DNA of 64,000 bases, from positions 4,898,001 through 4,962,000 of the forward strand of contig CM065647.1 in the NCBI GenBank assembly GCA_033220425.1, given 5' to 3'. Of the stretch, positions 1-64,000 are shown piece by piece; within the stretch, counting starts at the first letter, position 1, and every line of letters begins with the position of its first letter. This stretch comes from Lepraria neglecta (taxonomy: Eukaryota > Ascomycota > Lecanoromycetes > Lecanorales > Stereocaulaceae). Under the pieces are notes generated by a model that searched no databases, was not told the DNA's origin, and saw only the letters and a program-made list of their open reading frames with translations. A program made the translations under genes and the position numbers.

Positions 1-609
1 ATGCAGCGGCCACTGAAGTAGTTCCATGGCTTTGGCGAACCACATTCAGCAGCACTGACTATAATTCCCGTAGCAGTCCAAATGAGCGTGACGCTTCCCA
101 CGCCGAAAATCATGAGCCTGTCCCGTCGGACTGGCGTGATATTTCTGACAAATAGGAGGACTGAGAGCTCAGAAAGGCACATGCTACTTATGTACAAGAT
201 GTTGGCAGCGTATGTAGCCTTTGGCCGAGATGAGTATTAGTTGCCGCAGTTAAAATTGGCGGTCGAGCAGCTCACCTTTGAATAAGCGGAGGTTTGGGAA
301 GTACTTAATGCTGTGGCATGTTTGCCCAGTCCGTTTGAGGTTCGTACTGTGACGGCAACTGATTGAGCAATACTGAGAAGCTAAATGGACAAGCGTCAGA
401 TCAGCGTAAAATATCGCTCGTCCGAGAGCTATGATTGAGGTCACCAATGAAGAGATGCTCGAATAATCATCCGGGCTTATCCTGCGAGTGAAGATGATTT
501 TTGTAGCCCCTCGGGCTACCATGCTCAAGACTGAGATGATGCACAAAAACCAAGTGACAATCAACACCAGTGGAGAGAGATTGCTACTTGTGATGAATGT
601 TTGAGCCAT
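1..609 (-). CDS. Fungal rhodopsin-domain (Pth11-like) membrane protein, C-terminal part outside the window
   Basis: Three minus-strand exons read continuously from an ATG at 609: 609-445, 380-276 and 218-1, joined by GT-AG introns of 64 bp (381-444) and 57 bp (219-275). About 162 residues are visible. The first membrane helix (LVLIVTWFLCIISVLSMVAR) is followed by TKIIFTRRISPDDY, which matches the helix-1/loop pattern of the fungal integral membrane rhodopsin-domain family, where a basic stretch precedes a DDY motif. Later come a KATYAANILY stretch, a helix, and FVRNITPVRRDR, again typical of the family. These seven-helix proteins sit in the plasma membrane and are thought to act as receptors; ligands are mostly unknown. 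The family call comes from remembered motifs, not a search. The gene looks intact as far as it is visible and runs off the left edge. It is divergent from the permease at 1888. Confidence 0.82.
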
Positions 610-639
610 GGAGCAATGATAGTCAATGTTCAAAGATGA

Positions 640-678
640 GACTGACTGACTGACTGACTGACTGACTGACTGACTGAC
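640..678. repeat. (GACT)n microsatellite
   Basis: Almost ten perfect copies of the tetranucleotide GACT lie 31 bp upstream of the ATG of the minus-strand rhodopsin-domain gene, so within its probable 5' leader or core promoter. A tract of this kind is expected to vary in length between strains. Confidence 0.95.
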
Positions 679-1887
679 AGACAAGCTAATGATGGAACGG
701 CGAAAAAGACACAGGTAGCACGCGTCCTTGTTATTGAGCAAGGCGTGAGACGGACGCTGAGGCTGAGTAATACCCGGCGAGATATGCCCTGCAACATAAC
801 TCTGCAGCAAGTGTCAAAGGCGATCAATCGACTTCTCGCGGCCCAATGGGGTGGTGATTTCTACTTCCTCTTGAGCACAGCAGTGAAAGTCAACTGCAGT
901 CAGATGCTACCCTAGCAGCGGCAAAGACGAATTCCACCCTACCATGTGGCAGATTTGTACGGAACAGCTATCTGGTTCTTTGTGAGACAGAAAAAATACA
1001 CTTTCAGAATATCAAAAATAAAGCATTGGTTACCAGTACCGTTCCCATGCACCTGCTTTTAGGGGCTGAAGGGATCGTCGTGAGATCATAGTGGGGGCTT
1101 CGGGGCGGAATGAGTAGCTCCCGTCTTACCCGCGTGGACGTCCCCGTGGCCTTTTAAATTGGCTACTGGCTACCACCTGCTTTTACCCAACCATATTCAT
1201 ACTATCAACACCTGGTGACAAGTCTCCCGGGACTTAGGTCCGCGACGTAGGATATTCATTCCGTAGGATTCCCTCCGTGATATGACATCTCCGTTCTGGT
1301 CCTTGCACCGATTGGCTCAAGCCGGATTATGCGGATCTATCAGCTAAGGTTTCTTGCCGCTGTGTCGCTTGTTTGGAGTCGGAATTTGCACGGCAGTGAG
1401 GCTGAGAAGAGCACTTTCGTCTCCATACAATAGGTCATTGGCGCGGAAATAGTCCTTGTAACTAGATGCCGTTGAACCAGACATTCGGTACCATCTCCAG
1501 CGTTGATCATGGACGAGCGAACCCATATTGAGTAAATCGCGCGTTGATCCTTTCATTTCAAGACACGGTCGTGGAACGAACACGCCGTCATTGAGATTCC
1601 CATCATTGAGCAAATGCAAACCATCATTGACTGCTAACTGCACACGAGGGCGTAGCTCAAGACAGCCAGCTATGACGCATGCTTACTACCCTTGTTGTCT
1701 TTCTTCTCCTTCCCCGGTTACTTCCAGCGCTTTCCTTCACTTTGATTGCTCTTCATGCACCTCTTGAAGGATTTATCTTCTACGATCGAGATTCATGAAA
1801 TTTCCCTTCTCGACCTTGTCACATCATAGTCCGCGTCGGTGTTCACTTGTTGCTGCCTAAACACTTGCCTGCGGCCATCTAGCTGAG
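679..1887. other. Spacer between divergent genes; no gene seen
   Basis: About 1.2 kb separates the starts of the rhodopsin-domain gene (609, minus) and the permease (1888, plus). Open stretches here, for example 1344-1643 on the minus strand, have no recognisable protein character. The segment presumably holds both promoters. I see no convincing operator or RNA gene. Confidence 0.6.
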
Positions 1888-3922
1888 ATGGAACTACAAG
1901 GGTCTCGTGAAGCTAAGGCCTACGAGCTCGAAAGCTTCGGTTTTAGGAAGACCTTCTCTAAGGACCGTCCATCAGTGGATGGAATCAAGCATGATGAGGA
2001 GCAGCCAGATGTGCTTGCACGGTTGGGCAAATTGCCAGTCTTAAAGGTTTCGTCCCTGTTCCGGCTTAAGAAGGTAACCGTGTGGAGCTGAACGTTCATA
2101 GCGCAACTTCGGATTCATGTCAATCCTGGGCTTTACTTGTACCATTCTGATAACCTGGGAAGCTGTATTCATGTAAGTGGGAGCTAGCCATGCTAAAGCG
2201 GTGCTAATAGAGGTGATAATTAGCATCTTTGACGTCTCTATTCTAAAGTAAGTCTCTAGACAACCACGGTTTTCATCAATCCTAGCTGATCGTTGGCGGT
2301 AGCGGAGGACCTGCGGGCTTCGTATACGGGTTTCTCTTTGTCTGGGCAGGAACGTTAGCAACCTATGCCTCACTGGGTGAGCTTGCTTCGATGTTGTACC
2401 CACCAAAGAACCTTCCATGATCTCAGCTTATTCTGATGGCAGGGCCCCGACCGCAGGCGGGCAATATCACTGGGTTTCAATGCTTGCTCCATCGAGTTCG
2501 CAGAAATTTCTTAGTTATATAACCGGTAGATCTCCCAGAAATTGGATATTCACAGATTTCACCTGACATTTCATACAGGCTGGCTCACCGTTATCGGCTG
2601 GCAGGCAGCATTTGCAACGGCCAATTTTGTTTCAGCAGCAATCATCCAAGGCTTGATTGTCCTGACCCACCCCAACTACAGTCCCAAGCCCTACCAGCAA
2701 ATGCTTCTATTCTGGGCGGTAATGGCTTTCGCCGTATTCATCAACGTGCTCGCCAGCACTGTGTTACCCAAGTTCGAGGGTTTTATATTGGTCCTCCATA
2801 TTGTGGGATACTTCGCAATCCTGCTACCGTTATTGATCCTTGGAGAACATCAAGACTCTCACCAAGTCTTTGGCCTCTGGATGAATGAGGGCCACCTGCC
2901 TACGCAAGGGGTGTCGTTCATGGTCGGCCTTCTGGGACCCGTCTTCATGTTTTTGGGCGCCGATGGAGCAGTACATGTAGGTTACTTACTGCGTGCCCAT
3001 ACAATATCAGCTAAATCCTGTCTTCAGATGTCCGAAGAAATCCAGAATGCTCCGACTGTCGTCCCATGGTCCATTCTATTCAGTATAATCATCAATGGCG
3101 CCTTGGCCTTCTCAATGATCATTGTAACTCTCTTCGTTACCGTTGACCTAGAGACAGCATTGAAATCCCCGACTGGCTACGCCTTCATGGAAATATTTGT
3201 CAATGCGACTGGTTCACTTGCTGGAGCAACGGTAATGGCATGTATCATTACAGTCATGCAGCTGTTTGCCAACGTTGGATTACTAGCATCATGCTCCCGG
3301 ATGTCTTGGTCGTTTGCACGCGATCGAGGTTTGCCAGGTTATAGAATCCTGGCGAAGGTAAAATAACCCAAGAACTAGACGTAACCCCAGTTTTTTGGAG
3401 ACAAGAGTCGACCTAACAACTTCCCATCAACAGGTGAATCCACGGACCTCGATCCCTGTCGCAACAATCATCATCACCACCCTAATATCCACCCTCCTCT
3501 CACTAATCATCCTAGGTTCATCCACAGCTTTCAACAACATCGTATCCATCTCCGTCGCCGGACTATCCGCATCCTACGTCCTAGCTATCAGCCTCTTACT
3601 CTGGCGCCGCACCACCGGCGGAATTCGGCATTCCTACCTCTCAGCATCCCAGCTCACGAACACTCCTGGCTTTGAGCTTAGCTGGGGCCCTTGGTACATG
3701 CCAGGCATCTTAGGACCTGCGGTCAACTTGTTCGCTATCTTCTACGTCATTGTTATTCTCTTCTTCAGCTTCTGGCCGCCTGAGATGCCAGTTGATGCTG
3801 GGAACGTGAACTACTCGATTCTGGTAACGGGCGCTGTTTTAATTTTTAGCGTGGCTTGGTATTTCGCGTGGGGGAGGAGAGATTATAAAGGGCCGGTAAT
3901 TGATGCTTCGAGTGTGCATTGA
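1888..3922 (+). CDS. Amino-acid/choline-type permease (APC superfamily, fungal GABA/choline permease group)
   Basis: Seven exons give an uninterrupted 539-aa protein: 1888-2046, 2102-2172, 2303-2392, 2443-2525, 2579-2976, 3028-3357 and 3434-3922 (sum 1,620 nt). The hydrophilic N-terminus (about 50 residues) is followed by RNFGFMSILGFTCTILITWE, the first membrane helix of this family. GGPAGFVYGFLFVWAGTLAT and the APTAGGQYHWVSMLAP motif then follow. FARDRGLPG near residue 370 is the usual cytosolic loop before the last helices. About twelve membrane helices and a length of 539 aa fit Uga4/Hnm1-like transporters, which import amino acids, GABA or choline across the plasma membrane; the substrate cannot be told from sequence. 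The exon 2-3 junction is the least certain, because it drops a few residues often present after TWE and an alternative acceptor exists at 2284. No disabling change was seen. Confidence 0.9.
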
Positions 3923-4056
3923 TTTATACATAGATATGAAGAGTCAAAATTAACGACGCCGTACAGTATTTATGAAAAAACAATTTTATCTTCGTGTAAA
4001 GTGCAATGTATATTCGAAATACTTCAATGTTGCTAGTATTCATGAAACTTCAATCT

Positions 4057-5229
4057 CTAGCAATGTTGAAAATCCCTACAATCAGTCCCCCCTTCCCTCA
4101 CCGACCCCACCTTCTCAAAAACAACGGCCGTATACCAAATCCTCTTCCCCTTCACACTCAACCTATGCACATACTTATTCTGCAACACAACCCTCAAATC
4201 AGTCCACTCATCGTCCCACGCCGACCCCAGCCCCATCGCCGCTTTTTTCAATTTGTTCACGAATTTTCCCCATGGCTTTGCCTGTTTTGTCAACCAGCCG
4301 CCGATTTAGAATGTTTTGCTCTTCTATCATTACGACAATGTGGGACTCGTCAAAAGGCACTCAACAGCTGCATCGAAGACGTCGAGGGAAACGTCGCGAG
4401 GTCCAGGACATAGTGCTTGAGAGATAATCACTATGTGGAAACGGTTGGCATTGAACCCTTTCACAATCGGTGATGTGGCATCAGCGAGGTCGAGCACGAA
4501 GAGGTCGTTGTAGATTTGCGTTCCGCCAGATCTATTCAAATGGTGTCTCTTAACAGCCGCAAGAGCTTGCATGGAAGTATCCGTGCCGGTGATATGCATT
4601 CGATCATCCCCCGCTGTCGAGTGTTTCCGCGACTGGCGCCCGACCATTCCACTTCCTGCTTCAATGTTCAAGATGAATATTGGTCCTGGGGGGAGGGGAA
4701 GGTACTGAAGGGAATGTGGTCGCTGATGAGGTTGACGGGTGTTTGGGGGGTTTTGCATCTGAAGGTTGTGTGGAATATGTATCTGTGAGGCTAATTAGTC
4801 TAGTGCTGAAGGGGGATTGAGATGTGCTGCTTACTCTTAAAGGTGAGGATGGGGATAGATGGTGTCTAGCTCGTGAAGAACTAGCAGGGAGGTGTGCATT
4901 CCTTGCTTGAACTCCACTCCGATATATTCATCTGTAGGATCAGTAACTGGCCAGTTTCCGTGGAAGAAGAGGACGTAGCGATCAGCTGGCGTAATGATCA
5001 AATATCTTTTTCCTCTGATTACGCGCCTTTCAATTTCGCTGATGTCTGTAGCGTCATCTTTGTCCTCTGTTTCCTCTTTCGTATCTTGTGTAGATTCCCA
5101 GTCCATCTTTGCTTGTATGCTTGTGATTTCGGCGGCTTCGCTCGTTTCTCTCTGGTTCTCTGTTTCAGCCATGTAATACCACCTGCTTGCACTCTCCAGT
5201 AGTAGGGGGTTGGAGAGTGTCAAAGCCAT
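4057..5229 (-). other. Doubtful minus-strand coding region, possibly a decayed gene
   Basis: Three adjacent minus-strand open stretches (5229-4837 from an ATG, then 4758-4330 and 4293-4057) have plausible protein texture. They include an acidic segment, a RYLIITPADRYVLFFHGNWP stretch and NANRFHIVIISQAL. I could not join them with ordinary introns: no good donor lies near 4837, and the frame changes again around 4330. A further hydrophobic open stretch lies at 5564-5271 but lacks an ATG. The set could be a decayed gene or several chance frames. No family was recognised. Confidence 0.3.
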
Positions 5230-5564
5230 AGAATCTTGGTTCCTGTTCGAGATATTCTAATCTGGTGCCTTTAAATGGGTACAACCGTAAAAGCGTTGAT
5301 TCGTTTGCTTGTGTCTTTTTTGTTGCAACCTCTCGGCGACGGAAGGAGAAGAAAGCTCTCTTGACCTTTGTAGGATATTGCTACCGTTCTGGTCCCATGT
5401 GTGACCAGAGAAGTGGTCTCATGATGCCAACCCGGGGTATCAGTAGCTTCGAGTGACACTGAAGTGTTTCGGATCTGGTTCGTTAGCGAGGCCGATATGT
5501 CGTACGACAGCAAAAGCGCCGTCGTTGCAAAGCAGATGAGAGCAATCGCGTTGAATTTACACAC

Positions 5565-8032
5565 GAAAATTTGGAAGAAACAAAGTTCACGTTCAAATCT
5601 CGGTATAAGGGGTTTTCAAATTCGATCTATATATTCTGGTAGTCATAGTCCGCTTGAAGACGACTCGATCACTGTTCTTGAGCTTCTAATTTGCTCCACT
5701 CCTCGTGGAAGCAAAGCTCAAAATGGAGGGCATTCAGCTCATCAACACGGTGGGCTGCCTTATTCATTTGGAAATAGAGGGCCGGATACGCGTGTCTTCT
5801 CCAGGTTTTCTAAAGTGGGTTTTGGCTTATTTGGACGTGTGTGTGTTTCCAGTATTATAGACCGGCCATGAGCCAGACCGTGACGGTGATTAGGGTTTGT
5901 TCATATCTGTTGGGTGGAAAAATGGCACGGCACAACTCCCAATCAAAGCATCAGTGCGTCAACGTAGATTGTATCACGTGCGAATTTTTTGATTGCAGCT
6001 TCGAACAGCCAGCGTTGCCCACCGAAATGCGAGGATCGGCTTAGAAAATGCGTGGTCGGGCTGGGAAGGTCAGGGTATTTGCCAGACATTCGAGGCTTGC
6101 ATTGGGACGTAGGGGTAAATTGTTCTCTGGTCAGAGTTATTGTCAATGCGACCGGATGTGAGTGGGAGGTCGCCGATACAATACTTCTGATCAATCTCGT
6201 CTACTAGATCTCATGGTCTCAACATTGCCTCCTGGTCCCAATATTTAAAACAGTATGCTCTCAAATGGTCATTTACGCAGCGGTCGGTACGTCGTTCCCC
6301 CAAGAACAGCATTCCTGATGCGCCATCGGCGGAGGAACTTAAGAAAATCTCTGACAGCTTGAAGCTGCGTTTGCGTATGGCGGACGCGGATGCCTTGCTC
6401 TGTGACTTGTCTATAAAAAGGGTCTGAAGTCATTCCCAAGTAGATTTGGCTTACGGGCCCTAGTAGAGTTCGGTCAGATTTCTTCCAGACACGCGAAGAC
6501 CGAGCAGCTTGGGCCGCTTCGGAGACTTGGACTGGTTGGCGGTGCAGGTGGAAGTCCATGATTGATGTGGTTAGATGGGGATATTGCTGTAGCCTGGCTG
6601 GGATAGGATGGGATAGGCCCTCAAAGAAGTGGTTCAGCAGTAGTAAGAGGCTCAAGAAGGAATGGTACGATCGGTTTAGTAGCGTGTAGTCCGGCGATCA
6701 ATACTCAATCGTGATAGTGCCGAGCCAGGCAACACAATGCCTTTGAACCTTAATCGAAGATCACAATATCTGTCGCTATGGTGCAAGCGTTGCAAGATAT
6801 CAATGAGATCTATGAATGTGAACAGCCTGAGGAGCCAGAATCTATGGAATGAGGCTCCTAATATACATGGTGGAGTGTCAAACAGTAGAAGACGCTAGAA
6901 TGTTGACAAAGAAATGGTGATAAAGGAAAATGGCAAATAGCATACAACAACTAGCTCCACTCGCTCCCCTCACACGCCTAGTCACCTACCACATGCATCC
7001 AGCAAGTTCCTCTATTCCAGTAGAATCCACCTCCTTCTATCTTAAAAACCTTCCTCGCTCCTTGAGTTTAACAAAGAGACACAGCTTAGTGCAGTCGATG
7101 TCTATATTTATACCTTAGTGGCCAGCCTTGCTTGAGCAAGGGATCCGACACTAGCCTACCTCGCCTAACGCACCCACACAAATCACCCCTTCCACATCAG
7201 AAATCCTTCCAGTCAAGCCTCGCCATCAGAGATACCATCAACATCACTTAGGCCCTCACGTTCGAAGAGCACATAAACAGATCATTATGTATGACTTGCC
7301 CAACCCGCGGCAACGATGTGCTCGGTATCGCTGTGAGGCAAATCTATTAGGTGAGTCCACACCACGTTACGCTACTCGGACTTCTTGATGTTCTGCTGCG
7401 TCAAGAGACCAGCCTCGCAAACAGCAATACTGACTGGCCACAGCCCAGAGGCTGGGCACCAAAATGACACGATTCGTCCGCGACGCTCTTCTCAACGGCG
7501 AGGCTTCGAATCGACTGTCGTCCTTTTGTTGATGATGGGAGCGTGTATGGAAGCAATGCCTCTGTCCGCGGCTTGCTTAGGTACGTTTTCATCGCTTTAT
7601 AGAAAATTCCAACTTACCGATTCAGTCGCTTTTCAGGTCGTGGTTCCTTTCGGTCGAGCTCTACATAACGTGCGGTATTGATTTAGATGCCTCGGAAGCG
7701 TGGCGCAGTTAGGACGCCGCGTGACTCGCTCATCACCTAGGCCTTCTTCGACAGTCCAGTTCCTAATGGCCTTGGCAGGTGCACAAAATGCTCTCGCACC
7801 TGCATCCAGACTAGACAGTCTGGTAAGAACACGATCACCAGTTTCCTGATATCTGGGACTAATGGAATCAAAAGGGACCACGCCAATCGGGCCTGATCCA
7901 CATACATTCGTCAGTGGAGCCGTCAGCATCTATACTCATAGATCTTACCCGAACGATATATTGTCTGCCCCTTCCTATCAATCAAATCCGGAGATAAATA
8001 AAGGGAATGAGCATGAGAACGTGAAGCCCAAG
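5565..8032. other. Long interval without a supportable gene
   Basis: Nothing here can be supported as a gene. The longest open stretch (6655-6269, minus, 128 codons) starts with TTG and shows no family features. Short frames at 7385-7929 overlap each other on both strands. The interval may contain old sequence decayed beyond recognition. Confidence 0.5.
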
Positions 8033-8175
8033 TGTTGCAATCCGTTGCTTGATTGCTTTCTATGCGATTCCAGAAGCCTGTTGCTAGCCGTTCTTTGTCT
8101 GTTTTGGCCATATATGGGACCCTGGGGGCCCTCATTAGCTAGATATCCTTCCCAGCCTATTGCCACATTGCAACA
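8033..8175. mobile_element. Solo LTR (143 bp, Copia-type ends) with target-site duplication
   Basis: The element begins TGTTGCAATC and ends GATTGCAACA-type (here ACATTGCAACA), the TGTTG...CAACA ends common in Ty1/Copia-type LTRs. It is flanked on both sides by the perfect 5-bp repeat CCAAG (8028-8032 and 8176-8180), so it inserted here as a full element and was reduced to one LTR. A second copy of the same length lies at 30968-31110. No internal region is present. Orientation is uncertain. Confidence 0.85.
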
Positions 8176-9646
8176 CCAAGGGGTATCGGTCCCGGTCTGT
8201 CAGCGACGTCGATAAAGTGGACGATGAGATAGCATATAGCGATCACGCTTCAGTGTTCACCACGAGGAAGAGCACTCGTGCTTGGAATAATTGAACTCCT
8301 GGCGAACATGGATTTCGGCGAAGATGAGCAGGCCGAGAAGCTCAAAGAGCTCATCCCGAAAGAGCTTTCACTTACTGGTGAAACCCTAGAACAGACCATA
8401 CTCGACATCCTATGGCGCTTTCGAGAGCCTGAGTCACAATCTCTGTCGTCACCTCTAGTTCGCCCATACAACATCACTCGTCGCCTATTCTGAATTTCCT
8501 GTTGGGTTCAAATCCATGAGTAGCAGAGAGTGGATGCTTCAACCATCTTTAGCATATTGAGGACGACTTTTATTGATTCTCTATGGGAGATGCTGGCTAT
8601 TTATGCGTACTAGGCAGTAGGGCTGAGTAGGGCTGAGAGGTGATTTATGCTAACGCTCCCCTTCAACGATTAGGCCTACAAAAGCCTCCCGTTTAGGCCC
8701 CTGAGCCTCTTTGCTCGCCATTAAAGCTGCCGTTAAGCTCCCCTTGAATCTTCTGTTCTGTATGTCCTGCTTTGAAGCCTCCTTAAACCCGTAAACCTCT
8801 GCTTGATTCGCTCGTTCTGGCGTAGAGGGAAATCGGGAAGAGTACCCTGGACGTAGACTGTGCCTGCCGGTGCAGGGCTTCTTACTGCATTCGGCCGTTT
8901 TGCGTACTAGGACTCGAAAGCGTAGCCTCCCCTATTCGCCGGCCTTGTAGTATCAACTCCGGTGTGCTTCCGCTGTTCTCCGGCCTATCTTGGTGTAAAT
9001 ACCCCATATAGGGCACCACCGGTACGCTTCTGTTGCTGTCCTCCCCTTGAATCCTAGCTCCCCAAAGCCTATCCACGCCGTACCTCGTTTCTGCCGGTAT
9101 GCTAACCGACTCGTTTATAGTTATTCGGCGAAGGTCGATGGTATGTAGCCCCGTATCCCGACCTATTTAGTCGGCGGTCGATAATAATCGTAGGGAGGAG
9201 GGAACATGCTGTAGAAACTGCGTGTTGAGTACCGTTAAGAGAACGCTGTCGAAGCGGCGTTGATGCCGTTGGAGGTAGCACGCGTTGACCGTTGACCCCC
9301 TGGCTGGGCCCATTCTGGGGCCTGTAATGACTGGCCTGTAGAAAGGCTCTTCTGGCTGCCGACTTGGGACCCCTGATTGAATTCTTTGGTGCTCCCTTTG
9401 GTGGTGCTCCCTCTTGGTGCTCCCCTTGGTGCTCCCTTCAATGCTCCCTTCGGCGCTCCCCTTCTGGCCGTCATCGAACTGATTGGTGGCCTATCACTGG
9501 CCTACCAAATGGTGTAAATACCTTCTTTGTATAAGGCACCACCGATGTACTTCCGTCTGCCCTCCCCTTAATCCTAGCCCTCTAGGCCCCAACAACTTCG
9601 CCCCAGTCTTGCCTGCCTTGTTTCCTATGCCAATATCCCAATTGTT

Positions 9647-9780
9647 TCTGGTCAGATTGTTGCCTCGTTTCTGTGGGTGATTCCCATCCGTCTCTGGTCA
9701 GATTGTTGCCTCGTTTCTGTGGGTGATTCCCATCCGTCTCTGGTCAGATCTCTGCCTCGTTTTCCGTTGGTGATTTGACT
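9647..9780. repeat. 46-bp tandem repeat, about three copies
   Basis: Units start at 9647, 9693 and 9739 with TCTGGTCAGATTGTTGCCTC. The first two are essentially identical and the third diverges towards its end. The array lies inside the Copia-like relic. Confidence 0.9.
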
Positions 9781-10006
9781 CGTTTCTAGCTTCCGGCGCT
9801 GTAAAGGCGGCGTGGTTGATAATGTTTATTATAGGAAGAAGAGTAACGACGAAAGCATCGATGCTATGGATTGAATTGAAATTTTCTTGGTCCAACCACA
9901 CAGCTAGACCCTAGTATCTGGGCCTGAGTACGATGTACGAATCGGATTCTGTACGAAGGAAGTCATCTTGCAGCGTAGTGATGCGCTGAACCCGGGCTTA
10001 TAACCC

Positions 10007-10032
10007 TTTTTTTTTTTTTTTTTTTTTTTTTT
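10007..10032. repeat. Poly(T) run of 26
   Basis: A 26-base T homopolymer (A on the minus strand) directly abuts the right-hand terminal repeat of the Copia-like relic. Confidence 0.95.
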
Positions 10033-11385
10033 GAGGACGACTTTGTTGATTCTCTATAGGAGATGCTGGCTATTTATGCGTACCAGGTAGTAGGGCTGAG
10101 TAGGGCTGAGAGGTGATTTATGCTAACGACCATGTTGGCCAATCATTCAAGGGATCGAGAGAGTACAAATCCGCAAAAGTAGTCATATTCTCTTAACACA
10201 ACGGAAGCGTTTCACTGGACTGGCAACTAGCAGAGCACATTAAGACTCTTAATCGCTGGCACAGCCAGGTCTTAAAGTGAGTCAGTCCTCGTCCCAAACA
10301 TGCTCAGCACATCAAGCTGGCTTTCAACTACAGTCGTAACCTCGGCACCTCCATCAGCATCGCTCACCAAGCTCACGAGGCCTGTCAGATTCTTTGCTCG
10401 CCAACAAGAACTCCGATCTTGTACTGACGAGTATCGGGGGCCTCCTACAGCTTGGACCAGTACTTTCACTCTGGTCAGGTATGGCCTTGGGCGGAGTCAT
10501 CCTGATCAGGAAGAACAGTCTCGAGAAGCTCCATCCCGAATTTTGCCATCGGACAGAAGCCTCGAACCACAGCATTGAAGCGTCATCAAACTCCCATAAA
10601 AGACTGTGCTTGCACCCTCCTCAAGCCAGTGCGTTTCGCCACCGGATCCAGTAAATAAACCATCATGGCGCTCCGCAGGTTAGTCACCCATGGCTCACGA
10701 GGGTCCAGAGTCAGCGATCATACGCTTGGAAGAAACTCATGTCCGAAGGTATCGAAAATGGGCTGTAAATGTCCTTCCTGGAACGAAATGAAAATTCTTC
10801 TGGAAACCTTGCGATGATTGCTAGAATATCATGCATGTTGGAAATATGATACTTCTTTGGTATCCCGGTCCCGGCCAGGGACAAGAAGGTGCGCGTATTC
10901 CCCAAGCATCTCAATATGAACATCCAGCTGTTTGATAGGGTGTTCAACCCTCGTCATCTTGAGCAGCTCCCAACGGACGTTTCGACTACATCGATGGGGA
11001 CTTGACCTGTTTATACGAGCCAGCTAATTCAGCAGACGAGGTCACTAATAGGCGCGGACAATACATCGAAGGCCCCTTGACCGAGTATCAGGAATTCAAG
11101 CACACGGATAAAGGGATAGATTTGTACCCCTTCTGATTGCGGAGGTATTTTCGGCGGTCGATGGATACTCGGGATCATGGTCAGAGGCGTATAAGAGCAA
11201 AGCCAAAACCAAAGCCATGGAGGCTGCCAAGACAAGCTCTAGACATGATCTAGTGCGAGCAAGCATGCTCAAGGTCGACAAACCTCAATAATAATTGTGC
11301 CGGGGCCAAACCAGGAAGCAAAAAAGCGCCAGGGAGAAGGCCTTCGAGATGCTGGTAGGTTGACCATGCGATTCATCAAGTTCAA

Positions 11386-12030
11386 ATGGTCTTTGATGCT
11401 GACCTGCTTTCTAAGGAATTGGTGAGGAGAGCTGAGCAGGAGGATGTTCGCTCTATCACAATCAAGAATGAGCGACTGAATGAAGGCAGCCAGCCCTCGC
11501 TCAAGTCTCCCAAACATCATGATCCAAGCTATCCAAGCCCTCAAAAAACCCACTTTCGAGGTCTGTTCGAGATGACAAAGGCAATCCATCAGTACGAATC
11601 TTTCGACCATCGCTACGAAGAGCTTTGCGAGGCTCTCAGAGTAGGTCCAGCCTCATGAACTGGTGACGAATGCGCTGACCAAATCTCGTAGGGATTGGTA
11701 AGAAGACCTGAACAGGAGAATGTTAGCGTGGGCTAGCTGCAAAGAACGAGTTTTACAAATCCCAATTGGACAAGCGAGATCTTACGCCATGGACCACTAG
11801 AATACCCGTGAAATCAACGGCATGCACTACGACGTTGATTTCGTCATAACCAAGCTAGAGCAGGATCACCTCTATCGCAAGAAGCGTGATGAGGCCTTGG
11901 TAGTGTTTATTGATGCTGCGGACTCGTGAATATTTCGAGCGAGAAAAAGGAAATCCGTCAGTACGAATCTTTTGAACATCGCTATCAAGAGCTTTGCACG
12001 GTTCTCAGGGTAAGTTAGGTCTCATCAATC
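11386..12030 (+). repeat. Diverged tandem duplication, first pair of units
   Basis: The segment 11575-11660, reading QYESFDHRYEELCEALR, recurs at 11950-12025 as QYESFEHRYQELCTVLR. The sequence just upstream (KELVRRAEQEDVR) recurs as LVRRPEQENVSV near 11700. The following bases, which look like a donor and intron start, are also shared. The repeat unit is about 0.3-0.4 kb and clearly diverged. Confidence 0.65.
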
Positions 12031-12379
12031 TGAAACGAACCTGCTGACTACTTCAGTTTTGGCCATTCGACAGCTCAACGAACAAGTCTCCAAACAACAG
12101 AAGACGATCAAGGTACAGAGTGACTAGATCGCAAACCCGAGTCTTGACAGCAAGGCTCGCACCCCACAACACGTCGGTCCTGTCGGCGGCGCCTTCAAAG
12201 AATTCGTGTGGGAGATGATCGCGAGAGCTAGAAAGTGTGCGGATCGAGTTGTAGGGAAGAGCGATTTTCGCTCATCTCATCATACATCTGCTAGCGTGGC
12301 ACCGGCCTACACCGGGGCTCACGACCTTAACTATGCCGCCCAGGTGGGTCATACTACCATGTAAGCACAGCTAATGACT

Positions 12380-12870
12380 AATGACACCCACAGAGAGTCA
12401 AACCTGGCAGTCCGTGCTCTTCCTTCCTCGAGAATCGTTCGTTCGCAAGAAAATCGTCGAGTCAAAGATTAAAAGAAGATAGCAATCGAGGTCGGACGTG
12501 AAGAGATGGGCGAGAAGGGCCGTGGTAAGGGGGCCAAAGAAGAGAGCCATCGACGCCGGACGTGGAACGGTGGGCGGGATGGGCCGTGGTAGGGACGCAA
12601 GGTCGAGAAGGTCTGCAAACACTTGATGGAAGAGGACTGCTCCTGATGCCGCTCAGGTGTATCATACCAGGTACAACGTAAACATAGCCAATGACTGACT
12701 GTACCCACAGAGAGTCAAGAACAATCGTCGGTCAATGATCAAAAAAAAGATAGCAATCGAGACACGACTTGAAATGATGGGCGAGAAGGACCGTGGTAAG
12801 GGACGCGAGTTCGAGAAGGTCCATAGAGACTTGATGGAAGAGCAATACAACACCATGATGAACATGAAAG
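12380..12870 (+). repeat. Diverged tandem duplication, second pair of units
   Basis: A unit containing AGATAGCAATCGAG, then GATGGGCGAGAAGG, then CTTGATGGAAGAG occurs at about 12477-12640 and again at 12746-12850. Both copies are preceded by a CCCACAGAGAGTCAA segment (12390 and 12706) that looks like an intron end followed by an exon start, so the duplicated unit seems to include an intron. Confidence 0.75.
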
Positions 12871-15299
12871 CTCCAGAAACCGTCGGTCTAATTGCTAGCG
12901 GTCCATAGCGAAATAGGAAATCACGGTTCACAAAGCTTCATGTCGCCAAGGTATGAGATCCATGAGGATAACGCTGATATCTTTAGGTTCAGATATCCCA
13001 TTACTGATCGTCTCCAGCATGACGTTAAACTGCTGGATCAGGATACCTGGGACGAGGGAGCGCCGAGCACAATGCCACAAGCCGTTGCGATGTCAGATAG
13101 ATGACGGTAAGAATACACAAGCGCTGCGCGCATCCATCAGGCACGGATAGCAGCAACGTTAATAGCTAACATCAAGGTGTCAGCGACCCTCTACTCGGAC
13201 TTCATCCCAATATTGGCCCTTCTTGCGAGGACAAAGACAGTCTTCGGCATCGAAGCTCGCACTCGTTTTCTTTGGGCAGTAGCCCTTTCAAAGGCGCAAA
13301 GGCAACTCAAGCTCCCTAACGCTAGCCCCGCTGCATGGAGATCGTCCTCGTGTGAGAGGAGTGCGGCCGCCGTCAAAAGCTGAATTTCATGCGCGGTGAC
13401 TGCGAGCACCCGGACTTCCTCGACCACACCCGTAAGTATTTCCAAGCTCAATAGACCAGAGACAGGCTGATTTCCCTCCCCCAGACCACAAAAAGAGCTC
13501 GTAGCACTACATGAGGGCAACTATCGTGACATGAGGAGCGAGGCCGACAGTGATGGATCAACCGACTAAAGAAAAAGTCGACAAGAGACTCTATACGGTA
13601 ATGCCACCCATGCGAAACAGTGGCGGAGTCAAGCGAAAACAAGGATATCGTAGAAATCAACCCCGTTGTGGATCGCACTGCTGCGATCAAAGGCAAAGTC
13701 AGGCCAGACAAATTTTCCGTCGTGATCCAACAGCACCGCAAGAAACCCGACAAGCGAAATGAGTTCCAAGCGTACGACGGAGGCCGAGGCTTCGACTGGA
13801 CCTGCTGCCCACAACCACTCTCATCCATCAAAATACATCCACACCACACCTCAACATCCTCAGGGGATACATTCTATAGCGCAAACATATCAAGAAACTT
13901 GTGGACATCTTACAACAGGACCGGCATCATTACTGTTCGTAGCCTTCATTCTCTCGGCAGCTGGCTGATATGGGCGAGGTATGTCGTCAGCACCCGCGTT
14001 GGAAGATGAATCTCAAGAGGGCCAAGCCTCATTATGGTGGGTCGTTGTCAGCCTTCTCTGGGGATATTTATAGTGAAAATGCTCAGCCATCAAATGCAAC
14101 CCTGGTCCAGAGGTCCTACGCCTTCTTGCAGGACTCGGTACCAGAGCCACGATGCTGGCCAGTCCCCTGCTCAGCAGCTTGCAATTTCGATGTGTTGATT
14201 TGGCACTAAAGCCATCAACTTCGCAAAGGGTTCAATACTGAACGAGGCCTAATGATCGGCCCACACAACCCACATCTCGAGAGCCACTACGCTGGCGAGT
14301 CCTCGAAGCAACTAAGTAAGTCCCTCCTCATCGATCCACGTAAGCCTCCTGCTCACCTCTCACCTCACTTCATAGACGCGAAGCTCATCCAACACGACTG
14401 CGAGCAATTGTACCCCAAACCGCACCCCAAGTCGCCTCACCGAAGAAGGTCTGGCTAGAAACGCTTTCAAGAGTCTTCCTATCCTGCACAAGGCTCCTCA
14501 GATCAGGCGACCTGCATTATGTCATGCAAGGCATGGACCTCGATCGTGCTTCATGTCAATCATTGCGTCCACAGACACCCGTGAGTTGGCCCCTTAGTAG
14601 ATCGTCAGTGACCGCGTCTGACATGACGTATAGGCGGGCAGAAATGTATCTTTCGCCGAGTATTACGAGGAGCTCGGACACCTCCATGCAGAAGTCGAGC
14701 ACAAGGATGCTATGATTCGTCAATTACAGGCGGATAAGGCAATGCTCGACCAAGCGAATCAAGCCATGCCCGAGGAGTCGTCCTTAATGGGTCCCTGATG
14801 TTAAGCTTTGGGTGGCTTGCGTCTTCTGCGAGCGTAAAACCGAGGCACTCATTTACTATTCAAGTGATACCCAACGTATTGCTCCCGCCATGGACATGGA
14901 GAATACAGCCAGCTGCAGCTTCCCTCTCTATGCTGCGAGCGATTCCTCAGACACCCATTCCTCTCAAGAATCTATGATCGATCCGGGGCCTCTGCCACTC
15001 TATCCGGTTGAGATAGGGTCCACGCTTAGCAAGACCGACAACTGGACTTTCAAATGGACCTTCAACTGGACCTTCAACACACCCACAACTGGACCGACAG
15101 CTGAATCACCAATCCTTTTGCCGTCTGGACTTCAGTCTCGGTCGCTAAAAGAGCCGTCAATTGAACAATCACATATATTGGTAAGTGCGACTAGGACTTC
15201 CTAGGGAAAGATCACAATGAAGGACATCCAAACTTGAACACCTGGACTCCTGATGCTGAGCTCGAATCCTCACGATATAGTGCAGTGATACTAGAGAGC

Positions 15300-18200
15300 T
15301 ATGTATAGCACCAAGAGTATATACCGAGTTTCCTCCGGCCGTTACAGGCCAGACAGGACTAGGAGGCAAGCCATTACCTAGGAACACATCTCCATCCGCA
15401 AAGAAGGGGAAGCAGAAGGATTAGCTTTCAACTGGAGGGCCAACTGGAACCATCTCCAAGGCCAAGGTCCTTTACCGAGTCTCTTGCACATTATTAGGAT
15501 TTCTTCGACATCGTGGCACCTTCGAAAAAGAGAATAAGTATGCGGACAGGCGCCGTACTGGGTTGGTACTGTCCACTCCCCCCAAAAATGACTTAATACC
15601 GAATACCCAAGGGCACCCAGACTGAAGCCTGAAATGGGGGTTCGCAAGAACTGTGTGACTTTGTGGCCTACACGCTAGAGTTAGAACCATCAAAACGAGC
15701 CACGATGGATTCGATATTGGAGCATCCATTTATCCGTAGTACTGAAGAGAGCCACCAGTTTACTTCAAAACTCACACTTCTGCGCTATTATTGAACAGAA
15801 CTTTGGTCAGCTACCCGGCTGTCTTATTGGCCGAGTTCATGAAAGAATTTAACCGCTAGGCATCTGCAGGAGGGCAGCGAAGCTCTCTTTTCGTGGCGCA
15901 TGGAGAGCGGCGATGCTCGAGGAAGCAGGATCAAACCCGGAGCGGATTGCAGCTCACCAGAATAACAAGAAGAACGGATGTATGCAAGAGTGGGCGAAAA
16001 TAGGGCGAGCGTTTCTGCGTCGCCTGCTCCATCTTCGGCTCGACGAAGGCACCGTGAATCCGACAAGCATCGTAATCCCGACAGTCTCGAGCGTCGGGCA
16101 GCACTTGAGAAAAGGCTCTTGATTGGTTGTTCTATGGATGCTATTGAGGGTTACTAATCTGCGGGTAAAAAGCTAAACCCAAGCAATTACTTACAAATCG
16201 ACATCTTGTGTGGTACATCAATTCTGCGCTTCTTCCTTCATAAGACGATGCATTTCCTCATCCACGTTGCTTCTTTGGCGTTACTCTAGGTTCTCTGTAT
16301 TGAGTCGACCCGCAGAGTGGTTATCTCTTGCCAGTGTTCAAGATCTTAGCCCTGGCTCATAGGAGTCAAAGAGGTAGCTGTAAATTTTGACCACGGTAGT
16401 CTTTGACTTCATATCCTCCATCTTTCGCTTGGATCCTTGATTGTTCTCCGCGCCGATTTCCCGAGATGTCAGATCAAGACCCTGGGGTCTATTGGCTGAT
16501 ATTTCCCAATCCATCATAAGATCGTTCATGATATCGTTGCCAAGGTTCTTATAGAGAAACATCTCCCAGCAATTGGCCTTTTGATATCTGATTCGCGCGT
16601 CGTCGATAAGGCCCAATGCATCAGAGCAGCCCCCGCCACCACACAGGGACAGACCACCAGCTAGGAGCGAGAAGCGGCTCCAGGAAGGCCCACACCTCGT
16701 AGACTTGATGGATGATGACACCATCGAGGAAGGCTTGAACCCTTGGGCCTTTGTCATCTTCATGATGGCCTGGGCGGAGGCAATGAGGCAGGCGCGACGA
16801 ACGTGGAGGCGGGCAGCCTATTCCAAGATAAGAGGTTCAGGACCGCAAGGGGGGATCATGTCAACGACTTTCGAATCTTTGCTTGACCGTCAATGACGAG
16901 TCTCTGGACTCCAGTTCAACCTCCCAATGGCATCCCTAACCTTCTCCCTACCACGATCACGCAACGTCATAAGGAAATCGAACGACTTTCCCTCCTCAAT
17001 AGCCTGTTTGATTGCTTCAAGTTCCATATTCTCCAAGTACCTTCGAATTTCGACGTAGTACTCGAGGTAGTGGTTGGCGCAGAAAGGTTTTCCGTCATAT
17101 TTGTATTACGTGCATTGTGTGCCGAAGCTGCAGCTTGTGCGTCCGTCGGATTCGATTCAGGAGCCACCACAGCGCTTTACGATGGTTTCGGTGCTATGCA
17201 GCCGCATTCAGAGTAAATGAAGGTGTTGACCTAGCAGGTCGAACAGCCTTTCCACCACAATAGCCTAGTTAATTGGTTCAAGGTCCTTCATGCACCCAAG
17301 ATGCCACACACTTCTGTCGCCTTCCCACGGCCACGATTCTTCGCCTTCGTGAAGGTTAACATATCTAGATTAATAGGTACCATTAGAGGCACCTCGTCAA
17401 CTTCGTAAGAAGTTCTCGCCATCCTCCTAGCTCTAGCAGCATTGAACTCTGCAGCTCTAGTTGTGGCTCCGAAGTTGGCTCCGTCCTTGCCGCTCGCGGA
17501 TTAAGAAGATAGCGAGGGCCTGGCGCTGATGTTCGCGCCGGGCTACGGACATGTTGATGTGAGTTTCCTCGGCTGCCAGGCCCAGTCGCTGTGATTGGTT
17601 GAGTAATGACTGGATCTGTCTGCGTAGCCACAGATGATCGACGGCCTGAAATCTCCTGTGGAGACTTGGCCAATCCCATATCGGCAAATGATGGCTGTGC
17701 GACGTCAAACTTTGCGAGCCTTGGATGGCGTTAGCTTCTTGACTTGCAGGTTTTGCACTCGGAGGGGGAACCCGGCCTTGAGAAGCTTGATGACCGTGAA
17801 GTATATGACATGCATTAAGTCTAGGAACTTCACTACCAGGAGGTCATTGAATTGAGCGGAGAAGGTGCCGGTCAGCCGTAAATGTGCTCTCTTGGACCGA
17901 CTCTGACGCTTGGCCTTCTTGGAGGCAGAGGGGTTCTTCATGGTGAAGTCGGGTCGTCCATGCTGTTGCCACGAGTCTTCTTGATTTTTCAAAATGGACG
18001 CAGCAACAACAATCAGAGCGCGCTGAGACAAGAATTGCAAATACATGCTCTTCTTGCGAGAACAAGACTCCGACTTGATATCAGGAGAGGCATAGGTCGA
18101 ATGCTCTTCGCTCATGGCTTCGTCGGCAGAGACTTCATATTCTTCCACATGATGTGATTTTCTCGACCTTGAGTCCCTTGCCACGGGCCTCGGGAAGATG

Positions 18201-20050
18201 GTACATACCTTTATCTTCAGTCATGACTCCAAGAGCTAGCGCGTGGACCTTGTTAGTGAGAGCCAGTGGCAGCGTTGTTGATCGCTCCGGCGAGAGCTTC
18301 GATACTCGAGGTGGGGCTGGGTCGAGGCAAATGGTAATGTTCGACATCGGCTGGCCTTACTTTGTCTGAAGAGTACAACTGCTCGCTTGCACCAGATATG
18401 CGCTTCGGCGTAGTCCTCCAATTTCAAGTACGCCAGCACGATATTCGCGACGAGTTGCACAGGTAAGATCATGCGTACGGAATGACCACGCATGCCTCTA
18501 CGGGCCCTCGACATAAGTTCGCGGATGTAAGAGCCGTCTGCATGGATGGTACGGACACGACCAGAGACGGTGATGTGGATGGCTGCGAAGGCCTCCACGC
18601 ACAATTCGAGAGCCTCGCGAAGAGAACCGAAACTTTGGGTCCACGGTGTTGGTGAAAGACCACATTCGTTGTTCGAAGTCTTACCTGTTAGCAACCTTCT
18701 TTCAGCAATTTGTTCCCGGCGTCCTCTACCAAACAGTCCTTTTCGAGGTTTCGACAAGCTTCGATGGGTCTGTCGAAGGTCTTCAGCTGCGGCTATCATT
18801 ATCTTATGCCATTGGCATTGCCTGGCAAGGATGACGTTGATCACACCCGTTGTTATCAGACCGGTTTTCACAGCCGCTGCAGTTCCTTGAGTATAAGCAT
18901 CTAAGTCCTTCGTGCCCTGGATACTGGACTAGGCCGGTTTTTTGCGGAGAAGGCTATTGGACCTCACGACGACTTTGAAGCAAGTCGTATCAGGCAACTC
19001 CAAAGCCTCATTAGCCTCGACACAGGCAATGAGGCCCTTTGCGATCTCGACGTTGTCAGGGCTGTGCATTTTGCCTCCCAAGTGCAAAGTTTGAGCGGTA
19101 ATACTTCGTGAACCGGCATACGCATGCAGCTTGTCTATCTTGCTTTTAGAAATTTGTTCTCGGCGTCTTTTAGCAAAAAGCCTTTTTCGAGGGCTTGCTC
19201 TAGAGTGGGATCGGGAATCTTTTGCTCCGTCTTTAGTGCCTCCTCGACCGAAGGTAGAGTCTTGTGGCCGATTTCTGTCTCAGCATTCGTCGCTCAGACC
19301 CCACATTCTGCCAGGGTAGTGAAGCGTCGTGGCCGTGTATGGAGAAAGCGTAGAGCTCTTTGACTAGACAAAAAGGCAGCGGGAGCCCAACCAAGCCTCA
19401 CGTTTGTCTTGCCCTGTCTATGACCTTCCCACGCAATGGTGTTGGGTCCACCGCCGCTGGACCGTGCGATCTTGCATTCATGTAGAACATCGTTTCGATG
19501 TGCTTTTGTTTTATTGAGAACTGTGTCGGCGTCCGTATCAGCGCTGATGAAACAAGCTGGCTTGAAGTTGATGAATAGAGTATTGACGTGGAGTGGCTTA
19601 CGCAAGAATAGCAACGCACAGAGGCATGTAGCTTGCACTCAGCGAACATGAGTCCGGACTAAGTGGTCGGGCAGATTCTTTGATGGATTTGATCAACCTC
19701 GACGACTGTGGGCATCCGAGTGGGCTGCTTTCGCATTCGATGCACGCATATCCTCATACTCTTCTGGCAGTCTGTAACCTGCCACCTTGGCTGTTCTGCA
19801 GACATCTTGACACATGTCTTATATCCCTCATCTCTCTGCCATCTGACCTGGCCGGATGATGGCGTTGATGGTGGCGCGTTTCAGCATGCCTACTACTTTC
19901 GACCTCTGAGAAACTCTGTCGTCCGCTTTCACACGCTGTACGGGGTTGCGAGAGGGTGGTAGGTGTGTTGTTGGTTTTGAGCAAATTTCTATGTGATTGC
20001 TTGCAGAAGCGAGACAGTTGCACCGAGCACTTCACTGGATGAGGTGTCAT
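15300..20050 (-). pseudogene. Decayed minus-strand locus with a TPR-like segment
   Basis: Minus-strand patches of good coding texture are interrupted by stops and frame shifts. The clearest is 18871-18236, with VQLVANIVLAYLKLEDYAEA followed by HIWCKRAVVLF. That is a helix-turn-helix pattern of tetratricopeptide type and resembles TPR segments I know from fungal TPR proteins. Other pieces are 18184-17705 (basic, RALIVVAASI), 19638-19294, and near 19.7-19.9 kb KRATINAIIRPGQ and LPEEYEDMRASNAKAAHSDA. Reading order suggests a start near 20 kb and an end near 16.3 kb. The full product is not recognised; a TPR protein is the best guess. Confidence 0.4.
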
Positions 20051-21152
20051 TCACCCGCGAATTGCAATGTTCATCCTTGCTTCCGTGATGTGTCTAGAGA
20101 CCATTCCATGATTGAGAGATGACCGAGTTGCCTCAACCAATGAACATGGACGCCTCACTGTCATCGGTTAGCCTAGTGCTTATGGTCTTCGAAGTCAGGA
20201 GTTCTGTACCAACTTTGCCCGCATTTGCTCGATGCCGTGCACCTGAGGTCGAGCCTGATGACCCTTGGTGGGAAAAGAAAAGTGAGGTGTGGGATGAGAG
20301 TATTGGAGTGGGTTGATGACCAGGGGCTTTCCGCTTCTTGCTCTATCCTGACGCGGAAAGTACAGTTCTTTTGGGAAATGAATATATTGTTATAATTATT
20401 GATGTGAGCTAGAGAATGGCCACAATCGCGGGAGGTAAAGAAACAAGTCATCATGCAAGGAAGTGAACAAACACCAGTAATCTTATTTTGTCTTATGGAG
20501 AGGAAGTGACAGGCGAATGCAAGTGACAACATAATGCCTCCTAGGCTTCCACTCCCCTGTCAGAGTCGCTTTGTGGGTATGTGTATGAATGACTCCTTCA
20601 TCGCTCTGATCTGTCTGCCTGGGCGTGGAATGTAGGGTGTGAAAGGACCGAAGGGGTGTGAAAGGTTCAATGGTGAAACTCCTTGTTTGTCCATGGGTCG
20701 GTAAGTCATCGCGTCTGTTCCTGGGTAGTGAAAGTATTCTCACCCTGTCGGTCTTGTGAAGCAGTCCAGCAGGCTTTTTGTGGGTCCATATTCTGTTTAC
20801 AAAGAGACTACACCTTCTGATTTATGTAGGAAAGTGATACTCTATGGTGCCGAAGAGAGGATGTCTGCCAGACAGACATGCTAGTCCCGGAGATAAGACC
20901 GGCCATACAGATCTTGGCCTTGAAGACAACTTTTCTTGGTGCGGGGTGTGGATGCATGTTGACATCGTTGTATTGCGGGGCAGGAAAGGCCCTTGCAGAT
21001 GTATCTAGCTACCGGATCGACCCCTATCCATTTGGCCCGTGTCATCTTGGCCCATTGATATAGGTCGAGCTCATACTCAGAACTTTTCTCACACCTTCCT
21101 CATACGCCTAAGATAGATAGATTCACGTCATTTACTGATTGACTAATTCACT
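20051..21152. other. Spacer upstream of the flavin monooxygenase
   Basis: No gene is supported. Open frames are short and on conflicting strands. The last few hundred bases presumably hold the promoter of the gene at 21153. Confidence 0.55.
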
Positions 21153-23169
21153 ATGGCCGCAGCAGTCGCAGTCCCATCCTACGCCCGTACCGAACCAGGG
21201 TCCCACCAATTGAGGCTTGCACAATACCCAGAGTCCACTGCCCCTCCCAAAGCCGATGTCCACAAGATCGCTACAGAATGGGTTGATTCCTTGAACAAGG
21301 CTCTGTCCAGCTCAGACTATGACGCCCTTCAAAACCTCTTCCTTCCAGACTCCTGCTGGCGAGATCAGCTTGGCCTTTCTTGGGACTACCACACCTTCAG
21401 TGGCCCAGAGAAGATCATATCCTTCCTCAAGTCCAGCCCCCATGGCAGTCGCATCAAGAACATCAGCATCGATGATAGCAGTGACCTACACGCCCCCAAT
21501 GTCACTGCAGCAGACTTCAACGGCAAAGTTAATGGCGTGGGGTCTTTCCTCACTATCGAGACCGATGTTGGCAGGGGTCCGGGCATTGTCAGGCTGATGC
21601 AAGATAAGGATGGGAAGTGGAAAGTTTTCACGCTCTTCACGGCTATGCATGAATTGAATGAACATAAAGAGATGATTGGTGGGAACAGACCAAATGGTGT
21701 GACCCACGGTGACAATCCAGGACATAAGAATTGGCAAGAGAGGAGGACTGCTATGGAGAACTTTGAGGGTAATAGAGAGCCAACGGTGCTGATTCTAGGT
21801 GACTTTTGGCCCACACCAATCTCCGATTGAGAATGAAAGCTGATAGGTTATTATCCTTTCAGGTGCCGGCCAAGGTGGCCTCACTTCCGCAGCTCGACTG
21901 CAGAACCTTGGCGTTCCAACCTTGATCATCGACCGCAATCCTCGAGTTGGCGACAATTGGCGCAACAGGTGAGACTCTATACCACCCTCAGCTTTATATG
22001 AGATGAAACCTGCTAAAAGATGCGAAAGGTATCACCGACTAGTACTTCACGACCCGGTGTGGTATGACCACTTACCCTACGTCCCATTTCCTTCACACTG
22101 GCCCACCTTCACTCCGAAAGACAAACTTGCAGAATGGTTCGAGTCCTACGTCAGGATACTTGAGCTCAATGTCTGGACTCAAACCAATCTTGAATCAGCA
22201 AAATGGGATGAAAGCAAGCGCCAATGGACTGTGAACCTAAAGCGCAAGAAGGCAGATGGTACAATCGAAGACCGCATTCTCCACCCACACCACATCATTC
22301 AAGCAACAGGCCACAGTGGCGAGATGAAGTTTCCCCAGATGAAGGGCATGGAAAACTTCAAGGGAGACCGCCTCTGCCATTCTAGTCAATTCAAAGGTGC
22401 CAAGGCCGACTCGCAAGGCAAGAAAGCCATCGTGGTCGGTTCCTGTAACTCTGGCCACGACATTGCCCAAGACTTCTACGAGCACGGCTACGACGTTACG
22501 ATCATTCAGCGCTCTTCGGCCTACGTCGTATCCACCGATTGTGTCCTCGACGTCCTCCTGAAAGGTCTCTATGAAGAAGGCGGACCCGCTACAGAAGATG
22601 CAGATCTCCTCTTCATGAGCATCCCCAACCCAATGCTGAAGCGCATGCACGTCGATGTTACAATAGAGATTTCACGCCGAGACGCAGACCTGATCGCTGG
22701 GCTTCAGAAAGCAGGCTTCAAGACCGACACTGGACCCGATGAGTCAGGCTTCTTCATGAAATACTTTCAGCGCGGCGGTGGTTACTACATCGACGTCGGA
22801 TGCAGCCAGCTGATCATTGACGGCAAGATCAAAGTTAAGCAGGGTTCAGAAATCTCCGAGTTCAAAGAGCACAGCTTGCTTTTCGAGGATGGCACGGAGT
22901 TGGAGGCTGATGAGATTGTGTTTGCAACTGGGTATCAGAATATGAGGACTACCGCGCGGAAGATCTTTGGAGACGAGGTTGCGGATAGGACTAAGGATGT
23001 CTGGGGCTTTGATGAGGAGGGGGAGCTGAGGACTATGTGGCGAAGGACTGGGCATCCGGGCTTCTGGTTCTTTGGTGGTAATTTGGCGCTGTGCAGGTAT
23101 TTTTCGAGAATGCTGGCGATTCAGATTAAGGCTCTGGAGGAGGGGATTATGAAGTATGAGGATCCGTGA
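21153..23169 (+). CDS. Flavin-containing monooxygenase with N-terminal NTF2/SnoaL-like extension
   Basis: Exons 21153-21798, 21863-21968 and 22029-23169 (sum 1,893 nt) give 630 aa. Residues 1-190 (IATEWVDSLNKALSSSDYDA, a WRD...GLSWDYHTF segment) resemble the NTF2/SnoaL-like region found at the start of many fungal FMO-type proteins. The FAD-binding GxGxxG motif (VLILGAGQGGLTSAARLQ) begins near residue 214 and is split by intron 1. The monooxygenase fingerprint FxGxxxHxxxF is seen as FKGDRLCHSSQF near 361. The second nucleotide-binding motif is VVGSCNSGHDIAQDF, with Cys at the usual middle Gly, and FATGY lies near 560. The enzyme would use NADPH and O2 to oxygenate a small molecule, probably in the cytosol; the substrate is unknown. 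All catalytic motifs are present and the frame is intact. Confidence 0.92.
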
Positions 23170-23320
23170 GTGTGAAAAGAAGGTCATGGGAATGCTGAAT
23201 CGTTTGCTGCTTTAAAAGCTGGTATTTGCAACGCTTGGGAGTCTCGCTCGCACTTATACACCAGCCTTCTCGGAAATCAAAACATGAGCGAAAGACCTAA
23301 ATCCGATGACGACTCCACTC

Positions 23321-23762
23321 TCAATTCACAATCTTGCACCCAGCATGCAACATCTTACCCCTCCCCAACTGCGCCGTAGCCGGCGTGATCTGAAAACTCA
23401 CCTCCCAATACAAAATCTCCTTCGGATTCCCAGGAAGCTGAACCGGCCAGACGACTGTGTTGCGCAAACAACCCCCATGCTCAGCATCATAGCTACAAGG
23501 TATTGCGTCAGAAAATTCCTCTGATCCCGTTAGTACTTACGACAAGGCAGGCTTCTGCGGCGGTGTGACAGCCTTGCCAGCCGGATTGAACCCCTGAACC
23601 CTGACGTTCGCAAATACGGGACATTTGTTTTGCGTGTAGGGTTTGTAGTCGATGTTGTCAAAGATGTCCTCGATTTGAAGAGGGCCGCTGGATGCGTGAA
23701 GAGTTCACCTCGAGAAGATGGTTTTTGCAATGGCTAATGAGCGCCTGGAGCTATCTGCCGGT
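23321..23762 (-). pseudogene. Small Cys-containing protein, probably a relic
   Basis: Minus strand. Exon 23762-23541 (5' limit approximate) and exon 23493-23321 are joined by a clean 47-bp intron (GTAAGT, CTAAC branch site, TTGTAG). The readable part contains EDIFDNIDYKPYTQNKCPVF, VRVQGFNPAGKAVTPPQKP, HGGCLRNTVVWPVQLPG and a C-terminus GKMLHAGCKIVN, with three cysteines. The frame upstream is open to about 23762 except for one in-frame TGA (CGA would be Arg). No start codon or normal-length upstream intron could be fixed: a possible join at 23763-23798 would be only 36 bp. It may be a small secreted protein whose 5' part has decayed. The family was not recognised. It lies tail to tail with the monooxygenase. 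Confidence 0.5.
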
Positions 23763-24490
23763 CTGAAATTAGCCATTTAAGATAGTTAGAATCCTCACGC
23801 AATTGCAAGAAGAGGGTCGTTGTCGATTGAGGGGGCTAATGCCGGTATTGTACAGTCATGGAGGGGTCTCGAACCCAACATCTGCACGAGGGACAGTCGA
23901 GCGGCTAGAAGCTTTGCCTATTGGTAGGCACAAAGCTTTATTAGTAGTATAGTGTGGCACTGTAGATTAAAGCAAGCCCGATTGTAAATCGGTGCAGGAC
24001 GGAATTCGGCATCGTTTTGCATTGATTTCCAGGCGGAATTTTGCACGCATTTATCTTGTATAACCGGAGCGAAGGAAGGTAGTGACGAGATCCCAAGAGT
24101 TTGAAATTAGAGACGGGTGTTTTTGAAGGCTTTGCGTCCTGTAAAGAGAGTGCATATTGGGTATCCCGCGTGGAGCGGCCCGCATCGAGCGGCGTGTATT
24201 GTCGGTCCTTCACTGACAGACCTGCTAGCCTAGTCCGAATGCAATGTGCGAGTAAAGCGCATGAAGGGGCTCGGTTCGTTAATGGCTGATCCGTTAGCCC
24301 CGCCGAACTTCTAACTAGGCGAGAGATCAGACATAGACTCGCAATCAGGGTCTCACGAGCTAGACCAAGGGCACTGTACCTTTTCAAAGACGATATAATG
24401 CTCGTTGCTCAAGGCCTTCGAATAACGGCGAATCCCTCAGGTCTCCTACGCCTTCACCAATTGTTGCTCATCAGTCTGTCTTCCACCATC
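23763..24490. other. Interval without a supportable gene
   Basis: No convincing frame on either strand. A GGTTCGAGACC box on the minus strand near 23.87 kb resembles a tRNA B box, but no complete tRNA fold could be drawn. Confidence 0.5.
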
Positions 24491-27000
24491 GACCATGTCT
24501 CCATTCTTATGGCATAGTGTGTACTGGCGCGAGCTTGGTACACCGGCGATGACGCACCGGCCTGTGAGAAGAAAGGTAGACACTATCGCCAGGTCTGTAG
24601 TTGGGTCCGTACTTGCTACCCCAATAGAATCTTATTCTTTGGTCGAGACCCAATGGATGTCGCATACTTACAGTGACGGCAGCTTGGAGGCGAGGACGAT
24701 TGTCCTCTGCTCAATGTCTTGCGTGGTCTTAGGTAGGTTTTCTCGGCTGCTCGAGCTCAAATCTTTGTCCGGACTCTGCCGCTTGCTGAAAACCTCAGGC
24801 TGAAGAGGCTGAATCCCGGTATGAGCGAGAAGAGATTTGCAGCTGCCCTCGCAGCAGGAACTCAGGGCGTTTGAAAATTGTTGTCTGTAAAGTCTGATTC
24901 CATCTCTGCTAGGTTTCAACCAAATATTGGGTCGTCAATAGTAGCTAAATTGAGGACGGTCGTCCCCCATAGCTGTTCGATATAAGTCTAACGTCCACCG
25001 GTAGTGTACTGAGACCCAGGCTTCTGAGCTTCCTTAACAATCTTTATGCAGATACCGCATGGCCTTTTCACACCAATGTGTTAACTAGGTTCAGTGATTG
25101 CTGGAAAACCCAGTGGACTGTATCTGGGACGAGACGGGAGTAACCTGGCATGCAGACCTCCTCTATCAAACTTCGAGCTGTCCGTAGAGCTTCCCCGAGA
25201 TGGCCCAGTGGCCTTTGTATGCTTAGGAGTCGCATCTGCATCGCCGACTTCATAGACCGTATATAGTTGTTGCGTACGCGTGGCACTGCGCTCACGGCGT
25301 CTGAAAGCCGATTTTCTGCCTCGTCCAGTGTACCGGTGGCCATAAGGTAGTTTGCCTGGTATAGATCCAGGAGGGTCCTTATCTCTCCATATTCTCCCGA
25401 CCGAGCCCAAAAATCAAAGGTTTCCATGCCCTCATTTCCAGATAAGACGTGTTTCTCGATGCGAGCCAGCAGCTTTCCCGCATTTTCCCATTGATCTTGT
25501 CTCAGATACACAGAGATCAACTCAAACAAATAATTAAAAGGCTGCAATGGCGTTGGTGAAGCTAAGTTGTATTGAAGCCCAGAAGTCAGGAAATGGGCCG
25601 CGTCTTCGAGAATCCCAGCGCGGGAGAGATAATAGCCATAGAGGATATGCCAATTAGTTGGCACCAATGTTGAATAGTCGCAGAGTGATAGATTGGCGAG
25701 AACGCAGCAAAGGGAAGCCGTCTCCAGCGACGATCCAGAAAACCACGCGCTTTCGATCCATGCCTTGGCAAATGCATTAAGTGAGGAGCCCGGAAATAAT
25801 GCTTTATCTATCTAGTCTTGATTGATTCTGGTGCTACCATCAGCTAGCCTCAATGGCTGTGGCCTTTGCTGTGCAGTCATCATCAACTCTGCCAAGATGT
25901 AGCCAATGAAGCCATTCGCTCGCGGTGATTGCCCATCGGGACTTTTCTGCGACGTCATGTTTGCTCTGAAAAGACCTATGAGCTCTGCTTCTTTTGCCTC
26001 AGATAATACAACACAAGCAACCTCCTTGATTTCAGCCTAAGGCAACATTAGATCCTAACCTGTGTGAAGTCCAGAGTGGTGAGACATGGAATTTTTCGCA
26101 TAAGCCAGGAGAACCGAATCGCCTTTTTGGTAGCGGTGCATGAATAGCTTTAATATCAGGATAATAACACGTCCAGTAAATTCCGTACCATTGGCAAGAG
26201 TCAGAAGAGTATCCTGAGATCTGATCATATTCATTGCGAAGAGATGGGCGTGAGAGTAGTACATCTCTCTCTGCCGTTCTGCTAGCGGCGAAGTGTCCTT
26301 GTCCGGCATCTCTAAAAGCGCTTCTAGTATACTTTGCATATTTTCGAGGTACATGGTACCTTGTTGGTCTCTGTGCGCCAGATTCGTTGATCTGTAAAAA
26401 GGTGTCGGCTTGGCAGTCCACTGCGGGATACTCCACGACAATGAGATACATGTGTTCGAGTCGGGATTGTAGGTTTTCTATGGCCTCTGTACTCGAATTT
26501 TCATTCAAGAATGCCTCTAAAAACGTGAAAGTTATTGGTATACTCCGAGACTCAGGGTTGTGATAAATCGGACCGGGCTCGCCACTAAGCATCCAGTGGT
26601 CAGTGGAGGACGGCTTCGAGAGCCTTAGAGTAGCAAACACAATCAATTCTCTTAGAGATGTTCCGCGGGAACCATACATAAACAACATCGCTATGAAAGT
26701 GGCTTGGTATATGGGCTCTTCTAAGCTTGCTCTCCGCTCTGCTATCGAATGCCCAGCTCCTTGGCTTATTGCATATCCGAATGCATCGACAGCACCATCA
26801 ATGGTTGGTGAGCTTGGAGGATGGAATTTTGGAACGCGAATAGATGTTTGATGGGATGCGGATAAGATTGGTCTTTCTCTAGGTAGATCTATCTAGCGTG
26901 GAGCAATCCTCTTTACTGATTTCACTAGTGCCGAATACACCTCATCAATCGCGATGCCGCTAGCGACAAGCTTTCGTAACCTCTTCGTAGGGTTTCATCT
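24490..27000 (-). pseudogene. Minus-strand helical-repeat region, broken; probably the 3' part of the NLR-like locus
   Basis: The best stretch, 25667-25068, is almost wholly alpha-helical in texture (NWHILYGYYLSRAGILEDAA, YLRQDQWENAGKLLARIEKH, LYQANYLMATGTLDEAENRL), like tetratricopeptide-type repeats. Further pieces at 26851-26055 read well in two alternating frames (GHSIAERRASLEEPIYQA, REMYYSHAHLFAMNMIRSQD), so at least one frame change is present. Near 24.67 kb KLPSL is followed by a GTAAGTATG donor. Helical repeats at the C-terminus are what an NLR would carry, but this could also be a separate gene lying downstream. No intact product can be written. Confidence 0.4.
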
Positions 27001-27076
27001 CCATGTCCCGCGTCTCATTCATCGACATGCGCCATGTTATTTTCACTAGACTGCAGTAGGCTGCAGATTCGAGGCA

Positions 27077-27148
27077 GAGTTGGAGGGCGAGTTGGAGGGC
27101 GAGTTGGAGGGCGAGTTGGAGGGCGAGTTGGAGGGCGAGTTGGACCAG
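27077..27148. repeat. 12-bp minisatellite (GAGTTGGAGGGC)n
   Basis: Five perfect copies and a partial sixth of GAGTTGGAGGGC. On the minus strand the array translates as repeated LALQ units, in frame with flanking sequence that looks coding (AAYCSLVKITWRMSM follows). The unit length is a multiple of three, so copy-number change would not shift the frame. Confidence 0.95.
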
Positions 27149-27604
27149 GGTGATGTGTAAATTCCTTACTAGCGGATCAGAAGATGCTGTCACAGTTCTG
27201 CATAGATGCCCAAGGTAACGTCAAGGGCTTGACTAAGGGTTATACGGTAGCGCCCAGAAGGTCGATGGAGTGCAATGACTTTTATTGGGACACGCTAGCT
27301 TTAGATGCTTTGAAAGATAGCATTTGGTTCTAGTCGGAGAGGTCGGACAGGATTTCATCAAGGGCCCGCTCTTTTGTGAAAAGGCTGTCTGTATTTGGAT
27401 GGTCCAAGGCTTCAGCAAAGAGAAAAGGCGATGGCGATCTTTGTAACAGTTGTTGCATCGACAGTGAGCTAGTACTTTACGGGCATACCTTAGTTTCTTG
27501 GCGTTTTATTTGCCCGTTGAACTTGCCGTATTTTAAGCCACGCTATATGATCTTTATTTTCGGACTTAACTACGATGTCTGGACGGCTGAACTTGTCCTG
27601 AATT

Positions 27605-30190
27605 TTACACATTGGATAGACATGGTGTCCAAGACCTAGCAATACGATCTTCCGCTCTTTGCAGTCTCTCTGCCTCGTCGGTTAGTATCGCTCCTAATAT
27701 TGGGGATTGTACGCCGTCCTGCCTGCAGACTAGCACACATGCCCTTATCAATTCATTCAACACCAGAAAACCCTCAACCTCCGAGTCTGACAGTAATGAC
27801 GCGTGGATCAACTCTGTACTGCAGCGGTGAGCGCTAGCCACATCGAGTTTTAGCCGATAGAGGCGAGGATCTTGACCGCCGCCGGTGTCTGATCGGAAAA
27901 ATTCTTCAAGCAGAGCGCAGAGGCTGTCTACCTCACGTCTTGCGAACTGTTTGACCTTCATGCTGCTAACGAGATACACCATGTCAAGCCAAGAAACATA
28001 AAGCCCTTCAGGACCTGCTTGTGTGTTCCTCTCAAGTCGGTGAATAGAGACCTCGAAAAAAGTCTGTATGGAATGTGGGTATCGGGAAGTATTTCGTCGA
28101 AAGCATAGTATGTCGCTTCTAGCAGCATTTGATTCCCATCTTGAGAGATATGAGGTTGCGTTTCCATCAGAAGAACCATAATGGTCCTTCAGATAGTGGG
28201 ATATGTTGATGATCGCCGCTGGTAGACAGCCCACGCTTGCAACAACCTGCAATATTAACTCCATATCCTGCGAGCTTGACGGGACCTCAGAGCTTGCGCC
28301 ACGTCTTCTGCGAGCGCTCATGTACGGATTTGATCGCTTTAGCAGCTCCAAAAGCTCGCAAGCCTCATTTGGCTGAATGAGCGGAACATTAAAGTTGGCA
28401 GCATGCATGTACGACGTTTCGTCCGCGATCTCTGGTGCTGTATATGACCTCTATATGATCCCTGTTGATTATATCCGCAATGCCCGAGAGATCGGACACA
28501 TTGAGTCCGTTCACATCGTCAAGTATTACGAGTGTTTTGGTCCTATCGGCTTCACACGTCCTGAGCCCAAATTTTCAGCAAATTAACGAGATAGGTCACG
28601 TTATTGTCTGAAGCATAGAAAAAACTGTCACCCTGGCCACTCGACCCTGTCATGGCGCTGTTGTCGTTGCGAGAGTCTAGTTGGAGTTGTTCATACTTCA
28701 AATCCAATGCCGTGGTGACCAAGTCTTCCTCGAATGTTTTTTTCGGATCCGGCTCGAAACCATAGGACGAATCGCCAATGGCCCAACTTTTCGATGATTG
28801 ATCAACTAAACTGAGTTTTGCTGCTCAAAGAACATTTACAGTCAGCTGCTGACCAGGGCTACGTGAGCTAGCCACATGACTTCAAGAAACAGACATAACC
28901 TACGCTACCCATTCCTGATAACGAGATCCGCCGCGGCAAAGGGCTATCTCACTCCGTCCATGTTTCGCAAATGTCCTCTGTCAGATCTGCTCTTCCAACA
29001 AAAGGCTCGCAACGATGGGGCAGATTCACCCGGTGCTCTCCTCCAGGGATAGCTACAAAGCTTGGAGGGGCCCCGGGGATGCTATTTGCATGTTGAATGG
29101 CTCGGAAGCGTTGTGAATCTGTTCCAAATCACACATTAACATGCGGGAATGGCATTGACGAGGTTGACTACCCATGCTCTTTACACGTTACTGGGCGGAT
29201 TCACATACGTCGAAGGCTATTTCCTCCATTTGTACACTCTGGGTGATATCTTCGCGAATTTTCTGCTACAGATTTCAAGTTGGGGTCGACATCATGTTGG
29301 TAAGCATTATCCTCTCGCCCAGAGAACTTGCAGATCTCTGAATAGTTGCGATCAAGTTCAAGTTGAGTTTCTCGAGGTATCCCTAGCTTCGCGGATGCGG
29401 AATCCCCAATAAACTGTATGCTTTCAGTTATGCCACATGCCTTGCGTATGAAGACGAATCATGCTTGTCATTTGTGGCGCAATTCTTACACCCCGGACCT
29501 TGACTTCCATCTTACGCGTTTCAATGAAGCTGAGAACCTCATAGTCATTGAGTTGATGCCGGAAGTGATCATTCGATATTTCACTGAGCAGCGAATGCTT
29601 CCGCAAGCTATCAAGTAAAGAATTTGTTGGTTCACTTGTTAACGTGCTACAGAATTTGGCAGCGGATTCTGCAATACCGGCATGGTTGCCAACACTATGA
29701 GGCGTTGCAAAGAATACTAAACCTCGGGTAGACGACTTAATACACGCATAAAGTGGGTTCAGCTGTGCTTCGACAAGAGCTTGCTTCACGAGAAGACCTC
29801 CCACCGAGTGCGCAACGAACATCAACGGTCTATGTCTCTCTATATCCTACCGGCGTTTGTGAAAGAGCCGATTTAGGAGTGTATTGGTATGGCCTTGGAC
29901 AGGAGAATTCGACGTTTTGGAGAGAACGCTCGAGTTGTAGGCGAATAACAGAATTCTTGCATATAGTATTGATGCCGGTAGTAGTGCCTGAGGCCAGAAA
30001 GTTCCATTTTCGTGGGTCCAGGTTTTTCCGGGCATGATCAGCGTTGCCTTTCGGGTTCAATCCGTGAACGAAGACGATACTTTCCCAAAGAATCAGTTCA
30101 AGTCTCCCACAAGCGCTACTAGTCAGGTTTTACTCAAGTTCAGAATCATCAGGCTCAACGAGGACCTCGATGTATTCCTATGATCCACGT
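27605..30190 (-). pseudogene. NLR-like (STAND) gene: SesB-type alpha/beta-hydrolase plus NB-ARC, decayed
   Basis: Minus strand. Near 30.1-29.9 kb SIVFVHGLNPKGNADHAR opens an alpha/beta-hydrolase of the SesB/DUF676 type. FVAHSVGGLLVKQALVEA (29.8 kb) holds the nucleophile-elbow serine, followed by STRGLVFFATPHSVGNHAGI. Around 28.9-28.4 kb an NB-ARC-like region has a KTQ remnant where the P-loop should be, a Walker B strand TKTLVILDDVNGLNVSDLSG and VIYSTRDRG. The stretch 28408-27605 continues with NEACELLELLKRSNP and helical sequence typical of the rest of an NB-ARC. Such proteins detect non-self or pathogen cues and trigger incompatibility-type responses. The frame changes and in-frame stops in several places, and the P-loop is not intact, so I call it a pseudogene. 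The helical region at 24.5-27.0 kb is probably its C-terminal part. Confidence 0.7.
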
Positions 30191-30397
30191 TACTACGATG
30201 AAAAAACACGGCAGTCATGCTTTGATGGAAAGGCTACCATTCGGACAGCGGGCTTGGTCTCGGCCTAGTCACCCTACCACGGACGAGCGGCGGCTTATCA
30301 TCCGAGGCGAGCGCAGAGCTGTGACATTCGACTCTTCTTCAAATATTCTTACATGAGGCTGGCGCTGTACGATGGAAGGAAGGCAAAGTCTGCTGAA

Positions 30398-30639
30398 GAG
30401 CGAGGCTCGGTGTCGCCAAAATAGTTCGGGCTGCGCCAGGGAAGATGAGATTCTTCCAAGCACCATAACTCCACAACAAGAGGTCTAAATACCAAGGTCT
30501 TGCTGTATGAGTTGTTCGTCTTGTTTATCGTTACAAATTTATAGTTCAAAGCGAAACTTCATCTTTGCTTGTTGCGATACTACCTGGCTGTAAAGATTGC
30601 CCCCAGCCCGAACTATTTTGGCGACACCGAGCGAGGCTC
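30398..30639. repeat. Inverted repeat, 35-bp arms around a 172-bp centre
   Basis: The arm 30398-30432 is the reverse complement of 30605-30639 over AGCCCGAACTATTTTGGCGA and the following CACCGAG; only the outermost bases differ. The spacer has no gene. The arms do not match the ends of the LTRs in this window. They may be parts of two relic insertions in opposite orientation, or a small foldback element. Confidence 0.85.
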
Positions 30640-30967
30640 ACTCAATACGAAGCCCCACGCTAGCCAGCTGACAAGGCGCTATCGTCTCTGCATGATTGGC
30701 TGCCGCAAAAGAACTTCCAAGATTTTTTGGCCCCAAGTCTGCACGATTTTGACCAATTAACAGCTTCATTTTCAGCCCTAAGAATCCTTCATTGTCTCTG
30801 CGGCCATGACTGCGGGAATTTGACCTCTGCATGGCATTCCACAACATGGAAATCGGGATATAGTAAAGCAACTGGCACCAGCTGGTATATTGTGGGCAGG
30901 CGTTGTCGCTCAAAATATCCTGGCTGCCTGCGTACGATGATTTTCCTGTGTAAGCAGCTATTGGGAC

Positions 30968-31110
30968 TGTTGCAATCCGTTACTTGATTGCTTTCTATAC
31001 GATTCCAGAAGCCTGTTGCTAGCCGTTCTTTGTCTGTTATGGCCATATATGGGGCCCGTGGGGCCCCCATTAGCTAGATATCCTTCCCAGCCTATTGCCA
31101 CATTGCAACA
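30968..31110. mobile_element. Second copy of the 143-bp solo LTR
   Basis: Same length, ends (TGTTGCAATC...ATTGCAACA) and orientation as the copy at 8033-8175, with about seven differences over 143 bp by eye. Unlike the first copy, the 5-bp flanks do not match (GGGAC and AAATT), so the original insertion site may have been rearranged. No internal region is attached. Confidence 0.8.
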
Positions 31111-31202
31111 AAATTGCTCGTTTCTGAATATTTGTCAATACGATCTACGCTAGTTGAAATATAAAGATAGTGTTCGTGTGTAAACGATGTCTAAGGTACT
31201 AA

Positions 31203-33406
31203 CTATTCCTGCCCATCCCCGTCAAAAAGCTCATCCCCCCTCGCAACAAAAACCCACGCACTAGCCACAAGCGCAGTTAAAATCCCCATAAACACACCCC
31301 CAACCCACGCTCTCTTACTCGCAGCCGTAATCTGCGCGTCGCTAGCAAACAATATCACCCAACCAGCCTTTTTTCCCAGACTAGGTATACACGCATCGCA
31401 CCAGCAATTATCGTAGAGGCCTGTGAATTGTATTACCGAAGTCACGACGACGAAGGCTGCGTTTGCGGCGGCGAGAGATTTGCCTAGGAGGCGGGTCGTG
31501 ACTGCCAACCCAGCTAGGAGAATATTGGGAGAAGGACGGGAGGTGGTGCCGCGGCGTTGGGCAGTCTCTTGGAGTAAGGACCAGCGGTGCGAGAGATATG
31601 CGGAGAGGACTAAGACGAGCCAGGAGACAGTGGAGGCGAGACCGTTGATGAGATAGCTACCGGACTGGCAGCCGAGACCTACTACAGGGGTTCTGGATGG
31701 TGTCAGTGAGCGAGCGACCTTGCGTTGGCAGAGAGGAGTGGGGGAGCTCACTTGTAGCCAATGACGATTGCAGCGCCTGTTGTGCCCCACTGTAGAAAGA
31801 TGGCCACGAATGCCGCTGTGATGCAATTGAGAACCAGGCCTGCAGAGGCGGGTGCGTGGATGGCAATGTTTGGTACATCTTTGCCTAAATGAGATATATA
31901 CCTGGACATCTCCTCAGCTGTCCCCTGAAGATTTTCGTCCCAGTAATCTTGATTCGATATCCATTCTTTACCAGAGACGACGGGTATTTGCGCCTTTTGC
32001 CGCTTAGTGAAAGTCACGAATGCTTCTGCGACGTGCTTTACTGTATTCATGTGACTCCGCACATGAGCGTAATTGAATATCGAGCCTGGCTCGAGGTCAT
32101 CGCCGGCGATAGAGAAGCCGAGGAAGGTTTGAGGGCGAAACATGGGTGCTTCCTCGAGGTCTAGCAGTGGCTGAGATTGTTGCTCGGTGGCTTTGAGTGT
32201 GCTAGTGAGTGTGCTGGTGTTGCTTATGGAAAAGTCCTCTGCGAGATCCCTCATCTCGATATCTTCTGATAGGCTAGCATGGGTTGTCTGGGACGATTCT
32301 GAATTCATACGCTCTTCTACTGTCCCGTGTTCGGTGATGAGGATGCCAGGATCCGCGGTGAAGTTTATTGACCTCGAATCTTGTTGCTGTTGGGGCCGTC
32401 CGTTGCTATGAGATTCGTGACTGTCTGATGAGTCCTGAAAGTTTGTACCAAGGTCATTGAAGGTTGTCCGGTCTCGGATACCAATAAATTCACCGCTCAC
32501 ATTTCTCTCTGGACCGAGGACTGGCACATTGGTAGCGATCAGAGCTGCCTTGATTGAGTTTGAATCGGTCTGCGTGCCGACATAGACCCAGCCTAGCACA
32601 ACCGGAATCATCCAGAGCCACAAGCTGTTGATGGCTAGACCAATGCCAATACTCGAGTCCGAAGATGCAGATGTGAAAAATACGGTGATAGCCAGGAGCT
32701 GCGAGACGCAGACAAAGCCCACTTGCGCGTACAAGGAGTAAGTCCACTTTCCTTTCGTTAGAAGGATTGTGTCTCGAAGAGAACACCACCAATTCCAATT
32801 CTGTGGGTGAACGACAAGCTGAGCGATCTCTCTACGCCGGCCATTGTAGACGTGGATCGGGATATGTTGGGTTTCGATGAGGATGGCTCGTGCAGCTTTG
32901 ATAGCTTTGAGCTGTAAAGGGCGATGTAAAGTCGCATTGATCTCCTTGATTTGCCTGAATGTCCGATTGATCCATCGGGCATTAAATACGGTCAAGGCTA
33001 AAGAGTAAGTAATAAGCGACGGACTCCCCACTGCCAGAAGCAAAGCCATCAAATTTGTCGTTTTATCCTTTGTCGCAAACGGCAGCTGGGCAGTTAAAGC
33101 GAGCCATGGTAGGAGCCACGACGCGACGCCTGAAGACAAAAATGACCAATTATAACTGCCCGAGTTCGCTTCTGTCGTACAGAGATCAACGCAGGCCTGG
33201 TAGCTGATGCCCCAGGCTTGAGAGGAGTCGCCGGTCAGTTCTCCCTGTTGATTGTAGAGAAAACTATTATTTGGAGCCTTGAGGTATGTCTGGTTGGCGA
33301 TTTTGGCGCAATCGGAATAGTCAAGCCCGCCAACGTTAGGAATGGAGAGTGTCGGAATGATGACAGCGAAGATCAAGACAATGTGTTCGATTGAAATGAG
33401 TAGCAT
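31203..33406 (-). CDS. Multipass membrane protein of unknown function
   Basis: Two exons, 33406-31752 and 31692-31203, joined by a 59-bp intron (31693-31751), give 714 aa (sum 2,145 nt). The N-terminus MLLISIEHIVLIFAVIIPTL is a signal peptide or first helix. A short Cys-containing outer segment (GLDYSDCAKIANQTYL, ACVDLCTTEA, with N-glycosylation sequons) follows. Hydrophobic helices lie near residues 90-150 and 215-275. A long hydrophilic Ser/Glu-rich loop spans about residues 300-480. A second membrane block follows, ending VGGVFMGILTALVASAWVFV and a short acidic tail DELFDGDGQE. The layout suggests a plasma-membrane or vacuolar protein. The texture is like conserved hypothetical fungal membrane proteins, but I do not recognise a named family. 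The frame is intact. Confidence 0.75.
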
Positions 33407-36400
33407 TGCTCCGCAGGGCCGGGTTGTTGTAGATTGAAGTTATTGAAAGAGACGTACAGGACGACTTTTAGGCTTAGAGCGCTAGCTAACCCGCGTAAAG
33501 GATATAACGCAGCAGGATTAGGTCAACAGATTGAAGGCACCTCAGCTGATGGAAGACGGTTGTCACAGTGTCCGTTGCTAATTTTAAGCATGAAGAAGGG
33601 GGACACAGAGATAACGATTCTCGAAAATAGAGGATATGTCCTGTTCTAATATGGATCAACTATATGGATGACGCATTCGCATCAGGCTGAGAGTCAGCCC
33701 AAAGGGTTTGGTGGTTGCAGGCTACGGCATCTTGCTCAAGAACACAACGTACCGTGAATACAATTGGTAATTTTGCCTGGAAGAAGCCTCGCTATGCCCT
33801 ATCAGAGTGACGAAGTCAAGCGAAAGCGACAAGGAAGTAGGCATCATGTGCCTATTCAAAATTGCCAAGAGATCACGTAATTTTTCTAGCGAGCGGCGAC
33901 AATGTAGATAGTGGCTGCAGAATGCAAGACTGTCTGAGGAAAAACGCCTCGTGGCTTCAGATTCAGCCGAGCACACACGTTAGTCGAGGTCCTTGACGTC
34001 AACAGAAGGAGTGTGCACCAATACACCAGCACATCTCTGATGGGGAGCTAAGGATTGAGGCTGTGGACTGAGGCTGTGAGGCCGAATTATTTGTCGTATC
34101 TGGTAACGGATTGCTATCTACGTTAACATGCAATTCGAGAGCTCACCCTATCATTAACCGAGTAGTTTATTCGTGCCCCTCTTTGTACTATGTATGGCGA
34201 TCTGTCATACTGTCACCGCCATTGCGCCAATTAGCCACAATACCCTAACCGACTCACTTCTATTGAGAACTTCAATCTCGATCCTTGTAAGTTCCGAGCC
34301 GCTTGCTGCAATTTGCCCTAGAATACTCTCGAATGCCAGTTTTGAATGTTTTGGCAGTTGTCCGACAACGTTGGAAGGTTGATAGCCGCAACCCGAAAAG
34401 GAAAACGCCACGACCATTACATTTGCGGCTTAGCTCCCCAGCAAACCGGATACTCGGGTCAATGGTCAGCAGATCTTTGTGGCTTCAATGCATTGAATTG
34501 GCACTGTCATTCAATTTCCTTTCCTCTTCATACACTGGTCATTGCTTAGCTTGTGGAGTCACATCCCCGAATGTAGAATAGCCACATGAGATTTGTAGGA
34601 CGCAACTCCTCGATCCGCGCTTGAGCGGCCACACAAATCTCTTAAACTTGCCTATGTTATATCCATAGCTCCCTCAACGAGTCCAGAGGAGAGCCTTTGT
34701 CATCGATCTGAAAAAGGCTTCATTATTCATAGCTTCAAACGCACGTTAGACGTATAGCCAGGATATGGAATGCCCATAGCGTTGAAGTGGAGGCCCATAT
34801 ATTGAGAGACAAAAGCTTACCTTCAATTTGAGTATCCGCACTTGACGAGGACCTGCTCAAGAGTGCAATGGCAACGAATTACGTAAAAAAATCATCGCTC
34901 ACAACCTACCCTCGCTTTCAATCCATTCCATCTTTCGTTGGCCCTTGAACACTAAGAAAAAGCTGCACGATTGGGATCCTCAGAAGTGTTGTTGGCTGAC
35001 CAAGAGACTCAAAAAACGCCATCCCTATATGAGGTTTTATAAGTTTGACTGTCGGGCGACGGAACTCCATATAATTCTTGGCGACCTTTTGAAAGAACTC
35101 ACTAGTCCCGTTTGGACGAGGTTTCTGGACCTCTGGCTGCTGGACGTCGTGGCTTATGCAAGTGGACCTTCAGGCAAGGCCCCTCTACTCAATTTGTCTT
35201 CAGAATATCAAGCCCGTAGTCTGCATTGAGCTATGGGTGCAAAGCCCCTGCTCATATTGCCCCAGGAATGTCAGGATTGCTATACATTTGGAGCTGCTAC
35301 CACATGATTTCCCACTCACACCAATCCAAATTTGTCAACCTTATATGTTGCAACTGGAATTTTCACCTCTGGAGTTCCTGCTTGCGATTCTTCAAATATA
35401 TCAGAATTTCATGCTTGAATCACTTCGAAGTTGTGAGATTGGTTAAAATTTTGCGTCAACACGATCTGCATCCAGGACGTGCATTGGACGTTCGAAGATT
35501 GGAAGAACAGTTTTTTTTTGGCAAATAGCTGTTACTTGATGAAAAGCAGCTCCATGCCAAATCAGGCCAAGTGTCTTAAAAGCTGGCCTGATACCCATAG
35601 AACTTTGCCCTTCATCAACTTTTTGCCCTTTGTAGTTATGATGGATTCAGCGCTTAGAATAAACACGAGCAGAGGAATCAGGCATTGTGTTCAGTGTAGT
35701 GGGACGTCGTCAATTAAGTTTGTGAATTGGTGGGGACTTCCAATATCGAAAGCTAAGAATAGTCTGGTGAAGGAGAGTATATCTCGGAGAGAACAATGCA
35801 TTGACACATGCACATAAGTAGTAAAAATACACTACGGAAACCCTTCTTGAACGGACTGTCAAAAAGTGTATTGTTTTGGATCAAGAACAACAACATACAA
35901 TGTTTCTGGCTCGTTGAGTAATCTGTGGACGTATTCTCTTTCCTTAAGCGTCCAACCACGTCTCGGGTATACCGGCCCAATCAATTGCTAGCTGGGAGTG
36001 CTTACTAATATCCGATCCCAATGAATACTCACTGGCTCGACAGACAAGGCCCCCTATTCCTGTAACTATTCGCAATAACGGTGCCACATGGGCTCCAGAA
36101 ATAGAAACTGGAGGAAACAAGACGTACAAATCAATTCGAGGCACATGCACGGCAGTGTTTTATTGTGCGCATTAGTAAGTCTCGGCCACTTCGTTAACAG
36201 GAGACTCAGATCGAGGAAATATTGTCAGAAAAGGGTCCAGCGGAGTTACGTTGAAGGTGTGAAGCGGAGAAGAAGCCCTCTTAGGAGACAACGGAGTTAG
36301 CATGTGAATCCCTCGTGGCCTGAGGATGATTCACTGCTTGAGTCTGGAAGATGAGTCAATAGATCACATGCAAACGAACGAAGCCCTAAGATACACAATG

Positions 36401-37365
36401 GAGCTTATCGGAAATTGTGAATTGGTAACAAATCACAATATGGGTTCATGCAGCTTGCAATGCAGGCTGCAAGTCACATCGCACTATTGTTTTGGGTTAT
36501 CATCTCCAAAGATACCTGCCATGATTCTCTGAATCGTTTCTAGAGAGTGCCACAAGAGAAGTACAACTCGAGTAGGGCGGATTAAAGGCGACAAGGGCGC
36601 ATTATTGGGTGAGGCTGTTCGCCGCTGCTCCGCGACTGCGGTCAAGAGTTGCACATGGAACCTCAAAATTGAGGGGAACAACGAGCTTTTGCATTGCCTA
36701 AAATGAAATTTACCGCTGTGCGAGGAGCATAAAAAGGGCGTCAAGCTTTAGCCCACGGCACTGCCGACTTGCGAGAAGTGAAAAAGAGAGTCGGTAGAAA
36801 TTGATCCTTTGTAGAACCAGACTATCGCGCCAAGTATCACAAGCGAAAGCGCGAAATACGAAGAGTATCCCGTAGACATCTGTAAATGACGCTTTTCATC
36901 GGCGCTCTTTGCCTCTTTCCCTTTCTGGTTAGCGCTACTAATTTGCTTGATCCCTGGGCCCTTTGAAATCTTTTCTCTCGCGAAATACTCACTCTACACA
37001 TTAACCACCACCAACCATAACACCAAATCCTGCGAATCCTCTTGGATGACGCGGATACCCATAGGATACTAACAGCATCCTCTAATACCAGTACTCACTT
37101 CTGCTGAGTCTACACTCCTTTCACGTCCAGAGTTGCGCGGCCGACGAGGCTCTGCACTCACAGCGAAGACAACCGGCCTGACGACATTCTCTTCAGACTG
37201 CGACACCAACACTCGCCTTTTTCATCACCTCAACACCAAAATCTCCACTCCCCTTTCTTCGACACGTCCTGGATTTGATATTCGGGTTCATTCTTTAATC
37301 TTCGTCACGAGCGAGAAATCGTTCGCCAACCACGAATAATCAGAAAAATCCCCACAAAATTCTCG
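33407..37365. other. Four-kilobase interval without a supportable gene; promoter of eIF4G at its right end
   Basis: Many short frames on both strands, none with clear protein character. The stretch 34945-35229 (plus) faintly recalls a WL...LP segment found before fungal SesB-type hydrolase domains, but the downstream nucleophile motif is missing. The last 400 bp should hold the promoter and leader of the eIF4G gene; a short upstream frame opens at 37133. Confidence 0.5.
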
Positions 37366-40300
37366 ATGACCAGCATCTCTCAGTCAGTCCTCCCACCGCA
37401 AGCACCAAACGCCACACAACAGTCTGTCGCACCAACAAACTCCCCATCCGCTTCCGCCAGCGGGCGAGCACCGCCTCAAGCCGCGAGTACGGCTTCTGCC
37501 TCTGCCTCTGCCTCTGCCAAAACCAGCTACGCCAGCGCGACAAAGAAAACCTTCTCCCCTCCTCCTACCTCAGGCACTTCGACCCCATCAGGGGCAGTGG
37601 GAAGCTCACAGCATGGCAAGGCGGATGTCATGTCACCAGTGAACGGCAAGATCGCTATTCCACCAGCGGTCCCAGCGGTGGGTACACCAACAATAGTCAA
37701 TGGTAACACACCTACGAGCTCTACTTCAGGGGCCGGGGATCACAGCCGCAAGCCCTCGGTCACCATCAGCGCCGCAGGCGCCTCAGGATATTTGCCAAAT
37801 GGAGGTCCGGTAGCAGGAAAACCAAAAGGCGGGAGGGACATACAGTTTGGCTCTGCAGTGCCAGAAGGGTCAGCGGCTGCAGCAAATGCTGCTCCACAGC
37901 CCAACTACTCTGCGAACTCTCTAGCTGTTAATACGCCCTCGAATCCGCGCGTCACCTCACCACAGACATCGCCATCACCCATCCCACAGCCACCTGCAAG
38001 TGGTGGGCGGCCTCCGTCCAGTCTACATGGCAATAGTGCTAGCGTGAGCTTCGGCAATTTCGCTGGTCCGGAAGGAAATGTAAGTCGCGGCAATACTCTC
38101 AGGCATGGGGAATCATTAACCCGTGAATTTCCGCAGATGAGAGCACCAGGCGCAACACAAGGTCCCCTCGCACCTGGTCCACCAACCAATCACTTGCGTC
38201 GTGAGTCGTCGCAATCTCAACACAGTGACATGAGCAATCACGCGATGGGCCCTGCTGCAGGCAGAGGTGGCTATCCTCCCCAAGGTGGCCGAGGAAGAGG
38301 TAGCTTCCAAGCCCATTATTCGCAACAACAGATGCAAGGACCAGGATACTTCTCCCCTAACTCTAGACCACCTCCAAATCAGCCACGCGCCGGCCCAAAC
38401 ATGCCTCCCTACCAAGGACAGAACCGAAATCTCGCACCGTTCCCGAACTCGCCTCACCAGAGTAATCGAAGTCCCGTTCCGCCAAACGCACAGCTGGCTC
38501 ACGCGCAGCCTGGCCAGGTCCCCATGACAAGCCCGCAGATGGGCGGACAGCCATATGGATACCCATATCAATACGTCGGATACCCCCAGAACATGGGTCC
38601 CCACCAAGTAAACCCCCAATCTTTTTCACCTGTGAAGCACAAAGTTCATAATTTTGTTGCAAAAGAGAATCTACCTTCTTTTCCCAGCACACCTCGTGCT
38701 CCGCGTCCCGATTTTTCCCCTGCTACAGGCAATTTTGAACGCATTCTGACATTCAGATCTCAGGGTCAATACGGCATGCCTCAAGGGTATGATCAGAACT
38801 TCATGGCTGCTCAATACAACCAATTTTACATGGGCAATATGCCACCATCCTCTCCACGCCCTGCGCAACAGATGACGCCTGGTCCTCAACAATATCATCC
38901 AGGCCAATATGGGGCTCCACAACAACCGCCATCGATGTCCCGTGAATCGTCATCAGTCTCCCATACGGATAGACCTGGCTCGAGCATTGGTAGGCCTCAG
39001 GCTGGAAGCACGACGCCCGCTATCAGTACCACCGGGCCTCCTGGCCGCCAAGCCAACAGCCCGGCTCCCAAGCCCAACAGCAACTTCCAGCTTCCTCAGA
39101 AGAAAAAGGCTGCACCTCTTAAAATCATTAATCCCGACACTGGAGAGCCCGTCACTTTCGACAAGCAAGCGGTGTCTCCTGCGCCTCCAAGCAAGTCTCA
39201 AACCCCAGCCATCACCTCTACACCCACACCTCCACCTCGTGCACCTAGTCATACTGACTCTCAACATTCTCGAGCCGAGAGCAAAAGTGTCAAGACAGAT
39301 GAAGAGAAGAGGAATGAGATGAGAGATGCTATCGCCAGGAAGATGGAGGCAGACAAAGCAGACGAGCAGCGCCAGAAGCTTGAGGAAGAGTCAAAAGCCT
39401 CTCAGGACAACAAAGATGCTGAAGAGAAAATTTTGAAAGAAAAGGAAGAGGCTGACCAGCAACAACGAGAAGCCGCCCAGGCCCGAGAGATGGCTGAAGA
39501 AGCATTGAAGAAGGACAAAGCTGAGGCAGAAGAGGCCGAAAAGGCTGCCGCAAAAGCCAAAGAAGAGGCCGACGAAGCCGCAGAAAAGGCCCGCAAAGAA
39601 CAAGAGCAAGAGGACGAATTTGCCCGTATGGAAGCTGAATTCGCGGAAATCGAACGCAAGGAAAAGGAAGCCGAAGAGCGATACCAGCAAAAGAAGAAGG
39701 CTGAGAAAGAAGAAGCTGCACGAAAAGAGGCCGAAGCCCTCAAAATGGAGGACGAAGAGATGAAGCGAGCAGAGCGAGAAGCTGAGGAAGCCGAGGAAGC
39801 TAGACTAAAGGAGCTCGAAAAGCCTGAAGGCGACGACTCCCAAAAAGAGCGAGAGAACATGTTTGCTGCTCTTAAGAAGGATGGATCCGCCACTCCTGCC
39901 AGCGATACTCAGGCTGCCGAAGAATCTCAAGTCGACAGCGGCGTTGCTACACCTGCTTCTGATGCTCCTGCTGCTGCATCGCAACCTTCGGCCAGTGTTG
40001 GAAAGAAGAGGCCAGCTGATCTAAAGCTTGACGTAACGAAACCTGTTGAAGCAGCTCAACCCACACCACAGCTAGATAGCCTTCGATCTGCTCGCATGAT
40101 CCAACGGATCGAGGACATCTCCTACCCTGCTGACATCGCCTCGCCTAACCCAGCACTTAACCGAACAGTTCCCATGGGCAAGTTCAGATATGGGAAAGAC
40201 TTTTTGCTGCAATTTGAGACGAAGTTTACCGAGAAACCTTCCATTAATTGGGATGCGCGGCTCAAGGAGACCGTTGGTGATACCACAGAGCCTTCCTCAG

Positions 40301-42355
40301 CTCGTACTCCTGCGCGTGGTAGTGCTGGCGGCTCCTCCATCATGGGAGGACGTCAGGCATCGCACAGAGGCCCCCCGTCGCAACCAGTGATGGGTAGCTT
40401 TGCCCAAGGGGGGAGGACTCTCCCTCCGGGTACCAGCTCGCAGCAACGTTTCGAAGCTGCTACCGCTGGTCGCAGTGCCGCTCCCTCCCGACAAACAATG
40501 ACAAACCCTCTTGCGAACTTCGTTCCAAATCGTACTGGTGGATTTCCTCAGCCTGCTGGTACGAGCGTTAAGATGGACCGCACACCTTCCTCGACGTCCT
40601 TGAATCACCCGAACTCACCACGAAATGCTAGCCAGCGTGGCGGCTCCCAACGTGGCAGCAGAGCGGCCGCGCAGAGAGAGAAACCTGGGGATAATAGCAA
40701 AATGCCATTGACTGCTGGTGCAAATCTCAAGCCCATTGAAGTGACTGCTAGTGGTTGGAAACCCCGGTCTGTTGGTCAAAATGCAACAGGCATGGCTGGT
40801 CCAGCACCAGGAGGCAATGGTCATATGGATCCTGAGCAAGTGCAGCGGAAGGTCAAGTCCAACCTCAACAAGATGACGCCAGAAAAATTCGAAAAGATTT
40901 CTGAACAGATACTGGAGATCAGCGCCCAATCGAAGGACGAGTCTGATGGCAGGACCTTGAGACAGGTCATTCAACTTACCTTTGAGAAAGCAACCGATGA
41001 ATCTCATTGGGCCGAAATGTACGCCCAGTTCTGCAAGCGTATGCTCGAGTCTATGAGTCCTGAGATTAAAGATGAGAACATTCTCGACAAGAAAGGCGAG
41101 GTCGTTCACGGTGGCGCGCTCTTCCGGAAGTACTTACTCAACCGCTGTCAAGAGGAGTTCGAGGCTGGTTGGAAGCTCAACCTGGGTGACAAGCCAGAAG
41201 GCGAGACCGAGGAAGCAGTTATGCTGTCCGATGCATATTACAAAGAGGCCGCCGCCAAGCGACGTGGCTTGGGTCTCGTACGATTCATCGGTGAACTGTA
41301 CAAGCTTGGCATGCTTACAGAGCGCATCATGCATGAGTGTGTTAAGAAGCTTGTCGACTATGAAGGTATACCAGATGAATCCGAGGTGGAGTCTCTTACA
41401 AGTCTGTTGAGGACGATTGGCCGGCCTTTGGACAGTACAGACAAAGGGACCAAGTTCGTGGACGCCTACTTTACGAAGATCAATGAGATGATTGTCATCG
41501 AAGGTCTACCAAGTCGACTGAGATTCATGCTAATGGTAAGCACCGCTTCTCGACATTTTTGCAACAGCTACTTACAACGTACAGGATATCGTCGATCTTC
41601 GAAAGAACGGATGGCAAGGAAAGGGCAGCGCTGTCAAAGGACCCACAACACTCGACGCAGTTCGAGAACAGGTAAGCGCCTTCCACACTGCAATCTCTGT
41701 CAACTCCACTAACAGGAGGTCAGGCTAAACAAGCGGAACGCGAGAAAGAGATGCAACGCCAAGCGGACAACTCGCGTAGAGGAGGAGGCGGCGGAGGTCG
41801 CATGCCTATGGGTCGCGGCGATGCCCGCAACTTCTCTGGTGGAGGTCAGTTTGGTAACATGATGCCACCACCCGACTACCAGAGAAATACCGTCGGTATG
41901 GACGATCTGCGAAGACTTGGCAGCAAAGGTGGCTCGAGACAAGTCAGCTCTCAAGGCCAACCTACTTTCGGCCCTACATCGATGTTCGGTGGTCCACGAG
42001 GATCAAATACTCGGAGACCAGGAATGGGTGCTGCCCCGAAGGATGACTCGGGCGCGTCCAGTCGGACCGGTACCCCGCCAGCTCAGAAGGAGAAGAAAGA
42101 AAAGGAAGAGAGGGAAGCTGCGAAGTCTGCCAATACGTTCAGGTAAAGATTCTTGGCTTCTGCTATCTTCTATTCATGCACTAACACGTACACAGTGCTC
42201 TCGCAGGCCTAGAATCTTCCGAAGCCGCCGAGACTGCCTCTCCCTCCACGTCGCCACCGGTAGCCAAATCACAACCAGTCGAACGCCAGCGATCGAAATC
42301 ACCCAAAAGCAAAGACTCAGCCGAAGGGGATGGCTCGAAGGCTGAATCCTCATGA
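37366..42355 (+). CDS. Eukaryotic translation initiation factor 4G (eIF4F large subunit)
   Basis: Scaffold of the eIF4F cap-binding complex, joining eIF4E, eIF4A and poly(A)-binding protein on mRNA in the cytoplasm. Clear introns lie at 41536-41584, 41672-41723 and 42143-42195; two further stop-free introns of 57 bp (38080-38136) and 132 bp (38632-38763) are very likely inside the first long frame. With all five removed the product is 1,548 aa; without those two it is 1,611 aa. The N-terminal 550 residues are Pro/Gln/Ser-rich with RGG-like patches. A Glu/Lys-rich helical region follows (about 580-760). The eIF4E-binding motif YxxxxLL is seen as YGKDFLL near residue 879. The MIF4G domain (MTPEKFEKISEQILEI to VDLRKNGWQGKG) spans about 1095-1350. 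The C-terminus has RGG and Ser/Lys-rich tails. Length and order match fungal eIF4G. It is the first gene of the conserved block. Confidence 0.95.
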
Positions 42356-43953
42356 GGCGGCCCTGCCATCTCATTCTAATCTACATCCCACCAAGTGGCA
42401 ACGACACTGGGGGCAGCCACACCCAACGACATCCGCACCACATACATCCGGCCACATTCGAGAGCGCTCAATGATATCAGCAATTGCACCAAATCGATAC
42501 ACTGTCCAAAAGTTTCTTCTTTCATATCGGGGTCTAGACGTCGTTCACAGGCGCCAGGACCATAAAAGGAAGGCTGGTATACGGCATTGGTACACACGCG
42601 CCGCAGGGCTCACGGTGGCTGCGCTATACTAGGAGCTCGAGCTTTCACATTCTTCAATTCAGACAACGCCGGCCGGACCGCGACCTTCCTCCACCTCGGC
42701 CAAACAAACATCGCTCTACCTGCTCGTGGGGATGCGGAAACACCTTGGCTGTGAGATGGACATAGCATCGAAGGCAAAGTAGCAAGGTATAGGCACAGGC
42801 ACGGGAGGGCGGCTGAGGGCTTTATTTCATCAAGACCGATCGATTCACTGGCATTGCGATTGCGAGTTTGGGGGGTTCTTCATTATGCATGCATTGTCTT
42901 ATCAGAACAGAAGCATCTTACCTTAGTACCCTTTTAATGCTATATGCACTTATCATACTGCCTGCGGGCGTCGAGTACCTTAGGTTGAATCAAAACTTTT
43001 TTACCTTCAGACTTGCATTCGAAGAGCCTGATTGGCAAAAAAGAGTTGACATATGGGTATCCTCCACTTCCTTGCATTACCATTGGCCGTTGTATCCTTC
43101 AGATTCCCCCGCCACGACTGAACCGCTGGACTTGGTCTCAAAAACGCACACTAAAAACTTTGCGCTCCTGCATCATAGCTTGGCTCTCTCTCACCCCTCT
43201 ACTCCGACTCCCTCACACCTTGAGCTTCCAAACTCACCCATGGTAAAAGATGAAGATCTAACCCCTAAGCCAAACACCACAACTGCAATCGGCCTTCTCC
43301 ATTCCCTGTTACCGGAAAGCAAGTGTCTGTCATCAGGACATATCCGGATCACCCAGTATACTTTTGAGATCGAATTGAGAGTACATAAAGTGATGTGGGT
43401 CGGCAATGAGAATAAGGCATGCGAACTGGCAGCTTAGCGACCACCTTTCACATTCCCCGAATCCATTCAACGTGTTTGCTTGCAGTGTGCAGGCTCAATA
43501 GGCTAAACCATACACAACCAGCTGGGAAGGCCCAAGGTACAGAAGGAAGAAAGAGGTAATAACGAGGTTACATTCATGAGGAATAGAGCAGAGAACGAGC
43601 CAGCGTCGGAGTGTTGACGTTATGAGCGAGGTTGGCAGGCGGACCACATCACACACTCATCACCATGCACGCATACTTGACTCAAAGAACTGTTCATTGC
43701 CTCTATGAGCTATGCAATACATTAGAATGTGGCCTTAAACCATGAGTTCCACCCATCGCAAAGCCATCTAACCCGTGGCGTGATTTCGTAATCCATGCTT
43801 CCTGATTCATACAACGTAACCCATGCAGCGCTAAGATCAAATAAACAAAACGAAAACACTATCATACAGCCCTCTTCTAATCTTAAAAACCCCTGCTGTC
43901 CCTGCGCTGTGATATACTGTAACGATTCCAGTGTAAAAAGACAACAAACCCCC
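42356..43953. other. Interval between eIF4G and the disordered-protein gene; no gene supported
   Basis: This 1.6 kb is flanked by the 3' ends of two convergent genes and probably consists of their 3' untranslated regions plus spacer. An open stretch at 42868-43437 (plus, 189 codons) has an ATG-poor, low-information composition and no recognisable domain; I do not call it a gene. Confidence 0.55.
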
Positions 43954-46900
43954 TCAATGCTCATGGCCCACACAAGCTTTCGAATCATAACTCAAGGGGG
44001 GAAGCCAGCGCGGCCTGTCCACCTTGTGAGCATCCTCATCCTCCAGAGCATTGGCCTTACGATCCTCTAGCTTCAAATTGTTCATGAGCCGATTGTTAGC
44101 TTTCTTTGCATTATCTTCGAGCTCTTTCTGCAAAATCTTTTGCGTCTCTGTACTTGACATCCGCTTTGCAGGTCTTTTAGGGCTTGGACTTCGTGAAGGT
44201 CTATCAGATGCGCTATCGTGGCTGATGATCTCAACATCCTTGGCGAAGCAGAGTGCTTTTCTGCCACCATCTCTTGGAGAACAAATTGGTGTATTGCTTT
44301 TCGTGCTTGTGCTTGTGGGCGACCCTTGATTGAAGAGATGGGTTAGCTCGTTGTCCAATTCGTAGCCAGCGTATGCAGTATGCTTCACCTCGGCCGATTC
44401 GAAACGCTTGATCCCAAATTCGGGTTTGCGAGCCGGCTTCGGACTCTCGTTCTTGATCCTGGCGCTTCCAGATCTACTGCAGGGTGAACCATCGCAGCGA
44501 GCCGCCTTCCTTTCTTTCCGTGAAGCACGCCTACTCAAGGGTGACTTCGTACTCATTGGTGACAAAGGTGACCCAAGGCTCAAAGGACTGGCGGTAAGGC
44601 TGGCGGTCTTTTGAGGAGTAACGTTCACTGATTGCGGGCTGTGTGGCGCCTTTTCATCTGGATTGGGAGTGTGTTGTTGCTTTGTACACATTTCTTCAAC
44701 GTACTCTTCTGGTAGACTCTCGTCTTCCAGGAACATACAAGGGATCAGCCCAACTGCTATCGTTGTAGCCGTGTAAGTTTTCTGAGCGTCCAGGACCTTC
44801 TCGCTCTCTGAGGTGCGATCTGGAGAGTGTGATGACGAGGGTTTGATGCCCATGTTTTCTGGTCCAAGGAGAGGTATGTCGGTGCCATCGTGGGCGACCA
44901 AAGCTTCAACAATCTTGGCGCTTGGATAGGCGTGCTCAGATCGCACATGAAGGTTTGGAAATGGCGAAGGTGCTGAGCAAGATGGACTATGTGTGGTCAA
45001 GGCACAACTCTGGTCTATAGAATTGCTAAAAGGGGATTCCAACACCCTGGAGTCCTTGAGTGCAGACTCTATCTCCGCATCTTTGCAAGAAGCACCAGGG
45101 CGTCTAGTCAAGTATGGAGGGCCGAGGTCGAGAAGCCCTGAAGCCTTCATACCATTATAAGCATCTCCAAGCGCCTGGTAGGCCTCCTGCTCAGCCGAAG
45201 TAGTGACGAAAACATTCTGAAAGGCCTCCTGCGCAGACGTAGAGTCGACAGTAGCATCTATAGAGTCCGATCGCGACGAGCTTGTTTCTGGATTCTTAGC
45301 CTTGAAGGCCAATAAATCCTCAACTGTCAGACTGATTGACATTATTGTGTACTTCGAGGCTATAGGTAGATCGAAGGTTGGGGAATCTGCCAAGGGTAAG
45401 GTTGACTCCATAGGCGAGTTATCGAAGGTGCCATGTGATGGTGAACCCTTGTTCTCGCTAGTGTGGCCCAAAGGCAAGAATGAGTATTGTGCAGATACAC
45501 TCTGTGGCGTAGGTAGTTTGTCACGAGCACGTCTCTCTATAGCTCCAACATCACAGCGGAGATCACTTGTAGGAGATTGGCTGGGACCCATGGTTGTCGG
45601 CTTAGCCACGGGTAATTCCATGTCTAAATCAGTGACCCAGGCGTCAACGACTTCCGAATTATATTTCGACGTTGGGGAAGAATGTCCCACTTTGCAGTCG
45701 ACCTTGCTTTCTCCGGCCATGCTGGTTGCAGGCTTTGCTGTGTCTTTTGGACTATTCAATGCTCGGAATGGGAGCTCCGCTTTCCATTGAACCTTGGTCT
45801 CTCCAGTCGTGGCGTTTCCGACCTCTAACCCGTCTCTCCAGGTCTCAACATTCTCAATTGATATCCTCATGGGAGACCTGCTAAGCTTGAGACTGGAACG
45901 TGTGCTAGTATCCGACTCGGTATCAGCTCCAAGCATTGCTTCAAGGTATCGCGAGTACCGCTCGGCTTTGCGTTGCTCCCAAGCGGCTCGGGAGCCCATG
46001 CTTGCAAGCTCAGAGCTTGTTCCGGAAGACTCAGCGTCGGCCTCATAAGTATCGGCAGACAGTAGCTGTGAAGGCAAACACCACTTAGACTCGATTCCCT
46101 CCGGAGAGGAAGGAAGCAGGTCCTTCAGGCCATTTTTGGGACTTGTAGTACGTGGGAGAGAAGGACGCTCGGGAGAGGTGCGTCGGCCCAAAGGGTCCCT
46201 AAGAGTTGACAAAGCGGACGAGTCGAAACGGATGGGAGAGCAATGAGGGCATGGCGACGTACTCTTGGCCTCCGCCGATACGGGAACGATAGGCTTTAAG
46301 CAAGCTGGAGAGAAACCGTCAGAATCTGTTTTCTCAGCATTGCTCTCAGCCTCGGCAACGTAGCCTTTATCGTCGCCGAGATAATATTTCTTTGGCTCCA
46401 GGGATGGTTTCAACTCTAATGCGGAGGTAACGAAGGAGATACCACGAGAGTGTGAGCCATCTTTGTCGATGTAAGGATCTTCCAAGTCTAAAGATACAGC
46501 ATGGAGGTCACTGGGAATGTTTTTGTCAGGCATCTGGTCGGCAGGGATTCTAGTTGGACTAGGCCAAAAATTGGTCGAAGGAGGAGGTAATTTCGTGCGT
46601 GCCATCATCCTGGAAACTCCAATTGTTGTCGGCCTGCTCGGGCTTTCGGTGAGGAATAGGCTGGGAATTTCCACATCAAGCTTTGGTGGCTTCTCATCGG
46701 TCGTTGGCACCAGCGTCGTGAGCGATTCAGGGACACCTGCTTCAAGATCCCGTGCTCGAGAGCTAAAAGGGCTGATTCGGCTTCTGGCCGAGGACATCAA
46801 GGACGGTCGGTGTATCAGAGTCTTGGGTATCTCGGGCTTGGACTGTCCCAACGTGAGGTGTTCATGGTGGTCTCTTTCTGGAGGGAGTTGATACCAGTAA

Positions 46901-47172
46901 GCCGTTCGCGAGCGGACGAACTTGGAGAGAGTTGAGCAAGCAGTTGACAGAGGGTTGTGAGGCTTTTTGGGAGAGGTCTGCGAGGAGTCTTCGTTGACCC
47001 GAGCCGTGATTAATGGGCTGGTGCAATATTGGCTTTCCAGCCCGGACAGCTGGCTGTAATAGCCAGAGTAGACAGATCCGCGTGGGGTTTCGGAACTGGG
47101 CTTCTTTTTGTCTGCTTGTGGATCTTCGCTGCCCAGCCTCCACCAGCTGAGCTTCTTGCTAAGGAAAGCCAT
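43954..47172 (-). CDS. Large Ser/Pro/Thr-rich, mostly disordered protein of unknown function
   Basis: A single minus-strand exon from an ATG at 47172 (MAFLSKKLSWWRLGSEDPQA) gives 1,072 aa. The frame continues upstream to a TTG at 47280, but the ATG starts the conserved-looking basic N-terminus. Almost the whole protein is Ser/Pro/Thr/Glu-rich with many SP and TP dipeptides and RxxS-like sites, which suggests a phosphorylated, disordered protein. Charged basic patches (SRRASRKERKAARCD) precede a more conserved-looking C-terminus, with KALCFAKDVEIISHDSA, a helical ETQKILQKELEDNAKKANNR segment, and the ending RPRWLPPLSYDSKACVGHEH. No domain, signal peptide or membrane helix is visible. It diverges from the RRM gene with 394 bp between start codons. 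The family was not recognised. Confidence 0.75.
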   Translation of the reverse strand: MAFLSKKLSWWRLGSEDPQADKKKPSSETPRGSVYSGYYSQLSGLESQYCTSPLITARVNEDSSQTSPKKPHNPLSTACSTLSKFVRSRTAYWYQLPPERDHHEHLTLGQSKPEIPKTLIHRPSLMSSARSRISPFSSRARDLEAGVPESLTTLVPTTDEKPPKLDVEIPSLFLTESPSRPTTIGVSRMMARTKLPPPSTNFWPSPTRIPADQMPDKNIPSDLHAVSLDLEDPYIDKDGSHSRGISFVTSALELKPSLEPKKYYLGDDKGYVAEAESNAEKTDSDGFSPACLKPIVPVSAEAKSTSPCPHCSPIRFDSSALSTLRDPLGRRTSPERPSLPRTTSPKNGLKDLLPSSPEGIESKWCLPSQLLSADTYEADAESSGTSSELASMGSRAAWEQRKAERYSRYLEAMLGADTESDTSTRSSLKLSRSPMRISIENVETWRDGLEVGNATTGETKVQWKAELPFRALNSPKDTAKPATSMAGESKVDCKVGHSSPTSKYNSEVVDAWVTDLDMELPVAKPTTMGPSQSPTSDLRCDVGAIERRARDKLPTPQSVSAQYSFLPLGHTSENKGSPSHGTFDNSPMESTLPLADSPTFDLPIASKYTIMSISLTVEDLLAFKAKNPETSSSRSDSIDATVDSTSAQEAFQNVFVTTSAEQEAYQALGDAYNGMKASGLLDLGPPYLTRRPGASCKDAEIESALKDSRVLESPFSNSIDQSCALTTHSPSCSAPSPFPNLHVRSEHAYPSAKIVEALVAHDGTDIPLLGPENMGIKPSSSHSPDRTSESEKVLDAQKTYTATTIAVGLIPCMFLEDESLPEEYVEEMCTKQQHTPNPDEKAPHSPQSVNVTPQKTASLTASPLSLGSPLSPMSTKSPLSRRASRKERKAARCDGSPCSRSGSARIKNESPKPARKPEFGIKRFESAEVKHTAYAGYELDNELTHLFNQGSPTSTSTKSNTPICSPRDGGRKALCFAKDVEIISHDSASDRPSRSPSPKRPAKRMSSTETQKILQKELEDNAKKANNRLMNNLKLEDRKANALEDEDAHKVDRPRWLPPLSYDSKACVGHEH

Positions 47173-47566
47173 GCTTGCGTCAAATTCAATGCACCTCGAC
47201 GTCCAGGAATTGCCGGAAATAAACTGAATTCCCAATAATTGCACCCAAAAGAACCAGGAACACCAGAAAGTACCAAACAATGCAGAAAAGAAACCCTACA
47301 AAAGCATTGAAGAATTGAAATTGCAGAAACAAAACAAATGGGACTTAGAATGATGGCAGTTGCCAATTGGGGCGTTATGTACGGTAAAGTAAACACGCGC
47401 TTAGGAGCCGCGAAACGTTCCTTCCGCTTTGGAAACTCTTGGCCGCAAATATTTACCAACACTGCATTTCCAACACAACAGCATCTAGCTGTGACACTGG
47501 CAAGAGCCAAGCAGAGGTGTCTACAGAGCGCTACTGACCTAGTGGTGATACCTACTAACAACAGCT
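47173..47566. promoter_or_regulatory. Shared upstream region of two divergent genes
   Basis: The 394 bp between the ATGs at 47172 (minus) and 47567 (plus) must hold both leaders and promoters. No specific site is assigned. Confidence 0.55.
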
Positions 47567-48845
47567 ATGGCAGCCATGAAAGATGCCGTCTCTTTTGACG
47601 AGATCATTCAGGCCGGTGAGTTTTGCGCCTCAGGACTTCTGTCTCTCATTCGCTCACATTAGGCAAGGGCGACAACGAGCAGAGAAGCAGAGGCTTGCAG
47701 ACGAGATACTTGGACGGGGGCGTAAGAACAATACTCTAAAAGATGGCAGTCGCAAGCCAGGCACTGGACCCAGCCTTGCGAGCAGAGTGGGCATTACCAA
47801 GGTATGCATAGGCGTCCATTGAAAGGACTGCATATGGAAAAGAGGCTCATCCGAAGGGTCTACAGGCATCTCAACGCTCGGGCTCCAACACACCGAAGCC
47901 TAAAGCAGACATCGAAGCAACATGGGGCCACGACCTCCACCGCGCCAACAACCCCAGAGCCCCACGCGTTACTCGTCCACCTCGGGAGAACCCCATGGTC
48001 CGTCTAAAGAATGATCTCCTATATGATGCGGCCGTTGGCCAATCAGCGCGCAACGGCACCTCCACCGCGGCGGCTTCCAGAGGTTTTGGCGAGGAAATAA
48101 GCATACGAGGAACCGCTGGTCCATACGTGGTCATCGGCAGCAACTTTGCTCCGGGAACGACTGCTGCCGACATTGAATCTGCTATGATACCAAGTGGTGG
48201 TGAAATGCAGAGCTGTAGGATTATGAGCGCTTCGCCTACCGTTATTGCGGAGATTGTGTTCACAGAGAAGCACAATGCTGAGAGTGTTATCTCAACTTTC
48301 AACAATAAGAAGGTAAGATGCTACTCTTGGCCAATGGTATACTGGATCTAACACATTGATCTCAGGCCGACGGCCGCATCCTCCACGTCTACATGAAAAC
48401 CGGCGGCCCCTCCCCGTCCCCTGCAGGCACCCTCATCCGCAAAACCCCCATGGAACCGCGCGCCTCTCGCATCGACCTCACACGCACTGAGCCACCCTCA
48501 TACGACAGCCAAAGAGAGCAACAAGACCGCAGCAGAAGACGAGCAGATCCTGAATTTCAAGATGGAAGCTTTGGCTTTGACACCAAGGACGAACAAATGG
48601 ACGTGGATATAGATACGGCTATTGCTGCACCTGTTCCAGCTTCTACTCCTCTGGGTGTCTCCCGTCCTGACCGCCGTGATGATCGACGCGATGACCGACG
48701 AGAGCCTCGCTACGATGCTCCAAGAGATGGTGGGCGAGGTAGAAGTTACTATGATAGGGACAGAGATGGTGGGAGGCCGAGGAACGATCAGCGCCTGTAC
48801 AGTGATGATCTTTATCCTCGTCCGCGAGGGCGTGGCTTTAGGTAA
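47567..48845 (+). CDS. RRM RNA-binding protein with Arg-rich tail, possibly mRNA-export related
   Basis: Exons 47567-47615, 47668-47801, 47866-48312 and 48366-48845 (sum 1,110 nt) give 369 aa. The first acceptor must be GGCAAG at 47667; the AG four bases upstream (47661-47662) would close the frame. The N-terminus (FDEIIQAGRQRAEKQRLADE, then ILGRGRK) is a basic helix. A single RRM lies at about 146-222: PYVVIGSNFAPGTTAADIES provides the RNP2-like strand, then IMSASPTVIAEIVFTEKHNA and GRILHVYMK. The RNP1 is atypical, lacking the usual aromatic pair. The C-terminus is Asp/Arg-rich (RPDRRDDRRDDRREPRYD, RGRSYYDRDRD, RPRGRGFR) and suggests RNA or protein contacts in the nucleus. The architecture recalls ALYREF/Yra1-like mRNA-export adaptors, but that is inference; a generic RRM protein is the safe call. 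Confidence 0.82.
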
Positions 48846-49143
48846 CGGGATTGCATCAACTGCAACACTGAATCTGGCCGTTCTCGAGGCCTTGCTCTAA
48901 CTCATGACTGTCGTTACTATGTAACCTAGCGGAATCATTGGCATTGCAAAGCGTGGTGTTCGAAGGCGTCAGCACTGCTTACTGTCGTTCGCTACGTAGT
49001 GATCATCGATGGATAGACAGACACGTAGCAAAAGTGACTCTCGGAAAACCAAATGGAATCTTTGAAAATTGTTGACCTTAAGAGCGTTGATTCGTAATTT
49101 CTGTATCTCATTTACGCTAACGACTTTGAAGTACGTTCACCCA
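48846..49143. other. Short convergent spacer
   Basis: These 298 bp separate the stop codons of the RRM gene and the GH92 gene. Only 3' untranslated sequence is expected. Confidence 0.6.
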
Positions 49144-51960
49144 TCACGAAGCTGGACTCGGAGGCGCCTCCCCATCGCCACACCACCCACTCGGACTCGC
49201 ACCAAGCACATACTCCATCGTCCCCCCATTAGCAAAAACATCATCCCAACTCAGCCAACACTTATTCCAACTCTGCCCATTGACTTTCAGACTCTGTACA
49301 TAGTACTCCGTATCGCTATTTCCTCCAGTCACCGTAACATCAAGACTCTTCCCACCCCCAATGTCAATCGTCATCGAGAACCAAGGAGAAGCGATGAGAA
49401 ATGTCGTTTGCCCTGTCAGTGGATAGAGACCGATCATATTCCATAGCAGCCAGGTTTGCATGGCGCCTGCATCACTGTTCCCAGGTAGGCCGGATGGCGA
49501 GGTGTTGTAGTAGCTCTTAGCAATGTAGCGGGACCTTTGGACCGAGAGGTCCTGCCTCCCAGCAAAATTAAAAAGATAAGGACTAGCAAAACTCGGCTCA
49601 TTCCCCGGATTAAAAATCGTCTTCCCAAAAGCCGGGTCGCCATTCGGATTCAGATCCGGCGTGAACAACATATCAAGCCTCTGTACAAAAGTCTCAGGAC
49701 CGCCGGCGTAGGAGATTAAGGTGGCGATATCGTGGTGCGCGTTGAATGCGTATTCCCAGGGCGTGGCTTCGTAGTATGCGTCGCCCCAATAACACCCTCC
49801 GCAGGAAAGCGGGTCTTGAGGGAGGAAAGTGCCGTCGGCGGCGCGGGGGACGGGGAAGCCAGAGAAGTTTAGGGATGTGACGGAGGGGTTCCAGTGGTTT
49901 CGCCAGTTGCGGGAGCGGGCGAGGTATTTGGATGCGTCGGGGGTGTTGGATTGGGCGGTGGCGATTTGGTAGAGGGAGAAATCGTTGGCGGAGTATTCGA
50001 TTGCACGGGAGACGGCGCGGGTGTAGGTTGGTGTTATATAGTTGTACTGAAGCCAGTCTGGAAGGGCACCGCGACCTTCTTTTGTGGAGGATTCAGGCGC
50101 TTGAGGGTCATTGTTATTGGGGGGCTGGACTTCAGCGTCTTTGAGCATGGCGGTGTAGCCGGCTGTCCAGTTCACGGCGCCGCGGACACTTTTGACGTAG
50201 GCGTCTGCGAGGACGTTGTCTGCGTTTGAGCCGCCTTGGCTTCTGCCGTTGTAGTTTGAGGAGCGGGCGTCGGGGATGTAGCCTTCGTGAGCCCAGATGT
50301 CGATGATGGAGCGGATTTGTTCTTCGTAGGAGATTGGTTGGAGGATTTGGGTTAGGGGGGTTGAGCAGCGGAAGAGGTCCCAGAAGGTGAAGATATCGTC
50401 GTAGTAAGGTTCTGTGGAGGTCCAGAGGGGGTTTTCGCCTGTGCGATTTGAGGGGAGGATGTGCATGCCGTAGAGGGAGGAGTAGAGGAGTTGGAGGGTG
50501 TTGAGGTCGGTTTCGGTGGTTTGGATCTTTGAGAGGACTTCGGTGTTCCAATTTGATTTCGCTGCGGTGACGAGACTATGAAGAGGTGTACCCGAAGGCA
50601 TCTCCGAGTCCACAAATTGGCATGCTTTGGCGGATGAGATGAAAGAGATCCCTACGCGTGATGAAACATTGGCTTGGGAGAACGAGAATACCGCGCCCAC
50701 CTGCAGAATTTGGCGTCAGCATTGTCCTCCGAAGGAATATCTTGAACCAGAAAATCAGTCTTCGGAGCAGAATGTAGCGATAAAACGACCCTGTGGGAGT
50801 AGAGCTCGAACTAGAAAAGAGGTCTTAAAAGCACAGGACAGGAGGCACAACGCTGTGTGGCAGCAGAATTTGTGCCAAATGAAAGGTCTCGAGCGGAAAA
50901 TAAAGTGGATGAAGCTCTCCTGAAGCGAACTTCATGCGATAAGACGTGTTTCGAGAGCATTGAATAGACGACTAGAGAGGCAATAACCCCGAAAAATACA
51001 CTTACTCTTTCCGTTCCTGAAGCACTGGTGTCCGAACCGTAATACGAAAGCGTAGTGCCGTTTCCATAAAAGGTTTGAAAAGACGTGACAGGTGTATCGA
51101 AGTAGCCGCAGAAATAGATTGTCCAATCAGGGGCAAGATTCCAACCGTTGTTGTAAGTCCCACTGCCTTGATAGCTACCATCGGGAAGTACAGTCAGGTT
51201 ACCGTCCACATATTGCTGACTCAAGTTGGGACGTCCCACTGAAGCGAGGACGTGGGAAATATCAACTACAACATTCGGCTGTGACGATTCTGGGAAAAGA
51301 TAGCTGAACATTCCCGCATGAGGAGTTGCTGCAAGCTGTACAGTGATACCTGATGATAGCGAGCTCTCGTAAAAGCCAACTTGTGCTTGATCTGGCGTGG
51401 AACGAGGCACTGAAAGGTCTTCCAAAGGGTTTACGACCGGACCTAATACTGGTTGCTGCGATACGACGCCGTATTTTGGCGCTCCTCCAGTTCCGGACTC
51501 ATGCATCATTGAAAATGCAGTGATGTTGCCCGTAGGCGAGTAGCCGGAGTAGGCATCGGGTCCACAATCTGGACCTAGTTTGACCACGGAGTATGGTCCA
51601 CTTGTGACACCGGGGAACATGTTACCTCCATTTTCGGTGCCCATGCTTTCCTTGAATCAGTAATTGGTGAACATTAGTGAAGATGACATTATCTTACAAG
51701 GGTAGCACATATTGGGTATAATCCGTGCCTTGGGTTAGTCCAGGGGTGACTAGCCCGACCATCACCATTGGCGTGGTCATGAAAAACTGCAATAATGGCT
51801 GAACAAGACGGTGCGAGAGACATTGGGAGAAAAATTGGTTAAAAATATCCATGCATAGGGACGAATTGGAAGTTATCTTAGATCCGCGAGACGAAGAGGT
51901 AGTCAAGAGAGAGGGATGCTGCCCCATAATGGCAAAGGACTGGACAGTAATTGGCGGCAT
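49144..51960 (-). CDS. Glycoside hydrolase family 92 alpha-mannosidase (alpha-1,2-type), probably secreted
   Basis: Minus-strand exons 51960-51698, 51645-51006 and 50700-49144 (sum 2,460 nt) give 819 aa. GH92 enzymes trim alpha-mannose residues with calcium and an inverting mechanism. YVLPFMGTENGGNMFPGVTS near residue 83 is the N-terminal family motif, followed by VKLGPD. The catalytic half contains YDDIFTFWDLFRCSTPL, HEGYIPDARSSN, GGSNADNVLADAY, YYEATPWEYAFNAHHDI (the Glu-containing motif) and GLPGNSDAGAMQTWLLWNMI, whose Asp is the expected base position. It ends with GGKSLDVTVTGGNSDTEYYV. Intron 2 is long (305 bp). The N-terminus is uncertain: the ATG at 51960 gives about 60 residues before a hydrophobic MTTPMVMVGLVTPGLTQG stretch that could itself be a signal peptide. 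The frame is intact. Confidence 0.93.
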
Positions 51961-52703
51961 GATTGCAGATGTACCAACTTGATCTTTATAGTAACCAAGA
52001 CTTGAAGATTCGTAGGTGTTGCGGCTCAGACATGAAAGGCACGGCTTGAAACCCTGCAGACTGAGAACATTGAAACGACGAAGCCGGACGGCGTCAGACG
52101 ATTATTATATAGGACACGAATGCAGGAGTAGACAAGACTTTGATTATGCTGGTGGTCACTGGCATTGTGGCTCTTCAACACCGGACCAATGAGACCGAGC
52201 CCATGCGTAGCACATCATGAAAATCATTGGCTGATGGCTCCAGACTACAGTAGGAAGGTGCAATGGTCTCTGGGGCCCATGATCATGCACGACATCTGCT
52301 GCCACCCCTCGTGTTCCCGAAGAAAGATACTAAAATACGCCCGTAGCCTTGGCAGAGCAATTGCAGTATGCACGCACGTTGCGGAGGAGAGTGGTGGGGA
52401 GCTGACGACTGCCAGATATTGCGGCATGATCGATGGCATGGAAGGGGTTGAAAAAGGAAGATGAAGAGACGATGGACGTATTGGATACTTGATAGTGAAA
52501 ATGATCTGGAGGAACAGAACGGCAAGGCAGCCTTATTAACAGATATCTGGCGGGATGTAGGTTAGGGTCGTATGTAATTTACTTAGCCGGCTGTAAATTA
52601 CAGCAAAGCAATCTGGTGTCCACCTATATCAATCACATCCGGCTTCCTGCATCCACCCCAAATCTACTTAGCTCCAGTCCACACAGAGTTTGACTCAACA
52701 GCA
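51961..52703. promoter_or_regulatory. Shared upstream region of GH92 and MED27
   Basis: These 743 bp lie between divergent start codons. They presumably carry both promoters; no defined motif is claimed. Open stretches inside are short and overlap on both strands. Confidence 0.5.
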
Positions 52704-53729
52704 ATGGCAACCGAAACTCCCAGCATGGTCTCGACGTCAATAACAGATTCCGAGCTGGATGAAACGAGCGTCCTGTCGTCTCTTGCAAGGCTACAACAAA
52801 TGCATGCCTCTGTATGTCTTAGCGCTGCTACGTCACAAGATTGAAGAGGCTCGCTGACTTTGTGTCTTGATATGCAGCTCCGCCAGCTTCGCGAAACGGT
52901 ACCTAGAGTGATGGACTCCGTCCTCGTCGATCCGTTGGCTCCAGACCAGCTACATTCACACTTCTCCCAGGCAGTCACAATAGCTGCTAGGGAGATCAAA
53001 GACTTTGGGCATCTAATGGAACAGAAAAAGAGCAAGGAGGTCTTAGAGAAGGCAAGAGAGAGCAGAGCAAAGGATGCTGAAGGGATCACGGGGTGGATAG
53101 TGTCAGCGCATGAAGATTGGCTGGATGTTAAGAATGAGGAGGGTAGTGATGATTTTGAGACGGCTGTGGATGGAGAAGACACCACTGGCTCTACTGCGGA
53201 TGTGAAATTGGAAGACATGCGAGCGGCAGTGGAGAAGTTCAAGGAGTCACATCCAGATATTGAAGCATCATTTGATGTAGCCGCAAGGACTATCGAGGTA
53301 CGGGCTGCATAGGATAATCTTTGAATGCTTTTGCTCATTCTCTAGGTTTTCCTGCCTTCACCAACCCACGTTCACTTCGAGGTCCAGCCGACGACTACTC
53401 CGCATGACCAGACCAACTACAGCGTTGACACCGTGGAGAAAACAAAGTGGCACAGGGCAATGCTTGAGGCTATCACTCCACGACTGAAGTCAGTGAACTT
53501 GAAGACCATTCTTGTAGGTTGCATACGTCCAATTTGTTGTCTAGTGCTAAGGACTTCCTAGGACATGCTATATTCGTACAACGATGTCAAGTCGAGATCT
53601 TGTACGACATGCTCTCGGCTCCTGGACCCAAACGCCCAGTTTCCCGTAGTCAGGTCGCAGAAGCGGACTAAGCAGGCTGATGGCCACTTTACAACTTATT
53701 GGGAGGCTTTCCACGCAGCATGCGTCTAG
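52704..53729 (+). CDS. Mediator complex subunit 27 (MED27) homologue
   Basis: Exons 52704-52811, 52878-53297, 53346-53513 and 53562-53729 (sum 864 nt) give 287 aa. MED27 is a subunit of the nuclear Mediator complex that links activators to RNA polymerase II. The N-terminal helix (SSLARLQQMHASLRQLRETV, then PRVMDSVL) and a central helical, acidic region precede FLPSPTHVHFEVQP and a Cys-rich C-terminus. SRSCTTCSRLLDPNAQFPVV supplies a CxxC pair, and WEAFHAACV ends the protein with His and Cys, the pattern I associate with the MED27 C-terminal domain. The call rests on this Cys/His tail and the helical N-terminus. All introns have GT-AG ends. The stop codon TAG (53727-53729) overlaps that of the convergent neighbour. 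Confidence 0.75.
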
Positions 53730-54484
53730 ATAAAGTCCTGTCCCCTTCGTTCTCGCTCCCATCGCTCCCACTCCATCTGACGCCTCTCTGCCATGTGCTC
53801 CCAGTCATTCCCCAGACATAACTCGCAATTATTCACGCCACGAAACCCGAACCAGCGATCTCCAAGGTGAATCACTTTCAAGGGGTTCGGAGCGAGGCCT
53901 CGATTGTAGAGCTCTCCGAGACCCCCACAAAGCTCATCAGCCACCCATTCTCTCCCGTTGCCAAACTTCGTGTAGAGCGGTCTATGGATATCGCGGGGAT
54001 CCCGTTCGACATCCTGCCAGTGGTCAGGTCTTGGACTACGGTGTTTTCGGGATTTGAAATCATAATGCTTATCCGGGTCACGATGTGCCCACCAAGGCTG
54101 GAGGATCGGTTCTCTCGAAAATGTATGCCCACGGTTGTCGATCAAGGTTTCCGGGTTACCATGAGTCCTCTCTCTTTGCCAGCCGCTCCATTCGGAACGG
54201 TGAGGCCCATGGCTCTCTCCCTTTGTAATAAAGACATCTGGTCCTTTCCCAGTGCAGACATTTTTGAGTCGACTCAATCCGCCTCCACGACCCTTGTCTC
54301 GCGGCCAGACAAACTTTCTATCCCACATCCGTTTCTGCGACATCGAGGGCATTCTCGCTATGTTGTGGGCGTCTTCACGAGGATCTCGAAACGAGGGGAT
54401 CGGATAGTCGTCGTCTGAATCTGACGATCCGCAAGATGGGGATTCTGCTCGGGGAGGACGAGGATTCCAATCGTTCTTGATCAT
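53726..54484 (-). CDS. Conserved-looking hypothetical protein, 252 aa, Trp/Arg-rich
   Basis: A single minus-strand exon from ATG 54484 (MIKNDWNPRPPRAESPSCGS) to a TAG at 53728-53726. The same frame continues upstream to a GTG at 54529, but ATG is the natural start. After an acidic SSDSDDDYPIPSFRDPRED segment the protein is rich in Trp, Arg and Asp (KRMWDRKFVWPRDKGRG, PWWAHRDPDKHYDFKSRKHR). It has a C-terminal HLGDRWFGFRGVNNCELCLG with a CxxC, and a charged helical end (RRQMEWERWERERRG). The composition and even codon texture suggest a real gene, perhaps a nuclear or RNA-associated protein, but no domain was recognised. Confidence 0.65.
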   Translation of the reverse strand: MIKNDWNPRPPRAESPSCGSSDSDDDYPIPSFRDPREDAHNIARMPSMSQKRMWDRKFVWPRDKGRGGGLSRLKNVCTGKGPDVFITKGESHGPHRSEWSGWQRERTHGNPETLIDNRGHTFSREPILQPWWAHRDPDKHYDFKSRKHRSPRPDHWQDVERDPRDIHRPLYTKFGNGREWVADELCGGLGELYNRGLAPNPLKVIHLGDRWFGFRGVNNCELCLGNDWEHMAERRQMEWERWERERRGQDFI

Positions 54485-55448
54485 GGTCACGAAGTGCTGA
54501 TGTAGTAGAATCACAGGATTGGGGACCACCTTTGTATCTGGCCATTCTCACATTTACCCTCATTATCGTTTGTTCTCTACTGCGTTGCCTTGTTTGACCA
54601 AACCTCACGGGCAAATACTACACCCCACAAGGCACACGATGCATGGATCAGAAGACCAGCATCATGTCAGGCACGCGTCTCTACCCAGTCGTTTTCGTAG
54701 GTCGACTGAGTGTTGTATGGCCTGTTTGGGGGATTCTCGGGACGCCACTCCGAAGACTTGCCTACTTGGGACTCTATCCATGGCCTTGATGTGAGTAGCC
54801 GCTTGTCAGATCATGAGGCTTTGCGCGATCTTGCAGCTGATATGGTGTCTGTGCCTCAGAAAATTTAGATATGGGTCTACGAGATGGGTTATGCCGCAGA
54901 GCCGCACCCGATGGACTGGGGACCGCTGCAATTGGATCATCGTTTTCGCGATATCGGCAAAGAAAACAATGTCCAGCATTCCTTTTTCGAATGCACTAGA
55001 GACATTACTAGACTCTCTGTTGACTCAGATACTTTTGTTGGGAATCGTGTGTCGTGACGGATAGACTATACAGCTACAATCTCTAGATTTTATAGAAACC
55101 TGGAGAAACAGATTCATCCTAGTATTGTCCATTTGTCAGAGGGGTTGAGCTGGTTTCTGCTGATCTTGCAGTAATGTTGAATACCTTAATAATTTCATCA
55201 ATGACCTTTATGGCCAATACATAAGATATGAATATGATTTGATTCACTTCAGTGCCTTCACATGCACTTTGAATACCTTAATTCACCCCACTTAGACCAT
55301 CGACCAGTAATACAACCTCCCAATCAGCATTGCCCTAATCATCTCAAGCTTTCATTCATTGTCCATATCCGGATTCCAGCATACCCAACTAGTTCTCGTC
55401 ACCAGTAAGCCAGACAAGACCGTTCCTCGCACCTTGAGCCAGCATTGC
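54485..55448. other. Interval with no supported gene
   Basis: A plus-strand ATG near 54645 opens a 48-codon frame with a hydrophobic stretch (LYPVVFVGRLSVVWPVWGI) that may be a short membrane peptide or a chance frame; there is no further support. The region should contain the promoters of the genes at 54484 (minus) and 55449 (plus). Confidence 0.45.
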
Positions 55449-56061
55449 ATGCAAGCGGATATGGTAGACAACGCCCTCAAGACTCTCCCACAAGAGCAAA
55501 AAATTCCGAAGAAATCCGAGACCATGCCTCATTCCAACGGCTTCGCTATCGCTAATAACTTAGCTCTCGCCAGCTCTTCCAGCACGCTTTCTACAATCCC
55601 AGATGACCGCATGCAAGCACACCAGCAAGTCCAACACTATGCTCGCAAGGTGATCCATTTCCGTATCGCTCAGATAAAGATCGAGAAAGAAACGAAAGTG
55701 ATAGGGGCACTGGACCAGAAAATGGAAGCCAAGGATGCATTCCTTGAAGCCCTGGTTGGCGAGGGGTCCGCTGCGGAACAGCTCTTCAAGTGTCCATGAA
55801 ATGACCAGTGAACCGATAAGATAACTTACGGGGCTGTTTAGGTGGTATGCGAAAGCTGTTACTGGCAATTTTCTTCCGGAAGAGGTTTTGAGGATGATTG
55901 TGAAGGATGGATATTCGTGGCATTACCCTATCCCTCTTCCTCCTTTACCAGACTCGGTTTTGGTGGAAATGAAAGAGATGGAAGGTGCTGGTTGTGAGGG
56001 AGTGTGTGATTGGTTGAGTGCACTTGCTGTTGATGGAAAAGCTGAAGGAGAGGATATGTAG
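55449..56061 (+). CDS. Small hypothetical protein, 186 aa, two exons
   Basis: Exons 55449-55789 and 55842-56061 (sum 561 nt) are joined by a 52-bp intron, giving 186 aa from ATG (MQADMVDNALKTLPQ). A Ser-rich N-terminal third is followed by a helical stretch (HQQVQHYARKVIHFRIAQIK, then EKETKVIGALDQKMEAKDAF). After the intron come WYAKAVTGNFLPEEVLRMI and a proline-rich HYPIPLPPLPDSV. The frame passes cleanly through the splice junction and the second exon keeps protein character, which supports a real gene. No family was recognised. Confidence 0.6.
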
Positions 56062-56723
56062 TAGCTGAGTGAGAGTTGTAAGCTGTTTAGCTGAAGACAG
56101 CTTGTCATCAGATGGATTCGGGGAGACAAGACAAGATGCATGAGATGTCTGATGGAACTTTCCAGCTTCCGAGGCAAACGAGTAGGATGGTGGCCCAAAA
56201 CCGGTATCATGATCTCTGCATCGAATATAGCTAGCAGGCATAATAAGAGTCAAGCACCAGGCTACCAGTCCTGGTTCTTGCAAAGTAGAGTTAGATCTTG
56301 CATCCATCTCATCATTATGCTGCGATTCCGGCAAATATCCACAAAACAGCACAATATCTGCTCAGCAAAGCCAGCTGATACCGGCTACGAACTTCCCCAG
56401 CTAGCTCAACATGGCTAGATGTTAAGTCTTAACTGTCAAAATGGTGCTCCCAGCCACTCCAGCTACGGGATTATTCACGCACATCAGGGGGCTTCCCCTC
56501 GAGTTCTGAACAATCAATAGGTCGAACTTGAATACTTTTGACATTTCCTGTGTGATATGCAAGCGGTAACCAGGGCAAAACCATAGCAACATGAGCCATC
56601 GGAGACAATTAATGACGAGTTGTATATTTGGAAACACCGACAAAATGAACAAGAGAGTCCCGGAATTGTCCTCAAGCAAGTTTTCGTAGGCAGATCAACT
56701 TACAAATTTGGTACATACTTGCA
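56062..56723. other. Convergent spacer, no gene seen
   Basis: These 662 bp lie between the 3' ends of the gene at 55449 and the TANGO2 homologue. The short frames here have no protein character. Confidence 0.5.
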
Positions 56724-57760
56724 TCACCTACTTTGATCATCTCCTTCCATTTTCCTCCAATTTTCAATATCGAATTCGTATATGCGGTCGCGCTCCGCTG
56801 CTGGCACAACTTTGCCTTTCGCACCGTACAGACTTCTCTCCACGAATGTGACTTTTCCGTGGTGATCCACAAGGACAACGGTCTGCTTCTGCGTTCCATA
56901 CACACCACTAAGGCCATCACCTTTATCCGTATCACTCTCCACGATCACATGCTGACTGTTCGCAGCAGCTAGGTCTTCAGCGCTCAAGCCGTCTGCACCT
57001 TCGCCGCCAATTGCTGGTATAAAGATGCTCTTCCGCAGCTCATTGAGATATGCGTTCCAGCCCACGCCTTTGGGCCTTTTAGGTAGCGTATCGTCACTCA
57101 AGAGGTGGAACATATCTTCGATGAGGGCGGCTTGAGAGCCTTGCTGGGCGATGTTGTCTTTGATGGCAGAGGCTAAAAGCTTTTCACCCTTGAGAACCTT
57201 TGGCCAGGACCTGTCCTCGAAAGCTGCATTGCTCAAGCCAATAGTCTCACCGCTGTCCTTCATGATCCATGGAGTGCCCTCGAGGTTGGGCGTGCGGTTC
57301 GATATGACAGCCAAAGGTTCACCGAATTTGCCACACACAAGACTGAATCCACCGACGCCTTTCAGTCCTTCGCCCTCCGTCAGGCTCTCGATAAAGCTCT
57401 CGATGCTCCCCTCAGAGGCGGTAGGTTGAATCAAGAAGGCGGTGACCATAGAACCTCTGCTTCTAGCCTCCATTCTAAAATCAACTTCTTCGCGGAAGTT
57501 GGTCAATACTGCAATTCGACCGTGCTTGGTGATACCGAGCCATGTGCCTTGCTCTTCACGTAACAGGTCACGGGCTCCTAGGACGTTTTCGTTGGGTGGT
57601 GCCCACCAGTGAGCTGGTTCTGTTGGACGGTGAAGATATTCCTGACATGGTCTCAGTCCCGTCAAGGCGGTGTCACGATATTCTCTCGGCATACATCACG
57701 GTTGTTGATCAGGATCAAGGCATAGTCGGGATGGGCGTTCGAGAGGAGGGCGATGCACAT
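56724..57760 (-). CDS. TANGO2 homologue (NRDE-domain protein)
   Basis: Minus-strand exons 57760-57695 and 57641-56724 (sum 984 nt) give 327 aa, a usual length for the family. TANGO2 proteins start with a Met-Cys and an NRDE motif and have a role in secretory organisation and lipid or acyl-CoA handling that is still debated. Here the protein starts MCIALLSNAHPDYALILINN and the NRDE signature (NNRD/E followed by YLHRPTEPAHWW) is formed across the 53-bp intron. Then come GTWLGITKHGRIAVLTNFRE, FIESLTEGEGLKGVGGFSLV and SNAAFEDRSWPKVLKGEKLL, all standard family blocks, ending with GVYGTQKQTVVLVDHHGKVT. The Cys2 and NRDE positions are intact. It is divergent from the REEP-type gene with 386 bp between starts. 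Confidence 0.92.
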
Positions 57761-58146
57761 GTTTCGCGAGTGCTATGAGGACTATCGCTCAAGGATTTAG
57801 GGAGGAAGGTGGTAGTCCTCTTTAACTGGATGCAATCACGGGTGGAGGTGTGAGATAGTTGCACTAGAGCAAAGTTTAGGCAAAGCTGGAAAAGGAAGAA
57901 CCACGGAAGTCATACACATAAAGGCGTGTCCTAAAAGATTGCACAATCTTATGCATCCGGTGGCACAATGGGAGAAGAAACGCCGGCTTCGGCGCTAGAT
58001 GCGGCTCTTTTAAGTTTTTAGCCCTATCAGACTGCTATCAGCTGACGATAAGCAGGAGCAGTGACGCAAGGCATATAACCTTTGTCACTTGCATGTTTCT
58101 GATTGACATAGTCAATCTTTCCCAACCGACCTCTGACCACTCCATC
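57761..58146. promoter_or_regulatory. Shared upstream region of TANGO2 and REEP-type genes
   Basis: 386 bp between divergent ATGs at 57760 and 58147. It is too short for two independent long promoters, so a bidirectional promoter is likely. Confidence 0.55.
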
Positions 58147-59234
58147 ATGTTCGACATCCTCCCGAACCTGCTCTCGTAAGTTCCAGAGCAAACAATGCTC
58201 CGCCATTGCTAGGCCTTTTTCTGCTTGCAGTTGCTGACATGCTGGCTAAGGTCCATCATCACCATCCTCTTCCCAATCTTCGCCTCCTACAAAGCTCTGC
58301 GCACCTCGGATCCATCCCAGCTAACACCATGGCTGATGTACTGGGTCGTTCTCTCTAGCTTCTCTCTCGTTGAGTCCTGGACGTGGTTCATTCTATCATG
58401 GTAGAATCACCCATCCGGCACAGCTTCAAACCAATCCCAAAACTAACACCTTCCAGGGTCCCTTTCTACGCCTACCTCCGCCTCCTCATCCTTTCCTACC
58501 TCGTCCTTCCCCAAACTCAGGGCGCCAAACTCCTCTATCAGACACACATCCACCCATTCCTCGCACATCATGAACACGAGATCGATAATCTCATCACATC
58601 AGCCCATGACCGTGCCAAATCTGCCGGTCTTACATATCTCAAACGCGCTATCGAGTTCATTAAAGAGAATCTTCTTGGTATACAGCCAAAGGCTAGACAG
58701 GAGATACCTCAGCCAGGCGCAAATTATGCGCAGAGCCTCCTCTCCCGCTTCAACCTCCCCTCTGCTCGTCAAGGCCTCGCTGCTCCTGCAGGAGACTTTT
58801 ATGGACTTCTGAGCGCGGCACTGGGGACCATCAGCGCCAATAGTGGAGCAAATAGGGAGGCACAAGCTGAAGACCTCAGCAGATCAGGGACATTGATACC
58901 GCAAGGCATGACAAGCACATCGGAGAAGATGACTTTCTTATCTACGCAACGTGAAAGGCTCCGGGTTTTACTGAGTGCACTGGATAAAGAAGCCAGTGAC
59001 TTGGGGACTGAAGCTGCTATCGAGAAAGATGTTGAAAAGAGGATGGCAGGGCAGCAATTGGGAGAGGGTTTGAGGAAGAGTAGGAGTGAGGCTGAGTTTG
59101 AGGAGATTGGCGAGGAGGAGTTGAAGGGGGATAGGGATGGGAAAGCGCCTGCGGGCGGGTGGATGCCTTGGAACTGGAGTCCGAAGGCGGGTGGGGAGAA
59201 AGCGACTGCCAGCGGCGTAGACACTGGGACATGA
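58147..59234 (+). CDS. REEP/TB2-DP1-HVA22 family ER membrane-shaping protein (Yop1-like)
   Basis: Exons 58147-58175, 58251-58400 and 58457-59234 (sum 957 nt) give 318 aa. The family inserts hairpin helices into the ER membrane and promotes tubule curvature. SSIITILFPIFASYKALRTS, LTPWLMYWVVLSSFSLVESW and TWFILSWVPFYAYLRLLILS are the three conserved blocks (the YKAL and W..YW...S motifs). LPQTQGAKLLYQTHIHPFL follows, ending with a helix. At 318 aa it is longer than Yop1 (about 180 aa). The extra C-terminal 180 residues are hydrophilic, Ser/Ala/Glu-rich and end with GGWMPWNWSPKAGGEKA. This longer form is common in filamentous ascomycetes as far as I recall. The first acceptor is the AAG at 58250; the upstream CAG (58230) leads to a stop. 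Confidence 0.9.
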
Positions 59235-59805
59235 TTACGATTGTTGTATGTTGACATGCTAACGGGTAACGATAGACTAGAGTCGGTATGCTATAACATT
59301 ATATTCGCTCATGATAATGAAACCTCCCAAGCTGGCCATTAACAGCAACTTAGAACCCGGAACCTGAGTGTTGAAGGCAGTAAGCCCGTCATGCTGCCAG
59401 GCGAGGGACTCATAAATTTGAGATTCAAGGGACAAAGCTGTGGTTTTGGATCGAAGTCTTGGGACTTTTCAGTGCAGAGTCGGAAGTGGGATGCCCTATT
59501 ATGCCGTGACATACAACATAAATGATTGGCTATAATTGCCCTTGATGTGATAAGCGTGCATTGGCAAAGCTTTGGGCCTCTAGCGCTGACGAACCCTGTA
59601 GGGCACTGCCTCAACTCAGGCCCGGGTTGGCGACAGCACTCCACTTCGGGTCAGCAACACTGAGCTCTCTACCAAGGAACACGGACTTGATAGCATGCTT
59701 TGATTTATAGACTTCTCAATGTGACGCAAGTCATATCGCTCTTCGACTAACATGGAAACAGCCTCAAGCCAGCCTTTGCAAGTGCCAAGGATGTAGCCTC
59801 ACTAA
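59235..59805. other. Spacer, no gene seen
   Basis: 571 bp between the REEP-type gene and the caspase-like/kinase relic. No open frame with protein character. Confidence 0.5.
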
Positions 59806-62619
59806 ATGAGTACCTCTTTTGCTGGGAAGTCGACGGGAAGGGCCCGCTATGACGCTGTGCATGTGCTGCTAATCAGCTGGGAGCACGACAACCTCGGCGT
59901 CATTGAGGAGATCGCAGATTTGCAACATGTCTTTCAAACCCTTTACTACTATAGCACCGAGAAGTTCAGCATCCCAAGCAGTCGGGCTCACAACGCTCTG
60001 GCAAAGAGACTTACCGATTTCATCTATCAACACGAAGCTAAGGAAAATCTGCTCATCGTGGAGTATGGGTGACATGGACACATGAACGATGACCGCCTGT
60101 GCATCTGGTCCTGGTAAGTTGGGCCATTTCTCCAGCAATGCGCACTGCTGCTGGTATAATTTCTCCAAGACTTGTTGTTTCCATACCCTTCTTCTGACTA
60201 TTTCGATGTTCCTGCGTCGGAAGGTCCCTGTTCATACCCTACCGCTGACGTGAATTTTCCAGCACCGACACTGCAGACTCTCCTACTGTCCAATGGTTCG
60301 GACTGGAGACGATGCTCCAAGGAGCCCATTCCGACGTCTTGGTTCTACTCGATTAATGCGCTGCAGCGAGCTCAGTCGCAGAGGCCGGCAATGGTGTTAA
60401 GGAACTAATAGCGGCGTGTGGATTCGAGATCGTGGCTCCCGGTGTTGGCCAGCATCCGTTCACGAGAATGCTCATCGAAGAACTCGATTTTTGGGTTTAT
60501 ACAAGTCCTCTCTCGGCGGGATTGCTACAAAACAAGGTGCTTGCAAGGATCAAATACTGGAAGCCAAGATTTGGGCCTCGTGGAGACTTTGAGCGCAGAA
60601 AGTCTCCGATTTATCTTGTTCTGACCAACTCTGAAAGGGAGAGGAGCATTGAGCTGGCACCATTGGAACCTTTCATCTCCTCCGCCTCCAATATCCCGGC
60701 TCCTTCTTCCACGACGCCTCCTTTTTAGCAGATTACCCATTCTGTCACCTCCCCTGTGAGCATACCGAAGCTGGCAAGCATGCGCGAAGGCACTCTCCGG
60801 GATATGCTATACGAAGCTCCCGTTAAAACCCTTGTTGGCAGATATTTTATTCCAGAGCAGGCATTCCAGCATATAATGTCTAGCGAACGCATTCATAGCT
60901 GTGTTGAGAGCTCTCAAATTGATGTTTTACATCGCTATGAAGTTGCCCAAGCCATCGAAAGCAGCGGAAAGATGATTTTTGCTATCTTGGTCCTACTTGC
61001 GAAGGAGTATCTGATCGTCAATTTTATCCAAAATGATCAGCTGATCGAGAGTCGAGCTCTGGACTCGAGACTGCCACAAGATCTGCAATTCCTTCGACAC
61101 ATACTTGCAGGGAATGATTTAGCGTCGGAGTTCTACGATTGCCAGTGGGAGATCATAGCTCCATTATTCAGGGACCATCATATGCATAGAGAGTTGCATC
61201 AAGACACCATCATTCCCTTCCTTTATAGGCAAGAGCCAAGCGCGGGAGGTTTTGGAGACGTATTCAGGGTGACTTTGCAGGCAAATCATCATGGTTTTTC
61301 TTTTAGACGCGGTGACAATGTGATTGCCCTTTAGTGAATTCTGTATGCCCATTTTCCGACGCTATGCCCTAGGTGGACGTGGTACAGAAAATCTTCAGAC
61401 AACCTGTGAGAGATTCTTTTGGATTCGTTGAAGAGGGTGAAAGTGACGGAGAAACCAATGAAGAGGAATTGAAGGTGAGCAATGAAGCCCTAGGAACGAG
61501 GAGCGCATACTTCGCCTCATTGGTCGCCTGAGTCATCCGAATATTATCGAAATACTGTCCTCATTCAGCATTCGACAGAGGCCCAGTAACAGTCTACAGA
61601 ATTCTAAATACGTTCACAGTATGCTTTTTCCGCTCGCAGAAGGTGACCTCGAATCAATCTTCAGGGACAGGCAGGAAGATCCATTAGATCGTGCAATCGG
61701 CGGGGATCAGCTCGTTTATCAGCAGCTCTTCGGGCTTGCTTCTGCCATTGAGAGTTTTCACAACTATACTTGCAAAGAATTCGATCTCCAATTGAAAGGT
61801 TACTATGGCGATATCAACCCACGTAATATTCTCATAAGCAAGGGCAAACTCCTCTTTGGAGACTTTGGCCTTTCACAGTTGGGCCCAAACGCGCCTAATT
61901 TACAATATGAGGATTTCGGAGGAGATTATTTCGCCCCAGAATGCCAGCGTAACGATGATGGGTGGGGCAAGGTCGGGCAAGAAAGTGACACCTGGTCATT
62001 TGGCTGTATGCTGGCGAACATCGTGACATACGTAAGGTGAAAAGGTCAGGGAGTCGAGAACTTCCGTGTGAGCAGAATGCATCAACCTGTCAAGTTTTGG
62101 AAATCTCATACCTACCACGCATGGGGCTCGATCCTTCCAACAGTAGAGAAATGACTAGACGATTTAGAAGATGAGACTCCGGCTGCTCAAAAAAATGATC
62201 TGTACCTGATACGAGACATGCTCAAAATCGATCCCGGGCAACGGCCGAAAGCGGACGTTGTTACTATTCGACTTTTCTTGATTTCGCAAAGACTCGTCTT
62301 TGATTCAACGCTGCGGGCATTCGAATTAGTGATTAATATGAAACCCCCTTCAGAACTCAGGAAAGAGTACGCACGTATCCACTTGTGGGGTTGGTGCTCT
62401 ACCATGTTGGAGTCGGAAAGATATCACCTTGACCCTGAGGAAGAGTCACTCCGCGACTGGATATGGACTTCGAGAGAACTTTTCGAGGGGATCAGCCAAA
62501 CTTTGGCATTGCTGCAGGAGGAGGTTGCTTCGCTTCAGCCCATTCTGAAGGCTCAGAGGGATGCATCAGTGCCAATGCATCTTCCGGTTCGCGGCTTGAT
62601 TGACAACTTTGGCTACTAG
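59806..62619 (+). pseudogene. Caspase-like domain joined to a protein kinase domain, broken
   Basis: From ATG 59806, RARYDAVHVLLISWEHDNLG and IEEIADLQHVFQTLYYYSTE match the beginning of a fungal caspase-like (C14-type) domain. The His-dyad strand (LLIVEYG, then HGHMNDDRLCIWS) lies near 60.05-60.1 kb. The Cys strand is near 60.34 kb, followed by VKELIAACGFEIVAPGVGQH and SPIYLVLTNSERERSIELAP. After about 60.74 kb a linker leads to a kinase domain: GGFGDVF glycine loop near 61.25 kb, IGRLSHPNIIEILSS near 61.53 kb, the YYGDINPRNILI catalytic loop at 61801-61836, DFG at 61861-61869, APE at 61933-61941 and SDTWSFGCMLANI, then LIRDMLKIDPGQRPKADVV near 62.21 kb. The unit ends at a stop at 62619. The frame is interrupted by stops and shifts in several places, including inside both catalytic domains, so no intact product exists here. 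One gene, or two adjacent genes, remains open. Confidence 0.65.
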
Positions 62620-63415
62620 TACCTCTACGTTTGAGGGAAAGACTGGCGAGCGTGATGGATAAACAGACGTTGAGCACAGCCGCCTGGGAGGAATCTTCGA
62701 GCGACTTGTCTATGTTTGTATCTCATGAGGTTGGAGTTTGGGCGTCTTCTGAGCCGTGACATGCTCCAACTGTGTTCCTTAGGCGCCTTTGATTCATCTT
62801 GGTGACCTTACTCTCAGCGAGCCAGGTTCACGCACTGTACTATTTGCACACACACACACAATAGAAGTGACCATAACGGGTTTCTTTATCCGCTTTAGTG
62901 CTGATGCATTGTTCAGACGCAGCGAATGAGGAGACTTTTGACCTATGAAAATATTTCCTAGTCTTAGTTCTACCCTTCGCTTTGAGCTTGTACTTGATGC
63001 CCTAGTTGAAGTTCTGAAGCGGCGCCTACGGGTAAGAAATGCGTGCAGTGAGTGCGGGGAAGCCTCTTTTGCACATCATGCGGGGCGACTTCCTTTCCTA
63101 GCGAAGCCATCTTAAAATTCGGAAAAGGACGATGCCCATTGGCATCGTCGACTATCCCCTTCGTGTGCCGAGGCATCATTAAGTGCTTATAGGCACTACA
63201 ACAGCCACTTCGTCACTCATAGTGTTCTCATTATATTCGAGATAATGCAATGTGTACCGAAAGCGAAGGCACTTTTGACATAGCCAAATATGTACAATAG
63301 AAGGACACCAAACCAAGCAGCTGGCATAGAAGCCAACCCAAGAGAGAACAAGCTGTCAATAAACATCACTGCAGGACGTCGCCAAAACATTCATTTTCTC
63401 ATTTCCATATCCTCA
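62620..63415. other. Interval without a supported gene
   Basis: 796 bp between the kinase relic and the peroxidase gene, with a short (CA)7 run at 62847-62860. No coding stretch with character. Confidence 0.5.
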
Positions 63416-64000
63416 TTAGTAAGTCCCAGTTTTCGAGAGTTTCGTATACCCAGGATAGTTAGAAAACTGCGCCGTATCAATTTCACTCAATTTCGGGCAC
63501 CCTAGTCCAGCAGTAGCTTTATTGACAGCCGTCGTCAATGCAGCTATCGCGGCAGCAATATCCGAGTACAATCCAGACAATAAGTCTGGGGCCTCTTGCA
63601 GCGAAGCCTCGAAACCAAAACAGACGAGGTTGTTACCCTGCAATAGATTCTGAGCTGTGAATACGCCGCCCGTGAGAGCAGCAGGGTCGACGCCAGTAAA
63701 TGTATTCGTCTTGCCGGTGTTGCCGCCAACGCTGAGGAATTGCGGGTGGGCTAGCGCCATTGCAAGGGTATCGACGGAGAGGTAGGGAATGGTGTAGTAG
63801 TCGACTGGGTTGCGCTTGTACCAGTTATTTGGGAAGGATTCGTAGCCGGGCGTGTATTTGAAGTTCGGATAGTCGCCTGTGATGGAGTAGAATGATTTGA
63901 GGACGTCGCCGGTGAGTAGGCCCTCGGGGTATTCGGAGGATTTGTTCGCCATGAAACGGTAGATGAATGACCACGCGGCTGGGGAGGCGAGGACACCGCT
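63416..64000 (-). CDS. Family-2 heme-thiolate peroxidase/peroxygenase-like protein, N-terminal part outside the window
   Basis: The minus-strand frame is open from the right edge (64000) to TAA at 63418-63416, giving 194 visible residues without an intron. SGVLASPAAWSFIYRFMANK, SSEYPEGLLTGDVLKSFYSI, GDYPNFKYTPGYESFPNNWY and PYLSVDTLAMALAHPQFLSV correspond to the C-terminal half of Peroxidase_2 (chloroperoxidase/unspecific peroxygenase-type) secreted fungal proteins. TGGVFTAQNLLQGNNLVCFG and EAPDLLSGLYSDI close the domain. The heme-ligand PCP motif and signal peptide would lie beyond the right edge, so activity cannot be judged. The ATG at 63952 is internal. The family call is from memory of sequence motifs. 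Confidence 0.78.
   Translation of the reverse strand, partial: SGVLASPAAWSFIYRFMANKSSEYPEGLLTGDVLKSFYSITGDYPNFKYTPGYESFPNNWYKRNPVDYYTIPYLSVDTLAMALAHPQFLSVGGNTGKTNTFTGVDPAALTGGVFTAQNLLQGNNLVCFGFEASLQEAPDLLSGLYSDIAAAIAALTTAVNKATAGLGCPKLSEIDTAQFSNYPGYTKLSKTGTY

Follow-up and report, generated by a model that had tools for sequence, protein, structure and literature searches.

The locus at positions 59806-62619 carries a caspase-like domain followed by a protein kinase on the same (+) strand, both recognised well above chance, and we regard it as the probable remnant (probability about 0.7) of one recently silenced gene that encoded a caspase-like protease, a Ser/Pro-rich linker and a C-terminal kinase module. 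The present copy is inactive, as both halves are interrupted. Throughout, the window is the whole stretch of 64,000 nucleotides of Lepraria neglecta DNA that was analysed (C2:4898001-4962000), and relatives were sought in the fungus's own genome of 42.0 Mb on 11 contigs. The two domains, their order and shared frame, their lesions and the family to which they belong can be read directly from the DNA and its relatives; origin as a single protein is favoured, not proven.

Organisation of the locus

The His-side exon of the caspase-like domain runs for 88 codons (59806-60069) to its first stop and shares 57-58% identity with C2:640k (L037). This stop, a TGA at 60070-60072, lies directly 5' of the His codon (60073-60075), whose place is given by the relatives. 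An intron of 149 nt with GT...AG borders (60114-60262) separates the His and Cys halves, which are also found in separate open frames in L034-L036 (C8:3253k, C8:3265k and C8:3272k) and L037. The start of the Cys-side exon (60263-60353) is supported by tblastn alignments of four relatives, with matches from 60255 or 60261, and is followed by a TAA (60354-60356) directly 5' of the catalytic-Cys codon (60357-60359). The latter was placed by alignment and is also what we take to be the catalytic residue by analogy with the metacaspase DSC motif. The remainder of the domain, including this Cys, extends over 60357-60665 with 57-68% identity to L034-L037, and leads into a Ser/Pro-rich linker (60666-60779) that is in a frame common to both neighbours and contains a TAG at 60726-60728.

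The assignment of the first domain as caspase-like is carried mainly by its relatives. Four loci of the same genome match 60255-60713 (E 3e-55 to 4e-43), the His side (59839-60114) is matched at E 3e-32 with L037 as the query, and the His and Cys strands align across the relatives, the relic retaining both codons, each behind a stop. The caspase-like pieces of the window gave no Pfam match at E up to 1. Peptidase_C14 (PF00656, 'Caspase domain') is matched by three of the five relatives that cover the His strand (3.9e-4, 4.1e-4 and 5.9e-3, each below the curated threshold), while L037 and L040, in which that strand is covered, and three Cys-side pieces showed no Peptidase_C14 match. The homologous locus C3:2815k, related to the caspase-like family at E 8.7e-7 and 6.6e-10, passes the Peptidase_C14 cut-off (2.1e-5; 24.8 bits against 21.4) and shows a weak similarity (0.013) to the caspase-like front of Raptor. 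CHAT (PF12770) was matched neither by the window pieces (E up to 1) nor by the relatives (E up to 0.1-10). Because Peptidase_C14 is matched in relatives and CHAT is not, the name caspase-like, nearer to Peptidase_C14 than to CHAT, is supported by the sequence comparisons. Searching solved structures with a profile of the Cys half returned no match and no caspase, and the His-half profile found only a chance stretch of tryptophan synthase (E 0.7 and above), which was discarded. PADLOC reported none of the five caspase-like pieces and matched only two kinase-type proteins.

The kinase module begins with an N-terminal region and glycine loop (60780-61331), the first ATG after the linker TAG being at 60780. 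Positions 60780-60839 were given to the module by eye; from 60840 the region shares 41% identity with C2:2447k (L045) over 158 residues (E 2.5e-29). The glycine loop was read by eye at about 61245-61265. The frame then ends with TAG 61332 and the next opens at 61373, which leaves a spoilt exon border (61332-61372) where the ATP-binding lysine is expected; by eye, the open frame breaks near the same point in the kinase relatives L044 and L046. A short kinase segment in its own frame follows (61373-61485), with no Pfam match in 61373-61531, and near 61490 the 61373 frame gives way to the 61486 frame. The catalytic core (61486-62037) matches Pfam Pkinase PF00069 at E 9.9e-13 (48.5 bits against a cut-off of 31.7) and PF07714 at 1.3e-7. 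Its catalytic loop is YGDxxxxN, with D at 61810-61812 and YGD in place of the usual HRD, and DFG (61861-61869) and APE (61933-61941) are readable by eye. Both the HRD-type and the DFG aspartates are thus visible, and the position of the beta-3 Lys falls inside the spoilt border. In the C-lobe, a TGA (62038-62040) is crossed by the homology to L044, a segment at 62041-62151 lies within the L044 alignment (61495-62424), and a further in-frame TGA (62152-62154) precedes the C-terminal part (62155-62619). That part retains L044 homology to 62424, ends with the final stop TAG 62617-62619 and, taken alone, has no Pfam kinase match. No tandem repeat was found at the locus.

The sequence-only reading had described a caspase-like fold with His and Cys strands, followed on the same strand by a kinase with glycine loop, catalytic loop, DFG and APE, in a dead copy. 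The alignments of relatives and their Peptidase_C14 matches, together with a Pkinase score above the cut-off and motifs that can be read by eye, bear out both domains and their order, and the five in-frame stops, the frame change and the spoilt border agree with the copy being dead.

Decay of the relic

The five in-frame stops (TGA 60070, TAA 60354, TAG 60726, TGA 62038 and TGA 62152) correspond to about 0.05 neutral changes per site after inactivation, as estimated from the proportion of single changes that create a stop, with indels and the 61332 border left out. Taken part by part, the values are 0.07 in the caspase-like part, 0.025 in the kinase and 1.5 in the linker, figures that are rough because they rest on 2, 2 and 1 stops. 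The stop density is 2 in 696 caspase bases and 2 in 1782 kinase bases. The stops at 60070 and 60354 each stand exactly one codon before the catalytic His or Cys, which is taken as coincidence.

In the Cys exon, the relic departs at 10 of the 51 columns in which its four nearest relatives agree, and the same count for each relative gives 7/48, 7/48, 4/45 and 1/42, compared here as plain counts without a statistical test. The relic thus has the most deviant sites, though not many more than its relatives, which leads us to infer that selection probably held it for much of its history and that it died late. A dated dN/dS analysis was dropped, since synonymous sites between the paralogues are saturated.

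Caspase-like loci in the genome

Metacaspases aside, at least 13 caspase-like loci were found in the genome: the window, C8:3253k, C8:3265k, C8:3272k, C2:640k, C6:4474k, C5:2250k, C4:4384k, C8:254k, C4:3334k, C3:2815k, C8:295k and C5:1240k. This number is a lower bound because the search scores the best candidates only; a DNA search of the genome detected two caspase-like paralogues besides the relic. When stretches of 2.5 to 9 kb around the twelve relatives were compared with 12 kinase-family queries, a kinase-family match appeared at two of the 13 loci, the window relic and C8:254k (L041). A match at C4:4384k was to the ankyrin part of a query and not to a kinase. According to the sequence-only reading, the fusion would be refuted if homologues had the two domains in separate genes without exception; in this genome that is broadly not so, as C8:254k holds a related pair in one frame, while the kinase-family queries found no kinase at the 11 other loci. 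This comparison may have overlooked kinases of other families, because the queries also missed the canonical kinase beside C8:254k; used as a query itself, that kinase matched none of the other caspase-like loci, and the main Cys-side frames of 10 of the 11 (C5:1240k left out) contain no Pfam kinase.

The nearest protease relatives of the relic, L034-L037, share 57-68% identity with it but are without a kinase and carry in its place a second, C-terminal domain of about 100 residues (by eye). In a tree of both halves, which covers 9 of the 13 loci, the relic groups with L034-L036 (ultrafast bootstrap 91, SH-aLRT 95, branch not starred), a placement that the tree of the Cys half alone does not resolve. 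The C-terminal domain of L034-L036 has no match in the window.

Several members of the family deserve mention in their own right. L034, L035 and L036 (C8:3252-3273 kb) belong to one subfamily and share a strand, all three lying within about 20 kb. In L037 (C2:637500-645500, 2402-4303 +) the caspase-like and second domains are accompanied by an additional region of about 240 residues, for which no Pfam, PDB or other genome match was found; by eye, its strand pattern may resemble that of gasdermins, a putative likeness. In L038 (C4:4381000-4389000, 2395-3821 +) the Cys strand reads DSYAS instead of DCC and there are possible breaks, and this locus is possibly a pseudoenzyme or another relic. L040 (C5:2247000-2256000, 2652-5524 +) has its caspase-like domain in an 807-codon frame together with a part that is alpha/beta-hydrolase-like by eye, with no Pfam match, and this frame overlaps a second one with a VWA domain (4.4e-8).

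Kinase relatives and the caspase-like–pseudokinase frame

With 16 caspase-like queries, none of eight other loci of the relic's kinase family (including C8:1838k) matched a caspase-like domain; three matches in that comparison involved the C8:254k query through its pseudokinase part. Among the loci compared, no other one joins the caspase-like protease to the relic's kind of kinase. At L048, the kinase module stands behind ankyrin repeats in one frame of 1176 codons (Pfam). The nearest relative of the relic's kinase is L045 (C2:2446k-2447k), with no caspase-like match nearby, which may be broken too because a TAG and a TAA lie inside its match. At L044 (C7:4688k) and L046 (C6:1903k) a DUF7580-like pseudokinase (1.9e-5 and 3.9e-5, both short of the cut-off) comes after the kinase; L044 has the pair in one 830-codon frame, L046 in adjoining frames.

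Judged from its sequence, C8:254k is an apparently intact caspase-like–pseudokinase gene. Within C8:248500-256500, this gene (3556-5886, -) and a divergent kinase gene (5959-7341, +) lie next to each other, the latter being a canonical kinase on the opposite strand (Pkinase 6.8e-27). A single open frame of 605 codons contains the catalytic-Cys half and then a degenerate kinase-like domain. His and Cys are present; by eye, HRD reads HKG in the kinase part and DFG is missing. Pfam gave only weak matches (PK_Tyr_Ser-Thr 0.015, Pkinase 0.059, DUF7580 0.067), the frame next to the 605-codon frame matches DUF7580 at 0.0075, and C8:254k was not among the 23 matches of a genome search with DUF7580. 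The assignment as DUF7580-like was made because the pseudokinase matches the DUF7580-like parts of L046 (3e-12) and L044 (1e-9), themselves under the DUF7580 cut-off, and because C8:254k shares relatives with the DUF7580 genome search, e.g., C8:305k and C2:2581k.

C8:254k and the relic have the same protease family, the same domain order and one frame from the Cys half on. They differ in that C8:254k is without the HRD and DFG aspartates (by eye), its kinase part is DUF7580-like, its caspase half is distant (34% identity) and a kinase gene adjoins it on the other strand. As a testable relative without visible breaks, it is the best live lead.

One gene or two

Several observations argue for descent from a single gene. 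Both halves share one frame, with one stop in the 57 codons of 60669-60839, and only 1.9% of 2532 nearby presumed non-coding segments, which overlap and are not independent, equal the junction on coding score and stops. The junction also falls at domain borders, the caspase-like domain being complete to 60665 and kinase homology starting from 60834-60846, and the Cys half is fairly conserved. All 11 measured relatives run on in frame for 86-534 residues past the caspase-like domain, whereas the relic would end after 20 (run-on lengths are open-frame lengths for 11 of the 12 relatives, C5:1240k being out, and the domain ends in L038, L054 and L057 were placed by eye). C8:254k provides a precedent for the order caspase-like then kinase-like in a single frame, and L048 for the kinase module joined behind another domain, the ankyrin repeats. 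Against one gene, a TAG lies between the domains despite the common frame, and it fits random decay poorly, because 0.6% of changes in the linker give stops compared with about 4% in the domains. The 36 linker-only codons score neither as coding nor as non-coding, the coding signal of the junction stemming from 60780-60839, which would be coding under both models. ATG 60780, 51 bases after the linker stop, is near the apparent start (by eye) of stand-alone kinases such as L044, and the absence of a caspase-like match at all eight kinase-family loci also weighs against one gene. As the relic groups with L034-L036, whose C-terminal domain finds no match in the window, the joining is confined to the relic's lineage and could have been a late rearrangement. 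No orthologue in another species came to light.

Such a rearrangement might even have been fatal: a deletion or other event that joined a caspase-like front to a kinase on the same strand would have killed both at once, and the fusion would never have worked. Lesions occur in both halves, as expected had the two died together, the C-terminal domain of the nearest relatives is of another kind, and the TAG and ATG 60780 would be left-overs of the kinase leader. We nevertheless consider this chimera unlikely, as the two break points would both need to hit linkers by chance, with the domains left whole and in one frame, and the frame at C8:254k indicates that a related pairing has been kept. It is distinctly improbable that the locus represents two decayed neighbours, one a short caspase-like gene with its stop at 60726, the other a kinase gene with its start at 60780. 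The stop and the start do look natural, and the family does include kinases that lack a caspase-like domain, but only 51 bases separate stop from start, which is little for a terminator and a promoter in a filamentous fungus, and none of the 11 measured relatives stops so soon after the caspase-like domain. A live gene that avoids its stops by introns or recoding is the least credible of these readings: one good intron is present and two stops stand oddly one codon before His and Cys, yet all three kinds of stop occur, the frame changes within the kinase, and two stops lie inside strands conserved in relatives, so that splicing them out would cost the dyad region. The preferred reading remains a single protease–kinase gene that has decayed.

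Relation to known systems and possible role

PMC12881547 and PMC10197012 describe a TPR-bearing CHAT protease of Podospora that activates a gasdermin, as well as fungal protease receptors equipped with repeats, NLR cores or kinase-like domains. The former, a 2025 review, states in section 20 and the legend of Fig. 6 that in fungi a kinase-like domain may be joined to a CHAT or S8 protease domain. Protease–kinase pairing in fungi is thus already known in general terms, and the relic is a variant of it, which weakens the earlier suggestion that the pairing is unusual or little described; because the pairing has been reviewed and the gene no longer functions, the relic adds an example and a lead, not a new system. 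Like the gasdermin-controlling receptors covered in PMC12881547 (CHAT or S8 with WD40, TPR or ANK repeats, NLR or kinase-like modules), the relic has an N-terminal protease of the caspase clade and then a kinase-type module. It differs from them in that its protease matches Peptidase_C14 through relatives and not CHAT, and in being dead. Type I metacaspases of the same genome (C4:163k and C7:1602k) share the caspase fold, but are well over the Pfam cut-off and have a glutamine- or proline-rich front (by eye).

Full-text literature searches gave, among the matches listed, no title or opening of an abstract that concerned a caspase-like–kinase gene of a fungus; searching for a caspase-kinase fusion by name returned irrelevant titles among the best 20 of 51 matches, and passages of PMC4986451, PMC3501461, PMC9815663 and PMC10907252 describe no such fusion. 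Single-protein scans of viral and prokaryotic contigs likewise found no relative.

The relic looks like a decayed member of the fungal repertoire of modular cell-death receptors. In this family, N-terminal protease effectors may be wired to changeable C-terminal sensor or control modules, and in the relic's lineage the C-terminal domain of the nearest relatives would have been swapped for a kinase. The live kinase could have acted as the sensor or relay of a signal, through autophosphorylation or partner binding, and thereby released the protease, which might then have cleaved an executioner of regulated cell death, comparable to the action of the CHAT protease on gasdermin in Podospora. If the relic was one gene, the caspase-like family swaps its C-terminal control module for a kinase. 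The modules occur in this genome as kinase–pseudokinase (C7:4688k and C6:1903k), caspase-like–pseudokinase beside a divergently placed kinase gene (C8:254k) and caspase-like–kinase (the relic). As a speculation to which we give little credence, the fungus may keep and re-make cis-wired death switches from a kinase, a DUF7580-like pseudokinase and a caspase-like protease, a single-polypeptide fungal counterpart of animal RIP kinase/caspase-8 that is lost and gained like allorecognition genes.

On inspection of the open frames at 44-64 kb and in 6 kb beyond, no gasdermin was recognised near the relic. Of four neighbouring frames compared with Pfam, two could be named, as TANGO2 and TB2/DP1/HVA22, neither of them a gasdermin. 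The relic stands between the TB2/DP1/HVA22 gene and the next gene, at 63.4 kb, whose frame is without a Pfam match. Elsewhere in the window, positions 29430-29966 (-) match the hydrolase-like part of L040 (28.9% identity, E 3.9e-9); this is another gene of the L040 hydrolase kind, far from the relic.
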